Position numbers and translations under genes: made by a program. 64,000 bases of DNA from an uncultured Clostridia bacterium (GTDB taxonomy: Bacteria; Bacillota; Clostridia; TANB77; CAG-465), in the NCBI GenBank assembly GCA_944387385.1, contig CALXES010000004.1, positions 1 to 64,000 on the forward strand. Reading direction: 5' to 3'. The stretch's first letter is position 1. Every line of letters starts with the position of its first letter. Below are positions 1-64,000 of this stretch, one piece after another. Under the pieces are notes generated by a model that saw only the letters and a list, made by a program, of their open reading frames with translations, was not told where the DNA came from and ran no database searches.

Positions 1-984
1 ATATTTGTTTTTGCTACTGGTTATACTCATGAAAAATTATATATTTGTTTACTTTTAATAATATTTAGAGTAATTGAGAATATAAGTGAGACTTATCAAG
101 CAGAATTTCAATTAAATGGAAGATTAGAGCTTGGTGGAAAAACTATAGTATATAGAAATATTGCAGGACTTATTGTATTTTTTATTCTAGATTTAATAAC
201 TCGAAATATAATAATATCTCTAATAGGATTAGTTCTTGCAAATTTAATTATATTTATTTTATATGATTTAAGACTTATTAATAAGTTTACTAAAACAAAT
301 TTACATGTAAATAAAAAAGAAGTTATAAAGATAATTAAAGATTGTGCTCCACTTGCAGTATCTACATTAATAAGTATGTATGTAATAAATGCGGTAAAGT
401 ATGCAATAGATGCAAGTGGAGATTATACAATGCAGACATATTTTAACATTATATATATGCCTACTTTTGTCATTAATATGATAAGTATATTTATTATAAA
501 ACCATTTTTAAAACCATTTGGGGATTATTGGAATGGAAAAGAATATAAAAAATTTCTAAAAATTGTTTTAATAATTATAGGTGTTTTAGCAGTTGCTACA
601 TTATGTGCTGAAATTGGAGCATATTTACTAGGAATACCATTCTTAAATTTATTATATGGTGTAGAACTTAGTGAATATAAAACTCATTTATTATTACTAA
701 TTTTCTCAGGATTTTTATATGCTAGTGCTAATGTGTTCTTTAATGCACTTGGTACTATGAGAAGACAAAAATTAACAACAGTAACATATATATTAACAGC
801 TATTTTTGCTTTATTTGTTCCAACGAAACTTGTTGATTTATATCAAATGACAGGAGCAGCAGCATCTTGTATAGCAATAATGGGATTATTATTTATATTT
901 ATGGCAATATTTTTTACATATGTTTATATATCAAATGTAAAAAAGAACAATATTGGTAAATTAGAGAAAGGGAGAGGTGTGTAA
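1..984 (+). CDS. Polysaccharide flippase, C-terminal part (5' end outside window)
   Basis: C-terminal part of a Wzx/MATE-like polysaccharide flippase, a cytoplasmic-membrane protein that moves undecaprenyl-linked glycan units outward. The frame is open from base 1 with no stop and no convincing start, so the 5' end lies outside the window; the ATG at 376 is internal. About 327 residues are visible, nearly all in hydrophobic membrane spans separated by short basic loops, ending in a Lys/Asn-rich tail. The stop lies one base before the ATG of the next glycosyltransferase, which suggests translational coupling in one glycan operon. The call rests on topology and context. The transported unit cannot be told. 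Confidence 0.82.
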   Translation: MFVFATGYTHEKLYICLLLIIFRVIENISETYQAEFQLNGRLELGGKTIVYRNIAGLIVFFILDLITRNIIISLIGLVLANLIIFILYDLRLINKFTKTNLHVNKKEVIKIIKDCAPLAVSTLISMYVINAVKYAIDASGDYTMQTYFNIIYMPTFVINMISIFIIKPFLKPFGDYWNGKEYKKFLKIVLIIIGVLAVATLCAEIGAYLLGIPFLNLLYGVELSEYKTHLLLLIFSGFLYASANVFFNALGTMRRQKLTTVTYILTAIFALFVPTKLVDLYQMTGAAASCIAIMGLLFIFMAIFFTYVYISNVKKNNIGKLEKGRGV

Positions 985-985
985 A

Positions 986-2029
986 ATGAATAAACCAAAA
1001 GTTAGTATTATTGTTCCAGTATATAAGGTAGAAAAATATTTAAGAAGGAGTATGGATAGTTTAGTAAATCAAACATTAGATGGTGTTGAAATCATTTGTA
1101 TTAATGATGGTTCTCCTGATAATTGTTTGTCTATTTTAAAAGAATATAAAGAAAAATATTCAGATAAAAATATAGTAATTATTGATAAAAAGAATGAAGG
1201 AGTTTGGAAAGGTAGATTTGACGGTATAAAAGCAGCAACAGGAGAATATATTGGATTTACAGATTCTGATGATTATATTACATTAGATTATGCTGAAAAA
1301 TTGTATAATGCAGCTAAAAAAAATAATGCCGATATTTCTGTTTCTGGTTTTTATAGAGTAGACACAGATACAGAACATGTATATTCTACAGAAATGACAG
1401 GTTTTGAAGGAAAGCATATTGATATGAAAAAGAATCCAGAAGAAATATTATCAATTAATACTGCTTTGTGGAATAAATTATATAAAGCTGAAATTTTAAA
1501 GAATATGAAAAATTTAGAAAAGCCACCAAGAATACTTGATGATATGATGTTTTTATTGCTTGTATATCTTAACACTAATACAATAGAATTTATAAATGAT
1601 CCTTTGTATTATTATATGGTAAGGCAAGATTCAATAATGGGACAAATTAAAAAGGAACAAATTGAATCAACAGAGAATGCAATGCTTGAGATAAAGAAGA
1701 TATATTCAAAAGATAAAAAAGGTAAAAAATTAATTGAAGTAATTGATACAATGGCTTTTCTACATTTTGGAGTATCATTAATGTTTAGAATGTCTGATGA
1801 TAAGAAAAATTTCAAGCAAGTTTTAAAGGATAATAGAAAATATCTAGACTCTAACTTTCCTTTATGGAGAAAATCTAAATATCTAAATTTATCTTATACA
1901 ATATCACATAAGTTTGCTAACTTTAAATTGGCTGTAGTAAAAAAAATATATGTAATGCATTTATATAGAGCTTTTTTAGCTGTTTATAAATTTATTTTAA
2001 GAACTTTTAAAATTGATATAAAATGGTAA
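986..2029 (+). CDS. Family 2 glycosyltransferase
   Basis: Cytoplasmic GT-A glycosyltransferase that adds a sugar from a nucleotide donor to a lipid-linked glycan. The N-terminus shows the GT2 signature (VSIIVPVYKVEKYL, then INDGSPDN) and a DxD-like metal motif (FTDSDDYI) near residue 95. The 347-residue length is normal for capsule or wall-glycan transferases of this type. I chose ATG 986, behind GGGAGAGG at 970-977, rather than an in-frame GTG at 977, which would lack a ribosome site. It follows the flippase by one base and precedes glf by 12 bases, so the three genes form one operon. The C-terminal third is basic and may touch the membrane. Acceptor and donor are unknown. Confidence 0.9.
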   Translation: MNKPKVSIIVPVYKVEKYLRRSMDSLVNQTLDGVEIICINDGSPDNCLSILKEYKEKYSDKNIVIIDKKNEGVWKGRFDGIKAATGEYIGFTDSDDYITLDYAEKLYNAAKKNNADISVSGFYRVDTDTEHVYSTEMTGFEGKHIDMKKNPEEILSINTALWNKLYKAEILKNMKNLEKPPRILDDMMFLLLVYLNTNTIEFINDPLYYYMVRQDSIMGQIKKEQIESTENAMLEIKKIYSKDKKGKKLIEVIDTMAFLHFGVSLMFRMSDDKKNFKQVLKDNRKYLDSNFPLWRKSKYLNLSYTISHKFANFKLAVVKKIYVMHLYRAFLAVYKFILRTFKIDIKW

Positions 2030-2041
2030 TGGGGGTAAAAA

Positions 2042-3151
2042 ATGATGTATGATTATTTAATTGTTGGAGCAGGTTTATTTGGTGCTACTTTTGCGCATGA
2101 AATGACAAAATCTGGTAAAAAATGCTTAGTGATTGATAGAAGAAATCATATAGGAGGAAATATTTATTGTGAGAATATAAATGGAATTAATGTTCATAAA
2201 TATGGTGCTCACATATTTCATACTAGTAATGAAAAAGTTTGGAATTATGTTAATCAATTTGTTGATTTCAATAACTATATAAATAGTCCTATTGCAAATT
2301 ATAATGGAGAACTGTACAATATGCCATTTAATATGAATACTTTTACTAAGCTTTGGCCAGATGTAAAAACACCGGAACAAGCAAGAAATAAAATCGAGGA
2401 ACAAAAGAAAGTTTTAAATGGTAAACAACCAGAAAATTTAGAAGAACAAGCTATTTCTTTAGTAGGTGTAGATATATATAAAAAACTTGTTAAAGAATAT
2501 ACTGAGAAACAATGGGGAAGAGATTGTAAAGAATTACCTCCATTTATAATAAAAAGATTGCCAGTTAGATTTACTTTTAATAATAATTATTTTAATGATA
2601 GATATCAAGGAATTCCAATAGGTGGATATAATGTATTAATTGAAAAGTTATTAGAAGGTTCTGATGTTGAATTAAATATAGATTATTTGAAAAATAAGGA
2701 AAAATATAATTCTATGGCAAAAAGAATTTTATATACAGGAATGATTGATGAATATTATAATTACAAATTAGGAAATCTTGAATGGAGAACATTAAAATTT
2801 GAAAATGAAATATTTAACGATATTGACAATTACCAAGGTGTTGCAGTAATGAATTTTAATACTCATAATGAAAAATATACAAGAATAATAGAACATAAAC
2901 ATTTTGAATTTAATGATTGTAAAGGAACTGTTATAACAAAAGAATATCCATCAGCTTGGAAGCTTGGAGATGAAGCATATTATCCAGTAAATGATGAAAA
3001 AAATTCTGATTTATACAAGCAATATGAAACACTAGCTAATAATGAAGAAAATGTAATTTTTGGTGGCAGACTTGGTCAATATAAATATTATGATATGGAT
3101 AAAGTTATTGTGGCTGCTTTAGAATTAGTAGATAGTGAAAAAAATAGATAA
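2042..3151 (+). CDS. glf: UDP-galactopyranose mutase
   Basis: FAD enzyme that interconverts UDP-galactopyranose and UDP-galactofuranose, the donor for galactofuranose-containing glycans. The N-terminus holds the FAD-binding Rossmann motif (VGAGLFGATFAHEM) and the family-typical RRNHIGGNIY segment. The middle carries YTEKQWGRD and the C-terminus GRLGQYKYYDMD, all characteristic of this family. Length is 369 residues, as expected. The start is ATG 2042 behind a GGGGGT site; ATG 2045 is an equal alternative. It closes the three-gene operon and is followed by a perfect terminator. Together with galE downstream, it indicates that the surface glycan contains galactofuranose. Confidence 0.97.
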   Translation: MMYDYLIVGAGLFGATFAHEMTKSGKKCLVIDRRNHIGGNIYCENINGINVHKYGAHIFHTSNEKVWNYVNQFVDFNNYINSPIANYNGELYNMPFNMNTFTKLWPDVKTPEQARNKIEEQKKVLNGKQPENLEEQAISLVGVDIYKKLVKEYTEKQWGRDCKELPPFIIKRLPVRFTFNNNYFNDRYQGIPIGGYNVLIEKLLEGSDVELNIDYLKNKEKYNSMAKRILYTGMIDEYYNYKLGNLEWRTLKFENEIFNDIDNYQGVAVMNFNTHNEKYTRIIEHKHFEFNDCKGTVITKEYPSAWKLGDEAYYPVNDEKNSDLYKQYETLANNEENVIFGGRLGQYKYYDMDKVIVAALELVDSEKNR

Positions 3152-3165
3152 TAATTCTATGTGTT

Positions 3166-3202
3166 AAAGACCAAATATTGACAATTATTTGGTCTTTATT
3201 AT
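3166..3202 (+). terminator. Intrinsic terminator of the flippase-GT2-glf operon
   Basis: A perfect 12-bp stem (AAAGACCAAATA, 3166-3177, with TATTTGGTCTTT, 3186-3197) closes an 8-base loop. The T-rich end of the 3' arm runs on into TATTAT. The loop contains TTGACA, the -35 of the next promoter. Confidence 0.85.
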
Positions 3203-3207
3203 ATAAT
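3178..3207 (+). promoter_or_regulatory. SigA-type promoter nested in the preceding terminator
   Basis: TTGACA (3178-3183), an 18-base spacer and TATAAT (3202-3207) stand upstream of the GT4 gene. The -35 lies exactly in the loop of the glf terminator. Confidence 0.7.
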
Positions 3208-3232
3208 TTATTTGAAATTTGGAGGAAATAGC

Positions 3233-4366
3233 ATGAAGAAAATTACATTTTTGCTACTTCATTTAAACTATGGTGGGTTGGAAAAGCAAACTATAACTTT
3301 AATAAATGAACTTGCAAGAACTGGCAAATATGACATTAAAATTTTATCAGTGTACGATTTATTAGATGGAGATTCTTTTTATAATATAGATAAGAGAGTT
3401 AAAGTAGAGTTTTTATCAAATTTTGGGCCTCACCATAAAGATTTTTTTTATGCTTTAAAAAATTTTAAAATATTAAAGTTTTTTAAAGAAGCATATATTA
3501 TGATAAAATGTGGAATATATAAGAGTATTAAATTAAGAAAATATATAAAAAATCTAGATACTGATATTATAGTTTCATCTAGAATAGAGTTTTCAAAGCA
3601 AATAAAAAGAAGAGATACTTTGAATATTTCGCAAGAGCATTCATATATTTCTACAGATAAATATAAAAAAAAGGTAAAAAAATATTTTAAAAATATAGAT
3701 GATATTGTAGTAATGACTAAAAGAGCAAAAGAAGACTATGAAAACTGGTTAAAGGATTCTAATAGTAAAGCTAAGGTTCATAATATTTCTAATATGATCG
3801 ATAAAACAGAGAACAAAATAGCAAGCTTTAATAATGATACAATTATTAGCGTTGGAAGACTTGAGCCAGTAAAAGACTTTTCAACACTACTAGATATATT
3901 TTCAAAAGTACATGAAAAAAATAGTAAATTAAGATTAAAGATTGTTGGAGAAGGCTCACAAAGAGAGTTACTTGAGAGTAAAATAGAAAAACTTAATTTA
4001 AAAGAATACGTAACAATAACTGGTAGAATATCTTCAGATAGAGTAAAAGATGAACTGGCATCAGCTTCAGTCTTTGTACTTACATCTATATGTGAGAGCT
4101 TTTCTTTAGTGCTTTGTGAAGCAATGGAATGTGGACTTCCATGTTTAAGCTTTAATATTGATGTGGGTCCTAAAGAAATAATAAAAGATGGATATAATGG
4201 AATTTTAGTTAAAGAAAGAAATATAGATGAAATGGCAGATAATATTATTAAATTATTAAATGATGAGGAAAAATGGAAAATGATTTCTAAAAATTCATTA
4301 GAAGAAGTAAAGAAGTATTATAGTGAAAATGTTGCAAAAGAATGGATTAATATATTAGAAAAATAA
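3233..4366 (+). CDS. Family 4 glycosyltransferase
   Basis: GT-B fold retaining glycosyltransferase of surface-glycan synthesis. The N-terminus shows the acceptor-side glycine motif (NYGGLEKQT) and the C-terminal half the GT4 nucleotide-sugar site: SVGRLEPVKDF, VGEGSQRELL, then ESFSLVLCEAMECGLP with its EX7E glutamates. Length is 377 residues. ATG 3233 was chosen because GGAGG lies at 3221-3225; an upstream TTG at 3212 has no ribosome site. It has its own promoter inside the glf terminator and is followed 12 bases later by a polysaccharide deacetylase, so the two form a small operon. The sugar transferred is not predictable. Confidence 0.92.
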   Translation: MKKITFLLLHLNYGGLEKQTITLINELARTGKYDIKILSVYDLLDGDSFYNIDKRVKVEFLSNFGPHHKDFFYALKNFKILKFFKEAYIMIKCGIYKSIKLRKYIKNLDTDIIVSSRIEFSKQIKRRDTLNISQEHSYISTDKYKKKVKKYFKNIDDIVVMTKRAKEDYENWLKDSNSKAKVHNISNMIDKTENKIASFNNDTIISVGRLEPVKDFSTLLDIFSKVHEKNSKLRLKIVGEGSQRELLESKIEKLNLKEYVTITGRISSDRVKDELASASVFVLTSICESFSLVLCEAMECGLPCLSFNIDVGPKEIIKDGYNGILVKERNIDEMADNIIKLLNDEEKWKMISKNSLEEVKKYYSENVAKEWINILEK

Positions 4367-4378
4367 GTGGAGGGGTAT

Positions 4379-5263
4379 ATGAAAAATAAGAAAAAGATGA
4401 TTTCAACAATACTTATTATAGTAATATGTATAGTAATTGTTATACTTGTTATTTTAGGTATTAAAAAGTTATTAGGAAATAATATTAAATTAAGTTTAGG
4501 TGAATTTAATATTACTTCTACAATTGATACAACTAAAAATTTAGAAGCTTTAGCAGATACTACAGTAGTGCCTAAGAGCACAAGTGCTACTGTTCCAATA
4601 TTTATGTATCATTTTATACTTGATGATTATGGAGATTATCCAGATACAGAAAACTTTTTAAAACCTGAAACTTTAGAGGAACAATTACAATATATTACAG
4701 AAAATGGATATGAGACTATATTTATAGACGAGATGGACGATTTATATAAGTATAAAAAACCAGTTGCACTTACTTTTGACGATTGTTTTGTATATTTTTA
4801 TGATAATGCATTTCCTTTACTAAAAAAATATAATCAAAAAGCAACTATATTTATTATAACAGATTATATTAATGGGGAGAATTATTTAACAGAAGAACAA
4901 TTAAAAGAAATTGCAGACAGTGGTCTTGTAAAAATCGAGTCTCATACAAAGACACACGGTTATTTAGATCAAATGACATACGAAGAGCAAGTAGCAGAAG
5001 CTGTGGAATCTAAAGAAAGATTAGAGTCTATTACTGGACAAGAAGTTACAGTATATTGTTATCCAAGTGGTAGGTATAATGATGATACTTTGGATATAAT
5101 AAAAGACTATTATGATTTTGGACTTGAAATGCTTGGTGGAATATGTAATACAGATAATCTAGAAGATTATTATCACATAACAAGAATTTATGCAAATAGA
5201 ACTATGAGTTTATCTATGTTTGCAAGTTATTTAAGTCAGTCTAATGTATCAGTTGAATATTAG
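4379..5263 (+). CDS. Membrane-anchored polysaccharide deacetylase (NodB domain)
   Basis: Extracytoplasmic carbohydrate esterase 4 enzyme that removes N-acetyl groups from a glycan. A single N-terminal membrane segment (residues 9-27) anchors it with the catalytic part outside. The NodB core shows the metal and catalytic Asp pair (LTFDDCF), the zinc-binding HxxxH (SHTKTH) and a later YPSGRYND segment, all intact. The upstream block beginning FMYHFILDDYG resembles PgaB/IcaB-type deacetylases. ATG 4379 follows GGAGGGG (4369-4375). It sits directly behind the GT4 gene, so its likely substrate is the exported glycan made here, but peptidoglycan is also possible. Confidence 0.9.
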   Translation: MKNKKKMISTILIIVICIVIVILVILGIKKLLGNNIKLSLGEFNITSTIDTTKNLEALADTTVVPKSTSATVPIFMYHFILDDYGDYPDTENFLKPETLEEQLQYITENGYETIFIDEMDDLYKYKKPVALTFDDCFVYFYDNAFPLLKKYNQKATIFIITDYINGENYLTEEQLKEIADSGLVKIESHTKTHGYLDQMTYEEQVAEAVESKERLESITGQEVTVYCYPSGRYNDDTLDIIKDYYDFGLEMLGGICNTDNLEDYYHITRIYANRTMSLSMFASYLSQSNVSVEY

Positions 5264-5270
5264 TAAGTGA

Positions 5271-5299
5271 TTGATTTTTTTACAATGTTATTATATAAT
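5271..5299 (+). promoter_or_regulatory. Promoter of galE
   Basis: TTGATT (5271-5276), a 17-base spacer and TATAAT (5294-5299) form a SigA-type promoter 60 bases before galE. Confidence 0.6.
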
Positions 5300-5358
5300 T
5301 ATCACAATGATATAATATTATATAAATATAGTTTTTACGAAAGGATGGTTAGATTATT

Positions 5359-6366
5359 ATGTCAAAAATATTAGTAACAGGAGGAGCTGGATATATCGGG
5401 ACACATACATGTGTTGAACTTTTAAACAAAGGGGAAGAGATAGTTGTTTTAGATAACTTTTCAAATAGTACTCCTGAAGCATTAGAAAACGTAAAGAAAA
5501 TAACAGGTAAAGATTTAAAATTATATGAAGGAAATATGATTGATAGAAATATATTAGAAAAGATTTTTACTGAAAATAAAATTGATGCGGTAATAGATTT
5601 TGCTGCATATAAAGCAGTAGGAGAATCTGTCCAAAAACCAGTAGAGTATTATATGAATAATGTTTCCACAGTTTTAGTTTTACTAGATGAAATGAAAAAG
5701 CATAATGTAAAGACATTAGTATTTTCATCATCTGCAACAGTATATGGAGATCCTGAAATTATTCCTATAACAGAAGATTGTAAAGTTGGAGGAACAACAA
5801 ATCCATATGGAACATCTAAGCTTATGGTTGAACAAATACTTCAAGACTTATATAAATCAGATAATGAATGGAATATAGCTATTCTTAGATATTTTAATCC
5901 TGTTGGAGCACATGAAAGTGGTCTAATTGGTGAAGATCCAAAAGGAATACCTGCAAACTTAATGCCTTTTATACAAAAAGTTGCAGCAGGAAAATTAAAA
6001 GAGCTTTCTGTATTTGGTAATGATTATGATACAAAAGATGGAACTGGTGTAAGAGATTACATACATGTTGTTGATTTAGCAATTGGCCATATAAAAGCTT
6101 TAGATAAATTAAAAAAAGATGGAAAAGGCATGCATATATATAATTTAGGAACTGGTGTAGGTTATAGTGTTTTAGATATGGTAAATGCCTTTGAAAAGGC
6201 AAATAACGTACATATCCCATATAAAATTGCGCCAAGAAGAGCAGGAGATATTGCATCTTGCTATTCAGATCCTACTAAAGCAAAAGAGGAGCTAGGGTTT
6301 GTTGCTACTAAGACTTTAGAAGATATGTGCAAAGATGCGTGGAATTTTGAAAGAAAAAATAGTTAA
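5359..6366 (+). CDS. galE: UDP-glucose 4-epimerase
   Basis: NAD-dependent short-chain enzyme that interconverts UDP-glucose and UDP-galactose, in the Leloir pathway and for glycan precursors. Visible are the NAD motif ([10 protein letters not shown], residues 7-16), [12 protein letters not shown], the catalytic Ser block (SSSATVYG) and the Tyr-x3-Lys pair (NPYGTSK), then [13 protein letters not shown] and [12 protein letters not shown]. Length of 335 is standard. The ATG follows GAAAGGATGG. It has its own promoter and a perfect terminator. Its product feeds Glf at 2042, which turns UDP-galactopyranose into UDP-galactofuranose, so the two probably supply one glycan. Confidence 0.97.
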
Positions 6367-6380
6367 ATAATAGTTAGAAT

Positions 6381-6418
6381 AAAGTCCAAAATATTAATAA
6401 GTATTTTGGACTTTTTTG
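6381..6418 (+). terminator. galE terminator
   Basis: A 13-bp perfect stem (AAAGTCCAAAATA, 6381-6393, and TATTTTGGACTTT, 6402-6414) with an 8-base loop runs into a T tract. Confidence 0.9.
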
Positions 6419-6447
6419 TTGCTTTATGTTAAAAAAAATATTATAAT
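6419..6447 (+). promoter_or_regulatory. Probable promoter of the glycerophosphotransferase gene
   Basis: TTGCTT (6419-6424), a 17-base spacer and TATAAT (6442-6447). It starts directly behind the galE terminator. Confidence 0.5.
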
Positions 6448-6483
6448 TTAATTATAATTTTAAATAGGATATAGGTGTAAGAT

Positions 6484-7824
6484 ATGAAAAAATTAAATAT
6501 AACATTTTGTAGTTTCCCAGACTTTTCTAGTAATGCAAAAGCTTTATATGAATATATGAAAAATAGATATAAAGATAATATGAACTTAATATGGGCTGTA
6601 AGTTCTGACGATATGTTAAAAAAATTAAAAGCAGAGAATATTGAAACATATAAGATAGGAAATGCAGATTACTATGAAAAGATGAAAGAAGTAGATGTTT
6701 TTTTTACAACTCATTGTAATTTATTAAATGAAAAAAATGAAAATTCAATTTATGTTGAATTATGGCACGGAATTAGTCCAAAACAAGTTGGCTATATGTC
6801 AGATAATATGCTTGATTTTGATAAAGAATGGTATGAAAATGCTAAAGAAAGAGTAGATTATATAATTTTACCGTCAGATTTTTGGAGAGTTATATTTGCT
6901 ACTAGATTTAATATTGAGTATTCAAGAACTTTATCTTTAGGATATCCCAAGTTTAATTATATTATAAATCCTAAAGCCAAAGAAAATTTAAGAACTGTTT
7001 TAAATGAATATGTATCTGATTTTAATAAAATAATATATTATATGCCTACATTTAGAAAAGGATGTAATAGAGGTCAAGAGGCACAAGTAAACGTTAATAA
7101 TATATTTAATATACAAGAATATAAAGAAGAAGAATTATTTAAGTTTCTTGAGGAAAATAATTACCTATTATGTATAAAAAAACACCCAAGTGAAGAATTA
7201 GATTTAAAATATACTGCTTCAAAAAATGTTAGAGTTATAGAGGAAAAGGCTTTAAGTGATAATAATTTAACTGTAAATGATATTTTGGATGCTGCAGACC
7301 TTATGATTACAGATTATTCTTCTCTTGGAATAGAATTTGTATTTTTAAATAAACCAGTAGTATATTTAACAAATGATATTGAAGAATATAAAAAAAATAG
7401 AGGTTTTACTTTTGGAAACATAGATTTTTGGATGCCTGGATATCAGGTGAAAAATATTAATCAATTAAAAGATGGAATTACTGATAGCTTTAGTGAAAAC
7501 TTTAAATATAAAGAGGAATTTAAAAAGAAAAAAGAACTTTGGTTTTCTAATTTAAAAGATGGTGGATGTGATAAAATCTGTGATTACTTTTTTGATGGTT
7601 ATCTTTTAAAAGAAAAATTAAAAGGTAAAGGGATAGGTGTAGTAGGAACTTTAAAAGCAAGAGTAGATGAGCTAAGTAAAATTTTAGATGAAAAAAATGA
7701 AGTTATTGCTCAAAGAGAAGCAAGAATTAAAGAATTAGATGATTTTATAGCTCAAATTATTAACTCAAAAGGATGGAAATTCTTAGAAGGAATAAGAAAA
7801 ATAGGAAAACCTTTTAAAAAATAA
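6484..7824 (+). CDS. CDP-glycerol glycerophosphotransferase-like protein with coiled-coil tail
   Basis: TagB/TagF-family enzyme, predicted to transfer glycerol (or ribitol) phosphate from a CDP donor to a teichoic-acid-like polymer at the inner membrane face. Family marks are ELWHGISPKQVGYM near residue 100, YMPTFRKG near 185, KKHPSEE near 235 and ITDYSSLGIEFVFLNKPV near 285, which include the usual HG and DYSS motifs. Residues from about 385 to 430 form a heptad-like coiled coil, followed by INSKGWKFLEGIRK, a tail seen on some large surface-glycan transferases. The 446-residue length is complete. The gene stands alone between two terminators. The exact polyol is unknown. Confidence 0.88.
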   Translation: MKKLNITFCSFPDFSSNAKALYEYMKNRYKDNMNLIWAVSSDDMLKKLKAENIETYKIGNADYYEKMKEVDVFFTTHCNLLNEKNENSIYVELWHGISPKQVGYMSDNMLDFDKEWYENAKERVDYIILPSDFWRVIFATRFNIEYSRTLSLGYPKFNYIINPKAKENLRTVLNEYVSDFNKIIYYMPTFRKGCNRGQEAQVNVNNIFNIQEYKEEELFKFLEENNYLLCIKKHPSEELDLKYTASKNVRVIEEKALSDNNLTVNDILDAADLMITDYSSLGIEFVFLNKPVVYLTNDIEEYKKNRGFTFGNIDFWMPGYQVKNINQLKDGITDSFSENFKYKEEFKKKKELWFSNLKDGGCDKICDYFFDGYLLKEKLKGKGIGVVGTLKARVDELSKILDEKNEVIAQREARIKELDDFIAQIINSKGWKFLEGIRKIGKPFKK

Positions 7825-7863
7825 AGTTACACAAATATTAAAAATATTATGTAAAATATAACA

Positions 7864-7896
7864 AATAAAGTCAAGTATATTGACTTTATTTTTTTA
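7864..7896 (+). terminator. Terminator after the glycerophosphotransferase gene
   Basis: An 11-bp stem (AATAAAGTCAA, 7864-7874, and TTGACTTTATT, 7880-7890) with a 5-base loop is followed by a run of T. Confidence 0.88.
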
Positions 7897-7908
7897 ATAA
7901 GCTATAAT
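7880..7908 (+). promoter_or_regulatory. Promoter overlapping the preceding terminator
   Basis: TTGACT (7880-7885) lies in the 3' arm of the terminator. A 17-base spacer leads to TATAAT (7903-7908), 33 bases before the small gene at 7941. Confidence 0.62.
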
Positions 7909-7940
7909 TTAATTATAAGATGTTATAGGGGGTTGTTTAT

Positions 7941-8072
7941 ATGACAGTGGAGGAAATAAAGCAAAAATTTGATCAAATAGAGAAAAATTTAGATGATGTG
8001 TGTGATGAGATAGAAAGAGATGCTCATTTGGATTTTATAGAATCTTTGAAACAATATGTTAACAAATATTAG
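7941..8072 (+). CDS. Small acidic protein, 43 residues, unknown
   Basis: A short gene: ATG 7941 behind AGGGGG (7927-7932), ending at TAG 8070-8072. The product is 43 residues, rich in Asp, Glu and Lys, and probably helical (MTVEEIKQKFDQIEKNLDD at the start, LDFIESLKQYVNKY at the end). It shares a promoter with the 577-residue coiled-coil gene that begins 18 bases later, so it may be a partner of that protein. I do not recognise a family. The evidence for a real gene is the good ribosome site, the promoter and the tight spacing. Confidence 0.65.
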   Translation: MTVEEIKQKFDQIEKNLDDVCDEIERDAHLDFIESLKQYVNKY

Positions 8073-8090
8073 AAAAGGGGGAGATAATAT

Positions 8091-9824
8091 ATGCCAGATA
8101 ATAGTACTGTAGATAATTTAAGAAAAAATGTAGACGATGCACAAAACATTCCACAAAATAGTATTAATAACTATATTGAAAATGTTTTACCTAAAGAAAT
8201 TAGCTCTAAGAGAGCTGAGATTTTATCTAATTTTAAAGATGATGATGGAAAAACTATTTTAGAAAATAATCTTACACAAGAGCAAAAAAATGAACTTGAA
8301 GAAAAATTAAAACCAGAAATAGAACAGTTATATAAAGAAGGAAGAGATTTTGTACACGAAAAAACAACAGATAGGCTAAATAAATTAAATGAATGTAAAA
8401 AAGAAATTGATGAATTAAAAGAATCTTTGACAAAAGAAATTACTGATTTGGAAGCACAACTTGCAACTTTAGATCCAAAATCTAAAGAATATGAAGATTT
8501 AAACAAAGAAATAAATGAAAAGCAAGGACAATTGGATAGAGTAGAAGGACTAATTGGAAAATATAAAGCTGGATTTAGTACACAACAAGCAGTGCTTGAT
8601 CAAGGTTTATTAGGATTGCAAAAAAATTTTAATCAATATCCATATATAAATGTTGAAAAAGATAAATCTGCCCAAGAAATGCTTGGAGATAGACAATTAG
8701 GTAGTGCTTTAAAAGAAGAAGTTAAGAAAGATGAGGAAAGACTATCTGAGATAGATAAAATGAAAGAAGAGCTTTCAAAACTTGATCCTAATTCAAAAGA
8801 ATATAAGGAATTAGAAGAAAAAATTGCTAAAAAAGAAGGGCAAATTAATAATATCAATAATAGGTTAAAAAGAAATAAGGATCTATTAAATTATGCACCT
8901 GAGGAAATAAAGAGAGAAGAGCCAGAACAAGTTCAAGAGCAGGAACAACAAGAACAACAAGTAAATAATGCTCAGCCAAAGGTAGGTGCTATTCCACCAG
9001 ATTTAGCCGCAAAACTTGCACAACAAATGGGAGGAGGAAGAGTACCAGTTGAAAATCCTACTCTTGAAGAGGACAATGCTATGACTAAAGAACCAAATTA
9101 TCTTGAAGCCTTGGGGTATGATTCTGAAAAAGCTATGGATTATGATTATGCATGTTTAGTTTTAAGTAACTTTGCAGAAGATGGTAAATTTTCAGATTAT
9201 GCAAGAGTTGATATGCTTAACAATCCAGAAGTGAAAAGATTACTCGAAAATTCTTTAAAAGTTGCTGGAAGTAATTTGAATCCTCTAAAGTCTAGAAAGT
9301 TTAACGCAACTAGAGATAAGATATTAGGACTTGCAAATGGACAAATGAAGATTATGGCATTACAGGCAATGGGAAAAGATATAGATTTTGATAATATTAA
9401 AAAGCAATTTAATGATTTAAATAAAGAATATAATGATCAAAGAAAACAGTTAGAAGAAAAATTAAATGGAGAAATAACTGATGATAAAAAGTTAGAAATA
9501 GAAAATCAACTTAATGATTTAGATGAAAGATATAAACAAGTAAAAAATGTATCTGATTTTTCTAAATCAACTAACAATATAAAAACATTAAGAACAAGAT
9601 TTATTAGTTTTAAAGATGCTTTATTCAAGAAAGAGTCATACAAACAATTAAAAGAGGGTGTTAATAGCTTTATGTTTGAGGATAAGGATGATACAGCTAA
9701 AAAATCATGGGAAGGTCAAACATATTCTGAAAATGAAAGAAATAAAAATGCTATAAAGAGAGAAGAGAGAGAGCAAGGAAAAGAAGAAATAAAGATAGAG
9801 AAAGACGATTTAAATAGAGATTAA
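8091..9824 (+). CDS. Long coiled-coil protein, unknown function
   Basis: A 577-residue hydrophilic protein with no signal peptide and no membrane segment, so cytoplasmic or structural. Residues about 60-265 are coiled coil with a duplicated module: LATLDPKSKEYEDL near 123 and LSKLDPNSKEYKEL near 228, each followed by a similar Lys/Glu helix (EINEKQGQLD, KIAKKEGQIN). A Glu/Gln-rich linker (near 280-295) leads to a more globular Ala/Leu-containing part (about 320-440), another coiled coil (about 440-490) and a charged tail. GGGGG precedes the ATG. It follows the small acidic gene in an operon and ends at a terminator. No enzyme motif is visible and I do not recognise the family. Confidence 0.85.
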   Translation: MPDNSTVDNLRKNVDDAQNIPQNSINNYIENVLPKEISSKRAEILSNFKDDDGKTILENNLTQEQKNELEEKLKPEIEQLYKEGRDFVHEKTTDRLNKLNECKKEIDELKESLTKEITDLEAQLATLDPKSKEYEDLNKEINEKQGQLDRVEGLIGKYKAGFSTQQAVLDQGLLGLQKNFNQYPYINVEKDKSAQEMLGDRQLGSALKEEVKKDEERLSEIDKMKEELSKLDPNSKEYKELEEKIAKKEGQINNINNRLKRNKDLLNYAPEEIKREEPEQVQEQEQQEQQVNNAQPKVGAIPPDLAAKLAQQMGGGRVPVENPTLEEDNAMTKEPNYLEALGYDSEKAMDYDYACLVLSNFAEDGKFSDYARVDMLNNPEVKRLLENSLKVAGSNLNPLKSRKFNATRDKILGLANGQMKIMALQAMGKDIDFDNIKKQFNDLNKEYNDQRKQLEEKLNGEITDDKKLEIENQLNDLDERYKQVKNVSDFSKSTNNIKTLRTRFISFKDALFKKESYKQLKEGVNSFMFEDKDDTAKKSWEGQTYSENERNKNAIKREEREQGKEEIKIEKDDLNRD

Positions 9825-9827
9825 TTT

Positions 9828-9858
9828 AAAAGTACATACTAAAAAGTATGTACTTTTT
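9828..9858 (+). terminator. Terminator of the coiled-coil operon
   Basis: A 12-bp perfect stem (AAAAGTACATAC, 9828-9839, and GTATGTACTTTT, 9846-9857). T residues follow only as the end of the arm, so the U tract is short. Confidence 0.8.
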
Positions 9859-9907
9859 ATATTCTTTTATGATACAATAAATAATGTAGAAGAAGTGAGG
9901 TATGAAA

Positions 9908-10645
9908 ATGAGTAAAACAATAATTATAACAGGGGCTGCAAAAGGTATTGGAAGAGCTATAGCAAAAGATTTTGCATATAGTGGATATAATGTTTGTGTA
10001 AATTATAATACTTCAGAAAAAGAGGCAAAAGAACTTTGTGAAGAGCTAGCAAAAGCAGGATGTAGTGTAATAATATATAAAGCTGATATAACCAAAAGGG
10101 AAGAGGTAGATAAGATGGTAGACTATGTTATTGGTACTTTTGGAAATATAGATGTGCTAGTAAATAATGCTGGGATAAGTGAATATAAATTATTTGTAGA
10201 TATTTCTCAGCAAGAACTTGAGAGAATGTTAAATGTAAATATTTTAGGTACATTTAATATGACTCAATCTGTTTTAAAGAAATCTATGCTACCAAGAAAA
10301 GATGGAACAATTATAAATATATCATCTATTTGGGGAATGGTAGGTGCATCTTTAGAAGTTGCATATTCTACTTCAAAAGCAGCAATTATTGGAATGAGTA
10401 AAGCTTTAGCAAAAGAACTTGCTCCATCAAATATTACAGTAAATGTTGTTGCACCTGGAGCAATTTCTACAGATATGTTAAGTACACTTTCTGATGAAGA
10501 TATGAAGGTATTAAAAGATGAGATACCACTTGGAAAGATCGGTGCTGTTGAAGATGTAGCTGCGTCTGTTAAATTTTTAGCATCATATGAAGCGAGATAT
10601 ATAACAGGGCAAGTGATCAGTCCAAATGGTGGACTAGTAATATAA
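9908..10645 (+). CDS. Short-chain dehydrogenase, FabG-like (3-oxoacyl-ACP reductase)
   Basis: NAD(P)H-dependent classical SDR of 245 residues. Visible are the cofactor motif (TGAAKGIGRAIA), the NNAGIS segment, the catalytic Ser (NISSIWG), the Tyr-x3-Lys pair (AYSTSKAA) and the C-terminal ITGQVISPNGG typical of FabG. The likely reaction is reduction of 3-oxoacyl-ACP in fatty acid synthesis, but no other fab gene is near, so another ketone is possible. ATG 9908 is preferred to ATG 9902 because GTGAGG ends at 9900. An extended -10 (TGATACAAT, 9870-9878) lies upstream with a poor -35. It is a single gene ended by a perfect terminator. Confidence 0.88.
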   Translation: MSKTIIITGAAKGIGRAIAKDFAYSGYNVCVNYNTSEKEAKELCEELAKAGCSVIIYKADITKREEVDKMVDYVIGTFGNIDVLVNNAGISEYKLFVDISQQELERMLNVNILGTFNMTQSVLKKSMLPRKDGTIINISSIWGMVGASLEVAYSTSKAAIIGMSKALAKELAPSNITVNVVAPGAISTDMLSTLSDEDMKVLKDEIPLGKIGAVEDVAASVKFLASYEARYITGQVISPNGGLVI

Positions 10646-10670
10646 AAAGAGCAATTAATTGCTCTTTTTT
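10644..10670. terminator. Bidirectional terminator between fabG-like gene and the small coat-like gene
   Basis: A symmetrical stem AAAAAGAGCAATT (10644-10656) with its complement (10657-10669) has A tracts on one side and T tracts on the other. It can therefore end both convergent genes. Confidence 0.85.
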
Positions 10671-10881
10671 AATTTTGTTTATTTAAGTTTTCATATTCTT
10701 TTAATTTGATTTTATATTCTAGAACTTGTGTAAGATATCTATAATACATATATTGTTGTTCGTAATACATCATAGGATTTGGCATTTGATCCATAGTAGG
10801 GTCAATATTTTGTTGATTTGCAGTATTTTGTTGCATAGTATTAAAATTATATGGATCAAAAAAAGGTTGATTTTTATCCAT
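10669..10881 (-). CDS. Small Gln/Asn/Met/Tyr-rich protein, possibly spore-associated
   Basis: A 70-residue protein rich in Gln, Asn, Met, Tyr and Pro (NTMQQNTANQQN, then MMYYEQQYMYYRY), ending in a short charged helix. On the minus strand AAGGAGGTGATAAA stands directly before the ATG, one of the best ribosome sites in the window, so the gene is real. There is no signal peptide or membrane span. This composition is seen in small spore-coat or inner-coat proteins, and ylbJ, a sporulation gene, lies next door on the same strand. That role is inference only. Its 3' end shares a bidirectional terminator with the fabG-like gene. Confidence 0.78.
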   Translation of the reverse strand: MDKNQPFFDPYNFNTMQQNTANQQNIDPTMDQMPNPMMYYEQQYMYYRYLTQVLEYKIKLKEYENLNKQN

Positions 10882-10980
10882 TTTATCACCTCCTTAATAT
10901 TTTTATGAATAAAAAATATATAATTGTATATAATATTAGTGTAGACTTAAAGTTTACCCCCCTTCTTTAATTTATATATA

Positions 10981-11017
10981 GTAACTTGAAAATCTTTATT
11001 TTCGAGTTACTTTTTTT
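10981..11017. terminator. Hairpin at the 3' end of ylbJ
   Basis: GTAACTTGAAAA (10981-10992) pairs with TTTTCGAGTTAC (10999-11010) with one wobble. The ylbJ stop codon (10996-10998) lies in the loop. The clear T run (11011-11017) is on the plus strand, so direction is uncertain. Confidence 0.5.
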
Positions 11018-12057
11018 AATGCAAATATAAATGTAAAAAGAAGAGATACACTAATAACAAAGTATGAAGCTGTATTAAATTTTATTATATTTATGTATTG
11101 AATATTTTGTATATTATTAAAACTCATTAAAAAATATGTTATAACACTAGAAATTATCCCCTGTACTAATTTATTTTTTACAATATACCACAATTTAATC
11201 TTAGCTTTATAAATACAGGAATATACCTGAAAAATAATAGAAAAGCCACTAAAAGATAGCATGAATGATATTAGAGAAATTGTAAATGGAAAGTTAAAAT
11301 TAGTATTTAAGTAAATGAGCCTTGTTCCATTAGTTATTTCAAAAAGACCAGATAAAGAATATATAATATCTTTTGAAACATTTAACTTAATTAGTATAAT
11401 TTCTATAATTGAAAAGCATAAATTAAATATTATTATAAAAGCAAGTATGTTTCCTAAAGTTATAAAAGTAGATTTTATTGACATATCTAATATTTCGAAT
11501 GAACTCTTATGTAAATTTTTGTCTTCTTTTTTCGGAAAAATATTTGAATTTTCAATATTTTCGTGTATAATATCATTATGTGTAAAATTAAATATACATA
11601 TTATTATAGCAGCAAGGTAGTGACTTATTAAAAGTATTAAACCAATATATATATTGTCTAAAATACATATTCCGATTGTAGAAAGTATAAATATTGGATT
11701 ACAATTATTTGCAAAAGACATTAGAAAAGTTGCTTGTTTTTTTGTTATTTTACCTTCTGAATATAGACTATATGTTGCTTTAGCACCCATAGGATAACCA
11801 CAGAAAAATCCTATTATACTAACGTATATTAAGTTTCCGTATTTTTTAAAATATTTTGTTATAGATTTTGAAATGCCGCTTAAAATTAATATATTAGTAA
11901 ATAGTATAAAAGGAAATAGAGAAGGCATTACTGAATCAAGGAAAATTCCAATTGTATTTCTTATTGATATGTAATTACTTTTTTGAAAAGTAAATATACA
12001 AAATAGACAAGCAAATAATATGAATATTTTTAATAACTTAGTATTGATTTTAATCAT
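10996..12057 (-). CDS. ylbJ: Sporulation integral membrane protein YlbJ-like
   Basis: Polytopic membrane protein of 353 residues with about eight hydrophobic spans. The family signature is clear: a conserved stretch around residues 80-120 reads FFCGYPMGAKATY and later MSFANNCNPIFILS, as in YlbJ, a forespore protein needed for spore cortex formation in Bacillus. The start at 12057 has no visible ribosome site (TTTATT precedes the ATG) and only 30 bases separate it from the divergent methyltransferase gene, so a very short or leaderless mRNA is possible. The next good Met is far inside. It fits the other spore-envelope genes at 35-38 kb. Confidence 0.85.
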   Translation of the reverse strand: MIKINTKLLKIFILFACLFCIFTFQKSNYISIRNTIGIFLDSVMPSLFPFILFTNILILSGISKSITKYFKKYGNLIYVSIIGFFCGYPMGAKATYSLYSEGKITKKQATFLMSFANNCNPIFILSTIGICILDNIYIGLILLISHYLAAIIICIFNFTHNDIIHENIENSNIFPKKEDKNLHKSSFEILDMSIKSTFITLGNILAFIIIFNLCFSIIEIILIKLNVSKDIIYSLSGLFEITNGTRLIYLNTNFNFPFTISLISFMLSFSGFSIIFQVYSCIYKAKIKLWYIVKNKLVQGIISSVITYFLMSFNNIQNIQYINIIKFNTASYFVISVSLLFTFIFALKKVTRK

Positions 12058-12087
12058 AATAAATTTTATGAAAAAGGAGAAAATAAT

Positions 12088-12963
12088 ATGCGTTATAGTA
12101 AAGAATTAAAGGAATATGAATTACTTGATATGGCAAATGGAGAAAAACTAGAAAAGTGGGGAAAATATATATTAATTAGACCTGATCCACAGATAGTTTG
12201 GCCAGATAAGAAAAATCCTAAGCTTTGGGAAAAAGCACATGCAAGATATATACGTAGTTCGAGTGGTGGAGGACATTGGGAAAAACTAAAGAAAATGGAT
12301 GATAGCTGGAATATAAAATATAAAGACCTTACTTTTAATTTAAAGCCTATGGGATTTAAACATACTGGATTATTTCCTGAGCAATCCGTAAATTGGGACT
12401 ATATTATAGACAACATATCAAAAGAAGTAAAAAAAGGAAGAGAAGTTAAGGTGTTAAATTTATTTGCATATACAGGTGGTGCAACAGTAGCTTCTGCATA
12501 TGCTGGTGCTAGTGTATGTCATGTTGATTCTTCACAAGGAATGACTAATTGGGCAAAAGAAAATTTGGCATCAAGTGGTTTAAAAGATAAACCTGTAAGA
12601 TTTTTAGTAGATGATGTGCTAAAATTTGTAAAAAGAGAGATAAGACGAGGTAATAAATATGATTGTATAATAATGGATCCACCTTCATATGGAAGAGGAA
12701 AAAATGGCGAGGTATGGAGTATTGAAAAAAATATTTATGAATTAATTGAACTTTGTGGAAAAATTCTATCTAATAATGCAATGTTTATGGTAATAAATAC
12801 ATATACAGGTGGACTTTCTGGTACTGTTATTTCTAATGTTTTAAACCATGCAATTAAAGATAGAAAATTAAATGTTTCATTTGATGAAATTGGTTTAAGA
12901 CAAAAAGATACTAAAGAATTTTTACCATGTGGAATTACTACAATATGTGAATTTAATAAGTAA
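12088..12963 (+). CDS. Class I SAM-dependent methyltransferase (RlmI/RlmK-like)
   Basis: A 291-residue methyltransferase of the group related to the 23S rRNA enzymes RlmI and RlmK. The SAM-binding motif I is LNLFAYTGGATVASA (near 125), the acidic loop is HVDSSQGM (near 147) and motif IV is IIMDPPSYGRG (near 195), whose DPP is typical of base-methylating enzymes of this group. It lacks an N-terminal PUA domain, so it is the short form. The ATG follows AAAAGGAGAAAATAAT. It is divergent from ylbJ with 30 bases between. RNA substrate is the best guess, the exact base unknown. Confidence 0.88.
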   Translation: MRYSKELKEYELLDMANGEKLEKWGKYILIRPDPQIVWPDKKNPKLWEKAHARYIRSSSGGGHWEKLKKMDDSWNIKYKDLTFNLKPMGFKHTGLFPEQSVNWDYIIDNISKEVKKGREVKVLNLFAYTGGATVASAYAGASVCHVDSSQGMTNWAKENLASSGLKDKPVRFLVDDVLKFVKREIRRGNKYDCIIMDPPSYGRGKNGEVWSIEKNIYELIELCGKILSNNAMFMVINTYTGGLSGTVISNVLNHAIKDRKLNVSFDEIGLRQKDTKEFLPCGITTICEFNK

Positions 12964-12981
12964 ATTATGTATAATTATATA

Positions 12982-13010
12982 TTTACAAATTAGAAAAAAT
13001 ATTATATAAT
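12982..13010 (+). promoter_or_regulatory. Promoter of rpoZ
   Basis: TTTACA (12982-12987), a 17-base spacer and TATAAT (13005-13010). Confidence 0.7.
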
Positions 13011-13040
13011 ATATGTTATAGTTTTAAAGGGGGAAATAAA

Positions 13041-13349
13041 ATGTTATCAAAGCCAAACGTAAAAGAGATAGTTCCAAAAGTAGGAAATAGATATCAATCT
13101 GTTTTAGCTATTGCAAAAAGAGCAAGAAAAATTGAGCAAGAAAGACTAGAAAAATTTAATCAAAACAAAGATAGAATAAAAGAAGGAAAAGAAGATTATT
13201 CAGAGTACGTATTTGATGCTGTTGATAGAGCTTCAAAGGAAATTGCAGATGGCAAAATATATATAAAAATTGATGGAAAATATGCAGTAACACCAGAGGT
13301 AGAATTAGAAAAGGAAATTAGGGAAGCACAAGAAGCAAATAAGGAGTAA
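13041..13349 (+). CDS. rpoZ: RNA polymerase omega subunit
   Basis: Omega subunit, which helps beta-prime fold and stay in RNA polymerase. The family core is visible: KPNVKEIVPKVGNRYQSVLA, then IAKRARKIEQE, and a later region KEIADGKIYIK matching the usual AAxEIAxGKI stretch. Length of 102 residues is normal, with an acidic C-terminal tail. The ATG follows AAAGGGGGAAA. The CMP-kinase-like gene starts 5 bases downstream, so they are cotranscribed, and priA follows. In many Firmicutes rpoZ lies between gmk and coaBC/priA, so the neighbourhood is conserved in part. Confidence 0.95.
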   Translation: MLSKPNVKEIVPKVGNRYQSVLAIAKRARKIEQERLEKFNQNKDRIKEGKEDYSEYVFDAVDRASKEIADGKIYIKIDGKYAVTPEVELEKEIREAQEANKE

Positions 13350-13354
13350 GTTTT

Positions 13355-13921
13355 ATGAATATACATATTATAACTATGGCAGGAGATATAGCAAGTGGTA
13401 AAGGAACTGTTACGTCTCTTTTAAAACAAGAGTTGGGATATGAAGTTTATAAAAACGGAGAATATGTTAGGAAGCTTGCAAAAGAAATGAATATGTCAAT
13501 TGTTGAGTTTCAGGAGTATTTAAATGCTCATGAGGAAATAGATAGACAAGTAGAAAAAAGTGCTTCAATTTATGCAGAGGAAAATGATAATTTAATAATA
13601 GATGCTAGACTTGGATTTTATGCTGTACCTCATTCTTTTAAAGTATATTTAAAAGTAGATCTTAAAGAGGCTGCAACTCGTGCATATAATGATTCTTTAA
13701 GAAAAGATACAGAAAAGTATGAGTCTATTGAAAAAGCAATGAAAGATATTAAATACAGATATGAGCAAGAAAATATGAGATATCTTAAAACGTATAATGT
13801 TAAGCGTGATGATATGTCAAACTATGATTTGGTAATTGATACGACTAGTAAATCACCAGAAGAGGTTACAAAAATTATATTAAAAGAATATAGGAAATGG
13901 TTAAAAGATAAAGAAAAATGA
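13355..13921 (+). CDS. Cytidylate kinase-like NMP kinase
   Basis: A small P-loop nucleoside monophosphate kinase of 188 residues, resembling the short cytidylate-kinase-like family. The P-loop is GDIASGKGT (residues 10-18). An NMP-binding part contains NGEYVRKLAKEMN, where the second residue group aligns with the base-recognition loop. IIDARLGFYAVPHSFKVYL is the usual Walker B-like strand, and a lid-like stretch lies near 105-150. It transfers phosphate from ATP to a pyrimidine NMP, probably CMP. It occupies the place next to rpoZ where guanylate kinase commonly lies in related genomes. The stop codon is inside the 5' arm of a 16-bp terminator. Confidence 0.8.
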   Translation: MNIHIITMAGDIASGKGTVTSLLKQELGYEVYKNGEYVRKLAKEMNMSIVEFQEYLNAHEEIDRQVEKSASIYAEENDNLIIDARLGFYAVPHSFKVYLKVDLKEAATRAYNDSLRKDTEKYESIEKAMKDIKYRYEQENMRYLKTYNVKRDDMSNYDLVIDTTSKSPEEVTKIILKEYRKWLKDKEK

Positions 13922-13953
13922 TATTTAAGCAAAATGCTTAAATATCATTTTTT
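13916..13953 (+). terminator. Terminator of rpoZ operon
   Basis: A 16-bp perfect stem (13916-13931 with 13935-13950) has a 3-base loop and overlaps the stop codon. A short T run follows. Confidence 0.9.
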
Positions 13954-13972
13954 AAACGTTTGTTCATTTTTC

Positions 13973-14001
13973 TTGACACTTAAAATTTAGTAATATATAA
14001 T
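13973..14001 (+). promoter_or_regulatory. Consensus promoter of priA
   Basis: TTGACA (13973-13978), a 17-base spacer and TATAAT (13996-14001), both hexamers perfect. Confidence 0.85.
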
Positions 14002-14018
14002 ATTTAATGAGGTGTGAT

Positions 14019-16262
14019 ATGATAGCAAAAATATTGATAAATACATCAGTAAATTCATTAAATAAAGTTTATGACTATATAGTTCCAAATAACCTTATAT
14101 CACAAGTAGAAATAGGAAAGAGAGTACAAGTAAGTTTTGGTAGAGGAAAGAATTTAGAAGAAGGAATTATTGTAAAACTTGAAGAGGATTATGAACCACA
14201 AAAATATAAATTAAAAGAAATTAGTGAGATATTAGATGATGTATCATATATAGATGAGAAAAGATTAAAACTTGCCAAATACATTGCATATGTGTATTTT
14301 TGTAATGTATATGATGCTTTAAAGCTTATGTTGCCACCAGGTACAAAATCTAAAAATAGTAGTAAGAGTTTAGATACTAAAAAAGATAGAAAAGTTATTT
14401 TAATTAAGTCTGCAGATGAAATAATGCAAGATATTGAAAGCAATGTGATTAAAAGTGCAAAACAAATACAGTTATTATCTTTTTTGATGTATACAGATAA
14501 TGTATTAATAAGTGATATTATAGAAGGACTTTCAATATCAAGAAGTGTTATAAATACTGCAAAGAAAAATGGATATATAGATATAATAGAAGTTGAAAAA
14601 GAAAATGATTTTTTAAAAGATTTAGATGTTAAAAAAACAACTGCTTTAATACCAACTGAAGAGCAAAAATACGTAATAGATGGTATTAGTAAATATATTT
14701 ATGATGAGGAATATAAACAGTGTTTGATACATGGTGTAACTGGAAGCGGAAAAACAGAAGTATATTTACAATTAATTGAAAGAGTATTAGATCAAGGTAG
14801 AAAAGCAATTGTACTAGTACCAGAAATATCACTAACTTACCAAACAGTTGAAAGATTTGTATCAAGATTTGGTAATAATATAGCAATACTTCATAGTAAA
14901 ATGACAATAGCCAAAAGAAAAGAAGAATATAAAAGGATAAAAATGGGAAAAGTAAATATAGTAATTGGAGCAAGGTCTGCAGTATTTGCACCAATAGACA
15001 GTATTGGTTTAATTATAATAGATGAAGAGCATGATTCTAGTTATTATTCTCAAACTAAGCCTAAATACTCTACTAAGGATATTGCTGCATATATTTGCAA
15101 AGAAGCTAACGCTGTATTAGTTCTTGGAAGTGCAACACCAGAAATTAGTACATATAATAAAGCTATAAATGGAAGTGTTGAACTTTTTGAAATGAAAAAA
15201 AGAGCAGCAAATGCTAAATTACCAGATATAGAGATAGTAAATTTAAGAGATGATAGGATAATGGGAAACACTTCAAATATATCATTAAAATTAAAAGCTG
15301 CAATTGAAGAAAATATAAAAAGCAAAGAACAAACAATGCTTTTTTTAAATAAAAGAGGATATAACTCATATTTAACTTGTAAGAAGTGTGGGTATGTATT
15401 TAATTGTCCAAATTGTGATGTTGCTATGACTTATCATAAAAGTAACAATCTACTTTTGTGTCATTATTGTTCTCATGTTGAAAGAAAATTTGATATATGT
15501 CCAAAATGTGGATCTGATGAAATTTCAAGTTATAATCTAGGTACAGAAAAATTAGAAGAAGAGCTAAAGGAAATGTTTCCAACAATTTCTGTACTTAGAA
15601 TGGATGCAGATACAACAGTTGCAAGAGATTCACAGCAAAAAATTCTTGATGAATTTAAAAATAATAATGTAGATGTTCTGATTGGAACCCAAATGATAAG
15701 TAAGGGTCATGATATGCCAAATGTTACTCTTGTTGGAATAATTGGAACAGATGCTCTTCTTGCAATGAATGATTTTTCAGCATCAGAAAGAGCGTTTTCA
15801 AATATTTTTCAGGTTTCTGGAAGAGCAGGAAGAAGTACAAAGAGAGGAAGAGTCTTAATTCAAACAAGTGATACTGAAAATTATATAATAAAAGCTGTTG
15901 AAAATAATAGCTATGCAGACTTTTTTGAAAAGGAAATAGAATATAGGAAGACTTTTGGCTATCCGCCATTTATAGATATTTTATTATTTGAAGTAAGTGG
16001 TCCTAATTTGCAAGATGTAAAAATTGATGCAGAAAAATTATATAATATCTTAAATTATGATAATCAAAATGAATATAGAGTATTTTCACCAAAATCTCCA
16101 TATATTCAAAAATTAAATAATAGATTTAGAGTAAATGTAATGATAAAAGCCAAACTTAATACTAAAATATATAGTAAAGTCTATGCTAAGATAAAAATAT
16201 ATAATACAAAAAAGAAAAGTGGAACTTTACTTTCTGTTACTAAAAATCCTTCATTTATTTAA
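14019..16262 (+). CDS. priA: Primosomal replication protein N' (PriA helicase)
   Basis: Superfamily 2 helicase that restarts stalled replication forks by loading the replisome. Domains in order: N-terminal 3' DNA-binding domain (AKILINTSVNSLNKVYDY), helicase lobe 1 with Walker A (GVTGSGKTEVYL, near 240) and DEEH box (IIDEEHDSSYYSQ, near 335), a zinc-binding insert with CKKCG, CPNC, CHYC and CPKC pairs (about 455-495), then lobe 2 (GTQMISKGHDMPNV, QVSGRAGRS). Eight zinc cysteines are all present. ATG 14019 follows GAGGTG; an in-frame ATG at 14007 precedes that ribosome site. Length of 747 is normal. It has its own consensus promoter. Confidence 0.97.
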   Translation: MIAKILINTSVNSLNKVYDYIVPNNLISQVEIGKRVQVSFGRGKNLEEGIIVKLEEDYEPQKYKLKEISEILDDVSYIDEKRLKLAKYIAYVYFCNVYDALKLMLPPGTKSKNSSKSLDTKKDRKVILIKSADEIMQDIESNVIKSAKQIQLLSFLMYTDNVLISDIIEGLSISRSVINTAKKNGYIDIIEVEKENDFLKDLDVKKTTALIPTEEQKYVIDGISKYIYDEEYKQCLIHGVTGSGKTEVYLQLIERVLDQGRKAIVLVPEISLTYQTVERFVSRFGNNIAILHSKMTIAKRKEEYKRIKMGKVNIVIGARSAVFAPIDSIGLIIIDEEHDSSYYSQTKPKYSTKDIAAYICKEANAVLVLGSATPEISTYNKAINGSVELFEMKKRAANAKLPDIEIVNLRDDRIMGNTSNISLKLKAAIEENIKSKEQTMLFLNKRGYNSYLTCKKCGYVFNCPNCDVAMTYHKSNNLLLCHYCSHVERKFDICPKCGSDEISSYNLGTEKLEEELKEMFPTISVLRMDADTTVARDSQQKILDEFKNNNVDVLIGTQMISKGHDMPNVTLVGIIGTDALLAMNDFSASERAFSNIFQVSGRAGRSTKRGRVLIQTSDTENYIIKAVENNSYADFFEKEIEYRKTFGYPPFIDILLFEVSGPNLQDVKIDAEKLYNILNYDNQNEYRVFSPKSPYIQKLNNRFRVNVMIKAKLNTKIYSKVYAKIKIYNTKKKSGTLLSVTKNPSFI

Positions 16263-16320
16263 AATACTTGCAGAAAGTTTAAAAATATAATATTATTATA
16301 AAATGAGAGGTTGATGTATA

Positions 16321-17937
16321 ATGAATATTACTTTTTATGGTGCAGCAGAGACTGTTACTGGTTCATGTCATATGGTTGAAGTAGCAGGACATAAATTCTT
16401 AATAGATTGTGGTTTATTTCAAGGAAGCTTAACAGAACAGATGCTTAATTATGAAGACTTTCCTTTTAATATACAAGATGTTGAATTTGTAATTTTAACA
16501 CATGCTCATATTGATCATAGTGGTAGAATTCCAAAATTATATAAAGATGGATATAAAAATCCAATTTATTGTACAAATGCTACAAGAGAACTATGTAAAA
16601 TAATGCTTGCAGATAGTGGTCATATCCAAGAAAAGGAAATTGAATGGGTAAATAGAAAAAGAATGCGTGCTGGAAAGCTTCCAAATGATCCTATATATAC
16701 ACAACAAGATGGTGTTGATAGTATTGAGCTATTTAAGGGAATAGAATATAACACAAGAATAAAAATTAATGATAATATTTCTTTTGAACTTAAAGATGCA
16801 GGTCATATGTTAGGTTCAGCTATTGTAGAATTATATTTAAAGGAAGATGAAGTTGAAAAAAAAGTAGTCTTTACAGGAGATCTTGGAAATTTAAATTTAC
16901 CGATTATTAATGATCCTGTAAATATTGATAGTGCAGATGTTCTTATTACAGAATCAACATATGGTGATAGACTTCATAGTAGCATCTCAGATCAGACATC
17001 TAAATTCATTCAAATTTTATTAGATACAATAAGAAGAGGCGGAAATGTAATTATTCCATCATTTGCTGTGGGTAGAACGCAAGAAATTCTTTATGAAATA
17101 AATAAAAGTATGACAGACAAAGAAATAGGGGAAGAATTATCAAAAATTCCTATATATGTTGATAGTCCTCTTGCAGTAAATGCAACTCATATTTTTGAAG
17201 AGCAATATAAGTATTATGATGAAGAAGCATTTGCATTCCTTTTAAATGGTGATAATCCAATAACTTTTGATAATTTACATTTTGTAGAGACAAGTGAAGA
17301 ATCACAGGCACTAAATACTGACATGACACCTAAGGTTATAATATCTGCAAGTGGTATGTGTGAAGTAGGAAGAATAAAACATCATTTAAAGCATAATTTA
17401 TATAGACCAGAATGTACTATTCTTTTTGTAGGTTATCAAGCAGAAGGAACATTAGGAAGAAAAATCTTAAATGGAGATAAGCTGGTTAAGATATTTGGAG
17501 AGGAAATAGCCGTTAACGCTGAAATTAAGGTTTTGGATGCTTTTTCTGGTCATGCAGATAGAGATGGAATTTTAAATTGGATTGGAGCAATGAATAAAAA
17601 GCCTGAACAGATATTTATTGTACATGGAGAAAAGGATGCACAAGAAGTATTAGAAGAATATATTGAACAGGGATTTAAAATAAATTGTACAATACCTGCA
17701 TATGAAGAACAGTTTGATATGAATGGAACTTTACTTTCAGATGGTAGAAATTCATATAAAGCTACAAGATACAATATACTTGAACTTATGACTTCATTAA
17801 AAGAAGAAATTGATACGATGACTAATAATGTAAAAAGGAATCTAAAGAGTGATGTAGATACTGAATATTTGCAAACAATTGTCAACAAATTAAGAGAAGT
17901 ACAAACTTCTATAGATAGTGTAAATAAGGAGACGTAA
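16321..17937 (+). CDS. Metallo-beta-lactamase/beta-CASP RNA nuclease-like protein
   Basis: A 538-residue protein of the beta-CASP family related to CPSF73-type nucleases, expected to cut or trim RNA. The zinc site is complete: LTHAHIDHSG (near 59-68, HxHxDH), DAGHMLGSA, FTGDLGN, and in the C-terminal metal domain SGHADRDG near 410. The beta-CASP part has FAVGRTQEILY and SASGMCEVGRIKHH. The last 60 residues are helical, possibly for oligomerisation. It lacks the KH domain of archaeal forms. The ATG follows GAGAGGTTGATG. It follows priA by 58 bases with a possible weak promoter between, and ends at a strong terminator. Its substrate is unknown. Confidence 0.88.
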   Translation: MNITFYGAAETVTGSCHMVEVAGHKFLIDCGLFQGSLTEQMLNYEDFPFNIQDVEFVILTHAHIDHSGRIPKLYKDGYKNPIYCTNATRELCKIMLADSGHIQEKEIEWVNRKRMRAGKLPNDPIYTQQDGVDSIELFKGIEYNTRIKINDNISFELKDAGHMLGSAIVELYLKEDEVEKKVVFTGDLGNLNLPIINDPVNIDSADVLITESTYGDRLHSSISDQTSKFIQILLDTIRRGGNVIIPSFAVGRTQEILYEINKSMTDKEIGEELSKIPIYVDSPLAVNATHIFEEQYKYYDEEAFAFLLNGDNPITFDNLHFVETSEESQALNTDMTPKVIISASGMCEVGRIKHHLKHNLYRPECTILFVGYQAEGTLGRKILNGDKLVKIFGEEIAVNAEIKVLDAFSGHADRDGILNWIGAMNKKPEQIFIVHGEKDAQEVLEEYIEQGFKINCTIPAYEEQFDMNGTLLSDGRNSYKATRYNILELMTSLKEEIDTMTNNVKRNLKSDVDTEYLQTIVNKLREVQTSIDSVNKET

Positions 17938-17949
17938 TTAAATATATTA

Positions 17950-17990
17950 AACTAACATTTATATAAATAAATGTTAGTTATTTTTTTTTT
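17950..17990 (+). terminator. Terminator after the beta-CASP gene
   Basis: A 13-bp perfect stem (AACTAACATTTAT, 17950-17962, and ATAAATGTTAGTT, 17967-17979) with loop ATAA is followed by about ten T. Confidence 0.92.
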
Positions 17991-18021
17991 ATATTTATCA
18001 TATAATTGTAGTGGTGAAATC

Positions 18022-18666
18022 ATGAAAAATAATTTAAAGATCTTTAGTATAACTTTCGATACTAAAGTAAAAATTTTAATTATAATTTGTGTAATTATAG
18101 CTATTACAATAATTTCTTATTCTTTTTTTTATATTTGTGTAAGTAGCAATAAATCTCAGCCAAAAGAAATTCAAAGCATTGAAAATATGTTAGATGTTAT
18201 AGCTTATGAAGCAAAATATAGTATAGTTGTAAATAGTAATAAAACAACAAATACATACATGATTTGTGAAGACGTAGATTTTGAAAATAATATATATAAT
18301 ATTACAGTTAATAATGATTTAAATATTAGTATAACTTCAGATAGTACTAAGTTACAAAAAAATGATATGCAGTATGAGTATATATCTCAAGAAATTAGTT
18401 TTAAAAATCCTATAGCTTTTTCTAGTATAATTAATTGTATTAAAAAAATTTCATCTGATCAAATAAAAGGAAAGATAACAAGAGTTGAACAAAATGATAG
18501 ATATATTTATGAAATTACAACTGAAGAAGAATATATAGAAAAGGTAAAAAAGATTGAAATATGTGTATTAAAAGAAAATTGTAAAATTTTTGAAATAAAA
18601 TTGTATAATTTAGATGAAAAAGAACTATATTCAATAGATTTTGAGTCTTTTAACGTCAAAAAATAA
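18022..18666 (+). CDS. Membrane-anchored protein of unknown function
   Basis: A 214-residue protein with one N-terminal membrane segment (about residues 16-37) and a mainly beta-strand, Asn/Ile/Lys-rich domain outside. The pattern (YSIVVNSNKTTNTYMICED, then strands with alternate hydrophobic residues, and a C-terminal KLYNLDEKELYSIDF) resembles small lipoprotein-like outer-leaflet domains, but there is no lipobox Cys at the right place. ATG 18022 follows GTGGTGA; the longer frame from 17971 begins inside the upstream terminator and was not used. It is followed by mazF 58 bases later. I do not recognise the family. Confidence 0.75.
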   Translation: MKNNLKIFSITFDTKVKILIIICVIIAITIISYSFFYICVSSNKSQPKEIQSIENMLDVIAYEAKYSIVVNSNKTTNTYMICEDVDFENNIYNITVNNDLNISITSDSTKLQKNDMQYEYISQEISFKNPIAFSSIINCIKKISSDQIKGKITRVEQNDRYIYEITTEEEYIEKVKKIEICVLKENCKIFEIKLYNLDEKELYSIDFESFNVKK

Positions 18667-18724
18667 CATTTAAACTATTTACTAAATATACATAATAGTG
18701 TATAATAAAGGAGGTAAAATATTT

Positions 18725-19081
18725 TTGAATATAAAAATGGGAGACATATTTTACGCTATTCTAACTCCTACTATTGGTAGTGAACAAGACGGTATAAGGC
18801 CTGTTCTTGTGGTACAAAACAATAAAGGAAATAGATATAGTCCCACAACTATAGTTATACCTATTACTTCTAGTTTATCAAAAAGAGAATTGCCAACACA
18901 TATATCACTAGATAATACAAAGGGTTTAGAAAAAAAATCTATGGCTTTAATAGAACAGATAAGAACATTAGATAAATCTAGACTTCTTACTAAAATAACT
19001 AGGGCAGATAAAATAGACTTAGAAAAGGTAAAAGAGGCAATAAAGAAAAATTTAAATATTAGAGGAATAGATATATTTTAA
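18725..19081 (+). CDS. MazF/PemK-family endoribonuclease toxin
   Basis: A 118-residue MazF-like mRNA interferase, expected to cut single-stranded RNA at short motifs. The family core is intact: MGDIFYAILTP, GSEQDGIRPVLVVQN with the catalytic Arg, TTIVIPITSS with the catalytic Thr, and LIEQIRTLDKSRL. The start is TTG 18725 at proper spacing from AAGGAGG (18708-18714), which gives the usual N-terminus MNIKMGD; ATG 18737 is too far from that site. No antitoxin gene lies next to it: upstream is a membrane protein and downstream is PBP1A. The antitoxin may be elsewhere, or the protein may be a chromosomal regulator. Confidence 0.9.
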   Translation: MNIKMGDIFYAILTPTIGSEQDGIRPVLVVQNNKGNRYSPTTIVIPITSSLSKRELPTHISLDNTKGLEKKSMALIEQIRTLDKSRLLTKITRADKIDLEKVKEAIKKNLNIRGIDIF

Positions 19082-19110
19082 GTTGATTTTTAAATATTCG
19101 GGAGGATAAA

Positions 19111-21501
19111 ATGGAGAAAAATAATAAACCTTTAAATGTTAGACTTAGAGGAGATTTAAAAGCAAGTTCTTCAAGTAGTGACATAAAAAAAGTAAGAAAA
19201 AAAGGTGGAAATAATAACTCTAAGAATAAGGAACCTAATAATAAGAAAAAAAACAAGAAATTAGGATGGAAAATATTTAGAGTAGTTCTTTTAGTAGGAC
19301 TTGCTTTATGTATAGTTGGTGCAGGTGTAGTACTAGGAGTAATTTCTGGAATAATAGATGATACAGATAGTATAAGTTTGGAAGAGCTAGAATTATTACC
19401 ACAAACATCTTTTGTTTATGATATGAATGGTAATGAACTAGCTTCACTATATGATAGTCAAAATAGAATTATGGTATCATATGAAGATATACCAGAAGAT
19501 ACTGTTAATGCTGTTGTTGCAATAGAAGATGAAAGATTTTTCTCTCATCATGGTATTGATATAAAAAGAACATTAGGAGCAATAGTAACATATCTTGCAA
19601 ATGGTGGAGAATCTTCATATGGTGGTAGTACATTAACACAGCAATTAGTAAAAAATATTACAGATGATGATGAAGTAGCTTGGCAAAGAAAAATAAGAGA
19701 ATGGTATAGAGCAATATCTCTTGAAACTAAATTAGATAAGAGCCAGATTTTTGAATCGTATGTAAATACTATATACTATGGTGATGGAGCTTATGGCATT
19801 GAAGTTGCTTCAAATCACTTCTTTGGAAAATCTGTAAGCGAATTAAATCTTGCAGAGTCAGCTGCAATCGCTGCTATGATACAGTCACCAGAGGTTACAA
19901 ACGCCTATAGAAGTGATGAAGCAAAACAAAAATTACTAGATAGAAAAGATGTTGTTTTAGATAAAATGCTAGAGCTTGGTATGATTAGTCAAGAGGAGCA
20001 TGATGAAGCTAAAGAATATGAACTTGAGTTTAAAGTAAAAGAAGTGGATTATGGCGGAACACAATCATACTTTGTTGATGCTGTTGTAGAAGCTGTAATT
20101 GATGACTTAATGGAACAAAAGAATGTATCTAGAGGTATAGCTTTAAAAATGATCTATACTGATGGATATAAAATAAATGCAACTCAAGATCCAAGTGTTC
20201 AATCTTCAATAGATAATGCTTTTACTGATACAAGTATTTTTTATGATGATATTCAAGGCTCTATGGTTGTAATTGACCATGAGACAGGAGAAGTTAGGGG
20301 ATTAATTGGTGGAGCTGGTGAAAAAGAAGGAGCTTTAACTTTAAATAGAGCAACACAAACATATAGACAACCAGGTTCTTGTATGAAGCCTTTTGGTGCG
20401 TATGGACCAGCTTTTGAAAGAGGCTTATTATCTCCTGGTTCTGGACTTGATGATACTCAAATGACAATGGGAAATTGGACACCAGTAAACTGGTATGGTT
20501 CATATAATGGATATGTAACAGTAAGAGAAGCAATACTTGATTCAAAAAATATTCCTGCTGTTAGAGCAAATCTATTAGTTAATGATGAAGATTACTGTTG
20601 GAACTTTGCATATAACTGTGGACTTCATTCATTAACAGAAACAGATAAAACTGCTGCATCTTTGGCACTTGGTGGAGTATATCAAGGATTTACTACACTA
20701 GAAGTTGCTAGTGCTTATGCTACAATAGCAAATGAGGGATATTATATTGAACCAAAACTATATACAACAGTTGTTGACAGAAATGGTGAAATAGTACTAG
20801 ACAATACAACAACAGAACCAAAACAAGCAATGTCAGATTCAACTGCATTTATGCTACAAAGTTGTTTAATTAGTGTTACAGAAGATCCAGGTGGAACTGC
20901 ATATGGTGCAGTTAGAACTAATGGTGGAGCAATACAAACAGCTGGTAAAACTGGTAATACAGATGACGATAAGGATAGATGGTTTTGTGGATTTACACCA
21001 TATTACACAATAGCATGTTGGACTGGATATGATCAATCAAGAACTATTGGTAGAGGATATCCATATGACGCAACTAAGTTATTTAATACAGTAATGAATG
21101 CTATTTGTGCAGATAAGCCAGCTGCAACTTTAATGGAACAGCCTTCATCAGTTACCAAGGCAGAACTTTGTAGAGATTCAGGAAAAGTTGCAACAGATGC
21201 TTGTAAAGCAGATCCAAGAGGCTCAAGAGTACTTAGTGATTATGTAGCAGTTGATTCAATTCCTACAGATACATGTACTGTACATGAGTTTGTTAATATT
21301 TGCAATGTTACAGGAAAAGTTGCATCATCTGCATGTAAGAGTACAACAAGAAGGTCTTGTATAACTAGAGATTATCAACCTTCACAAGGAGTATTTTCAG
21401 CAGACTGGGCATATATGAAACCAAGTGAAGTATGTAATGGAAGACATTCAGGTTCAGGCTCAGGAGGAATAATTATATATAGAAATGGTGTAGCACAATA
21501 A
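19111..21501 (+). CDS. Bifunctional penicillin-binding protein 1A-type
   Basis: Class A PBP that polymerises lipid II and crosslinks peptidoglycan outside the membrane. A basic, Ser/Lys/Asn-rich cytoplasmic tail (1-50) precedes a membrane anchor (about 53-75). The glycosyltransferase domain has AIEDERFFSHHGID (near 137), GGSTLTQQLVKN (near 171) and the YVNTIYYGDGAYGI block. The transpeptidase has SxxK as SCMK (near 424), SKN (near 477) and KTG (near 611). The C-terminus repeats a Cys-containing motif (CRDSGKVATDACK and CNVTGKVASSACK). Length of 796 is usual. GGGAGG precedes the ATG, 29 bases after mazF, so both may share a transcript. Confidence 0.96.
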   Translation: MEKNNKPLNVRLRGDLKASSSSSDIKKVRKKGGNNNSKNKEPNNKKKNKKLGWKIFRVVLLVGLALCIVGAGVVLGVISGIIDDTDSISLEELELLPQTSFVYDMNGNELASLYDSQNRIMVSYEDIPEDTVNAVVAIEDERFFSHHGIDIKRTLGAIVTYLANGGESSYGGSTLTQQLVKNITDDDEVAWQRKIREWYRAISLETKLDKSQIFESYVNTIYYGDGAYGIEVASNHFFGKSVSELNLAESAAIAAMIQSPEVTNAYRSDEAKQKLLDRKDVVLDKMLELGMISQEEHDEAKEYELEFKVKEVDYGGTQSYFVDAVVEAVIDDLMEQKNVSRGIALKMIYTDGYKINATQDPSVQSSIDNAFTDTSIFYDDIQGSMVVIDHETGEVRGLIGGAGEKEGALTLNRATQTYRQPGSCMKPFGAYGPAFERGLLSPGSGLDDTQMTMGNWTPVNWYGSYNGYVTVREAILDSKNIPAVRANLLVNDEDYCWNFAYNCGLHSLTETDKTAASLALGGVYQGFTTLEVASAYATIANEGYYIEPKLYTTVVDRNGEIVLDNTTTEPKQAMSDSTAFMLQSCLISVTEDPGGTAYGAVRTNGGAIQTAGKTGNTDDDKDRWFCGFTPYYTIACWTGYDQSRTIGRGYPYDATKLFNTVMNAICADKPAATLMEQPSSVTKAELCRDSGKVATDACKADPRGSRVLSDYVAVDSIPTDTCTVHEFVNICNVTGKVASSACKSTTRRSCITRDYQPSQGVFSADWAYMKPSEVCNGRHSGSGSGGIIIYRNGVAQ

Positions 21502-21507
21502 AGATTA

Positions 21508-21551
21508 GTAGCAGTATTATAAAAATTATGTAAATAATACTGCTACTTTTT
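21508..21551 (+). terminator. Terminator of the PBP1A gene
   Basis: A 13-bp perfect stem (GTAGCAGTATTAT, 21508-21520, and ATAATACTGCTAC, 21534-21546) is followed by TTTTT. Confidence 0.92.
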
Positions 21552-21600
21552 CCTTATTTATCAATTTATGTGAACTTTTAGTGAAAAAACTATATATAAG

Positions 21601-21629
21601 TTGCAAAAAAATATATTATTTGGTAGAAT
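21601..21629 (+). promoter_or_regulatory. Extended -10 promoter of the glycosidase-uppP operon
   Basis: TTGCAA (21601-21606), a 17-base spacer and TGG-TAGAAT with the -10 at 21624-21629. Confidence 0.6.
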
Positions 21630-21686
21630 ATAAAATGTATAAGTCAAAATATTTAGATATTTGATATTGAAAAGAGAGGGAAAGAG

Positions 21687-22664
21687 ATGAAGAAATTCTT
21701 AAAAAAACTTGGTAAGGTATTGGGAGTTTTAGTTTTTGAATTAGTATATATTTTAGGTCTAGGTATTTATTTAATTTATTATACTGAGATGTTTACAACA
21801 ACAAGAGATATGATTGTAACAACATCTATGACAACAATGACACATCAATATTTTGCTACTTGGTTTTTATCTGATGAAAAGATCAATGAAATTCTTGAAG
21901 CAAATAGAAGGATAAATCAAACTGAAGAGCAAAGTCTTGAAGATGTAGATACAACTGAATCTAAAAATCAAAAAGGAACAGAAGGTATTGAAGTAGTAGA
22001 TGTTAGTACTGATACTTTTAAAGCGTACTTAATGATTATAGATGATCCTTCACGTGTTGATTTGGTTGTTGGACCAAATGTTCCAACTGTTGGTTCTACA
22101 ACATCTCAAATTGTAGAAGCATATGATGCTGTTGGAGGAATTAATGCCGGAGGACTTGCAAATGATACATACGGAACAGGAGCAATGCCTACAGGTCTTT
22201 TAATGGTAGCTGGTGAATATTTTGACAATGAGTTTGATTATGGTCAAAGTGTAAGTATGTGTGGATTTACACAGGATAATAAACTATATGTTTCTGATAA
22301 TATTACAAAGTCTGAAATAGATCAATTAAATTTGAGATGTGCTATTTCATTTGGACCAGTTTTGATAGTAAATGGACAGCCAAGAATAAGTAGTGGTACA
22401 GGTTGGGGAGTTAATCCTCGTACATGTATAGGTCAAAGACAAGATGGAACAGTACTATTCTTAGTTATTGATGGAAGACAAACAGATACTTTAGGAGCAA
22501 CACTAAAAAATGCTCAGGATATATTATTAAATTATGGAGCATATAATGCATTTAACTTAGATGGAGGAGCATCTACTACAATGGTATTTGACGGAGCACT
22601 TGTAAATAGTCCAAGTGATTTTGCTGGTGAACGTTATGTTCCTACAGCTTTTATTGTTAAGTAA
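21687..22664 (+). CDS. Membrane-anchored phosphodiester glycosidase-like protein
   Basis: A 325-residue protein with one N-terminal membrane segment (about 10-32) and an extracytoplasmic domain of the NAGPA/phosphodiester-glycosidase family (about 105-325). Diagnostic parts are DPSRVDLVVGPN, GGINAGGLAND, CAISFGPVLIVNG with NPRTCIGQRQDGTVLFLVIDGR, and the C-terminal NLDGGASTTMVFDG. Family members split sugar-phosphodiester links or act in exopolysaccharide assembly. It is the first gene of an operon with an unknown anchored protein and uppP, so an envelope-glycan substrate is likely. The ATG follows GAGAGGGAAAGAG. Confidence 0.88.
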   Translation: MKKFLKKLGKVLGVLVFELVYILGLGIYLIYYTEMFTTTRDMIVTTSMTTMTHQYFATWFLSDEKINEILEANRRINQTEEQSLEDVDTTESKNQKGTEGIEVVDVSTDTFKAYLMIIDDPSRVDLVVGPNVPTVGSTTSQIVEAYDAVGGINAGGLANDTYGTGAMPTGLLMVAGEYFDNEFDYGQSVSMCGFTQDNKLYVSDNITKSEIDQLNLRCAISFGPVLIVNGQPRISSGTGWGVNPRTCIGQRQDGTVLFLVIDGRQTDTLGATLKNAQDILLNYGAYNAFNLDGGASTTMVFDGALVNSPSDFAGERYVPTAFIVK

Positions 22665-22688
22665 TTATACATGGTTTAAAGGAGTAGA

Positions 22689-23747
22689 ATGATGAAGAAA
22701 TTTTTATTAAAATTATTTGTTTGCATACTGGTTGGAACTGTATTTACTTTTGGAACTTTAAAGTTTGTTGATGGCTATTTATATAAGGTGTCTCAATCAA
22801 GTTATGTAACAGCAGAAACTTATAGAACAAGCACAGAAACAGAGTTAAAAAGTGAAGATCTTCTAACTATACCAGAAAATGCTACACAATTACAATTTTC
22901 ATATAATAATAAATATTATGCATATTTAGAAGACGGAAGTATTCATATAAATAATATAGAAGATGGTAGTGAGGCTTCAGTTGTTACAGAGGATTATCCA
23001 ATTTGCTATTTTTATATGCAATATGATAAAAATTCACTTATGTATTTTGTTGAAAATACAAGTGGAGCATATACAACTTTAACAATGAAGACTTTCGAAA
23101 TAAATACAGAGAAAGTAACTGAATATAATGATATTGATGTAACAAATTTTTCTAGAGTAAAAGATATTACAATGTCACCACTTTTAAGTGTTATCTATAT
23201 AAATATAGAAACAAAATCTGGTATGACTACTAATAATACTGTATATAAAATAGATTTATTTAATTCAATGTCAAGAGTAAAAAGCGGTTCTGTACTAAGT
23301 ACAATAAAAATGCTACAACATGTTGATAGATTATATTATGGTGATACTGATGGAGGAGTATATACATCAGGAGCAACAATTAATTATTTAGTTGGTTATG
23401 CTGATGTTGATCTTATTGGAATAAATGCAAATCTTGAGAGTTCTGATGATGACGAAAAACTATATCTTTTAGATACAACTAAAAATGATAAAGTTTATGT
23501 TGTAGAAAATTCTCAAATTATTGATACAATTTACTTAAGTGATACAGATATTGTTACAACATATAATGAATATGGAGATGTTTATATAATATATCCAACA
23601 TATATTTTAAATATAACAGGAGAAAATCCATATAAGAGAGTTGCGAAATTATCTAAATATGTTACTTTCGAAGCGATAAAAGATGATGTGGTATATTTAA
23701 GAACATCAAATAATAAAATTGTAACAACACCATTGCTTGAAAATTAA
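22689..23747 (+). CDS. Membrane-anchored beta-strand-rich protein, unknown
   Basis: A 352-residue protein with an N-terminal membrane segment (about 5-22) and an outside domain made of short beta repeats with aromatic and Asp/Gly turns (YYAYLEDGSIHINNIEDG, YLLDTTKNDKVYVVEN, LRTSNNKIVTTP), which suggests a beta-propeller-like fold. There is no visible catalytic motif. AAAGGAG is 4 bases before ATG 22689 and 7 before ATG 22692, so either may start. It is held between the glycosidase-like gene (24 bases) and uppP (11 bases), so it is likely part of the same envelope function. Family not recognised. Confidence 0.8.
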   Translation: MMKKFLLKLFVCILVGTVFTFGTLKFVDGYLYKVSQSSYVTAETYRTSTETELKSEDLLTIPENATQLQFSYNNKYYAYLEDGSIHINNIEDGSEASVVTEDYPICYFYMQYDKNSLMYFVENTSGAYTTLTMKTFEINTEKVTEYNDIDVTNFSRVKDITMSPLLSVIYINIETKSGMTTNNTVYKIDLFNSMSRVKSGSVLSTIKMLQHVDRLYYGDTDGGVYTSGATINYLVGYADVDLIGINANLESSDDDEKLYLLDTTKNDKVYVVENSQIIDTIYLSDTDIVTTYNEYGDVYIIYPTYILNITGENPYKRVAKLSKYVTFEAIKDDVVYLRTSNNKIVTTPLLEN

Positions 23748-23758
23748 AGGAGATTAAA

Positions 23759-24616
23759 ATGATAGAGTTTATTGAAATACTTAAAGTTATTTTTTTAGGA
23801 ATTGTTGAAGGTATTACTGAATGGTTACCAATCAGTAGTACTGGACATATGATTTTAGTTGATGAATTTATAAAATTGGCCGTATCAGAAGAATTTAAAG
23901 AATTTTTCTTAGTTGTAATACAACTTGGTGCAATTATGGCTGTAGTAGTATTATATTTTAAAAAATTGTTTCCATTTGAATTTAAAAAGGTGGATGGAAA
24001 AAATAAAATTACATCTAATAAAGATACATGGATTTTATGGGGAAAAGTTTTAATTGCTTGTGTTCCAGCAGGAATTATTGGATTGTTATTTGATGACCTT
24101 TTAGATCACTATTTATATAATGCTATAACAGTTTCTCTAATGCTAATAATTTATGGTATATTATTTATTATAGTAGAGCGTAGAAATAAGGGAAAAGAAG
24201 AGAGAGTGAAAGATTTAAAGTCTTTGACTATTAAAGATGCAATTATAATTGGTGCATTTCAAATACTTGCTTTAATACCAGGAACTTCAAGATCTGGTGC
24301 AACAATTCTTGGAGGAATACTTATAGGTATATCTAGAAGTGTTGCAGCCGAATTTACATTTTTCTTAGCAATTCCTGTTATGGTGGGGGCAAGTTTATAT
24401 AAAATGTTAAAGTTTATAAAGCTTGGTGTTGCAATGGCAACATTTGAATGGGTAGTATTAGTTGTTGGACTTATAACAGCATTTGTTGTTTCAATTATTG
24501 CAATTAAATTCTTAATGAATTATATTAAGAAAAATGATTTCCAAGTATTTGGAGTATATAGAATTATACTAGGATTAATAGTATTAGCTTGTATGTTTAC
24601 AGGTATATTAGCTTAG
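23759..24616 (+). CDS. uppP: Undecaprenyl-diphosphatase
   Basis: BacA/UppP-type integral membrane enzyme that removes one phosphate from undecaprenyl diphosphate, recycling the lipid carrier for peptidoglycan and wall glycans; overproduction is known to give bacitracin resistance. The two signature motifs are present: EGITEWLPISSTGHM (about 17-32) with its essential Glu, and LIPGTSRSGATILGG (about 178-193). About eight membrane spans, 285 residues. The ATG follows AAAGGAG. It is the last gene of the operon and is closed by a long terminator. It fits with PBP1A just upstream. Confidence 0.97.
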   Translation: MIEFIEILKVIFLGIVEGITEWLPISSTGHMILVDEFIKLAVSEEFKEFFLVVIQLGAIMAVVVLYFKKLFPFEFKKVDGKNKITSNKDTWILWGKVLIACVPAGIIGLLFDDLLDHYLYNAITVSLMLIIYGILFIIVERRNKGKEERVKDLKSLTIKDAIIIGAFQILALIPGTSRSGATILGGILIGISRSVAAEFTFFLAIPVMVGASLYKMLKFIKLGVAMATFEWVVLVVGLITAFVVSIIAIKFLMNYIKKNDFQVFGVYRIILGLIVLACMFTGILA

Positions 24617-24622
24617 AGCAAG

Positions 24623-24668
24623 AAGACTAAATTTAGTTATACTAGTTATAACTAATTTAGTCTTTTAT
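24623..24668 (+). terminator. uppP operon terminator
   Basis: A long stem (24623-24641 with 24647-24664) has a single bulged T and a 5-base loop, and is followed by TTTTA. Confidence 0.88.
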
Positions 24669-24688
24669 TATAAATTAGGAGTGAAATT

Positions 24689-26311
24689 ATGAAAAATAAA
24701 TTGATAAAGTTAGTTGTTTTTATATTTGTAACAATTATGTTTTTAGGTTTAAAGGATACCATATATGCTACAACTTCTTTTTCTACAGATAGAAAATCAT
24801 TAAAAATATATGAGAAATTTGATATTTCTCAAATAATTCAAACAGATAATAAAGAAAATTTAAAATATGAGATATCAAATGATAATATTGCAGATATATC
24901 AGAAGATGGAATAATATTTACAAAAAGACTTGGAGAATTTAAAATTACTGTAATAGATGGGACAAGCCGAGATACATGTATGTTTTCATCAGGATATTAT
25001 GTGGGAATTGATGTTTCTTCTTTTAATGGCAATGTTGAATGGGATAAGGTAAAAGAACAAGGAATAGATTTTGCTATGATTAGATCAACTATTGGTTGGT
25101 ATGATGAGGTGGCAGATAAAGATGAAGAATATGACTTTCAATTTGATAAGCAATTTTTAAATAACATAAAGGGAGCAAGTGAGAGCAATCTATCATTTGG
25201 TATATATCATTTTTGCCTGGCAAAAACACCAGAAGAAGCCAAATTAGAAGCTGAATATGTTTTGACTGCTATTAATGAGTATGGAAAAGATTACAAAGAT
25301 AACATGACCTTACCAATTGCATATGATATAGAAGGAGCAGAACTTGAAAAATTAGGAATGAAGAAGGTTACAGAAATTGCAATCGCTTTTTGTACTGAAA
25401 TATATAATGCTGGTTATACGCCAATTATTTATTCAAATAGAAATTTTTATATGAATTATTTAGATTTAGAAAAACTTAATGCACTAGCATATAATTATTG
25501 GTATGCATTGCCAAAAGATAATCCTGATTTTAGCGAAAAGATAACAATAGCAGATACTAATACATCACCTTTTATTTGGCAATATACATTTGATGGATCA
25601 GTAGATGGTGCTAATAACGATCAAGGAAATGTTGACATGGACGTAATGTATATGAGTGATAGAGTAAAGGTCGAAATCTTAGATAACGGACAAGTTATTG
25701 ATACTATTGGGGCAGATAAAGGTGGAAATATAGATTATATTCCAGAATATAATAAAGATGGATATACATATAATGGAATAGTAGATGACTCTGGTAATAT
25801 AATTGATGACAGCTATGTATTTAATAATGATTCAAAAGTTAATGTAAGCTTTAGTAAAATAAAAATAACTAGTATTGTTTTAAATAATGCTAATTTAGAT
25901 TTTAGTAATGACAGTGTAAAATTGTTAGAAATAAAAAGCTTTGAACCACAAACAGCAATATTAGATGGTGAAGAATTTATTTATACATCTGATAATATAA
26001 ATGTTGCAACTGTAGATAGTAATGGAGTGGTTAAACCAATTAGTAATGGAAAATGTACTATTACATGCTCACTTAAATCTTATCCTGCGGTAAAAACTAC
26101 TTGTAGTGTAAATGTTCATTTTGGAATTATAATGGGGGATTTAGATAGAGATGGAGCTGTAAATGCCAATGATGCAGCAGTAGCATTAGATATATATAAG
26201 TATGGTAATGCTACAGATGAAGATATGCAAATTGGTGATATGAATAATGACGGAGTAATAAATGCAAATGACGCTGCTCTTATACTTGATGTATATAAAT
26301 ATGGTAAATAA
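24689..26311 (+). CDS. Secreted GH25 lysozyme with Big-like and dockerin modules
   Basis: A secreted muramidase-type protein of 540 residues. A signal peptide (1-27, ending TIYA) leads to a short beta domain (about 28-100), then glycoside hydrolase family 25 (about 103-325): YVGIDVSSFNGNVEWDKV, RSTIGW, FGIYHFCLA, IAYDIEGAE with the acidic pair of the active site, PIIYSN, and IWQYT. A bacterial Ig-like part (about 385-480) and a C-terminal type-I dockerin follow, with two calcium loops (GDLDRDGAVNANDAAVALD and GDMNNDGVINANDAALILD), each ended by YKYG. Catalysis is on peptidoglycan. The dockerin would bind a cohesin, but none is in the window. Confidence 0.93.
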   Translation: MKNKLIKLVVFIFVTIMFLGLKDTIYATTSFSTDRKSLKIYEKFDISQIIQTDNKENLKYEISNDNIADISEDGIIFTKRLGEFKITVIDGTSRDTCMFSSGYYVGIDVSSFNGNVEWDKVKEQGIDFAMIRSTIGWYDEVADKDEEYDFQFDKQFLNNIKGASESNLSFGIYHFCLAKTPEEAKLEAEYVLTAINEYGKDYKDNMTLPIAYDIEGAELEKLGMKKVTEIAIAFCTEIYNAGYTPIIYSNRNFYMNYLDLEKLNALAYNYWYALPKDNPDFSEKITIADTNTSPFIWQYTFDGSVDGANNDQGNVDMDVMYMSDRVKVEILDNGQVIDTIGADKGGNIDYIPEYNKDGYTYNGIVDDSGNIIDDSYVFNNDSKVNVSFSKIKITSIVLNNANLDFSNDSVKLLEIKSFEPQTAILDGEEFIYTSDNINVATVDSNGVVKPISNGKCTITCSLKSYPAVKTTCSVNVHFGIIMGDLDRDGAVNANDAAVALDIYKYGNATDEDMQIGDMNNDGVINANDAALILDVYKYGK

Positions 26312-26319
26312 TTTATTGT

Positions 26320-26360
26320 AATAAAGTATAATTTTTTAAAATTATACTTTATTATTTTTT
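26320..26360 (+). terminator. Terminator of the GH25 gene
   Basis: A 16-bp perfect stem (26320-26335 with 26338-26353) with only TT between, then a run of T. Confidence 0.9.
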
Positions 26361-26396
26361 AGCTTTCATATATAATCAAAATATAGGAGAGTTTAT

Positions 26397-27341
26397 ATGA
26401 TAATATATGATGATGTAAAAAAGAATATAAAAATAACTATTTATTCTAAGCATAAAAATATATTAAAAAAAATAGTAGATGAGGTAGAAAAAAATAACTT
26501 TAAGGTAGAAGAATATGATAGCATAGATAAGTTATTAGTAGATTTGGGTAAAAGAAAAATAAAAATACTTGTATTTTTATTTGATGAAATTAGTGAAGTA
26601 AATGATATAGATGAATATAAAGAGAATATTAAAATTATTATATTTAATAATTCTAATATAAATCTTGAAGCTTTAATGACTGAAATAGTGTATATGATAA
26701 AAATTATAGAGAATGAGCAGAAGATAGATTTTCAAAAATATAAGTTAGAAATTGTTGGAAATTTAGTTGAAAGTATATCTCATAAGATTCAGTCAAATTT
26801 ATTAGTTTTAGGTGCAAGTCAAGATGTGATAAAGTTACTTAGTGATGACTTAAAAGAAGACAAGCAAAAAAGAGAAATATTAGATAGCTTATATGGAAAA
26901 AATACTATTGCTCTTGAAAACTCAAATATGCTTTTGCAACTAATATCTAACGCTACAACTCTTTCTAACGAATCAATAATGCATTGTAGTGAGATAAAGC
27001 AAATAATTAATGAGATATTGGACGAGTATTTAAAAGTAAATGATGTAAAATTTGAAATTGACGAAAAAATAAAGATTGGATCTTATATATGTGGTCCTTT
27101 AAATGATGTTATTTTTGTTATATGTAGATTAATAAAGTTATTAATTGATGAAAAACAAAAAAATATTAAATTATTAATTTATGAAGATGAATTAAATTGG
27201 TATTTTACAATAGAAATGTTTGAAAAAATACTTGATAAGCAATTTGTTGAAAAGATTAGAAGGTTTATTGTATATATAAAAAATGTAAAGCCTAAAGTTA
27301 CTGAAAAGCAAATTAGCTTGATTATAAGAAAGATAAAGTAA
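26397..27341 (+). CDS. Degenerate receiver/histidine-kinase-like protein
   Basis: A 314-residue cytoplasmic protein. Residues 1-105 have the alternating strand-helix pattern of a receiver domain, with VFLFDE (59-64) in the place of the phospho-Asp strand but without the usual acidic pair near the N-terminus. Residues 115-190 look like a DHp dimerisation hairpin, with VESISHKIQSNLLVLGA (His129) in the position of the H-box. The C-terminal part (about 205-314) matches an ATPase domain in strand order but lacks the N-box Asn and the DxGxG loop. So it probably cannot bind ATP, and may pass phosphate or act as a decoy. It is a single gene with GGAG before the ATG and a terminator after. No cognate kinase is nearby. 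Confidence 0.6.
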   Translation: MIIYDDVKKNIKITIYSKHKNILKKIVDEVEKNNFKVEEYDSIDKLLVDLGKRKIKILVFLFDEISEVNDIDEYKENIKIIIFNNSNINLEALMTEIVYMIKIIENEQKIDFQKYKLEIVGNLVESISHKIQSNLLVLGASQDVIKLLSDDLKEDKQKREILDSLYGKNTIALENSNMLLQLISNATTLSNESIMHCSEIKQIINEILDEYLKVNDVKFEIDEKIKIGSYICGPLNDVIFVICRLIKLLIDEKQKNIKLLIYEDELNWYFTIEMFEKILDKQFVEKIRRFIVYIKNVKPKVTEKQISLIIRKIK

Positions 27342-27377
27342 ACTATAAAGCAAAATTTAGCTTTATAGTTTATTTTT
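27340..27377 (+). terminator. Terminator of the pseudo-kinase gene
   Basis: A 12-bp perfect stem (AAACTATAAAGC, 27340-27351, and GCTTTATAGTTT, 27360-27371) overlaps the stop codon and is followed by ATTTTTT. Confidence 0.92.
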
Positions 27378-27421
27378 TACACAGAACATTACATAATATT
27401 TACAAAAGTATTAAAAAAAGA

Positions 27422-27450
27422 TTGCATAACTTGATTTGATGTGCTATAAT
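27422..27450 (+). promoter_or_regulatory. Extended -10 promoter with long leader
   Basis: TTGCAT (27422-27427), a 17-base spacer and TGC-TATAAT with the -10 at 27445-27450. The predicted leader to ATG 27603 is about 145 bases. It holds palindromes (GCAAATTTGC) and a strong ribosome-like site GAGGAGG (27515-27521) with no start codon at proper distance. Confidence 0.6.
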
Positions 27451-27602
27451 TATTATGTATCGAAATTGAATATGGCAAAAGCAAATTTGCAAATGCATTT
27501 ATTCTAATGATTATGAGGAGGAAAGTTTACGTAAATTCATGCAAATTGAATGCCTGTTTTCTGTTTCGTTCATAAAAAAATTTTTTAGAAAGGATGATAG
27601 GT

Positions 27603-28907
27603 ATGGGAAAAAATAATGAAATTTTCTCTACTAGATCTGTTTATGCATCTTGTGCAGTATCATCAATTATTGTGATAGCTCTTTGGGCAATTACACATAA
27701 TTGGATTGTGCTAATAGCAGCAGTGATTGCAATTCCTTATCTTGTAACGAGATTGTTTCACAAAGAAGTGAACAAAAGAGCGAAAGTTCCTATCGTTATA
27801 ATGATAATATTAGCAATCTTGTTATCTTTTTTGTTCTTAAGATATAAGGACGAAGAACCATCACCAGTTGAACAACCAACAGTTATTGTGGATGAGCAAC
27901 TTGAAGAAGATGAGCAGACACAAGAAGAAACAGATCCAAATGCTGAGCAGCAAGAAAGCTCAAATTCAAATTCTGGTAGCGGAGGCTATCGTGGCGGAGC
28001 AAATTTTGATTCATCAGAAAGATTACCGGCTAACTATTCTAATGTTGGAGGAAGTTCTGATGGATCAGGTTTAAATGGTGGAAAAGTAATACACTCTAAT
28101 GGAAATAGCAATCATATTCAAAGTTCAATGGATAGTCAAAAGGAATTAGAAGAGCAAATCCAACAAGAGGTCGATAGCGGTAAAGACAAAGTTGATCTTG
28201 AGAATGGAATCACTGGTGTTGTAGATAATAGACCACAAGAAGAAAAACCAAATGATGCTCCACAAGTCGACATTGACAAAGACAATGCTCAAGATATAAC
28301 CAATGAAGGTGAATCTAATACTCCACCAGAACAATTACCTGATGATGAACAACTTAAGGAGGATGCAGAGATACCTGATGATAGTGAGCTTGACGATATG
28401 TTTGACCAAACAAAACCAACTGAAGATGAGGGAGAAAATAATTCTGACAATACAGAAACTCCTGAAGATAATGTTGGTGACAAAGAGGATGTAAATACTC
28501 CAGAACAACCAGATGAAGATGTTGGCAATAAAGAGGAAGAGGAAACTCCTATAGAAAATCCTGACGAGGATAATAATAAGGAGGAACAAACAACTGAGCC
28601 AACTGAAGATAACGATTCAGAAGAAAATGAGGAGACAACTCCTACTGAACCTGTAAAAACTCCAGTTTCAATAACTGCTCTTGATGGGAGCGAAGCAATA
28701 GCTGGAGATACCGTTCAATTTAAAGTAACTGGTAATGTTAAGACTGTAGAAGGTCTGGACGGTTTAGATTATAGCCTTGCAAACGGTTATTTAACTGTTA
28801 ACACCCAAGATGGTGTAGCAACGGTGATATCACCAGTTATCATAGGCGCTGATGGCACAAGCACTGCTACAGCTTCAGTGACTGTGAATGTTTTAAACTT
28901 TAATTAG
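27603..28907 (+). CDS. Membrane protein with long acidic tail and C-terminal Ig-like domain
   Basis: A 434-residue protein of unknown function. Three hydrophobic segments (about 15-31, 35-51 and 63-80) are followed by a long disordered stretch (about 85-350) very rich in Asp, Glu, Asn, Pro, Thr and Gln, with repeated TPE/TEP and EDN words. A compact Ig-like domain ends it (VSITALDGSEAIAGDTVQFK to the end). ATG 27603 follows AAAGG; ATG 27594 overlaps that site. Base composition is unlike its neighbours: 27961-28020 has 25 G+C in 60, 26461-26520 has 12 in 60. This, the long leader and the structured 3' region suggest a transferred or specially regulated gene. Confidence 0.82.
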   Translation: MGKNNEIFSTRSVYASCAVSSIIVIALWAITHNWIVLIAAVIAIPYLVTRLFHKEVNKRAKVPIVIMIILAILLSFLFLRYKDEEPSPVEQPTVIVDEQLEEDEQTQEETDPNAEQQESSNSNSGSGGYRGGANFDSSERLPANYSNVGGSSDGSGLNGGKVIHSNGNSNHIQSSMDSQKELEEQIQQEVDSGKDKVDLENGITGVVDNRPQEEKPNDAPQVDIDKDNAQDITNEGESNTPPEQLPDDEQLKEDAEIPDDSELDDMFDQTKPTEDEGENNSDNTETPEDNVGDKEDVNTPEQPDEDVGNKEEEETPIENPDEDNNKEEQTTEPTEDNDSEENEETTPTEPVKTPVSITALDGSEAIAGDTVQFKVTGNVKTVEGLDGLDYSLANGYLTVNTQDGVATVISPVIIGADGTSTATASVTVNVLNFN

Positions 28908-29079
28908 ATTCTGAGACTAGAGATGTGATGAATCGTAAATAATTGAGGTTTTTGAACGGAACAGACATAGAATCCTATATTTATGTATGTTTTGTGTATT
29001 TTTGCAGGATGGTATTCATATTTGCTAGTATATCAATAAAAAAGTGGTTTGATTATGCTTATTATAGTATAATATATGA
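28908..29079 (+). other. Non-coding stretch before the structured RNA
   Basis: There is no good open frame. It may be the 3' untranslated part of the acidic-protein mRNA. It contains GAATCC near 28970 and the imperfect partner GGAT...ATTC near 29008. A TATAAT (29068-29073) lies just before the folded domain, but without a good -35 at 17 bases. Confidence 0.4.
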
Positions 29080-29289
29080 TTGGTATACAATTTCTGCATT
29101 CTATCCATTTTTATGGAGATAATTCGCATCAAACGTTATTTTTATAGCGCTTTGATTGGTAACACAGATAGCTTTAAGCTACACTCGTGTGAAGAATTGT
29201 AATTGGAATGTATGGCAATAAAAAGCAATAATGATTAATATCTTGCTTATATGCACAAAGAATTTCATTTTTATGGGATTCTTTTTTTT
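29080..29289 (+). ncRNA. Candidate structured RNA with multi-helix junction and terminator
   Basis: No open frame, but a foldable RNA is visible. A closing helix (29086-29095 with 29193-29201) encloses three hairpins: TCCAT-TTTT-ATGGA (29104-29117), a 12-pair stem with one bulge (29128-29139 with 29144-29156), and TAGCT/AGCTA (29169-29181). A small CAC/GTG hairpin (29182-29191) may be a fourth. After the junction come AAGCAA/TTGCTT (29223-29248) and a strong terminator (29257-29289). It may be an independent RNA from a TATAAT at 29068, or the 3' part of the acidic-protein mRNA. It is not tmRNA, RNase P or tRNA by eye. Family unknown. Confidence 0.5.
29257..29289 (+). terminator. Terminator of the structured RNA
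   Basis: AAAGAATTTCAT (29257-29268) pairs with ATGGGATTCTTT (29273-29284) with two wobbles and a TTTT loop. Eight T (29282-29289) follow the arm's C. Confidence 0.88.
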
Positions 29290-29293
29290 GTAT

Positions 29294-29324
29294 AAAAAAG
29301 TGATAGCAAATTCGCTATCACTTT
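29294..29324 (-). terminator. Terminator of the Smr-domain gene (minus strand)
   Basis: An 11-bp perfect stem (29297-29307 with 29314-29324) is followed on the minus strand by a run of T. It overlaps the end of the gene. Confidence 0.88.
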
Positions 29325-29758
29325 AAAAATGCTATTGTTACTCCATAGCTTCCTTCATAATATCCTCCAAGTCTATGTTCTTTGACATATGGAGAATTAT
29401 CTAAGTATTTATGTACTTCGCGTCTTAAAATACCACCATTTTTCCCATGTATTATTTTAACTATCTTAACGTTATTGCATATAGCATTATCTATAAATTT
29501 TTCTAAATTTTCTAAAGCTTCATCTACTGTTTGATGTCTAATCATTATTTCATCAATTGGAGGAGATGAAATTTTTACTTTTACAGTAAAATTGTTTTTA
29601 TTTTCTTTATTTTGCTTATCTGTTTCTTTTACTTTAGATTTATTAACTTTTATATATTTATCTTTGTATAGTATAATTATATTTTGTTTAGATATACTTG
29701 TTATTTTTCCAATAATATTATTATCTAGTATTTCAACATAGTCGCCTATGGTATACAT
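29318..29758 (-). CDS. Stand-alone MutS2 C-terminal (KOW-like plus Smr) protein
   Basis: A 146-residue protein that matches only the tail of MutS2/RqcU: a short KOW-like barrel (MYTIGDYVEILDNN, then GKITSISKQNIIILY, residues 1-45), a charged linker, and a Smr domain (about 70-146) with TVDEALENLEKFID, VKIVKIIHGKNGGILRREV and a C-terminal EGSYGVTIAFL. The usual LDLHG is replaced by IMIRHQT, so the catalytic state is uncertain; HGKG reads HGKN. MutS2 is known to split collided ribosomes, with the Smr part as nuclease or DNA binder. The ATG at 29758 follows AGGAGG on the minus strand; the longer frame was rejected. No MutS2 ATPase is beside it. Confidence 0.85.
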   Translation of the reverse strand: MYTIGDYVEILDNNIIGKITSISKQNIIILYKDKYIKVNKSKVKETDKQNKENKNNFTVKVKISSPPIDEIMIRHQTVDEALENLEKFIDNAICNNVKIVKIIHGKNGGILRREVHKYLDNSPYVKEHRLGGYYEGSYGVTIAFLK

Positions 29759-29834
29759 ATTTTTTCCTCCTAAGTTAACATTAATATTATACCACATAAG
29801 AAAGGTATGTACAATTAATTTTTATAGTAATATA

Positions 29835-29863
29835 TTGAATATGTATAATATTTTTGGTATAAT
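29835..29863 (+). promoter_or_regulatory. Extended -10 promoter of lepA
   Basis: TTGAAT (29835-29840), a 17-base spacer and TGG-TATAAT with the -10 at 29858-29863. Confidence 0.78.
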
Positions 29864-29888
29864 TTACTAATATACGGAAGGATGAAAT

Positions 29889-31694
29889 ATGGTAAAGAAA
29901 GATAACATAAGAAATTTTAGTATAATAGCACATATTGATCATGGTAAATCTACTCTTGCAGATAGATTGCTACAACTTACTGGTTCTGTTGAGCAAAGAA
30001 AAATGCAAGAGCAATTACTAGATAATATGGATATAGAAAGAGAGAGAGGAATAACAATAAAATCACAAGCTGTAAGAATGAAATATACAGCTAAAGATAA
30101 TCAAGAATATATTTTAAATTTAATAGATACTCCAGGACATGTTGATTTTAATTATGAGGTATCTAGAAGTCTTGCTGCATGTGAAGGAGCTATATTAGTT
30201 GTTGATGCAGCTCAAGGAGTTGAAGCTCAAACTTTAGCAAATGTTTATCTTGCATTAGATAATGATCTTGAAATATTACCGGTAATAAATAAAATAGATT
30301 TACCAAATGCAAGAATTGATGAAGTAAAAAGAGAAATTGAAGATATTATTGGGCTAGATACAGAAGGGATACCATGTATTTCGGCTAAAACTGGACTTAA
30401 TGTTGAAGAAGTTTTAGAACAAATAATAACTAAAATTCCTCCTCCAAAAGGTGAAGATAGTAAACCAACAAAATGTCTTATTTTTGATTCGGTATATGAT
30501 AATTATGAAGGAGCAATTGCATTTGTACGTGTAGTAGATGGAGTAGTAAAAAGAGGAGATAAGATCATTACAATGTCTAATGGCAAAGAGTATGAAGTTG
30601 TAAATATTGGATATTTTAAGCCTGGTGGATATGTAAAAGCAGAAGAACTTACAGCTGGAGAAGTAGGATTTATTGCAGCTAGTATAAAGAACCTTTCTGA
30701 TATACGCGTTGGTGATACAATTACAACAATTCAAAATAGAGCCCAAGAGCCATTAAAAGGATATAAAGAGGTAAAATCAATGGTTTATTCTGGAATTTTT
30801 CCAGCAGATGGATCAGATTATGAAGAATTAAAAGAAGCGATAAATAAATTAAAGTTAAATGATGCATCTTTACATTATGAACTTGAATCTTCATCTGCTC
30901 TTGGACATGGATTTAGATGTGGATTTTTAGGTCTTTTACATATGGAGATAATAGTAGAAAGATTAGAAAGAGAATATAATTTAGAAATAATAACAACAGC
31001 ACCATCTGTTATATATAAAGTATATAAAACAAATGGAGAGATGATTGAATTATATAATCCATCAGAATTACCTTCTCCTCAAGAAATTAGTTATATTGAG
31101 GAACCTATAGCACATACAGAGATAATTACGCCAAAAGAATATGTTGGAAATGTAATGGAGTTATGCCAACAACGTAGGGGCGAATTTATTAATATGAAGT
31201 ATATTGATGATTTACGTGTAATGCTAGAATATAACTTACCTTTAAATGAGATAATATATGACTTTTTCAATAGCTTGAAATCTCGTACAAGAGGATATGC
31301 TTCTTTTGATTATGAAGTTACGGATTATAAAAAATCCAATCTTGTAAAGTTGGATATATTATTAAACGGTCAGATTGTTGACGCATTGTCATTTATTGTA
31401 TATAGACCAAACGCAGAATCAAGAGGAAGAAAAATTGCTGAAAAACTTAAAGAAATTATTCCAAGACAGTTATTTGAAGTTCCAATACAAGCAGCAATTG
31501 GCGGAAAAGTTGTTGCACGTGAGACTGTAAAAGCAATGAGAAAAGATGTACTTGCTAAATGTTATGGTGGAGATATCACTAGAAAGAGAAAATTACTTGA
31601 AAAGCAAAAAGAAGGAAAAAAGAGAATGAGAAGAGTGGGAACAGTTGAGTTGCCGCAAGATGCATTTATTAGTGTGCTTAAAATAGATGAATAA
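29889..31694 (+). CDS. lepA: Elongation factor 4 (LepA)
   Basis: Ribosome-bound translational GTPase that can back-translocate stalled ribosomes and aids 30S assembly. The G1 motif is AHIDHGKS (residues 14-21), the switch block is [11 protein letters not shown]3 is DTPGHVDF, G4 is NKIDLP and G5 ISAKTG. The C-terminal domain unique to LepA is present ([24 protein letters not shown], near the end). Length of 601 matches the family. GGAAGG precedes the ATG by 6 bases. It has its own extended -10 promoter and a terminator; in other Firmicutes it is often followed by hemN, which is not so here. Confidence 0.98.
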
Positions 31695-31710
31695 ATATTA
31701 AAAAAATATT

Positions 31711-31746
31711 ACAGGGTCATAAAATATAATGACTCTGTTTTATTTT
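31711..31746 (+). terminator. lepA terminator
   Basis: ACAGGGTCAT (31711-31720) pairs with ATGACTCTGT (31729-31738) with one wobble, followed by a T-rich run. Confidence 0.85.
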
Positions 31747-31759
31747 ATGTATAGAGTTG

Positions 31760-31788
31760 TTGAAATTTGTTATTGTTTAGTATACAAT
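31760..31788 (+). promoter_or_regulatory. Promoter of the LRR-dockerin genes
   Basis: TTGAAA (31760-31765), a 17-base spacer and TACAAT (31783-31788). Confidence 0.65.
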
Positions 31789-31811
31789 AATTTTTGTAAG
31801 GGGTAATTTTT

Positions 31812-34580
31812 ATGAAAATTAGGAAGATAATATTAGTATTGTTAGTTTTTTGTTTTTTATTATGCAACAGATCAGCTTTTGCAGCTGTTAATTATACAGA
31901 TGAAATAGACGAGATAGATCCAAATGCTTCATCAACGTCTACTATTGATTATGGGGATTATTCATATATGTTGGCAAATGGAAGGGCATATATTGTAGAT
32001 TATAGGGGAAAGACGACAGAACTTAATGTTCCATCTACTATTGATGGATATCAAGTATATGGTCTTTATAGCGAGTGTTTTGCAAATGGTACAAATTTAA
32101 AGAAGATTTATGTTCCTTCATGTGTCAAAGTTATATACCCAGATACTTTCTTTAATTGTAGAAATTTGGAGGAAGTTGAAATAGATAAAAATAATGAAAC
32201 TTATTCATCAGATGATGGGATGGTTTATAGTAAAGATTATGTGTATTTTGTTTCATGTCCAGAAGGAAAGTCTGGGGAAGTGACATTAAGAGATGAAACT
32301 TTGTATATTTGCGATAATTCATTTTTTAATGCATCAAAAGTAACTGTTATAAATATACCAGAAAATGTGTTTGATATTGGTGTTTTAGCTTTATATAATA
32401 CATCTTCTTTGAAAGAATTTAATATAGATAAAAATAATGATTTTTTTGTTTTTTCAGATGGATTATTGTACAATAAAGAGAAAACAGAAGTAATAAAATG
32501 TGTTGACACTAGAAATACTCCTGTTAAAATTCCAAGCACTGTAAAATCAATTAGAGATTATGCTTTTTATAATTGTAAAGATTTACCAGGTCCTATAGAA
32601 TTTCCAGAAGGACTAGAAAAAATAGGAGAAGGAGCCTTTTTTGATTGTCACAGCTTATCAGGAAATATAGATTTCCCTTCAACTTTAAACTCTATTGAAA
32701 AAGTAGCATTTTATAATTGTTACAGTATAGCACAAATTGATTTTAATTGTGAGATTGAGGAAATTCCAGATGATTGTTTTGGAAATTGCTCAAGTCTAAA
32801 AGAAATAGTTATATCAAATAATATAAGAGAAATAGGAGAAAGGGCGTTTTTTAATTGTACAGGTGTTGAATCTATATCTTTAGGAAACAGTCTAAAAACG
32901 ATTAATAATTGGGCTTTTGATTACCTTACAAGTTTAAAGGGAGATTTAGTTATACCAGATTCTGTTATAAAAATAGGGGATGCAGCATTTTTTAATTCTG
33001 TATCTTTAGACGGATACATAATAATAGGTGCTGGTGTTCATGAAATTGGTGCAAGTGCATTTTATAAGGCAGATAATGCAAAGGGAGTTATATTTAGAGG
33101 TTCTGTTCCATCAATAACAGAGGATACTTTTAAAAAACCAGATATACCATACTATTATCTAGAGGGGAAAGTTGGATTTGATGGATTAATTGAAGGTAAG
33201 ACAATGTTAACTTACGTTGAAAATCCTAAAGTCACTTTTATAGCAGACGGAAGTAAATATAAGGAATTTGATTTGCAAAGATATGGTTTGACAGTTGACG
33301 AATTTGAAGATCCTGAGTTTAATAATTATAACTTTGAGGGTTGGTATTATGATGAGGATTATACAAAAAAATATAATTTTTCAGACATAATAATGAATAA
33401 TACAACTATCTATGCAAAATTAGAAACTAAAAATAAAATAGAATTTTTAGAGGATAATTTAGAGATTGAAGCAGGTTATACTGTTCCTTTAGAGTATGAA
33501 TATAATTTAGAAGATGGAGCGATAATTTCTTGGAACTCAAGTGCTCCTGATATTGTTGAAGTTGATTCAATGGGAAATATAACAACAAATGCAGAAGGAC
33601 AGGCTATTATTACAGCAAGTTATAATGATATTGTTGCAAGTATTACTATTAATGTATTAAAAGAGAGAAATAAGATAGAATTTAATGATAATAATTTAAG
33701 TGTTGTTATTGGTGAAAAAATAGATATTGATTTTGATTATCATTTGTTAAATAATGCTAATGTAAATGATATTGTTTGGAGTTCTTCAGATAATACTATA
33801 GCCAGTGTAGAAAATGGAAAAATAACAGGAATTACTGAGGGAAAAGTAACAATTACAGCAACATATGAAGATGCATTAGATACAATTGAGGTTAGTGTAG
33901 TAAAACCTAACAAACTTAAGTTTATATATGACACATTAGATGTTGCTTTTAGAGATGATTCTAAGATTGAATTTGATTTAGAATACTATTTTAATGATGG
34001 TGCAACTGAAAATGATATTATATATGAAAGTAGTAATTCTGAAGTTATAAAAGTAGTAGATAATGAACTTGAAATAGTAGGTGTTGGACAAGTAACAATT
34101 ACAGCAAGTTATAAAAATGTTAGTGATACTATTGATTTGAATATTTTTTCTGTTGATAAATTAGAATTTGATAGACGTGGATATATAATTGGTGTTGGGC
34201 AAAGAGTAGAGTTGGAATATACATTTGATTCTTATGATCAAAATAAAGACGATATTGAATTTATTTCTTCTGATGATACTATTGCTACTGTAGAAAATGG
34301 AGAAATTGTTACAAAATCAAAAGGAAAAGTTGTTATTACTGCAAAATATAATGAATTAGAGGCAAAGATAAATGTAGTTGTTAGTGATGAAAGCTATATG
34401 CTTGGAGATATAAATTTTGATGGGGCAGTAAATGCAAATGATGCAGCTTTGGCACTTGATATATATAAATATGGAAAATCTACTCAAGTTCAAGAAATAG
34501 TTGCTGATGTTAATTTTGATGGAGTTATAAATGCAAAAGATGAAACAATTATACTTGATATATATAAATATGGTATGTAA
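31812..34580 (+). CDS. Secreted LRR_5/BspA-like protein with InlB-B, Big2 and dockerin modules
   Basis: A 922-residue secreted surface protein. A signal peptide (1-25, ending AFA) precedes BspA-type leucine-rich repeats (about 55-450) with recurring IGEGAFFDCHSL, IGERAFFNCTGV and IGDAAFFNSVSL units. An InlB B-repeat-like part follows (about 458-530, with FEGWYYDEDYTKKYNF), then four Big2-like domains (about 533-860), each holding ISWNSSAP- or VWSSSDNT-like turns followed by an ITA strand. A type-I dockerin ends it (GDINFDGAVNANDAALALD, then ADVNFDGVINAKDETIILD, each with YKYG). Such proteins bind polysaccharide, host matrix or other cells. A second, short LRR-dockerin gene follows 13 bases later. 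Confidence 0.93.
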   Translation: MKIRKIILVLLVFCFLLCNRSAFAAVNYTDEIDEIDPNASSTSTIDYGDYSYMLANGRAYIVDYRGKTTELNVPSTIDGYQVYGLYSECFANGTNLKKIYVPSCVKVIYPDTFFNCRNLEEVEIDKNNETYSSDDGMVYSKDYVYFVSCPEGKSGEVTLRDETLYICDNSFFNASKVTVINIPENVFDIGVLALYNTSSLKEFNIDKNNDFFVFSDGLLYNKEKTEVIKCVDTRNTPVKIPSTVKSIRDYAFYNCKDLPGPIEFPEGLEKIGEGAFFDCHSLSGNIDFPSTLNSIEKVAFYNCYSIAQIDFNCEIEEIPDDCFGNCSSLKEIVISNNIREIGERAFFNCTGVESISLGNSLKTINNWAFDYLTSLKGDLVIPDSVIKIGDAAFFNSVSLDGYIIIGAGVHEIGASAFYKADNAKGVIFRGSVPSITEDTFKKPDIPYYYLEGKVGFDGLIEGKTMLTYVENPKVTFIADGSKYKEFDLQRYGLTVDEFEDPEFNNYNFEGWYYDEDYTKKYNFSDIIMNNTTIYAKLETKNKIEFLEDNLEIEAGYTVPLEYEYNLEDGAIISWNSSAPDIVEVDSMGNITTNAEGQAIITASYNDIVASITINVLKERNKIEFNDNNLSVVIGEKIDIDFDYHLLNNANVNDIVWSSSDNTIASVENGKITGITEGKVTITATYEDALDTIEVSVVKPNKLKFIYDTLDVAFRDDSKIEFDLEYYFNDGATENDIIYESSNSEVIKVVDNELEIVGVGQVTITASYKNVSDTIDLNIFSVDKLEFDRRGYIIGVGQRVELEYTFDSYDQNKDDIEFISSDDTIATVENGEIVTKSKGKVVITAKYNELEAKINVVVSDESYMLGDINFDGAVNANDAALALDIYKYGKSTQVQEIVADVNFDGVINAKDETIILDIYKYGM

Positions 34581-34593
34581 AGAGGGAAGATAT

Positions 34594-35457
34594 ATGAGAA
34601 AAAAAGTAAGTATAGTTTTTATTGTATTTATGTGTATATTATTTTTTAGCAGTAGTATTAAAGCGGAAGAGCCAGTTGTGTATGATTCATTTACAGATGG
34701 GTTTAAGTTTATTATAAATGATGACGGAAAAAAAACATGTACAATAGTTGGATATGAAAGTGGAATTTATACAAATATTATTCCAGATGAGATAAATGGA
34801 TATACTGTTACAAGAATTGGCGATGGAGCATTTAAAGACAAAACTCAAATAACAGGGCAGTTGTCTTTACCTGATACAATTGTATCAATTGGTAGTGAGG
34901 CTTTTAGAAGTTGTACAAATCTTACAAGAATAAGTCTACCAAAGAGTGTAAAAACCATTGGCGATAGAGCTTTTTATAGTTGTGATTCTCTTGAAAATAT
35001 AAATTTAGGTTCTGTTGAAATACTTGGAAATTCTGTATTCTATAGATGTACAAATTTTGAAAATAAAAATATTGTTATACCAAATACTGTAAAAGAACTT
35101 GGAGTGAGAGTATTTGCTTTTTCAAATATAGAGACAATAAAATTTATTAGTAAAAATGCACCAACAGTTTCAGAAAATACTTTTTTATTTTTTGATGGAG
35201 ATGTAATTATACCTAAGGATAGGGAAGGATATATAGGAACAGGTTGGAACGGTGCAATTGTTGACGGAGTAAAGCTTACAGGGGATTTAGATGATGATGG
35301 AAGAGTAAACGCAAATGATGCAGCTATTAGTTTAGATTTATATAAATATGGAAATGTTACTGATGAAGATATAGATATTGCAGATATTAATAGAGATGGA
35401 GTTATAAATGCAAATGATGCAGCGCTTATACTTGATATATATAAATATGGAAAATAA
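34594..35457 (+). CDS. Secreted short LRR_5 protein with dockerin
   Basis: A 287-residue secreted protein and a shorter relative of the gene just upstream. It has a signal peptide (1-24, ending IKA), BspA-type leucine-rich repeats (about 50-200: IGDGAFKDKTQI, IGSEAFRSCTNL, IGDRAFYSCDSL) and a type-I dockerin (GDLDDDGRVNANDAAISLD and ADINRDGVINANDAALILD, with YKYG after each). ATG 34594 follows GAGGGA (34582-34587). A longer frame from 34531 lies inside the end of the upstream gene and was rejected. It is probably cotranscribed with the upstream gene and both may attach to the same scaffold. There is no enzyme motif. Confidence 0.92.
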   Translation: MRKKVSIVFIVFMCILFFSSSIKAEEPVVYDSFTDGFKFIINDDGKKTCTIVGYESGIYTNIIPDEINGYTVTRIGDGAFKDKTQITGQLSLPDTIVSIGSEAFRSCTNLTRISLPKSVKTIGDRAFYSCDSLENINLGSVEILGNSVFYRCTNFENKNIVIPNTVKELGVRVFAFSNIETIKFISKNAPTVSENTFLFFDGDVIIPKDREGYIGTGWNGAIVDGVKLTGDLDDDGRVNANDAAISLDLYKYGNVTDEDIDIADINRDGVINANDAALILDIYKYGK

Positions 35458-35478
35458 GGCTTACGCCTTATTTTTTTT
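35453..35478. terminator. Terminator between the LRR-dockerin operon and spoVB
   Basis: An 8-bp stem (AATAAGGC, 35453-35460, and GCCTTATT, 35465-35472) is followed by T on the plus strand and a shorter T run on the minus. It overlaps both stop codons. Confidence 0.85.
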
Positions 35479-36939
35479 AATTTTTTTATATAAAAAGTAT
35501 AAGAATAAAAATATAATAGTTAAACTTAATATGCTAAAAGATAAAGAAACTAAATTTTTAGCAGTCGGTATTAATAGTTTTGTTATATAAAAAGCAACAA
35601 ATAGAAAGGTAGTTGGTATAATTAGCCAATTAATATAATCAAAGTCTAATTTTATTTTTTTTAGTAATAAATTTATGCTAAATAAGCCATTTAAATATTC
35701 GCTTACATATATAACAAGAATGTATCCAAAAGTACCAAGATAAGGAACTCCAAAATATATCAGTAATATTGAAATTATCACATCAATAATATTTATTCGC
35801 ATTACATCTAATTGTAAGTCAAGACCTCTTAGTATATTGTCTACTATAAAGTCTAAATACATAATACATATTAATGGTGTAAGTACTTTAACGTAGTAGG
35901 ATACTTCTGTATTTTTATATATTATAAAGCAAATTAAATCAGATGCTATATATATTACAAATGATATATATAAAGATGCAAGAAGAGTAATCTTGAAAAT
36001 TTTTTTTGTTATAGTTTGAATTTTTTGTTTATTTTTAGCTGCATAAAATCTAGAGTATTCAGGTAATATTAGTGATGAAAAGCAATTTATAAATATGCTA
36101 GGCATCAATATAAATGGTAGAGCAATTCCATGTATTAGTCCGTATCTAGATAATGCATAATCATAAGAAAAACCAAACTTTTGTAATCTAAGTGGTATAA
36201 GTGTATGTTTTAAAGTAGACAGTCCAGAACGAACAAAAGAAGTAAATGATATTGGTGCAGATATTCTTAGAATTTCTTTTGTGACACTTGAGGTACTAGT
36301 ATTATTTCTAAGCGTATTTATATGATTTTTTATATCTTTTTTATACATTATATATGTATATAAAAATGATAGAAGTTCTGATATAAAAATACTAATTCCA
36401 AATGATAAAAAAGTAGGACTATTTAGATAAACGAGACTTACTATAATACCAGAACGTACAACATGTGTTAGAAATTCATTTATAATTGGTTCATTTACTT
36501 TTCTTAAAGCATTAAAATAACCACACAAAGCAGAACTAATTGCCATAAAAGGGAGAGATAAAGCAAGAAGTATAACAATTCTATCATCAGGTAAATTTCT
36601 CAAAAAAATTGTACATATTTTATCTTTAAATACTATTGTTATTATACATACAGTAACGGATATAATTGCACATATCCTATATCCAATACGTGATGCTTTA
36701 ACTATAGATTTTTCATCATTTAATTCATCTCTTTCAGAGACAATTTTGGTTATTGCAAGTGGAACTCCAAAAAGCGATATAGTGACCAAAAAATTAAACA
36801 TATTCATTATTAATGAATATGAGCCTAGAACTGTTGTTCCTATTTTTTGGGATATATATGCATTTGTAATTACTTCTATAATATTGATTATTCCTGTAGA
36901 AATACTAAGCAGAGCAAAATTTTTTATAAATCGTATCAA
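35461..36939 (-). CDS. spoVB: Stage V sporulation protein B-like flippase
   Basis: A polytopic MOP-superfamily transporter (492 residues, about 14 membrane spans) similar to SpoVB and related lipid-linked glycan flippases. Family marks: SLFGVPLAITKIVSERDE near residue 60, LPFMAISSALCGYFNALRKVNEP near 140, and LRISAPISFTSFVRSGLSTLK near 225. SpoVB is needed for spore cortex synthesis. The gene overlaps the upstream pdaA-type gene by four bases (ATGA), so they are translationally coupled and both act on cortex, which supports the sporulation call over a capsule flippase. A rival reading is a general MurJ-like lipid II flippase. Confidence 0.85.
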   Translation of the reverse strand: MIRFIKNFALLSISTGIINIIEVITNAYISQKIGTTVLGSYSLIMNMFNFLVTISLFGVPLAITKIVSERDELNDEKSIVKASRIGYRICAIISVTVCIITIVFKDKICTIFLRNLPDDRIVILLALSLPFMAISSALCGYFNALRKVNEPIINEFLTHVVRSGIIVSLVYLNSPTFLSFGISIFISELLSFLYTYIMYKKDIKNHINTLRNNTSTSSVTKEILRISAPISFTSFVRSGLSTLKHTLIPLRLQKFGFSYDYALSRYGLIHGIALPFILMPSIFINCFSSLILPEYSRFYAAKNKQKIQTITKKIFKITLLASLYISFVIYIASDLICFIIYKNTEVSYYVKVLTPLICIMYLDFIVDNILRGLDLQLDVMRINIIDVIISILLIYFGVPYLGTFGYILVIYVSEYLNGLFSINLLLKKIKLDFDYINWLIIPTTFLFVAFYITKLLIPTAKNLVSLSFSILSLTIIFLFLYFLYKKIKKNKA

Positions 36940-37724
36940 TTATCTTCTCCTAGTTCGTCTAAAGAGGCAAAAGTGTATCCTTGATTTTTTAGTGTTGTTA
37001 TAAATTCGTCAAGTATTTCAGAATTTGTCTTGGAAGTAGAATGAAGTAATATTATAGCTCCATTATGGACCCTTTTTAGTAAAGTAGACATTGCTTTTTC
37101 ATGACTTGGCTGATTATTTTGTTCCCAATCTACATATGCAACAGACCAAAACACAGTAGTATATCCTAGCTTTTGAGCATCAGCTAAATTTTGTGTGTTA
37201 TAGATTCCCTGTGGTGGTCTATAGTATTTTTTCATTTCTTGGCCTGTTATTGCTTTATATTTTTCCTCATTTGGTATTATTTGAGCTTTAAAGTCTTCAA
37301 ATGTTGACATCTTAGACATATCAGGATGAGTTAAAGTATGATTTGCTACTATGTGTCCCTCGTCGCACATTCTCTTTACCGTATCAGGATCAGAATCGAA
37401 AAAGTTACCAACAATAAAAAATGCAGCTGGAACTTCTTGTTTTTTTAGTGTATCTAAGATTGAGTTAGTATATCCTGCTTCATATCCCACATCAAAGGTA
37501 AGATAGATTTTTTTAGTATCTGAAGATCCGGTAAAATATGCATTATATTCTAATAGTTCTTCGCTTGTTGCATTTCCTCTGGGAGTTTCATTAGGTGTTG
37601 AAAATGATAGACCCCATGAAGTGTTATTAGAGGCTAAAACAAAGCATGATATGCTACATACACATATGATGAAAAATATCGAAATAGATAAAATTAATTT
37701 TTTTCTTGTTATTATATAGTACAT
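36936..37724 (-). CDS. pdaA: PdaA-like delta-lactam-biosynthetic de-N-acetylase
   Basis: A carbohydrate esterase 4 enzyme of 262 residues that deacetylates MurNAc in spore peptidoglycan on the way to muramic delta-lactam. An N-terminal signal or anchor (about 10-30) is followed by the NodB domain: SWGLSFSTP (family N-terminal block), LTFDVGYEAG with the catalytic Asp, ANHTLTHPDM with the zinc HxxxH, YYRPPQGIYN, and ILLHSTSKTN. The D-to-V exchange in the first motif, against the common TFDD, is usual for this subfamily. AAGGTGAT precedes the ATG. It overlaps the spoVB-like gene by four bases. Together they form a cortex-synthesis pair. Confidence 0.92.
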   Translation of the reverse strand: MYYIITRKKLILSISIFFIICVCSISCFVLASNNTSWGLSFSTPNETPRGNATSEELLEYNAYFTGSSDTKKIYLTFDVGYEAGYTNSILDTLKKQEVPAAFFIVGNFFDSDPDTVKRMCDEGHIVANHTLTHPDMSKMSTFEDFKAQIIPNEEKYKAITGQEMKKYYRPPQGIYNTQNLADAQKLGYTTVFWSVAYVDWEQNNQPSHEKAMSTLLKRVHNGAIILLHSTSKTNSEILDEFITTLKNQGYTFASLDELGEDN

Positions 37725-37784
37725 TAAATCACCTTAATAAAGTATATTAATGAAAATCAAAATTATTAAAATAAACAATAAAGT

Positions 37785-37813
37785 TTGATTATAATTTCTA
37801 TATATGTTAAAAT
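37785..37813 (+). promoter_or_regulatory. Extended -10 promoter of the phosphatase gene
   Basis: TTGATT (37785-37790), a 17-base spacer and TGT-TAAAAT with the -10 at 37808-37813. Confidence 0.65.
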
Positions 37814-37840
37814 ATACTACATATGAGGTGGAGGATTAGT

Positions 37841-38374
37841 ATGTATATATATGTAATTAGACATGGTCAAACAGATTGGAATATACAAAAAAGGCTTTTA
37901 TCTAGAACTGATGTTTCTTTAAATGAGAGTGGAATTGAACAATGTAAAGAAGCAGAAAAATTAGTTAAAAACTTAAACTATGATTTAGTAATCTGTTCTC
38001 CTATGTTAAGAACAAAACAGACGGCTGAAATTGTAAATAGTAAAAATAAAGAAATTATTTTTGATAATAGGTTAGTAGAAAGAGATGCAAGATCAATTGA
38101 AGGAATAGATGTAAGGGAGTTTAATTATAGAAACTTTTGGACTTTAGGAAAAGATAAGATAGAAGATTCAGAGACTATAGATGAGTGTAAAATAAGAGTA
38201 TACGAATTTTTAGATGAAATAAAAGAAAAATATTTAGATAAAAACGTTCTTATAGTTACTCATAATGGTGTGTGTAGACTTATATATACATATTTTAATG
38301 GCTTTCCAAAACGTGGAGACATATATGATAAAGGACATAAAAATGCAGAAATAAAAATGTATGAGTTAAAATAG
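37841..38374 (+). CDS. Histidine phosphatase family protein (phosphoglycerate mutase-like)
   Basis: A 177-residue cytoplasmic phosphatase of the RHG branch. The catalytic phospho-His motif is VIRHGQTDWN (residues 6-15), the second Arg is in SPMLRTKQTAEI (about 58-69), ERDARSIEG supplies the acid, and VTHNGVCRLI (about 145) holds the second His. Members hydrolyse small phosphates such as alpha-ribazole phosphate or sugar phosphates, and the exact substrate is not visible; the lack of a cob neighbourhood argues against CobC. ATG 37841 follows GGTGGAGG (37827-37834), so the upstream ATG at 37823 is not the start. Single gene with its own promoter and a hairpin after it. Confidence 0.92.
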   Translation: MYIYVIRHGQTDWNIQKRLLSRTDVSLNESGIEQCKEAEKLVKNLNYDLVICSPMLRTKQTAEIVNSKNKEIIFDNRLVERDARSIEGIDVREFNYRNFWTLGKDKIEDSETIDECKIRVYEFLDEIKEKYLDKNVLIVTHNGVCRLIYTYFNGFPKRGDIYDKGHKNAEIKMYELK

Positions 38375-38396
38375 ATTAATATGTTTTGTATTAAAA

Positions 38397-38424
38397 AACG
38401 ACTACTATTTATATAGTAGTCGTT
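38397..38424 (+). terminator. Hairpin after the phosphatase gene
   Basis: A 12-bp perfect stem (38397-38408 with 38413-38424) with loop TTAT. The T run after it is weak (TGTAATTTT). Confidence 0.7.
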
Positions 38425-38441
38425 GTAATTTTAGATTATAC

Positions 38442-39033
38442 TTATTTATTTAAATAAATGAAGTATATTTGATTTAAGTTATTAGTTTTAAAAGCTGATT
38501 CTAAAGCAGATATATTTTCAGATAAGCAGGTACGATATTTACCTGTATTAATATACTTTTTTAAAGTATATTTGCTGTTATCCCTATCATAATGTATAAC
38601 TAAATTTTTCTCATTTATTAAAATATTTCGTATAATCCATTCTATAGGAAAATATTTTAGTAACCAAGTATTAGCAAGTATTTCTATAGTATAATCCTGA
38701 GGTATTTGAAAATTATATTTGGATGTATCAAATGTAAAAAATGTATTTGCAAATTTTGCTGTTTCTCTTGGATAATAGTTAATATTAAAAGAATAATCTT
38801 TTTTCCCAAATAATATTTTTGCTGCTGAGTATGTTGAATTTGAATAATTTAAGAATTCTTTAATACTATTTTTTTATATGTATTATTTTTGTTTGGCATT
38901 ACATAAGAAGTATCTTTTTCAATTAAGTCTAAAAGTTCAAATATTTTAATTTGCTGTGTATGCATATTTCCGTTCATATTTCTCAAGACCAAAAAGGGAT
39001 AAAAATTTTGTAATCCTTTCATTACGATTCATA
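38442..39033 (-). pseudogene. Frameshifted unknown gene
   Basis: Read on the minus strand, GGAGGTAATTA stands before ATG 39033 and the frame begins MNRNERITK, but it runs into a stop after 28 codons. Moving to the next frame at the A/T run near 39003 continues as NFYPFLVLRNMNGNMHTQQ and IFELLDLIEKDTSYV. A second shift at AAAAAAA (about 38872-38878) restores a long frame ending in QIYFIYLNK at 38442. The joined product would be about 195 residues without membrane spans. Both breaks are at homopolymers, so sequencing or assembly error is possible, as is true decay. The next minus-strand gene (39133) is also unknown. No family recognised. Confidence 0.7.
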
Positions 39034-39098
39034 TTAATTACCTCCATATAAAAAATTAATCTCAAATATTATATCACAGTTTTATATTTATGTAAAGC

Positions 39099-39131
39099 AA
39101 AGCACCTTAATTGCTAAAATTAAAGTGCTTT
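39099..39131 (-). terminator. Hairpin at the end of the 39133-39699 gene
   Basis: A 14-base stem (39099-39112 with 39118-39131) pairs better on the minus strand (a G-T wobble) than on the plus (a mismatch). The T run after it is short. Confidence 0.6.
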
Positions 39132-39132
39132 A

Positions 39133-39699
39133 TTAAATTAATATATCATTTTCTCTATTATAGTTTTTTCCTATGGAACATAAAGAAAAGTTTGTTGAAT
39201 TGTATGTATAGCCATTTAATGTATTATTTACTTGAGAATGTAGTATCATTTTGCTAATTTCTTCTGATTCGTTTTGCCATTTTTGTTTGCCTATATTATC
39301 ATTATAGTTAGAAATATTAAGTGATAGGTTAGCGCCAATATTTTCTATGTATTCTACTAAGTAGTCTGCTTTTTTAATTTTATATTTTTTATTAAAAGAA
39401 GAATCTCTTTTTGAATACTCAAATTTATCTGTATGAATTATAACGTTCTTTTTAGAAATCATTGAAATTTTTCCATCTATACATAAAATAAACCATCTAT
39501 TTTTACTATTATCTAAAATGGTTATTATTTTTTTATCTTTGTACTTTATTGGGTTAGTTTTCACATTAGTAATATATAGTATATTATTTTCAAAAAAGTC
39601 TTTAATTTTTGAATATTTTTCTATATCAATATTTTTTTTAATATCTTTTAAATACTTTTCTTTGTCAGTACTATTTAGTTGTTCAAAAAATTTTGTCAT
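39133..39699 (-). CDS. Unknown protein, 188 residues
   Basis: A basic, hydrophilic cytoplasmic protein without a signal or membrane span. CGGAGGTAAAAT precedes the ATG on the minus strand, so the start is firm. The N-terminal 45 residues are helical and charged (FEQLNSTDKEKYLKDIKK). The middle has beta strands (KKIITILDNSKNRWFILCIDGKISMISKKNVIIHTD). The C-terminal part contains Asn-rich stretches (SLNISNYNDNIG, NNTLNGYTYNSTN). It lies next to a frameshifted gene on the same strand, and the pair may be accessory. I do not recognise a family or a catalytic motif. Confidence 0.75.
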   Translation of the reverse strand: MTKFFEQLNSTDKEKYLKDIKKNIDIEKYSKIKDFFENNILYITNVKTNPIKYKDKKIITILDNSKNRWFILCIDGKISMISKKNVIIHTDKFEYSKRDSSFNKKYKIKKADYLVEYIENIGANLSLNISNYNDNIGKQKWQNESEEISKMILHSQVNNTLNGYTYNSTNFSLCSIGKNYNRENDILI

Positions 39700-39779
39700 A
39701 TTTTACCTCCGTAATGAAATTATATCAAATATAATGAAAAAAGTCAAACACAGTATACATAATATTGCAAGCTTGATAC

Positions 39780-39808
39780 TTGAATTTTATTAGATGATAT
39801 AATATAAT
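39780..39808 (+). promoter_or_regulatory. Promoter of recD2
   Basis: TTGAAT (39780-39785), a 17-base spacer and TATAAT (39803-39808). Confidence 0.7.
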
Positions 39809-39836
39809 AAAAAAAGTTTGAAAGGTTATATTAAAT

Positions 39837-42047
39837 ATGAAAATAGAAGGAAAAGTTGCAACGATTATATTTAAAAATGAAGTAAATAACTGGACTGTTT
39901 TATTAGTAAAACAAAAGGGTGGGTATATAACTTGTGTTGGCGAGACCGATGAAATAGAAGTAGATGATGATTTAGAATTTGAAGGAGAACTAGTATCACA
40001 TAAAGTCTATGGTGAACAGTTTAAGTTTTCGTCATATAAAAAGATACTACCTAAAACTACATCTGCTTTAATAATGTATATAGCGGATAATATATCAGGC
40101 GTTGGAAAAAAAACGGCGAAAAATATTGTTGATACTTTTGGAGAAGAAACAGTAAATGTAATTAGATTTTCAATGGATAAACTGTATGAAATTAAAGGAC
40201 TCAATACGGAAAAGATTGAAAGATTAAATGATTTTTTTAACTCAGAATGGGAAAAATGGAATACAATAGAATTTTTAAGTAAGTTTCAAATATCTACGGT
40301 TATTGCTAATAGAATATATCAGGCTGTTGGAAAGGATACAATTGATATAATAAAAGAAAATCCATATAGTCTTCTTGGATTTGTAAGAGCGTTAAATTTT
40401 AAGATAGTTGATTCTATCGGCAAAAATATTGGAATTGCATTAGATAATCCAGATAGACTAGATAGTGGTGTTATATATGCAATAGATAAGATAACTGAGT
40501 TTGGACATACATGTGTTGAGAAAGAAAATTTAATAAAATATTGTGTTGAGCTTTTAGAAGTTGATGATGCTGAAATATCACAAAGTATTACAAGACTCGT
40601 ATTATCTAACAAATTATATATAGATAAGGTTGATATGCAAGATTTTGTATTTAGGCAAAGTATGTATTTGGCAGAAGAAGATGTAGCCAAAAGTATAATA
40701 GAACATACAAGACAAAGTATTAAAGTAAATGACTTAACAGCTTTAATTTCTAAAGTAAGTAAAAATAATAATATTGAGTTATCACAGGAGCAAAAAAATG
40801 CAATATCAACATGTTTAAATAATATGATATCTATTGTAACTGGTGGACCAGGAACAGGAAAAACTACAATAATAAAATGTATAATAGATATATTAGAAGA
40901 GCAAAAGAAAAATTATGTACTTTGTGCACCTACAGGAAGAGCTGCTAAGAGAATAACTCAAACAACTGGTAAAGAGGCAAAGACCTTACATAGACTTTTA
41001 GAAATATCTAAAATTGATGATAACGATATAGATTTGTTCTATGAGTATCAGGTAAAGCAAGTAGAAGATGAAGTAGTAATAGTCGATGAAGCATCTATGA
41101 TTGATATTATGATGATGAATAATTTAGTAAAAGGAATAAAGCCAAATACACAATTAATAATAGTTGGAGATGTAAATCAATTGCCATCAGTTGGGCCAGG
41201 AAGCGTGTTAAAAGATATAATTTTATCAGATATAGTTCCAACTGTAGAACTTAAGCAAATTTATAGACAAAGTGCAAAAAGTGATATAGTAATGAATGCA
41301 CACAGAGTAAATGAGGGGATATATCCTGAATTTAAAACTAAAGATACAGACTTATTTTTTATTGGTACAAAGACTATTGAGCAAACATTATCTGAAATTT
41401 CTTCTTTAATTACATATAGGCTTGAATCTTATTCTAATTTAGATATATTAAAAGATTTACAGATACTAAGTCCTGTAAAGAAGACAGAACTTGGAACTAT
41501 AGAACTTAATGAAAAGATACAAGAAATTTTAAATCCAAGATCTGAAAATAAGTCAGAAGTTATATATCAATCAAAAGTATTTAGAGAAAAGGATAAAGTT
41601 ATGCAAATTGTAAACAACTATGATAAGAAATATTCAATTGAAGGAAAATTTTTTGAAGGAATATATAATGGAGATATTGGATATATTGATAGTATAGACA
41701 ATGAAAACGAAAAGTTATATGTTAAATTTGATGATGATAGACTAGTGGAATATGATTTTGAAGAATTAGATCAATTAGAGCATTCCTATGCTATTACAAT
41801 ACATAAATCACAGGGCTCAGAATTTGACTATGTTATTTTACCTATTTTTACTGGATATAAAAAACTTCTTACTAGAAATTTATTATATACAGCAATGACA
41901 AGAGCAAAAAAAATGCTAATAATTATTGGTAATAGAAACGTAGTAAATTATATGGTAGATAATCTAGATTCTAAAAATAGAAAGACAGGACTTAAAGAAA
42001 AGCTTGAAAAATTATTATACTTAAATGATAATAAATCAAAAAAATAG
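39837..42047 (+). CDS. recD2: RecD2-type ATP-dependent DNA helicase
   Basis: Superfamily 1B helicase (5'-3') acting in DNA repair and fork maintenance, of the RecD2/YrrC type that works without RecBC. The N-terminal OB-like part (1-80) and helix-hairpin-helix region (GVGKKTAKNIVDTFG near 87; GLNTEKIERL) are family-typical. Helicase motifs are complete: VTGGPGTGKTT (motif I, near 335), APTGRAAKRI (Ia), VIVDEASMID (II, near 417), VGDVNQLPSVGPG (III), LKQIYRQS (IV), and AITIHKSQGSEFD (V/VI region, near 655) plus LYTAMTRAKK. Length of 736 is standard. spoVT follows 58 bases later. Confidence 0.96.
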   Translation: MKIEGKVATIIFKNEVNNWTVLLVKQKGGYITCVGETDEIEVDDDLEFEGELVSHKVYGEQFKFSSYKKILPKTTSALIMYIADNISGVGKKTAKNIVDTFGEETVNVIRFSMDKLYEIKGLNTEKIERLNDFFNSEWEKWNTIEFLSKFQISTVIANRIYQAVGKDTIDIIKENPYSLLGFVRALNFKIVDSIGKNIGIALDNPDRLDSGVIYAIDKITEFGHTCVEKENLIKYCVELLEVDDAEISQSITRLVLSNKLYIDKVDMQDFVFRQSMYLAEEDVAKSIIEHTRQSIKVNDLTALISKVSKNNNIELSQEQKNAISTCLNNMISIVTGGPGTGKTTIIKCIIDILEEQKKNYVLCAPTGRAAKRITQTTGKEAKTLHRLLEISKIDDNDIDLFYEYQVKQVEDEVVIVDEASMIDIMMMNNLVKGIKPNTQLIIVGDVNQLPSVGPGSVLKDIILSDIVPTVELKQIYRQSAKSDIVMNAHRVNEGIYPEFKTKDTDLFFIGTKTIEQTLSEISSLITYRLESYSNLDILKDLQILSPVKKTELGTIELNEKIQEILNPRSENKSEVIYQSKVFREKDKVMQIVNNYDKKYSIEGKFFEGIYNGDIGYIDSIDNENEKLYVKFDDDRLVEYDFEELDQLEHSYAITIHKSQGSEFDYVILPIFTGYKKLLTRNLLYTAMTRAKKMLIIIGNRNVVNYMVDNLDSKNRKTGLKEKLEKLLYLNDNKSKK

Positions 42048-42105
42048 GTATATTATTACTCATTTTTCAAACAATAAATACAGCAATGTATTTTGAGGTG
42101 ATTAA

Positions 42106-42648
42106 ATGAATTATACTAGTATAGTAAAAAGAATAGATAATCTTGGAAGAATAGTTCTTCCAAAAGAAATAAGAAGAAAACTTAAATTAAGAGAGAATGA
42201 TGAAGTTGAAATTATATTAAATGATGAGAGCTCAGTACTACTAAAAAAATATTCGGCTATAACGGAATACGAAAAGGAATGTGTTATACTTGCTAATATA
42301 TTAAATGGATTAATCGAAAATAATAATGTTTTAATTACAGACAATTTTGCTGTGTTAGTGTGTGGAAAAAAGGAAGATGAATATTTAGTTGATAGAAAAT
42401 TATCTAAAAAATTTTTAAATATATTGCAAGATAGAAAGATTTTTACAGAAAAAACAAGCCCGACTTTTGATATACTTGATATGGAGGAGGGAATATATGC
42501 TAAAGCAATAGTTCCAATAATTGTAGACTCAGCAGTATCTGGTTCAGTTGTAATCTTTTCTAGAGACAAAAATACCACAGTAAGAGATAAAGATATAGAT
42601 TTAGTAAAATTTGCTTCGTTATTACTTTCAAGTAAGATAAAAATATAA
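42106..42648 (+). CDS. spoVT: Stage V sporulation protein T
   Basis: Forespore transcription regulator that tunes SigG-dependent genes. Residues 1-50 form an AbrB swapped-hairpin DNA-binding domain (IVKRIDNLGRIVLPKEIRRKLKL, with DEVEIIL after it); the rest (about 58-180) is a GAF-like domain (LITDNFAVLVCGKK, GIYAKAIVPIIVDSAVSGSVVIFS). Length of 180 matches SpoVT rather than the short AbrB. TGAGGTG precedes the ATG. It lies directly after recD2, with no terminator seen between. I see no clear SigG-type promoter, so the regulation is left open. Confidence 0.95.
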   Translation: MNYTSIVKRIDNLGRIVLPKEIRRKLKLRENDEVEIILNDESSVLLKKYSAITEYEKECVILANILNGLIENNNVLITDNFAVLVCGKKEDEYLVDRKLSKKFLNILQDRKIFTEKTSPTFDILDMEEGIYAKAIVPIIVDSAVSGSVVIFSRDKNTTVRDKDIDLVKFASLLLSSKIKI

Positions 42649-42767
42649 ATTTTACATAAATGTTACAAAAAAACTAAAAAAATTTATATTTATATTAAAA
42701 TATTTCTTTTTTTTCTTTGATATGCTAAAATTTAAGTATATAAAATATTGTGAAAGAGTGTTGGTAA

Positions 42768-43976
42768 ATGGAAGAAAGAGTAGAGTTTATTAAAAATAAT
42801 TTAAGTGGAAATAAGGAAGAAGATATTGCATATTTAGGTGCAATGCTTGCTGCTCAAAATAAGGTAGTAGAGGAATCTTTAGCAACAATCGAAGCAATAA
42901 ATACAGTACTTAAGGAATTTAATAATAGTGAAGAAGTAAAAGAAATAGAAGATGAAAAAAATGAAGAAAGTGATGATATAAAAATACAAGAAAATAATGA
43001 AAACCAAGAAGTAAGAAGTAAAGAAGAAAAGGAGATAGATACCCTTATTGATGAGCTTACAAATAATCTTGATAGTGAAAATGTAGATGAATCTTTAAAA
43101 AGTATTGAAGAAATTATTCCTAAAATTGAGAATATATCAAAAACAGACGATGAAAATGTTATATATTGTAGTTTTTCATCAGATTTTGAAAAGATGATTT
43201 TTGAAAATATTTTTGCAAGTGAAAAAGAAGTAAGAAATACACCTTATGCAAATGATGTTGTATATATATTATATTCTGATATATTGTTAAAGAAAAAAAG
43301 ACGTAAAGCTGCTATGGACGCTTTAGATAGGGCTATTTACTGGAATTTTTTAAGTAGAGATGCAAGGTCTAAGAAAATAGATCTATATTTTACAAGAAAA
43401 GAATTTGTAAAATGTCTTGATGCTATTAAAAAATTACAGATGATTTCATATACAGCAAGAGATATTGCAGACTGTTATAATAAATATGCTTATGTGTTTA
43501 ATAGCTTAAAGGATTCAAAATCAGCTTATGCTTTATATAGGCTAAGCTATAGCTATTTTGAAAATCCTAATGTATTAAATGTATTTACTGAACTTGAAAA
43601 GCAGGATCCTACTTTAAAGGAATTATCTGGTGAAGATATAATAAAAATTGCACAAGATAATGAGGTTGAGATTGGACCTAATGCTAAAATTATAAAAGCT
43701 CACAGGGATATTACAACTAAACTTATAGAGATAGGTGCAATTCAGGAAGCAAAAATAATGATACAAAATGATTATGCTATGACTAGAGAAGATGCTATAG
43801 CAAAAATATATGATCAACTTTTAGACTTAGAAAAAAATGAAGAAAATAACAATGAGCAAGAAAATATAGAGGAGAATATAGAAGAAGATGAAGATCATCA
43901 ACAGAAGAAGAAAGTAGCAAAAAAGAAGACATCAACATCTTCTAGTAAAAAAAATAAAAACGCTACAAAAAAATAA
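42768..43976 (+). CDS. TPR-like protein with acidic linker and Lys-rich tail, unknown
   Basis: A 402-residue soluble protein. The N-terminal helix pair (1-50) leads to a Glu/Asp/Asn-rich linker (about 52-100), then a mainly helical middle (about 130-300) with repeat-like pairs (AMDALDRAIYWNFL, CLDAIKKLQMISYT, SAYALYRLSYSYF) that suggests TPR-like helical repeats. The C-terminus is acidic (ENNNEQENIEENIEED), then strongly basic (KKKVAKKKTSTSSSKKNK), which could bind nucleic acid or the ribosome. GAAAGAG lies before the ATG. It ends at a terminator. Family not recognised. A role as scaffold or nucleic-acid-associated protein is inference. Confidence 0.82.
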   Translation: MEERVEFIKNNLSGNKEEDIAYLGAMLAAQNKVVEESLATIEAINTVLKEFNNSEEVKEIEDEKNEESDDIKIQENNENQEVRSKEEKEIDTLIDELTNNLDSENVDESLKSIEEIIPKIENISKTDDENVIYCSFSSDFEKMIFENIFASEKEVRNTPYANDVVYILYSDILLKKKRRKAAMDALDRAIYWNFLSRDARSKKIDLYFTRKEFVKCLDAIKKLQMISYTARDIADCYNKYAYVFNSLKDSKSAYALYRLSYSYFENPNVLNVFTELEKQDPTLKELSGEDIIKIAQDNEVEIGPNAKIIKAHRDITTKLIEIGAIQEAKIMIQNDYAMTREDAIAKIYDQLLDLEKNEENNNEQENIEENIEEDEDHQQKKKVAKKKTSTSSSKKNKNATKK

Positions 43977-43987
43977 TTATGATAATG

Positions 43988-44013
43988 GAGATGATTTTAA
44001 TCATCTCTTTTTT
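43988..44013 (+). terminator. Terminator of the TPR-like gene
   Basis: A 9-bp perfect stem (GAGATGATT, 43988-43996, and AATCATCTC, 43999-44007) with a tight TT loop is followed by a T run. Confidence 0.88.
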
Positions 44014-44033
44014 CTTTGAAAGGAGATACATAT

Positions 44034-44963
44034 ATGTACTATTTTATTAATAATAATAAGTTTATTAATACAAATAAAATTGATTTAACTAGACGAAATG
44101 TTGTTATACTTAATTTTGAAGACTTTGAAAAAGAGTATAAAGACTTAAATATAAAAGATGAATGTTATTTTTTGTGTAAGGATGAGCAAAAAAGATTTTC
44201 TAATAGATTTGAAATATATGAAGATTTTTGTTTTTCTAGTTTAGAAATTTTAAATTTATCTACGGGTAAAAGAAGTACTAGTAAAGTTATTTTTATATTA
44301 AAGAATAATTTATTTATAGCGATAATTCTTCAAGATTCATTAAGATTTCTTGAAGATATATTAAGAGAATCACTTAAGATTAATGTAGAAAACTTGACAT
44401 TAGAAAGATATATATCTGTTATTTTCAATCATTTGGTAGATGGTAGCGATGAAATAATGTCAAAATATGAAGATAAGATATTAAATCTAGAGAATAAAAT
44501 TATTAGTAATAATAATCAATCAGATGTGAATAATCAGATATTTAAAATAAAAAGACAATTATCATATTACTTAAAATATTATAAATCTTTAAATAGATTT
44601 ATTGATTTAATTGAAGACAATTATGATACTATATCTAATAACTCTGAATGCAGACATATAGAAATTTTCAGTTTAAGGATAGATAGATTTATAAGTGATA
44701 TTGAATATTTACTGGATGCACTTATACATATTCAAGATTTATATACAACGTCTTTAGATTATAGTTTAAATAATATAATGAAAGTATTTACTGTGGTTAC
44801 TACAATTTTTTTACCACTTACTTTGATAACTGGGTGGTATGGCATGAATTTTAAAAATATGCCTGAGCTTGCTTGGAAGTATGGATATATTGGAGTAATA
44901 GTATTTAGTTTTATTGTTCTTTTACTTTGTATTATATTCTTTAAGAGAAAAAAGTTACTTTAG
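44034..44963 (+). CDS. CorA-family magnesium/divalent cation transporter
   Basis: Pentameric cation channel of the CorA family. Residues 1-235 form the cytoplasmic funnel with long helices. Two C-terminal membrane spans carry the signature GMN in WYGMNF (near 275) at the end of TM1, followed by a short outside loop and TM2, ending in a Lys tail (FFKRKKLL). Length of 309 is normal. ATG 44034 follows AGGAG, so the frame from 44016 is not used. It follows a terminator closely without a clear promoter and is 9 bases before the MBOAT gene, so it may be the first gene of that operon. Expected role is magnesium uptake. Confidence 0.93.
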   Translation: MYYFINNNKFINTNKIDLTRRNVVILNFEDFEKEYKDLNIKDECYFLCKDEQKRFSNRFEIYEDFCFSSLEILNLSTGKRSTSKVIFILKNNLFIAIILQDSLRFLEDILRESLKINVENLTLERYISVIFNHLVDGSDEIMSKYEDKILNLENKIISNNNQSDVNNQIFKIKRQLSYYLKYYKSLNRFIDLIEDNYDTISNNSECRHIEIFSLRIDRFISDIEYLLDALIHIQDLYTTSLDYSLNNIMKVFTVVTTIFLPLTLITGWYGMNFKNMPELAWKYGYIGVIVFSFIVLLLCIIFFKRKKLL

Positions 44964-44972
44964 GAGGAATTT

Positions 44973-46364
44973 ATGGTATTTTCTAGTTTAACGTTTTTAT
45001 TTTATTTTTTACCGATAGTATTATTATTATATTATATAGTTCCAAAAAAACTTAGGAATTTAATTTTATTTATATCTTCTTTAGTTTTTTATTTTATTGG
45101 CGAACCTAAATATGGAATAGTTATGATAATTTCTATATTATCTACTTATTTACATGGTATATTTATGGACAAGTACAAAAAACATAAAAAGAAATTTTTA
45201 GTATCAGCTATAGTAATTAGTTTATTGTTTTTGATATATTTTAAATACACAGATTTTATAATTGAATATATAAATACAATTTTTAACAGAATATTTGATT
45301 TATTAAATTTAACTTTACCTATAGGAATATCATTTTATACATTTAAAATGATAAGTTATATAGTTGATGTATATAACGACAAGGTAAAAGTGCAAAAAAA
45401 CTTTTTAAATTTAGCAACATATGTTTCTTTATTTCCTCAACTTATGGCTGGACCTATAGTTAGATACTCAACTATTGAAAATGAATTAGAAAATAGAAAT
45501 CATACTTTTTCTGGTTTTTCAAATGGCGTTATGAGATTTATAATTGGTCTTGCAAAAAAAGTATTAATTGCAGACGTTTTAAGCGATTTGATTGGAAATT
45601 TTAATAGTTGCACAGAAAAAACAGTTTTATTTTATTGGATTTATGCAATAGCAACAACATTACAAATTTATTTTGATTTTTCAGGATATTCGGATATGGC
45701 GATTGGTCTTGGAAAAATGTTTGGATTTAATTTTCCAGAGAACTTTAACTATCCATATATTTCAAAAAGTATTACTGAGTTTTGGAGAAGGTGGCATATG
45801 ACCCTTGGAACTTGGTTTAGAGATTATGTATATATTCCATTGGGCGGAAATAGGGTTGGAAAAATTAAATGGCTTAGAAATATTTTAATAGTTTGGATAT
45901 TAACAGGACTTTGGCATGGCGCAGCATGGAATTTTATATTATGGGGACTTTTGTATGGAATTCTTCTTATGATAGAAAAACTTGGTCTTTTGAAAATTTT
46001 AGATAAACTACCATCTTTTTTATCTAGGACATATGTGATGTTTATTACACTTGTTGGATTTATTTTATTTAGTGGTGTAGGAGTAAATGAAATTTTAGAA
46101 AATTTAGGAGGGCTATTTGGTATAGGTACAAGTAGTCTAGTAAACAAAGAGAGTATATATTATTTAATAAGTTATGCTTTAGTGCTAATAATAGCGATTA
46201 TAGCATCAACACCAATTTTAAAAAATATTTTCTTAAAATTAAAAGAAAAAGTGCCAAAAGTTATAAATATACTGGAGCCAATAGTATTATCTATATTACT
46301 AATAATATGCACTAGCTATTTAGTTGATGGATCTTTTAATCCATTCTTGTATTTTAGATTTTAG
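44973..46364 (+). CDS. MBOAT-family O-acyltransferase (AlgI-like)
   Basis: A membrane-bound O-acyltransferase of 463 residues with about ten spans, of the AlgI/DltB branch. It takes acyl groups from a cytoplasmic donor and passes them across the membrane to polysaccharide modification enzymes. The catalytic region is visible: FWRRWHMTLGTWFRDYVYIPLGG (near 270-292) and the invariant His in LTGLWHGAAWNF (near 311). The ATG follows TAGGAGGAA. A DHHW/AlgX-like gene follows 12 bases later and an SGNH hydrolase gene lies convergent, which together form a typical O-acetylation set. DltB is unlikely because dltA, dltC and dltD are absent. Confidence 0.93.
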   Translation: MVFSSLTFLFYFLPIVLLLYYIVPKKLRNLILFISSLVFYFIGEPKYGIVMIISILSTYLHGIFMDKYKKHKKKFLVSAIVISLLFLIYFKYTDFIIEYINTIFNRIFDLLNLTLPIGISFYTFKMISYIVDVYNDKVKVQKNFLNLATYVSLFPQLMAGPIVRYSTIENELENRNHTFSGFSNGVMRFIIGLAKKVLIADVLSDLIGNFNSCTEKTVLFYWIYAIATTLQIYFDFSGYSDMAIGLGKMFGFNFPENFNYPYISKSITEFWRRWHMTLGTWFRDYVYIPLGGNRVGKIKWLRNILIVWILTGLWHGAAWNFILWGLLYGILLMIEKLGLLKILDKLPSFLSRTYVMFITLVGFILFSGVGVNEILENLGGLFGIGTSSLVNKESIYYLISYALVLIIAIIASTPILKNIFLKLKEKVPKVINILEPIVLSILLIICTSYLVDGSFNPFLYFRF

Positions 46365-46376
46365 GAGGAATATTTT

Positions 46377-47483
46377 ATGAGTGAAAAACAAAAAGACATT
46401 ACTATAACTATATTATTTATAGTAACTATAATAGGTGTATTTTTAGCTAACTTATTAATAAAAGATAATGATATATCTATTTCTGAAAGACGAAAACTTG
46501 CGAAATTTCCTAAAATTACGTTAGATAGTATTTTTAAAGAGCCACTTAGTAATTCTATTGAGGAATATGCTATGGATCAATTTATATTAAGAGATGAATT
46601 TAGGAGTATAAAAACATTTGTAAAACTTAATATATTAAATCAAAAAGATAATAATGAGTTATTGGAAATTAATAATAATATATATAAAATGTTGTATCCA
46701 CTAAATGAAAATTCAGTAGTAAATGTTGCTAATAAGATAAATAATATATATAATACTTATCTTAATGATAGTTTTAATGTATATTATTCTATTGTGCCAG
46801 ACAAAAATTATTATATAGATGATAACTCTTTATACTTAAAACTAGATTATGATAAATTAGAAGATATTATGAGTAGTAATATTAATTCAAACATTAAATA
46901 TATAGATTTATTTGATACTTTAAGTGAAACAGATTACTATATGACAGATACTCATTGGAAGCAAGAAAATATAGTAAAAGTTGTAGAAAAAATTGCAACT
47001 CAAATGGGATTTTTAGATAGATTATCTTTAGAATACGAAAAAAAAGAATATGATGATTTTTATGGAACATATTACGGGCAACTAGGAAAAGAACTTATTC
47101 CAGATAAGATATATTATTTAACAAATAATACTATAGATAGTGCTGTTACCTATAATTATGAAACAAATAGAGAAGCTAAAATATATGATATTGAAAAGGC
47201 AGATTCATCAATGGATAAATATGATTTATTTTTATCTGGTGCAACACCAATAATACAGATAAGAAATAAAAATGCAACTACAGATAAAGAGCTAATTATA
47301 TTTAGAGATTCTTTTGGAAGTAGCATATCACCATTGTTTACTGAGGCATATAGTAAAATAACATTAGTAGATATAAGATATATAGCTACAAGTCTAATAT
47401 CAAATTATATAGAATTTAAAAATCAAGATATATTATTTTTATATAGTACACTTGTAATTAATGAAAGTGGATCATTAAAATAG
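46377..47483 (+). CDS. DHHW-family (AlgX/AlgJ-like) membrane-anchored acetyltransferase-like protein
   Basis: A 368-residue protein anchored by one N-terminal segment (about 9-27) with an SGNH-like domain outside. The family name motif is seen as YYMTDTHWKQ (near 187-196), and the nucleophile region as IFRDSFGSSISPLF (near 310), where Asp-Ser is the catalytic site in AlgX-type enzymes. Such proteins move acetyl groups from the MBOAT partner to an exported polysaccharide. The ATG follows TAGGAGGAATATTTT, 12 bases behind the MBOAT gene, so the pair is cotranscribed. The acceptor is unknown; the wall glycan made at 1-7.8 kb is one candidate. Confidence 0.88.
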   Translation: MSEKQKDITITILFIVTIIGVFLANLLIKDNDISISERRKLAKFPKITLDSIFKEPLSNSIEEYAMDQFILRDEFRSIKTFVKLNILNQKDNNELLEINNNIYKMLYPLNENSVVNVANKINNIYNTYLNDSFNVYYSIVPDKNYYIDDNSLYLKLDYDKLEDIMSSNINSNIKYIDLFDTLSETDYYMTDTHWKQENIVKVVEKIATQMGFLDRLSLEYEKKEYDDFYGTYYGQLGKELIPDKIYYLTNNTIDSAVTYNYETNREAKIYDIEKADSSMDKYDLFLSGATPIIQIRNKNATTDKELIIFRDSFGSSISPLFTEAYSKITLVDIRYIATSLISNYIEFKNQDILFLYSTLVINESGSLK

Positions 47484-47510
47484 AGAGGAAATTATTTTCC
47501 TCTCTGTTTA
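47482..47510. terminator. Convergent terminator between the DHHW and SGNH genes
   Basis: A 10-bp perfect stem (47482-47491 with 47496-47505) serves both directions, with short T runs. It touches the stop of both genes. Confidence 0.8.
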
Positions 47511-48293
47511 TATTCCTGAAGCAGTAATCATATTGTTTGCCCATTGTCTATAATAAAAAGGTCTTGGATGTACTCCGTCACTTTCGTAAACTTTTCCATC
47601 TGGACTGTTATTTAATATAAATGAATTATCTATGAATGTAATTCCTCTAGAACCACATAGTTCTTTTAGTCTAGTATTAAATTCCTCTTGGTAATTATAA
47701 GCAGAATTTTTTTCTTTTGCTTCATTGCTTACAGGTAAAACTGAGTTTATACAAATTCTTGTATTAGGTAGAGTAGAGGATAAATAATCTAATACATTTG
47801 AATATGCATTTATATATCCATCTACATTTCCATTCCAGCTTAAAAGATCATTTGCACCGTAAGATAGAAAAAGAACATCAGGTTTATAGTTTAAAACAGG
47901 TCCAATGTCTTCTTTCATATATTGTATTGTTCTTCCTCTGGTCCATATTACACTAGAAGAATCAAGTATTCCATATGCAGTAAGTCCTTCTGCTGTTGAA
48001 TCACCAATTACCATAGCTCTTGCATTTAAAAATTTGTCAGAACAGTTCCCATTAAATGAAGGAGGGGATGTTGTTTCTACTTGCTCTTCATAAAACTCGG
48101 CTTGAATATTATCTTGAGCTAAAAAATTAATATTATTAAAATTTTTATAAGTTGAAACATCAATTTCTATATCTAATTTTTTAGATCTTAGTATAAATAA
48201 TATAAAAAAACCAAACAATATTATACATATAATACCTATAATTAAATATATTAATTTGTCTTGATTGTAATAATCTTTTACACCATTTCTCAT
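47508..48293 (-). CDS. Membrane-anchored SGNH/GDSL hydrolase
   Basis: A 261-residue protein with one N-terminal membrane segment (about 13-36) and an SGNH esterase domain outside. The catalytic blocks are complete: MVIGDSTAEG with Ser99, Gly-Asn in SYGANDLLSW (Asn148), and SDGVHPRP with Asp239 and His242. Substrates are esters such as O-acetylated polysaccharides or lipids. It is convergent with the MBOAT/DHHW pair, so it probably trims or transfers acetyl groups on the same polymer. GAGGTATTTTAT precedes the ATG on the minus strand. PatB-like or esterase activity cannot be told apart by eye. Confidence 0.92.
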   Translation of the reverse strand: MRNGVKDYYNQDKLIYLIIGIICIILFGFFILFILRSKKLDIEIDVSTYKNFNNINFLAQDNIQAEFYEEQVETTSPPSFNGNCSDKFLNARAMVIGDSTAEGLTAYGILDSSSVIWTRGRTIQYMKEDIGPVLNYKPDVLFLSYGANDLLSWNGNVDGYINAYSNVLDYLSSTLPNTRICINSVLPVSNEAKEKNSAYNYQEEFNTRLKELCGSRGITFIDNSFILNNSPDGKVYESDGVHPRPFYYRQWANNMITASGI

Positions 48294-48379
48294 ATAAAAT
48301 ACCTCTATATATATTATAATTAAAATTATATGACATTATAAGTTTATTTTCAACAAGATAAACAAAATTATAACATATA

Positions 48380-48408
48380 TTTACTTAATATATATAATAT
48401 GGTAAAAT
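48380..48408 (+). promoter_or_regulatory. Extended -10 promoter of the small anchored protein gene
   Basis: TTTACT (48380-48385), a 17-base spacer and TGG-TAAAAT with the -10 at 48403-48408. Confidence 0.6.
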
Positions 48409-48428
48409 ACTATTTGTGGAGGTGTAAT

Positions 48429-48914
48429 ATGAAAAATAAAATATTTGTGATTATTTTAGTGATCGTTATTTTAATAGCTGTAGTGGTTATAGGAATAAAT
48501 TTAATTGGAAAAAAAGGTGTAGAAGAAAATGTAGAAGGTTCACTTGAAACTATAATGACAAAGTTATATGAAGGAATACCTGATGATCAAAAACCATATC
48601 TTGCAAATACCGTTGTTACTGCAGATAATACAGAGTATTATTTAGGTACAACAGATATAGAATTTAAAGAGGCATTAGCATCAGAACCTTTAATGAGTTC
48701 TATAGCACACTCAGTTGTTTTAGTTAGACTAAATTCTCAAGAAGATGCAAATTCAGTAAAAGAAAAAATTGAAACTAACATAAATCCAGCAAAATGGATT
48801 TGTGTAGAAGTAGATAGACAAAATGTTAAAGTTGCAAGTAAAGGAGATTTAGTAGTATTAATTATGGATAACGAACTTGCAGATAAAATATTAGAAAATT
48901 TTAACAATTTATAA
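48429..48914 (+). CDS. Membrane-anchored protein, DUF4358-like, unknown
   Basis: A 161-residue protein with one N-terminal membrane segment (about 5-24) and a small outside domain. The pattern, a helix (LETIMTKLYEGIPDD), a variable part, then VVLVRLNSQEDANSVKEKIETN and a strand-helix end GDLVVLIMDNELADKILENF, resembles the DUF4358 family of small secreted or anchored proteins common in Clostridia. I hold this as a likeness only. GGAGGTG precedes ATG 48429; the longer frame from 48399 is not supported. It has its own promoter and a terminator shared with dapL. Function unknown. Confidence 0.75.
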   Translation: MKNKIFVIILVIVILIAVVVIGINLIGKKGVEENVEGSLETIMTKLYEGIPDDQKPYLANTVVTADNTEYYLGTTDIEFKEALASEPLMSSIAHSVVLVRLNSQEDANSVKEKIETNINPAKWICVEVDRQNVKVASKGDLVVLIMDNELADKILENFNNL

Positions 48915-48916
48915 TG

Positions 48917-48949
48917 AATAAGTATCAAGTTTTTCGCTTGATACTTATT
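48917..48949. terminator. Bidirectional terminator between 48429-48914 and dapL
   Basis: A 13-bp perfect stem (AATAAGTATCAAG, 48917-48929, and CTTGATACTTATT, 48937-48949). The T runs are short on both sides. Confidence 0.82.
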
Positions 48950-50126
48950 TTAGTCTATCTATTGCATTTAGTATATCTTCTCTTTTTCCAAATCCAGTAA
49001 ATCTAAAATGATTTTCACCGTTTTTTCCAAAACCAATTCCAGGAGTGCCAAGTATCATAAAATTATCTAGTAAGTAATAAAAATAATCCCAACTAGACAT
49101 ATTGTTTGGTGTTTTTATCCAAACATATGGAGAATTAACACATAAGTTCTCATCTAATATAAGGTGTTTAGATTTAAAAAAGTCAAATAGTATTTTGGTA
49201 TTTTCAGTATAGTAATTAATATTTTCTTTTAATTCATTTATAGCGCTTGATGTATATACATTGTATATTGCATATTCACTTAAAAAAGAAGGACCATTAT
49301 ATTTTGTATCTTTTAATCTTTTAAAAAGTGAATTAACAGTAATATCCTTATTTATTTTTATTTCTTTTGGAACTATAGTATAAGATAGCCTTATAGGGGT
49401 AAAACCTGCTGTTTTTGAATAGCTTTTAAATTCAATTGCAACTCTTTTTGCATTTTTTATCTCATATATACTGTGTGGTATATTATTTTCTTGAATAAAT
49501 GCTTCATATGCGGCATCAAAGAATATTATAAATTGATATTTTAGGGCAAGTGAAATAAGTTTTTCAAGTTGCTTTTTTGTGACAACCTCTCCAGTTGGAT
49601 TGTTAGGCGAGCATATGTAGACAATATCTATTATAAAGTCATCATTATTTTCAATTTCATATATTAAACTATCTATTGAGCTATAATATAAAATGTTATT
49701 TCCACGCATTATATTTGAGTCTAAATACACAGGGTATACTGGATTTTGTATTGCTACATTTAATTTGTCTGAAAAAATGTCTAAAATATTTGAAATATCA
49801 GATTTAGAGCTATCAGATATAAAAATTTCTTCTTTAGAAATCTTTGCTTTAACATTTAAATAATCATTTTTAATAATTTGTTCTTTTAAAAATTCATGTC
49901 CAGATGAGGGTGGATAACCAACAAAAGTATTAATATTAGACAAGAGGTTATTAGCCTTTATAATTCCTTCACTAGCCTTATTTACAAGTGGTAAGGTAAC
50001 ATCACCTATACTTAAATCTATTAATGATACATCACTTTTTTGTATGTATTTATTTTTTTCTTCTGAAATTTTAGCAAATAAATAGTTATTTTCAAGTTTT
50101 AAATAGTTATTATTAATTTTTAACAT
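48945..50126 (-). CDS. dapL: LL-diaminopimelate aminotransferase-like enzyme
   Basis: PLP enzyme that makes LL-diaminopimelate from tetrahydrodipicolinate in one step, for lysine and peptidoglycan. Typical DapL features: KLENNYLFAKIS at the start, LSIGDVTLPL, NPVYPVYLDSN, SPNNPTGEVV, FDAAYEAFI and the PLP lysine in EFKSYSKTAGFTPIR (near 235), then TPGIGFGKNGENHFRFTGFG near the end. Length of 393 is usual. It replaces the succinylase branch, as in many Clostridia. AGGAGGGA precedes the ATG on the minus strand. Its stop shares the terminator with the neighbour. The sequence is somewhat diverged (for example a Pro in place of the common GTR turn), so a related aminotransferase is possible. Confidence 0.9.
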   Translation of the reverse strand: MLKINNNYLKLENNYLFAKISEEKNKYIQKSDVSLIDLSIGDVTLPLVNKASEGIIKANNLLSNINTFVGYPPSSGHEFLKEQIIKNDYLNVKAKISKEEIFISDSSKSDISNILDIFSDKLNVAIQNPVYPVYLDSNIMRGNNILYYSSIDSLIYEIENNDDFIIDIVYICSPNNPTGEVVTKKQLEKLISLALKYQFIIFFDAAYEAFIQENNIPHSIYEIKNAKRVAIEFKSYSKTAGFTPIRLSYTIVPKEIKINKDITVNSLFKRLKDTKYNGPSFLSEYAIYNVYTSSAINELKENINYYTENTKILFDFFKSKHLILDENLCVNSPYVWIKTPNNMSSWDYFYYLLDNFMILGTPGIGFGKNGENHFRFTGFGKREDILNAIDRLK

Positions 50127-50199
50127 TAAATCCCTCCTTAATATATATGTATTAATTATATTAAAGAAGTATGAAAATTAATATTTCACATATTTTTCA

Positions 50200-50227
50200 T
50201 TGACAAAATGACATCGTGTCATATAAA
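50200..50227 (+). promoter_or_regulatory. Promoter with internal operator for the TetR gene
   Basis: TTGACA (50200-50205), a 16-base spacer and TATAAA (50222-50227). The spacer is filled by a perfect inverted repeat ATGACA-TCG-TGTCAT (50208-50222), so a repressor bound here would block polymerase. It fits self-regulation by the TetR-like protein. Confidence 0.75.
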
Positions 50228-50249
50228 ATTATATAAAAGAGGTGACGTT

Positions 50250-50831
50250 ATGCCAACAAATACATATTATAATTTGAGTGAAGAGAAGAAAATTAGAATA
50301 GAAGAAGCAGTTAAAAAGGAATTTGCAAGAGTTCCATTAATTGATATGTCTGTAAAAAATATTGTAACTGATGCGAAAATTGCAAGAGGAAGTTTTTATC
50401 AATATTTTGAAAGCAGAGAAGATCTTATCAACTATATGCTAGATAAAGAATTTGAAAAAGAGAGTGAAGATTTTTTAAAAATATTGCAACAGTCAAATAA
50501 GGATATATTTCAATGTACATATAAGTATTTAATTGAGATTCTTAATAGACAAAAGCAAAATTCATCATATTATATAAATATTTTTCAATATTTGCATGAG
50601 ACAAAAATACAGCCACTAAAAATGATTGATATAGAAAATATTACAGAATATGTAAATATTGAGCTTTTAAATATAAGTACAAAAGAAGAAATTTATGCTG
50701 CTGTTAGGGTTATTGCAATTTTAACTTTTTCAAAAAAAATGGAAATTTTAAATGGCAAAATTTCAAAAGAAGAAGGACTAAAAGAGTATAAGCAAGAGCT
50801 TGAAATAATAAAAAGAGGAATAATGAAGTAG
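50250..50831 (+). CDS. TetR/AcrR-family transcriptional regulator
   Basis: A 193-residue one-component repressor. The N-terminal helix-turn-helix is at about 25-60 (MSVKNIVTDAKIARGSFYQYFESREDL), with the usual YxYFxSREDL ending. The remaining helices form the ligand-binding and dimer domain, without a family-specific motif that I recognise. ATG 50250 follows GAGGTGA (50239-50245); the ATG at 50208 lies within the operator and is not the start. The patatin gene follows 9 bases later with its own ribosome site. The inverted repeat in the promoter suggests that it represses itself and the lipase. Confidence 0.92.
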   Translation: MPTNTYYNLSEEKKIRIEEAVKKEFARVPLIDMSVKNIVTDAKIARGSFYQYFESREDLINYMLDKEFEKESEDFLKILQQSNKDIFQCTYKYLIEILNRQKQNSSYYINIFQYLHETKIQPLKMIDIENITEYVNIELLNISTKEEIYAAVRVIAILTFSKKMEILNGKISKEEGLKEYKQELEIIKRGIMK

Positions 50832-50840
50832 GAGGATAAA

Positions 50841-51686
50841 ATGAAAGTAGGATTATTACTTGAAGGTGGAGCAATGCGTGGAATGTATACATGTGGAATT
50901 CTTGATGTTCTTTTAGAAGAAAAAATAAAAGTTGATTGTATTATGGGAGTTTCAGCAGGAGCTCTATTTGGTGTTAATTATAAGTCAAGGCAAAAGGGAA
51001 GAGGACTTAGATTTAATTTAAGATATATTAAAGATAAAAGATATATGGGAATATATCCACTAATAACTACAGGAAATATTGTAAATCAAGAGTTTTGTTT
51101 TAATGATATACCTAATATTTTAGATGATTTTAATTATCAGAGCTTTAAAAGAACAAAAGAAGAATTTTATGCAGTAGTAACAAATATGAATACAGGAAAG
51201 GCTGAGTATAAAAAAATAGATGACTTAAAAGGAGATAATATAGAATATCTTAGAGCATCTGGTTCAATGCCTTTTGTATCCAGACCAGTAGAAGTTAATG
51301 GAGAAAGATATTTAGATGGAGGAATAGCAGATGCTATACCAATAGATAAAATGCAAGCAATGGGTTTTGATAAAATAATAGTTGTCCTTACAAGACCGAA
51401 AGAATATAGAAAAAGAAAATCAAATATGACACTTGCAAAAGTTGTATATAAAGATTATCCAAATTTAGTTGATACAATGTCAAAAAGATACAAGATATAT
51501 AATAATTCAGTAAGAGATGTTGAATTTTTAACTAATACAGGTGATGTATTTTTATTAAGACCATCTAAATATATTAAAATAAAAAGAATAGAAAAAGATG
51601 AAAAGGTTTTAAAAGAAATGTATGATTTAGGTGTTAATGATATTAAAGATAAATTGGAGGAATTAAAAAAATATTTGAAAGACTAG
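50841..51686 (+). CDS. Patatin-like phospholipase
   Basis: A 281-residue lipid acyl hydrolase with a Ser-Asp dyad. The oxyanion loop is GGAMRGMYT (residues 9-17), the nucleophile elbow is GVSAG (Ser38) and the Asp is in YLDGGIAD (near 159). It has no signal peptide, so it acts on the inner membrane side or on lipids in the cytoplasm. It is probably cotranscribed with the TetR-like gene and controlled by it. Such proteins clear damaged or foreign lipids, but the substrate is unknown. GGAGG precedes the ATG. A tight terminator follows. Confidence 0.93.
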   Translation: MKVGLLLEGGAMRGMYTCGILDVLLEEKIKVDCIMGVSAGALFGVNYKSRQKGRGLRFNLRYIKDKRYMGIYPLITTGNIVNQEFCFNDIPNILDDFNYQSFKRTKEEFYAVVTNMNTGKAEYKKIDDLKGDNIEYLRASGSMPFVSRPVEVNGERYLDGGIADAIPIDKMQAMGFDKIIVVLTRPKEYRKRKSNMTLAKVVYKDYPNLVDTMSKRYKIYNNSVRDVEFLTNTGDVFLLRPSKYIKIKRIEKDEKVLKEMYDLGVNDIKDKLEELKKYLKD

Positions 51687-51703
51687 ATTTCTAGTCTTTT
51701 TTT
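51678..51703 (+). terminator. Terminator of the TetR-patatin operon
   Basis: A 10-bp perfect stem (51678-51687 with 51690-51699) overlaps the stop codon and is followed by T. Confidence 0.88.
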
Positions 51704-51795
51704 ATTTTTTCTTTTATTATTATTTACTTTGTGGTAAAATACTAGTACATTGTTTATGAGAGCTCGTAAAAATAATTTTAAAGGAGGAAAAGAAA

Positions 51796-52002
51796 ATGGA
51801 TGTATTAGTGGTTGTTGTAGAATGTATTCTAGCACTTATTGTTGGTGGATTTATTGTAAGTAAGTACTTAGACATAAAAAATGAAAGAACTAGAAGGATA
51901 TTTAATGTAGTACTTGCCATTTTTGCTATAGTTTTAGTTATAGCACTTGTTATCTGTTTTATATACTTCTTTAATGTAATTTCAAATTTAAGGTCTGTTT
52001 AA
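51796..52002 (+). CDS. Small membrane protein, 68 residues
   Basis: A two-span membrane protein: spans at about 3-22 (VLVVVVECILALIVGGFIV) and 37-60, joined by a short basic loop (KYLDIKNERTRRIFN). AAAGGAGG precedes the ATG. An extended -10 (TGG-TAAAAT, -10 at 51735-51740) with a weak -35 lies upstream, and its stop codon is inside a 13-bp hairpin. I see no family. Genes like this are often exporter, toxin or stress peptides, but there is no specific sign for any of these. Confidence 0.8.
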   Translation: MDVLVVVVECILALIVGGFIVSKYLDIKNERTRRIFNVVLAIFAIVLVIALVICFIYFFNVISNLRSV

Positions 52003-52017
52003 AAAAACAGACCTTAA
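51988..52017 (+). terminator. Hairpin after the small membrane protein gene
   Basis: A 13-bp perfect stem (TTAAGGTCTGTTT, 51988-52000, and AAACAGACCTTAA, 52005-52017) with an AAAA loop overlaps the stop. The T run is weak, directly before the next -35. Confidence 0.72.
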
Positions 52018-52020
52018 TTA

Positions 52021-52049
52021 TTGAAAATGTTATTTTTTTAATATAAAAT
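52021..52049 (+). promoter_or_regulatory. Promoter of the lactate dehydrogenase gene
   Basis: TTGAAA (52021-52026), a 17-base spacer and TAAAAT (52044-52049). A second TATAAT (52056-52061) overlaps the ribosome site and is not used. Confidence 0.6.
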
Positions 52050-52076
52050 TAATACTATAATAAAGAGGTATTGTAT

Positions 52077-52997
52077 ATGAGTTATAAAATTGGAGTAATT
52101 GGTTGTGGAAATGTTGGAGTAGCGTATGTCTATTCACTAGTAAACCAAGTATTAGATATTAATGAGATAGTAATGGTAGATATAAATAAAGATAGAACAG
52201 TTGGTAAAGCTTTAGACTTGTCACATAGTCTTGCTACATCTAGAAGCTATATAAACAATATAAATTATGGTGGCTATGATGATTTGTCAGATGCAGATAT
52301 TGTTTGTATAACAGCAGGTATGCCTCAGGGCGTTAAAAAGACATCTAGAATGGAAGATATTGAAGGATGTAGTAAAATTATAGAGGAAATAATGAATGGC
52401 TTAAATAAATCCAAATTTAGGGGAATTATAATTGTTGCAAGTAATCCTTTGGATGTAATGACTTTAAAAGTGGCAAGAATGTATAATAATAACTATTCTT
52501 TAGTAATTGGTACAGGAACATTGCTTGATTCTTCAAGATTAAGATATAATATAGCAAGTAAATTAGGCTTCCCATTAAAAAGTATATCAGGATATGTTTT
52601 TGGAGAGCATGGCGATTCACAATTTGTAGCATGGTCGTCCGTAAAAGTAAATAATACTTATAATATACAGGATTATTTGACTCAAAAAGAAATGTTAGAT
52701 ATAGAGGAAATTGTAAAAAAAGATGGATTTGAGGTTGCAAAGCTTCAGGGATATACATGTTATGGAGTAGCAACTGCACTATCTAAAATTACAAGATGTA
52801 TAGTAAATAATGAATTAGAAGAGTTACCTTTATCTACATATGATGAAGAAAAGCAAGTATATATTAGTTCTTTAAGTGTTGTTGGAAATACAGGCGTGAT
52901 AAAAAATAAGCTATATGATTTAGATAAGAAAGAACAAGAGCTTTATGATATTTCTGCAAAAATAATTAAGGATGGATCAAGTTCTATTAATATATAA
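52077..52997 (+). CDS. ldh: L-lactate dehydrogenase-like enzyme
   Basis: NAD-dependent LDH/MDH-family enzyme (306 residues), interconverting pyruvate and L-lactate. The nucleotide motif is GVIGCGNVGVAY (residues 6-17). The specificity loop reads AGMPQGVKKTSRMED, where Gln rather than Arg favours lactate over malate. VASNPLDVMT, LDSSRLR and GEHGDSQFVAWS supply the remaining active site (Asp, Arg and His). The loop is shorter and more basic than in classic LDH, so a related 2-hydroxyacid is possible. ATG 52077 follows AGAGGT; a TTG at 52071 is too near. Strong RNA-only transcription follows downstream. Confidence 0.88.
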   Translation: MSYKIGVIGCGNVGVAYVYSLVNQVLDINEIVMVDINKDRTVGKALDLSHSLATSRSYINNINYGGYDDLSDADIVCITAGMPQGVKKTSRMEDIEGCSKIIEEIMNGLNKSKFRGIIIVASNPLDVMTLKVARMYNNNYSLVIGTGTLLDSSRLRYNIASKLGFPLKSISGYVFGEHGDSQFVAWSSVKVNNTYNIQDYLTQKEMLDIEEIVKKDGFEVAKLQGYTCYGVATALSKITRCIVNNELEELPLSTYDEEKQVYISSLSVVGNTGVIKNKLYDLDKKEQELYDISAKIIKDGSSSINI

Positions 52998-53012
52998 ATT
53001 GTGTAAAGCTAC

Positions 53013-53041
53013 TTGACTTTACATAAAAATAATGCTATAAT
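53013..53041 (+). promoter_or_regulatory. Strong extended -10 promoter without a gene behind it
   Basis: TTGACT (53013-53018), a 17-base spacer and TGC-TATAAT with the -10 at 53036-53041. The predicted start is near 53048. No open frame follows before the terminator at 53229. Confidence 0.82.
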
Positions 53042-53047
53042 AAAGAT

Positions 53048-53259
53048 GTAGTTAGATTGGGAATAAAAAAAATAATTTTTTTTAGAATGATGAAACGTAA
53101 GAATTGTTTTAAAAAAATAGTTGTTTCGCAGGCAACTGAAAACACAAGGACTACCAAAACCTTGTGACCAAAAAATTAGATTATATCTAATTTAAAGGAA
53201 AAGCCAATTTAGCTATTTCTTCTCTAAGCCTCATAATGAAAATTATGAGGTGATTTTTT
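53048..53259 (+). ncRNA. Candidate small RNA with own promoter and terminator
   Basis: About 210 bases with no open frame. Visible helices: GAAAC/GTTTC (53092-53096 with 53123-53127) with a 5-base bulge and an inner 9-pair stem (53102-53110 with 53114-53122); CACAAGG/CCTTGTG (53143-53149 with 53160-53166); AATTAGAT/ATCTAATT (53174-53181 with 53185-53192); then the terminator. A conserved-looking unpaired stretch GCAGGCAACTGAAAA lies at 53128-53142. A promoter of high quality stands directly before it. It is not tmRNA, SRP, RNase P or 6S by a quick look, and not one of the riboswitch cores I know. The gene downstream runs the other way, so it is not a leader. Confidence 0.65.
53229..53259 (+). 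terminator. Terminator of the candidate small RNA
   Basis: A 9-bp stem CCTCATAAT/ATTATGAGG (53229-53237 with 53242-53250) with loop GAAA is followed by TGATTTTTT. Confidence 0.88.
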
Positions 53260-53273
53260 ATATGTATAAAGAA

Positions 53274-53299
53274 ATAGGTGGTTTTAATTAACCACCTAT
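53274..53299 (-). terminator. Terminator of the 53304-53714 gene (minus strand)
   Basis: A 10-bp stem (53274-53283 with 53290-53299) is followed on the minus strand by TTTCTTTATA. Confidence 0.75.
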
Positions 53300-53303
53300 A
53301 ATT

Positions 53304-53714
53304 TTAGTCAATTTCTGCTTTTAGAGAAATAGTATAAGGATAGATGTTATTATCGCATCTTAATACAGCAATAACAATCTCTTTTAATCCTTCTGAATTT
53401 TTTTCACTATCACTTAGAAAAGCATCGCATTGTTTTTTAGAATTTTTTTCAATTTTTTCGTATGAAGTTTTAACTCCATCAAAGAATTTTTTCTCAATTC
53501 TTATAGTTACATCATACTGTGAATGATTTGTAACTAAGAATTTAATGCTAGACTTAACATTTTGAGGAATAAAGTGCTTATTTGCAATAAGCGAAATTCC
53601 ACATCCTTCATTTTCTGTTAGATCCGCATTTAGTTTTTGGTTTAAGTCTTTTTCTTCACCAAAATTATTTTTCCCCCAACCAAAGTAAAATCCTTTTTCT
53701 AATTTCTTTTCCAT
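53304..53714 (-). CDS. Unknown protein, 136 residues, beta-rich
   Basis: A soluble protein with short strand-turn repeats (SIKFLVTNHSQYDVTIRIEKKFFDG, IVIAVLRCDNNIYPYTISLKAEI), no signal peptide and no membrane span. GAAAGGAAG precedes the ATG on the minus strand. A very good minus-strand promoter (-35 TTGAAT and -10 TATAAT in the minus orientation, with TGG before the -10) lies upstream, with an inverted repeat at its start site. The folding pattern resembles small immunoglobulin-like or C2-like sandwiches, but I recognise no family. Its neighbour at 53863 on the same strand is also unknown. Confidence 0.78.
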   Translation of the reverse strand: MEKKLEKGFYFGWGKNNFGEEKDLNQKLNADLTENEGCGISLIANKHFIPQNVKSSIKFLVTNHSQYDVTIRIEKKFFDGVKTSYEKIEKNSKKQCDAFLSDSEKNSEGLKEIVIAVLRCDNNIYPYTISLKAEID

Positions 53715-53746
53715 ATTAATACTTCCTTTCTTAAAATTATTTAGAA

Positions 53747-53802
53747 AATTGTATCATATTAGATACAATTAATATTATACCATAATTTTTTAAACAATTC
53801 AA
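53747..53802 (-). promoter_or_regulatory. Promoter and inverted repeat of the 53304-53714 gene
   Basis: On the minus strand TTGAAT (53797-53802), a 17-base spacer and TGG-TATAAT (-10 at 53774-53779) form a strong promoter. Directly behind the start lies AATTGTATC-6-GATACAATT (53747-53755, 53762-53770), an operator or a stabilising 5' hairpin. Confidence 0.75.
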
Positions 53803-53824
53803 TTTTGTTAAGCAAAAGATAACA

Positions 53825-53852
53825 TAAAAAAGAGAAGCAATGGCTTCTCTTT
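53825..53852 (-). terminator. Terminator of the 53863-54636 gene (minus strand)
   Basis: A 10-bp perfect stem (53829-53838 with 53843-53852) is followed on the minus strand by a T run. Confidence 0.85.
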
Positions 53853-53862
53853 AATAATATAT

Positions 53863-54636
53863 TTAATTGTTTAAAATCAAATAGAGATTATCAATATCTA
53901 GGTTTGATAATAAACTAATATCTTCGTCTTTAATTTTATCAAAAAACTTATTTATATAGTATATTTTATAACTAAGTTCTTCTATAGTTTTATCGCTCAT
54001 GTAGTAGTATGATTTATTACCTAATTCTACAAGTAGGTCACATGCAAGATTTTTCTTTAAATCACTAGAGCTATTGTCTTTAATACATTTTGTGATATTT
54101 GAAGTTAAGGTACTTTCTCTTTCTTTATCATATAGTGCTTTATATAATGGAAGAGAAGAATAGTTTTTATTAAAGTATTCTAGTACTTTTTCATTATATG
54201 TATCATAAAACTCTTTTAGTTGATTTAAATTATATACATTTAAGTATTCATCAACAATATGTTTTGAACTTAATGATTTTCTTTGAACAGACAAGTCATT
54301 TACAAGTTCAAATATTCTAGTGCCAATACTTTTCTTTAGTAGATCTATATCGTTATATTCTAAAAATTCCATAAACGCTTCCATAGTCATAAAATCGACT
54401 GATACCAAAAATTTTAGTGGATTATTTAGAGTATCTTCTAAAGAATCTAATAATTTGAAAATATTTGTGTATCTTTGGGTTTTAAAAATATGCATATTTT
54501 CTCTAGATGCTATATAATTAACCTTTCCTTTAGCAGAGTGCACAATAATATTTTCTCCTTTTTTTGTTTGTCCAGAGTATAAGACTTTATCAAGACAAAC
54601 CTCCTTTTTAGAAACATGAGTTCCCATTTTAATCAT
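53863..54636 (-). CDS. Unknown protein, 257 residues
   Basis: A soluble, largely helical protein. The N-terminus has beta strands (VLYSGQTKKGENIIVHSAKGKVNYIAS) and the rest is long charged helices (KSIGTRIFELVNDLSVQRK, KEFYDTYNEKVLEYFNK). No signal peptide, membrane span or catalytic motif is clear. AAGGAGGAATAAAAA precedes the ATG on the minus strand; Met4 is a second option. The mRNA has an unusual leader of about 80 bases with three hairpins (54637-54728), so regulation by RNA structure is likely. The terminator is strong. I do not recognise the family. Confidence 0.78.
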   Translation of the reverse strand: MIKMGTHVSKKEVCLDKVLYSGQTKKGENIIVHSAKGKVNYIASRENMHIFKTQRYTNIFKLLDSLEDTLNNPLKFLVSVDFMTMEAFMEFLEYNDIDLLKKSIGTRIFELVNDLSVQRKSLSSKHIVDEYLNVYNLNQLKEFYDTYNEKVLEYFNKNYSSLPLYKALYDKERESTLTSNITKCIKDNSSSDLKKNLACDLLVELGNKSYYYMSDKTIEELSYKIYYINKFFDKIKDEDISLLSNLDIDNLYLILNN

Positions 54637-54728
54637 TTTTTATTCCTCCTTCTTTAATTTAATTGGAGGCCTTATGACCTCCAAAATTTTGGAAGTCACA
54701 AAGATTTGTGCTTCGAGCTATTATTATA
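54637..54728 (-). promoter_or_regulatory. Promoter and structured 5' leader of the 53863-54636 gene
   Basis: On the minus strand TTGCTT, a 17-base spacer and TGA-TATAAT (-10 at 54723-54728) precede a leader with, in plus coordinates, GAAG-T-CACAAA/TTTGTG-CTTC (54692-54714), a CCAAAATTTTGG palindrome (54681-54692) and TTGGAGG/CCTCCAA (54663-54684). The last two share bases, so they may switch with each other. Confidence 0.65.
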
Positions 54729-54835
54729 TCATTATTTACATAAAAAAGCAATAGTTAATCTAATATTTACTAAAAAGATTGAATATTTTATTATTAAATG
54801 ATAATATAGTATTAATATGTTAAAGGGAGGAGATT

Positions 54836-56230
54836 ATGGACAATTCAAATTTAGATAACTCTGAGACTAAAGAAATAAAAATAAATTCTTCAAATGAAGA
54901 TACTAGAAAAAGTGTTGTTGCTGGAGAGGAAGTTGTATTGCAAGATGATAATAGTTCTGATATAAGAACGAAAAAATTATTAAACAAGAAAATAATTATT
55001 GGTTTAATTTGTATACTTGCAATTATTATATGTGTTGTTGTATACACTCTATTTACATCAGATCAAAAAGATGAAGAAAAAGAAAATATTCCTCAAGAAG
55101 AAGCCGATCTAGTAATTAAAGAAAATGAAACATATGAAGGATTAAATTATACAATGAATGTAGAAGTGATTGAACAATTAGGATTTTTTTATAACTATTC
55201 AAAAGAACTTGAGGGAAATAAAATTGATGTTTCTTATGTAAAAGTATCTGGTTTAAAAGATACAGAACTTGAAGAAAAGATAAATGAAAAGCTTAAATCT
55301 GAAGCAGAGAGTATGTATAATTCAGATAACATACAAGATCCAAATATTTTATATGATCACATATATAATTATACAGATGTGTATATTTTTAATAATGTAC
55401 TTTCAACTTTATACTGTGAAGAGAAGAGTGATGTCAACGGAAATGTTACGTATAGTTATAAAAGTGTAAATATTAATTTAAGAGATTTTGAAGATTTTAC
55501 ACTAAGTGATGTATTTATTAGTGGCACTAATATTGAAGAAATTATAAATTCAAATACAAATGCTACATATTCAGAAGACTTAGTATTTAGTGTTTCTCCA
55601 AAGTTTTTATATGTAGTAAATAATAGTGGAGAAGTAGAAAAAATAAGTTTATATGACAATAAAGAATATATAGCAATTTATAAAAGATTTTTTGATAATA
55701 AAAAATTATTCAATAAGACATTTAATGCAACACCATACGCGTTTACTACTAAGAAATTTATAGAATCTGATGTATATGGTTTAGAAGAAGATAATCTATT
55801 TATAGATACTTGTAATTTGGCTTTAGAATATAATTATAGTGAAGAAATAGAAAGTGCTATAGCACCTTTATATAAAGAAGCTGTTAATAAAGCAAGAAAT
55901 TTATCTTATTCAAATTCTTCAAAAAGATATTTGGTACAAATTGTATCTGATATTGAGAAAATAAATGATAACGAATATAAGTTAAAAGTTGAATATAAAG
56001 AATATGAAATTGCAAAGCAATTTTTTGACGATAGTATAATAGAATTTGTTGTCGCATCAGAGAATAAATCTGATAAGGAAATTAATGTTACTGATTATTT
56101 TGATAATACAGTACTAAATGCAGCAGAATATTTAAACGGTATGGATAGTGAAACTTATACTAAGACAGTAGATGCAAATGGAGTAGAGATTACTCAAAAT
56201 GATAAAAATGTAAATATTGGAATAAGTTAG
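54836..56230 (+). CDS. Membrane-anchored DUF4163/RsiV-like protein
   Basis: A 464-residue single-span protein: an acidic cytoplasmic tail (1-50), a membrane segment (about 53-73) and a large outside part. The outside part resembles the DUF4163-DUF3298 pair of anti-sigma factor RsiV and deacetylase-linked domains (KVSGLKDTELEEKINEKLKSEAES, near 145, and the pattern YSYKSVNINLRDFEDFTLSDVFI, near 210). A cytoplasmic anti-sigma helix motif is not evident and no sigma gene is beside it, so a signalling role is open. GGGAGG precedes the ATG. It is divergent from the 53863 gene and ends at a perfect terminator. Confidence 0.7.
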   Translation: MDNSNLDNSETKEIKINSSNEDTRKSVVAGEEVVLQDDNSSDIRTKKLLNKKIIIGLICILAIIICVVVYTLFTSDQKDEEKENIPQEEADLVIKENETYEGLNYTMNVEVIEQLGFFYNYSKELEGNKIDVSYVKVSGLKDTELEEKINEKLKSEAESMYNSDNIQDPNILYDHIYNYTDVYIFNNVLSTLYCEEKSDVNGNVTYSYKSVNINLRDFEDFTLSDVFISGTNIEEIINSNTNATYSEDLVFSVSPKFLYVVNNSGEVEKISLYDNKEYIAIYKRFFDNKKLFNKTFNATPYAFTTKKFIESDVYGLEEDNLFIDTCNLALEYNYSEEIESAIAPLYKEAVNKARNLSYSNSSKRYLVQIVSDIEKINDNEYKLKVEYKEYEIAKQFFDDSIIEFVVASENKSDKEINVTDYFDNTVLNAAEYLNGMDSETYTKTVDANGVEITQNDKNVNIGIS

Positions 56231-56234
56231 TTAT

Positions 56235-56278
56235 AAAATACACTCTAATTTTGAAAAAAATAGAGTGTATTTTTTTTC
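56235..56278 (+). terminator. Terminator after the RsiV-like gene
   Basis: A 13-bp perfect stem (AAAATACACTCTA, 56235-56247, and TAGAGTGTATTTT, 56261-56273) is followed by T. Confidence 0.92.
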
Positions 56279-56282
56279 TTTC

Positions 56283-56311
56283 TTTACAAATGTTTTTAAA
56301 TAGTATATACT
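56283..56311 (+). promoter_or_regulatory. Promoter of sdpRI with palindrome on the -10
   Basis: TTTACA (56283-56288), a 17-base spacer and TATACT (56306-56311). The perfect palindrome AGTATATACT (56302-56311) covers the -10 and is a likely SdpR operator. Confidence 0.65.
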
Positions 56312-56361
56312 TTTTATAGAGAAAATATAACCTACTAAGTAATATGAAAGGAAGTAGTATT

Positions 56362-56616
56362 ATGAGAAGCATATGGGAAGCATTGTCAGATCCAACAAGA
56401 AGAGAAATACTTGTTATATTGAAAAAAGGTGAGCTTACAGCTGGTCAAATTTATGAACATTTTGATATTACAAAGCCATCTTTAAGTCATCATTTATCAA
56501 TATTAAAAGAAACAAATTTGGTTTTTTCTAAGAAAGTTGGACAAAATATAATATATGCTCTTAATTTAGTAGCATTTAATGAAGTAATAGAATATATTAG
56601 AGGGTTAAAGAAATAG
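56362..56616 (+). CDS. sdpR: SdpR-like ArsR-family repressor
   Basis: An 84-residue winged-helix repressor. The sequence closely follows the SdpR pattern: WEALSDPTRREILVILKKGELTAGQIYEHFDITKPSLSHHL in outline, then LKETNLVFSKKVGQNIIYALN for the wing. It lacks the metal-binding Cys of ArsR/SmtB. ATG 56362 was chosen because AAAGGAAG (56347-56354) lies before it; ATG 56344 is upstream of this site. It precedes sdpI by 12 bases. In Bacillus SdpR blocks its own operon until SdpI, holding the SdpC toxin, takes SdpR to the membrane; the same layout is likely here. Confidence 0.9.
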   Translation: MRSIWEALSDPTRREILVILKKGELTAGQIYEHFDITKPSLSHHLSILKETNLVFSKKVGQNIIYALNLVAFNEVIEYIRGLKK

Positions 56617-56628
56617 AGGAGGATATAT

Positions 56629-57321
56629 ATGATGAATAGAAAAAAGAAAAATTTAACTATTCTAGGTATTGGAATTTTAAATTTTATATTAACTATATTA
56701 GCTATGGCTAATTTAAAGAGTATGATACCTATTAATGTTTTTGCAGAAGGAGTAGGTAAGATGGTATCAAAGTCAATTCTTTTATTGTTACCTACAATTG
56801 TTTTAGTAATTAGTATTTTTCAGGTTATTTTTAGAATAAAAACAATGGATAAAGCTGTTACTACTGGTAAATTAATAGAGGATGGAATGTTTGCATTTAT
56901 TGATGGTTTACTTATAGGAGTAAATTGGTTATTGGTATATATAGGATTTCAATATACTAATACAACACTTATTAATATAGATATTCCAATTATATATGTA
57001 ATAATGGCTATTGTTGGATTTGCTCTTGTCGGAATATATAGTACATTTCCAATAAATAAAAAAGGATCAATTGTTGGTCTTGTTACAAAAGAGACGATAT
57101 CAAATGATGAGGTATGGAGAATTGCAAATAGATTTAATGGATTTACAGGTTTTGTATCAGCATTAATTATAATAATTCTTTCAGGATACTTTATAGTTTT
57201 TGGCTTTAATTGGGTTTATTTTGTTATTGCTTTGTTTATTTGTGGAATGCTTATGTTTTATATTCCAAGATTGTATGCCAAAAGAATACAGGATAAAATT
57301 TTAAATAGAGTTATAGAATAA
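56629..57321 (+). CDS. sdpI: SdpI-family immunity/signal membrane protein
   Basis: A 230-residue protein with about six membrane spans, of the SdpI (YhfL-type) family. The key segment GLVTKETISNDEVWRIANRFNGFTGF (about 146-171) matches the SdpI signature near its C-terminal half. It gives immunity to the killing factor SdpC and pulls SdpR to the membrane. GAGGAGGA precedes the ATG. The gene is cotranscribed with the sdpR-like gene. No sdpC-like toxin or sdpAB maturation gene lies nearby, so it may defend against a foreign toxin. Confidence 0.85.
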   Translation: MMNRKKKNLTILGIGILNFILTILAMANLKSMIPINVFAEGVGKMVSKSILLLLPTIVLVISIFQVIFRIKTMDKAVTTGKLIEDGMFAFIDGLLIGVNWLLVYIGFQYTNTTLINIDIPIIYVIMAIVGFALVGIYSTFPINKKGSIVGLVTKETISNDEVWRIANRFNGFTGFVSALIIIILSGYFIVFGFNWVYFVIALFICGMLMFYIPRLYAKRIQDKILNRVIE

Positions 57322-57328
57322 AATTTTG

Positions 57329-57353
57329 AGACTATCGTATACGATAGTCTTTT
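57329..57353 (+). terminator. sdpRI terminator
   Basis: AGACTATCG/CGATAGTCT (57329-57337 with 57342-57350) with loop TATA is followed by TTTA. Confidence 0.85.
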
Positions 57354-57369
57354 ATTTATTTTATTGTTG

Positions 57370-57398
57370 TTGACATAAAAAGAAAATAGTGATATAAT
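57370..57398 (+). promoter_or_regulatory. Consensus extended promoter of the PemK-like gene
   Basis: TTGACA (57370-57375), a 17-base spacer and TGA-TATAAT (-10 at 57393-57398). The 29 bases are 25/29 identical to the promoter at 61695. Confidence 0.88.
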
Positions 57399-57457
57399 AT
57401 TATAGAAATTAAAGAGACAAACCTTGAAAATAATTTTAAGAAAGGGAGGAGATTAAT

Positions 57458-57874
57458 ATGGAAAAAGATGATATTAAAAGAGGAGGTTTTGTTTATTTAA
57501 GGTTTATGCGTTTTCCAGATAGTCAGACAATAGACTATAAATTAAATGGAAGACCTTATTTAATCTATAAGGTAGATGATGAATATGCATATTTGCTTAA
57601 AATAGGAAGCGATAGGCATTTGGACGAGGACTTCTACCTAAAAATAGTTAAGAGAACACTTAAAGGCAAAAAGAGGGTATGTTATATTGATTTGAGGGTA
57701 TTAATTAAAATTAGTAAAGAGGAGTTGGTAGAAAAGGCTAATACATTATTATCCGAAAATAGAAAATATACATCCCATATACACTTTATATCTGAAGAAG
57801 ATCTAAATAAGCTTGAAGAAAAGATAGAAAGGCTTTGCATGATTGATCAATTTAAAGAAGTGTATTCAATTTAA
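57458..57874 (+). CDS. PemK/MazF-like fold protein, 138 residues
   Basis: A small protein with a likely PemK/MazF-type barrel: KRGGFVYLRFMRF at the start, then GRPYLIYKVDDEYAYLLKIG, and CYIDLRVLIKISKEELVE in place of the usual IDQIRxIDKxRL. The Arg-Pro of the active-site loop is present (NGRPY), but the Thr/Ser-rich strand after it is not conserved, so nuclease activity is uncertain. There is no antitoxin gene beside it. GGGAGGAG precedes the ATG, and a perfect consensus promoter and terminator enclose it. The fold call is by eye and needs a profile search. AGG Arg codons are more frequent than in neighbours. Confidence 0.65.
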   Translation: MEKDDIKRGGFVYLRFMRFPDSQTIDYKLNGRPYLIYKVDDEYAYLLKIGSDRHLDEDFYLKIVKRTLKGKKRVCYIDLRVLIKISKEELVEKANTLLSENRKYTSHIHFISEEDLNKLEEKIERLCMIDQFKEVYSI

Positions 57875-57879
57875 AAGTT

Positions 57880-57910
57880 GTACCTTAGTTTTTACTAAGG
57901 TACTTTTTTT
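57880..57910 (+). terminator. Terminator of the PemK-like gene
   Basis: A 10-bp perfect stem (GTACCTTAGT, 57880-57889, and ACTAAGGTAC, 57894-57903) is followed by seven T that overlap the next -35. Confidence 0.92.
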
Positions 57911-57937
57911 GACATTTTTCTTACTTAGTGGTATAAT
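57909..57937 (+). promoter_or_regulatory. Consensus extended promoter of the GDPD gene
   Basis: TTGACA (57909-57914), a 17-base spacer and TGG-TATAAT (-10 at 57932-57937). The -35 starts in the T tract of the preceding terminator. Confidence 0.88.
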
Positions 57938-58026
57938 TCTACTTGCTTGCAAAATTTAAAATTGTTTTTAATTATAAAACAATAGTTAGACATTATAAGA
58001 ATTTATTATGTTAGGAGGGAGATAAT

Positions 58027-58992
58027 ATGTTTATTAAAAGACTAAACAAAAATTTCTCAATCTTAGACAAAGAATATATAGCTCATAAAGGTATACATGG
58101 TTATTCAAAAAGACTAAAAAAAGAAATTGAACCTAATTCTTTTGAATCATGTAAAATAGCAATTGATAATAATATATCTTTTGAGTGTGACATACGTAAT
58201 ACAAAAGATAATATACCTGTTCTTGCACATGATAATACTATTGTATATAACAATGAAAAGATTAAGGTAAATAAGTATACTTATAGCCAATTAAAAAATA
58301 AGCTTGGGAAAGAAGCTCCTTCCAAACTAGAAGATATATTAAAATATAATAATGGCAAGGTAGGAGTTATAGTTGATGCTAAAGAGGCACATATATTCTA
58401 TTCGAAGTACAGAGAAAATCTTGCAAATCTTTTAAATATGTATTCTACTAAAGGTGAGATAATGCTTCAGTCTTTCAATCCGTTTTTTATGCTTTCAATT
58501 CGAAGTCATATAAGAGAAGTTCTTACAGGACAGCTTATTTGTAGAGCTAAGACAATTTTAGATTCTTTTAGAGCGCCTAAGAGTGTAGCAAATATATACG
58601 AAAGAATCATTTCTATAATTTGCTTTATATCAAGAACAGATGTTATAAACATGGAAAATCATTCTGACACAAAATGGCAAAAAAGAACTAGATTTTTCAT
58701 CTCTAAAACAACAAATAATAGAGTAAAAAATGAAAGAAAGATGCTTTTAGAAAAGCTTGATAATACAATATATAAAGGAAGAAAGAGAATTAACAAATTT
58801 GCAGATAAAGTCCAATTAAAACTTGTCAAGTTTGCACATGAGTTAACTAAGAAGCCAGTGCTTGCTTTTACTATTGAAAAAGACGAAGATTTTGGAAGAA
58901 TGGAAAATCTATTTATAGTAAACTATATTGTGGATTTTAGTAGTCTGGGAGTAGAAGAGTATGTAAATAAGATAAAAACTTTAAAAAAATAA
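58027..58992 (+). CDS. Glycerophosphodiester phosphodiesterase family protein
   Basis: A GDPD-family TIM-barrel phosphodiesterase of 321 residues that splits glycerophosphodiesters to glycerol 3-phosphate and an alcohol. Catalytic marks: YIAHKGIHG with His20 (the usual HRG reads HKG), EPNSFESCKIAIDN in place of PENTxxAF, FECDIRNTKDNIPVLAHDNT with the metal Glu53/Asp55 and His68, and MLQSFNPF near 147. An unusual, basic insertion of about 50 residues (about 220-270) interrupts the barrel between late strands. There is no signal peptide, so it is cytoplasmic. It has its own consensus promoter and terminator. AGGAGGGA precedes the ATG. Confidence 0.88.
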   Translation: MFIKRLNKNFSILDKEYIAHKGIHGYSKRLKKEIEPNSFESCKIAIDNNISFECDIRNTKDNIPVLAHDNTIVYNNEKIKVNKYTYSQLKNKLGKEAPSKLEDILKYNNGKVGVIVDAKEAHIFYSKYRENLANLLNMYSTKGEIMLQSFNPFFMLSIRSHIREVLTGQLICRAKTILDSFRAPKSVANIYERIISIICFISRTDVINMENHSDTKWQKRTRFFISKTTNNRVKNERKMLLEKLDNTIYKGRKRINKFADKVQLKLVKFAHELTKKPVLAFTIEKDEDFGRMENLFIVNYIVDFSSLGVEEYVNKIKTLKK

Positions 58993-58993
58993 T

Positions 58994-59021
58994 AAGTCGA
59001 CAGAAGTATGTCGACTTTTTT
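58994..59021 (+). terminator. Terminator of the GDPD gene
   Basis: A 9-bp stem AAGTCGACA/TGTCGACTT (58994-59002 with 59009-59017) is followed by T. Confidence 0.9.
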
Positions 59022-59055
59022 CTATCTTCTTTGACTATTTTATTAAGATAAACAC

Positions 59056-59084
59056 TTGCTATATTTAAAAATTTAATGTATAAT
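59056..59084 (+). promoter_or_regulatory. Probable promoter of rny with long leader
   Basis: TTGCTA (59056-59061), a 17-base spacer and TATAAT (59079-59084). The leader to the ATG would be about 165 bases, with no obvious strong fold. Confidence 0.55.
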
Positions 59085-59254
59085 CTTATTGGATATATTA
59101 TATTTATTTAATTTTTTTTGGTTTAAATAAGTAAGTATAATGATATCTGAGGTGAACATAAGTACATATAATTAATGAATATATTTTATTATATATACAA
59201 ACACTTTAAAATAAATTGTACATTGAAAATTTTATAAGATAGGAGGATAGTCAA

Positions 59255-60799
59255 ATGCTATATGGATTAGTTGGGGCTGTTTGCTTTATCTTAGGTTCGG
59301 CAATTTTCTTTTTTGTAGGAGCACATTATAGAAAAAGTATTGCTGAAGCCGCGATAGGGTCAGCCGAAGAACAAGCAGAAAAAATAGTAAGTGATAGTAA
59401 ATTGGATGCTGAAAGAATAAAAAAAGAAGCTGTGCTTCAAGCTAAAGATGAAATGATGAGAAGAAAAGATGAGTTTGAAACTGAAGCAAAGCTTAGAAAA
59501 AAAGAAATGCAAGATCTTGAAAATAGAATAAATCAAAGACAAGATTTAGTAGATAAAAGAGCAGCACTAATTGAAGAAAAAGAAAATAATATTACTAAGA
59601 GAAATGAAGAATTAAACAAAAAAGAAAAAGATTTAGAAAATGCTAAAGAAAGAGAAATTGAAGCTTTAGGAAAAATTGCTAAGATGAGTGTAGAAGAGGC
59701 TAAATCTGAAATGATGAAAGAGCTTAGAAATGATATGACTAAAGAGATGGCCGAGTATATACGTCAAGAGGAAGAGAAAGCTAAAGAAGAAGTTGAGAAA
59801 AAATCAAAAGAGCTTCTAGTAAGTACAATTCAAAGATATGCAACTGATCACACATCTGAGGCAACAGTTACAACTGTGTCTTTACCAAATGACGATTTAA
59901 AAGGAAGAATTATAGGTAGAGAGGGAAGAAACATTAAGACTATTGAGACTTTAACCGGCATAGATTTAATAATCGACGATACACCTGATGTAATCGTTCT
60001 ATCTAGCTTCGATCCAATAAGAAGAGAAGTGGCAAGAATTGCTATTGAAAGACTTATTGCAGACGGAAGAATTCATCCAGGAAAAATCGAAGAGATGATA
60101 GATAAAGCTAAAGTTGAAGTTGAAAATACTATTAAAGAAGAAGGAGAGAGAGCTTTATATGAAACTGGTGTAATGAATTTACATCCGGATTTAGTAAAAT
60201 TACTTGGAAAATTAAAGTATAGAACAAGTTATGGACAAAATGTACTAAATCATTCTATAGAAGTTTCAAATCTTTGTGGACTACTTGCTGAAGAGTTGGG
60301 TCTTAATGTTACAATAGCAAAAAGAGCTGGACTTTTACATGATATTGGTAAATCATTTGACCAAGATGTAGAAGGGACACATGTAACATTAGGTGTTGAA
60401 TTACTTAGAAAATATAAAGAAAAAGATGAGATTATATGGGCAGTTGAAGCTCATCATGGTGATGTTGAACCTAAATCTTTAGAGGCAATATTAGTACAAA
60501 TTGCTGATACTATTTCTGCATCTAGACCAGGAGCTAGAAGAGAGACAGTAAGTACATATATTAAGAGATTACAAAAACTTGAAGAGATATGTAATTCATA
60601 TAATGGAGTAGATAAGTCATATGCAATTCAAGCTGGTAGAGAAGTAAGAATTATAGTAAAACCAGAGCAAGTAGATGATGATGCTATAGTTGTTATGGCT
60701 CGTGATATAGCAAATCAAATTGAAAAAGAAATGATATATCCAGGACAAATAAAAGTAAATGTTGTAAGAGAAACTAGAGCAATAGAACTTGCAAAATAA
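59255..60799 (+). CDS. rny: Ribonuclease Y
   Basis: Membrane-bound endoribonuclease that starts mRNA decay in Firmicutes. Order: N-terminal membrane anchor (about 4-24), long coiled coil (about 30-190), KH RNA-binding domain ([24 protein letters not shown] in outline, about 212-275), then the HD domain with [12 protein letters not shown] (near 360) and HHGDVEPKS (near 403). Length of 514 is standard. AGGAGG precedes the ATG. In many Firmicutes ymdB lies directly after rny; here a terminator and about 2.4 kb of small unknown genes stand between. Confidence 0.98.
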
Positions 60800-60800
60800 A

Positions 60801-60832
60801 AAAATACCCACATTTAAGTGGGTATTTTTTTT
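60801..60832 (+). terminator. rny terminator
   Basis: An 11-bp stem AAAATACCCAC/GTGGGTATTTT (60801-60811 with 60818-60828) is followed by T. Confidence 0.92.
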
Positions 60833-60874
60833 GCCTAAAGTAATTAAACTTAAAAAGATTATATATAATATAAT

Positions 60875-60887
60875 TTGTGAATAACAA
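60875..60887 (+). repeat. TTGTGAA-type repeat, copy 1
   Basis: TTGTGAATAACAA, a 13-base imperfect palindrome (TTGT...ACAA), upstream of the 61054 gene. Similar sequences lie at 61573 and 61638. Confidence 0.5.
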
Positions 60888-61053
60888 ATAAAAGCTTTAA
60901 AATTGAGCTAAATTAATCATCTAGTAGAACTAATCACCAATTTTTCACAATATGTACACAATTTTATTACTAAGTATAATATAAATAATGTTATAATAAA
61001 AACAAGTAGCAAGTAGTTATCCAAATTAATAATTTAAGAAGGGAGAGTAAGAA

Positions 61054-61479
61054 ATGCTAAATCTTAATTATTATTTTGTAGACGTTGGGGAGAACTACTG
61101 CCGTATTTCTGAGCGGAGTTGTTTTATTAGTTTGCGAGATGCAATCAAAGAAAAGGATACCGAAAAACTTAAGCTTGCAAAGGAAATAATTAAACGCAAC
61201 TTTAAAAGGAAATATATGCACGAACCTTCCGAGGAATTCAAGATGGTGTATATAAACAAGGTAGATAAGCTATCCGTTGAGACTATTGTTGACACAGCTG
61301 AAAATCCTAAGATTAAGCTAGATGCTTTGGTTTCATGTCCAGATTATGATTTATATTTGATGTCACCTGGTCAGAGTCTTTGTGTAAGATGTCAGGTAAG
61401 AAGAAATGAGGTGGAGATAAGAAACTTAAGCTACGATAATATTAAGTCACCTAAAAGGAAGAAGCAACTTAGAAAATAG
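61054..61479 (+). CDS. Unknown protein, 141 residues, foreign-looking codon use
   Basis: A basic cytoplasmic protein with no signal or membrane span. Three Cys cluster near the C-terminus (SCPDYDLYLMSPGQSLCVRC), and the tail is Lys/Arg-rich (SPKRKKQLRK), which suggests nucleic acid binding. Arg is written with CGT, CGG, CGA and CGC here, where neighbours use AGA almost only; bases 61081-61140 have 27 G+C in 60. GGGAGAG precedes the ATG. It ends at a clear terminator and has a TTGTGAA-type repeat upstream. No family recognised. The base and codon use hint at a recent arrival. Confidence 0.75.
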   Translation: MLNLNYYFVDVGENYCRISERSCFISLRDAIKEKDTEKLKLAKEIIKRNFKRKYMHEPSEEFKMVYINKVDKLSVETIVDTAENPKIKLDALVSCPDYDLYLMSPGQSLCVRCQVRRNEVEIRNLSYDNIKSPKRKKQLRK

Positions 61480-61512
61480 CAGAATCCCTCAACGTATCAT
61501 CAGAAAGAAGCA

Positions 61513-61544
61513 AAAGCACGGTTTAAAATTGCCGTGTTTTTTTT
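61513..61544 (+). terminator. Terminator of the 61054 gene
   Basis: A 9-pair stem AAAGCACGG/CCGTGTTTT (61513-61521 with 61532-61540), one wobble, is followed by T. Confidence 0.85.
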
Positions 61545-61572
61545 ATTTATATAAATATGTTAGTTATACTAT

Positions 61573-61585
61573 ATGTGAATTACAA
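61573..61585 (+). repeat. TTGTGAA-type repeat, copy 2
   Basis: ATGTGAATTACAA, 11 of 13 bases shared with the copy at 60875. It lies in the 305-base space before the 61785 gene. Confidence 0.5.
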
Positions 61586-61637
61586 GTAAGAAGTAAAAAT
61601 AAGGAAAGTTTTATAAAATTAGGATATATTACATTAT

Positions 61638-61650
61638 TTGTGAACTACAA
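61638..61650 (+). repeat. TTGTGAA-type repeat, copy 3
   Basis: TTGTGAACTACAA, 65 bases after copy 2, upstream of the promoter at 61695. The three copies suggest a shared regulator for the small genes. Confidence 0.5.
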
Positions 61651-61694
61651 TAAAATAAAAAAGAAACCAAAAAATATTAATAAGTGAACGTGTG

Positions 61695-61723
61695 TTGACA
61701 TAATAAATAAAAAGTGATATAAT
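61695..61723 (+). promoter_or_regulatory. Consensus extended promoter of the 61785 gene
   Basis: TTGACA (61695-61700), a 17-base spacer and TGA-TATAAT (-10 at 61718-61723). It is nearly the same as the promoter at 57370. A hairpin AACTTTT/AAAAGTT (61731-61748) lies in the leader. Confidence 0.88.
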
Positions 61724-61784
61724 GCATCTTAACTTTTTTATAAAAGTTGGATGAGTTCATATTATTAAAAGGAGGATAGATAGT

Positions 61785-62405
61785 ATGAGAAAGACTAATG
61801 TCAACCAAAGTAATCAAAGACTATTAATAAGTTTTTTGATAAGAACAAAGGAAGGCTTTGAGCTAAGAAAAGAATTAAAAAATATATTAAATAAAGAAAA
61901 TATAGAGTTTAAGCTTGAAGAGAATAAAACAACTACAATTTTTAGATTAGATAATATGTATGTTAAAGTATATTGCGATAAGTATTTACCAGGAAAATTA
62001 GAAATTGTATTATATAATAAAAGTGAACCAGAGATTTATATTGCAATGCTTATTTTAACAAATTCAAAACCGTATATTTTAGATGATAATACTAATGGTA
62101 TTAGTTTTTTTACCAGTATGAAAAAAATTACTAAAAAGTCTAATATAAACGATGTTGAAATTAATGAAAGTGTTAAAACTAAAATTATTGGACTAAATAA
62201 CATATATAAGTATCAAATAATAAAAACTCCAAGATCAAATAATAATGTTACAGTAAAATATATATATAAAAGCTCAGTTTTATTATCTAAATCAACAATA
62301 TCACTTGTTGAGATAATAATTCCAGTACTATTTAATCAAAATAGTCAAGTTAAAGAAAAAGTAGTAACAGCTACTTTTAAAAATTGTGAAGAAGTTAAAT
62401 TATAA
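61785..62405 (+). CDS. Unknown protein, 206 residues
   Basis: A soluble protein without signal or membrane span. The N-terminal helical part (LLISFLIRTKEGFELRKEL) leads to beta strands with Asn/Lys-rich turns (FRLDNMYVKVYCDKYLPGKLEIVLYN) and a C-terminal domain of similar type. AGGAGGATAGATAGT precedes the ATG. It has a perfect promoter, and is followed by two TTTGCAAA palindromes and the promoter of the next small gene. I see no enzyme motif and do not recognise the family. It belongs to the cassette between rny and ymdB. Confidence 0.78.
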   Translation: MRKTNVNQSNQRLLISFLIRTKEGFELRKELKNILNKENIEFKLEENKTTTIFRLDNMYVKVYCDKYLPGKLEIVLYNKSEPEIYIAMLILTNSKPYILDDNTNGISFFTSMKKITKKSNINDVEINESVKTKIIGLNNIYKYQIIKTPRSNNNVTVKYIYKSSVLLSKSTISLVEIIIPVLFNQNSQVKEKVVTATFKNCEEVKL

Positions 62406-62415
62406 CTTTCTTTTT

Positions 62416-62434
62416 TTTGCAAATTATTTGCAAA
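62416..62434 (+). repeat. Paired TTTGCAAA palindromes
   Basis: TTTGCAAA occurs at 62416-62423 and 62427-62434, 11 bases apart (one helix turn), 8 bases before the -35 of the next gene. It could be an operator, or a weak hairpin ending the 61785 gene. Confidence 0.45.
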
Positions 62435-62441
62435 ATATAAA

Positions 62442-62470
62442 TTGACATATATTTGACTACATGTTATAAT
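62442..62470 (+). promoter_or_regulatory. Consensus extended promoter of the 62536 gene
   Basis: TTGACA (62442-62447), a 17-base spacer and TGT-TATAAT (-10 at 62465-62470). Confidence 0.88.
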
Positions 62471-62535
62471 CTTTACGTGAATTTAATTTTATTTTTATAT
62501 AATAATTATTTGTATAGTTAGGAGGTGCCATAATT

Positions 62536-62898
62536 ATGGATGACGAAAGATTTGATGATGAGATACGTCAAAAAGATAGAAAACCATATGTGGTTTTGTC
62601 AGATGGAAGAGAGTTTTCCCATGAATTTATTTTTAATAAATTAGTATCTTCAGGACTTAGAGAACCTTATATGAAAGAAGCTATATTTAAAATTTTAACT
62701 CAAAAGCCTCTACAAGTCGAGTTTTCAGCTAGAAATGTTGGTAAAACTATAGATATAGAAGAGTTTTTAAGAAAAAGAGAAATTGGTTCAAGAGAAAAGT
62801 ATCAAGAAGCAATTTTTCAAATAGATGGTGTATCTAGTACGGATTCTAAGTTTTATAATATGCTTGTATCTCATGGAGAAAGTATTAATTTAAAATAG
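62536..62898 (+). CDS. Unknown protein, 120 residues
   Basis: A small soluble, charged protein. The N-terminus is acidic (MDDERFDDEIRQKDRKPYVVLSD cut short), then helices (FSHEFIFNKLVSSGLREPY, DIEEFLRKREIGSREKYQEAI). TAGGAGG stands before the ATG. The promoter has perfect hexamers and the terminator overlaps the stop codon. No family, signal or membrane segment is seen. It is the last plus-strand member of the cassette between rny and ymdB. A convergent small gene follows on the minus strand. Confidence 0.78.
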   Translation: MDDERFDDEIRQKDRKPYVVLSDGREFSHEFIFNKLVSSGLREPYMKEAIFKILTQKPLQVEFSARNVGKTIDIEEFLRKREIGSREKYQEAIFQIDGVSSTDSKFYNMLVSHGESINLK

Positions 62899-62919
62899 TC
62901 GTTAATCGGCTATTTTTTT
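62892..62919. terminator. Terminator between the 62536 gene and the convergent small gene
   Basis: AAAATAGTCG/CGGCTATTTT (62892-62901 with 62907-62916), one wobble, is followed by T on the plus strand and by TTTT on the minus. Confidence 0.85.
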
Positions 62920-63099
62920 ATTTTCATTATCTTGAATTGTATTTACAATCTCTAAAGCTTGCATACTTGATAAGTTTTGTCCTACAATTTGGAGTAAATT
63001 TGCAAGACAATTAATTGTGTCTTGAGAAAAGTTATTATATATCCAGATTGATATAGTTGTTCCAATAATCAGAATATTGTTAGAAGAGTTATTACACAA
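62902..63099 (-). CDS. Small protein with a hydrophobic segment, TTG start
   Basis: A 65-residue protein. The start is TTG at 63099 behind AAGGTGATATCTA on the minus strand, a good ribosome site at correct distance. A moderately hydrophobic stretch (ILIIGTTISIWIY, residues 9-21) is followed by an amphipathic helix (INCLANLLQIVGQNLSSMQ) and a charged end. No family recognised. Its gene is convergent with the 62536 gene and divergent from ymdB. The case for it is the ribosome site and the terminator, so it is less sure than its neighbours. Confidence 0.55.
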   Translation of the reverse strand: MCNNSSNNILIIGTTISIWIYNNFSQDTINCLANLLQIVGQNLSSMQALEIVNTIQDNENKKIAD

Positions 63100-63164
63100 T
63101 AGATATCACCTTATATATATTATTCTTTAAAAAAGTAAAAGTTCTGTCTAAATTATTATTTAAT

Positions 63165-63193
63165 TTGATTTTCTAATAATTTTGGTATATAAT
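63165..63193 (+). promoter_or_regulatory. Promoter of ymdB
   Basis: TTGATT (63165-63170), a 17-base spacer and TATAAT (63188-63193). Confidence 0.7.
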
Positions 63194-63212
63194 CTCACTG
63201 GGAGGAATTAAA

Positions 63213-63989
63213 TTGAGATTTTTAATAGTTGGAGATATAGTAGGCAAAACAGGAGTTGAAAGATTAAAACAAGAATTAGAAACTAGAAAAAATATTGATT
63301 TTTGTATAGTTAATGGAGAGAATTCTGCAAGTGGAAGAGGTATTAGAACTAAGGAATATGATCAAATACTAGGCTTTGGTGTTGATATAATTACAATGGG
63401 AAACCATATGTATTATAGAAAAGAGATGGCATCAGAATATGCTAAATTAAAAAGACTTGCAATACCTGCAAATTTAACAAATTTAGTAGGAAACAAAAAT
63501 GTAATAGTAGAAAAAAACGGAATAAAAGTTGGTGTAATTAACTTGCTAGGAAGCTTTGCAATGGGAGATATGATTACAAAAAATTTAGAAAATCCATTTA
63601 AAGTTGTTTTAGAGCAAATTGAAGAATTAAATAAAAATAATGTTGACTATATTTTTGTGGATTTTCATGCTGAAGCTACTGCAGAAAAAATCGCTATGGG
63701 ACAATTTTTAAAAGATAAGGTAAATTGTGTATTTGGAACACATACACATGTTCAGACTTCAGATGAAAAAATCTTTGATACTGGAATGGCATATATTACT
63801 GATGTTGGAATGACAGGACCTAAAGATAGTGTTTTAGGACTTAAAACAGAAGTAGCTATAAAAAGATTTTTAACAGGCGACTATGCACATTATGAGTGTT
63901 CAGATAACGATGCAATGTTTAATGCAATAGAGATAGAATATGATGATACTACAAAAAAAGCTATAAATATAAAAAGAATAAATGAATAA
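63213..63989 (+). CDS. ymdB: YmdB-like metallophosphoesterase
   Basis: A 258-residue calcineurin-like phosphodiesterase of the YmdB family, which acts on 2',3'-cyclic nucleotides and influences RNase Y-dependent RNA levels. Metal ligands visible: GDIVGKTG (Asp8), NGENSASGRG (Asn35 region), TMGNHMYYRKE (Asn/His near 69), DFHAEATAEK and GTHTHVQTSDE near 180. The start is TTG 63213 behind GGGAGG (63200-63205); there is no nearby ATG in frame. It has its own promoter. The usual neighbour rny is 2.4 kb upstream, separated by the small-gene cassette. Confidence 0.95.
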   Translation: MRFLIVGDIVGKTGVERLKQELETRKNIDFCIVNGENSASGRGIRTKEYDQILGFGVDIITMGNHMYYRKEMASEYAKLKRLAIPANLTNLVGNKNVIVEKNGIKVGVINLLGSFAMGDMITKNLENPFKVVLEQIEELNKNNVDYIFVDFHAEATAEKIAMGQFLKDKVNCVFGTHTHVQTSDEKIFDTGMAYITDVGMTGPKDSVLGLKTEVAIKRFLTGDYAHYECSDNDAMFNAIEIEYDDTTKKAINIKRINE

Positions 63990-64000
63990 GACCAGTTAAA

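Follow-up and report, generated by a model that had tools for sequence, protein, structure and literature searches.

The staphylococcal RNAIII and the Rsa family of RNAs carry C/U-rich loops that are able to pair with Shine-Dalgarno regions. In Listeria monocytogenes, the LhrC family (LhrC1-5) is induced by cell-envelope stress through the two-component system LisRK, and its C/U-rich sites were shown to pair with Shine-Dalgarno regions (PMC4132741). The raiA motif, or ModT RNA, of Clostridia is described as a structured noncoding RNA of Bacillota (PMC11706538). A further stand-alone RNA of about 200 nt is 6S RNA (RF00013), whose 5' and 3' ends are paired and which forms a long rod with a central bubble.

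The stretch studied here is very probably a real RNA gene. It lies at positions 53048 to 53259 on the plus strand of the window, that is, the whole stretch of 64,000 nucleotides from an uncultured Clostridia bacterium that was analyzed. The RNA resembles LhrC in being a Bacillota small RNA with its own promoter and terminator and with a C/U-rich single strand and C/U-rich loops, which in LhrC are the target recognition sites. LhrC is also stress induced, and the promoter of the RNA studied here is of a stress-like class that is shared with pspC and dinB units. It differs from LhrC in that it has no Rfam match, occurs in a single copy in its genome, and is closed by a clamp helix between its 5' and 3' ends. 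LhrC has redundant accessible C/U sites; here most groups of orthologues have a pyrimidine-rich linker and several have C/U loops, with Shine-Dalgarno complementarity weakly above that of shuffles. The C/U-rich loops recall those of RNAIII and the Rsa RNAs, but UCUUCUC and UCUCC predominate here in place of UCCC, and no sequence relation to these RNAs was seen. Like the raiA motif, the RNA is a structured noncoding RNA of Bacillota, but it lacks an Rfam match, is confined to one clade, and showed no link to raiA.

The novelty claimed in the initial annotation held, since no Rfam family, 6S included, matched the window or related loci at the gathering threshold, and a relaxed search (E <= 10) returned only unrelated matches at chance level. 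An identity with 6S RNA was rejected, although both are stand-alone RNAs of about 200 nt with paired ends, because the fold is multibranched and has no central open bubble and because the RF00013 match of the genome lies elsewhere. This 6S candidate (G000:C7:29756-29918) scored 35.5 bits, below the Rfam gathering score, and similar matches were found in 19 of the 28 genus members, the window's genome (G000) included. This lineage appears to escape the Rfam 6S model.

The RNA is a new small RNA family of a kind that is itself known. Its distinctive traits are a fixed frame with a replaced payload and membership of a compact promoter class.

Transcription unit and predicted fold

The promoter at 53013 to 53041 (plus strand), TTGACTTTACATAA-N6-TG-N-TATAAT, consists of TTGACT and TATAAT spaced by 17 bases, with a TG before the -10 hexamer. 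With 11 of 12 consensus matches it corresponds to the near-consensus extended -10 promoter that had been annotated; it has the joint top score in the region and is the only one among the joint top scorers with an extended -10. Transcription is predicted to start at about 53047/53048. The annotated intrinsic terminator (53228 to 53259, plus strand) was also recovered, with a stem at 53228 to 53251 and a U-run that continues to 53259; the scan gave six terminator-like sites in all, compared with 0.4 expected from shuffles. The next gene downstream (53304 to 53714, minus strand) is convergent in G000 and the terminator intervenes, indicating, as had been claimed, that the RNA is not a leader. A cis-acting leader or riboswitch was likewise rejected, since in G000 no co-directional gene follows and the terminator ends the RNA.

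A 10-bp inverted repeat at 53274 to 53299, directly past the terminator of the RNA, had a terminator-like score on both strands and is probably the end of the convergent gene. Another inverted repeat, GTAAAG-n8-CTTTAC, surrounds the -35 region. Its reading as an operator was rejected, because it is absent in several orthologues and in other promoters of the class.

The fold of the 212-nt RNA had a predicted energy of -56.3 kcal/mol, compared with -31.4 +/- 3.5 kcal/mol for dinucleotide-preserving shuffles (z = -7.05), and none of the 200 shuffles was as stable. In the predicted structure, a 13-bp helix (P1) closes the molecule around four inner hairpins and is followed by an 11-nt linker and the terminator. 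P1 is formed by a 5' strand at 53048 to 53060 (GUAGUUAGAUUGG) and a 3' strand at 53204 to 53216 (CCAAUUUAGCUAU). The inner hairpins, all on the plus strand, are H1 (53077 to 53117), which is a long A/U-rich stem; H2 (53118 to 53138); H3 (53143 to 53166; CACAAGG-ACUACCAAAA-CCUUGUG); and H4 (53173 to 53193). The initial annotation had counted at least three perfect hairpins, in agreement with these four, and had not mentioned the closing helix. Its proposal that a single strand at 53128 to 53142 may bind a target or protein was not supported as to the single strand, as most of this segment is the 3' arm of H2; the segment begins with a GCAG that is part of the H2 loop or borders it. A better candidate for a seed is the linker UUCUUCUCUAA (53217 to 53227, plus strand), which is pyrimidine rich, predicted to be single stranded, and potentially complementary to Shine-Dalgarno sequences.

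Conservation of the locus

In a DNA search of 95 genomes, a single near-identical copy was detected in G019 (94%) and a single partial one in G009 (81% over 159 bases), and several shorter matches extended beyond the promoter. Among matches to the 3' motif TAGCTAYTYYTYCTC that were read out, those outside G000, G019, and G011 were without the unit and apparently lay in coding sequence. The slot in the genus was located by protein searches, for which 28 genomes of the genus were taken in. Close homologues of the neighboring gene u464 (54836 to 56230 in the window) were present in 14 of the 28, and these are exactly the genus members with the RNA: each of the 14 has a unit with P1 and terminator that occupies the slot or adjoins ldh. 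The window genes at 53304 to 53714, 53863 to 54636, and 54836 to 56230 (u464) had no significant match to a Pfam or NCBIfam family.

In the 14 genomes, the units adjoin ldh, patatin, aat, u136, or u257. In G014, a single contig carries both the ldh-RNA pair and u464, about 12 kb apart; in G005 and G020, the pair and u464 are on separate contigs. In G016 and G026, the RNA is located between patatin and u464, in a slot where a search for ldh, u136, and u257 found none of them. The RNA was thus kept where neighbors were lost or moved, indicating that it is independent of any single neighbor. The near-identical 29-bp promoter was present in 13 of the 14 genomes, with a different consensus promoter in G004, and the length of the RNA ranged from 158 to 296 nt. 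Promoter, slot, P1, and terminator are kept, even without ldh, and the inner hairpins are almost wholly replaced between groups. The view of the initial annotation that this is an independent small RNA gene is upheld by the lack of an Rfam match and by the retention of these four features across 14 species. The unit has its own promoter and terminator, no conserved frame, and a conserved position and structure, which are among the features of a trans-acting small RNA.

The interior of the RNA is nearly unalignable between groups, yet pairing of the first ~20 nt with a stretch just before the terminator is seen in every species. Native P1 pairings had a mean energy of -16.0 kcal/mol, compared with -8.0 kcal/mol (sd 2.7) for cross-group pairings. 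The native assignment was the unique best of the 40,320 permutations of eight group representatives, in a test in which the terminators of several genomes were picked by eye and the choice for G025 was guided by the pairing. P1 was weak in G006 (z = -1.7). Three subgroups showed compensatory changes at 9, 6, and 6 inner pairs, respectively; 17 pairs in the first subgroup and 15 in the second were broken in at least one member, partly through alignment shifts.

Shared promoter class and putative regulon

The exact motif TTGACTTTACATAA-N6-TGNTATAAT (29 bp) occurred at 3, 3, 4, 4, 5, and 5 sites in six RNA-bearing genomes, with few near-matches, and a reversed-pattern control gave no exact match. 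Each of the 24 exact sites lies upstream of a unit that recurs among the genomes, and there are six such units. The RNA and a ~205-aa membrane protein beginning MYY follow the promoter in all six genomes, and a ~240- to 277-aa protein does so in five of the six. A dinB operon, encoding a small protein and a DinB-type DNA-repair polymerase (Pfam PF00817), is preceded by the motif in three genomes. The remaining units are a PspC-domain protein (Pfam PF04024; three genomes, plus one at one mismatch) and a protein read from sequence alone as a putative thioester-domain surface protein (one genome, plus one at one mismatch). As the exact sites are few and always precede these six units, the RNA looks like a member of a small regulon, probably of a stress type. 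The shared motif provides a handle on what turns the RNA on.

In G000, sites of the class lie at C4:75325, C5:80273, and C5:85139 (L124, L130, and L136), and three further genera of the family have the motif at one mismatch. In G014 (L096), a co-directional gene downstream of the RNA encodes a large secreted protein resembling a thioester-domain adhesin; another member of the promoter class, in G009, likewise encodes a thioester-adhesin-like protein.

The 95-genome DNA search, the promoter-site survey, and the tree gave no instance of the RNA beyond a single clade of the genus. In the tree of the membrane protein with the class promoter, a branch with support of 100/99 separated the six sampled RNA-bearing genomes from the others. 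In genus and family members that lack the RNA, all promoter sites that were fetched precede protein frames. Together, these results suggest a single origin of the RNA gene, within one genus clade and under a type of promoter that was already being used.

Proposed function and alternatives

The best explanation, which we put forward tentatively, is a regulon-linked small RNA that would act in trans on ribosome-binding sites through a C/U-rich linker or loop, in the way shown for LhrC. In most groups, 6 to 8 of the first 8 nt after P1 are pyrimidines, a rule that fails in G004, G006, and G025. The pyrimidine runs directly after P1 are UCUUCUCUAA, CUCCU, CUUCUCAA, CUUCUUAA, UUUUCUCC, CUUCUUUU, and ACUCCUU. 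Exposed C/U-rich hairpin loops take the place of such a run, or occur alongside it, in G004, G006, G025, and the G014 group. Accessible Shine-Dalgarno complementarity was weakly above that of shuffles, with individual z values of +1.1 to -1.8 and a post hoc combination over eight groups of about -2.2. The best accessible match to the start region of u464 was a C/U-rich stretch in every RNA and a linker or loop in nearly all of them, and for the u464 mRNA there was no preference for native over cross pairing across species (permutation fraction, 0.14). The linker paired with the start regions of window genes at -5.9 kcal/mol, compared with a background of -2.75 kcal/mol (sd 2.8), a preference that is not specific because any C/U stretch would bind Shine-Dalgarno sequences.

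The weakness of these statistics is in line with a structured RNA that has no mRNA seed and mainly binds or titrates a protein, as a sponge, a scaffold, or a 6S-like mimic of polymerase or ribosome. The strong fold and the clamp helix would suit such a role, as would an H2-type hairpin whose loop contains or borders a GCAG, which was seen in five sequences of different groups (G000/G019, G009, G012, G003, and G006). However, the inner hairpins are almost wholly replaced between groups, which would be unusual if the protein partner were fixed; the 14 RNAs have no repeated protein-binding motif common to all of them, and the genome has its 6S match at another locus. We consider this alternative rather unlikely.

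The retention of promoter, clamp, terminator, and slot around an interior that cannot be aligned between groups could also point to a fast-evolving RNA that keeps its frame and whose payload is shaped by conflict (antitoxin-like, antiphage, or directed against another mobile-element RNA), and dinB and PspC are in the same promoter class. The same picture would result, however, from plain drift of an RNA under loose constraint. Adjoining the RNA, no gene for a toxin, reverse transcriptase, or Cas protein was noticed, no match was found in phage records or plasmids, and viral contigs had none for one hairpin pattern. We consider a conflict-shaped payload quite improbable. A decayed or chance structure with no function, to which the confinement of the RNA to one genus clade might point, is very hard to reconcile with the z value of -7.05, the near-identical promoter in 13 species, and the covarying clamp in 14. 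Least probable, and largely refuted already, is an mRNA for a small protein: contrary to the annotation of no open frame, an ATG frame of 26 codons (53087 to 53167; 26 aa) exists, but it is not conserved, since stops interrupt it in G019 (94% identical DNA) and G009, it has no clear ribosome-binding site, and no frame common to the RNAs was seen.

Under the preferred explanation of a trans-acting small RNA, transcription of a stand-alone regulatory RNA of ~212 nt would start at its own strong promoter and end at its own terminator. P1 would close the RNA and hold the lineage-specific hairpins. The RNA would belong to a promoter-defined regulon that includes, depending on the species, the dinB operon, PspC, two conserved proteins without a family assignment, and the putative surface protein. 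Because this small regulon is shared, we infer that the RNA is probably made when a stress regulator is active. The linker, or a pyrimidine-rich loop in other species, would then most likely pair with ribosome-binding sites in trans, and such pairing would lower translation of the mRNAs.

Implications

A bolder possibility, which we regard as unlikely, is that the RNA represents a class with a fixed frame whose payload was repeatedly replaced between sister species and which is tied to a previously undescribed TTGACTTTACATAA-N6-TGNTATAAT regulon. If so, the payload would have been replaced under changing selection, through an arms race or target switching, with expression tied to a small regulon that also contains dinB, pspC, and the putative surface protein.

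The RNA adds a well-delimited small RNA gene to the uncultured Clostridia, in which regulatory RNAs have been little studied. Its 14 orthologues form a natural series for telling frame from payload, and this series is suited to testing how small RNAs switch targets while expression and folding are kept.
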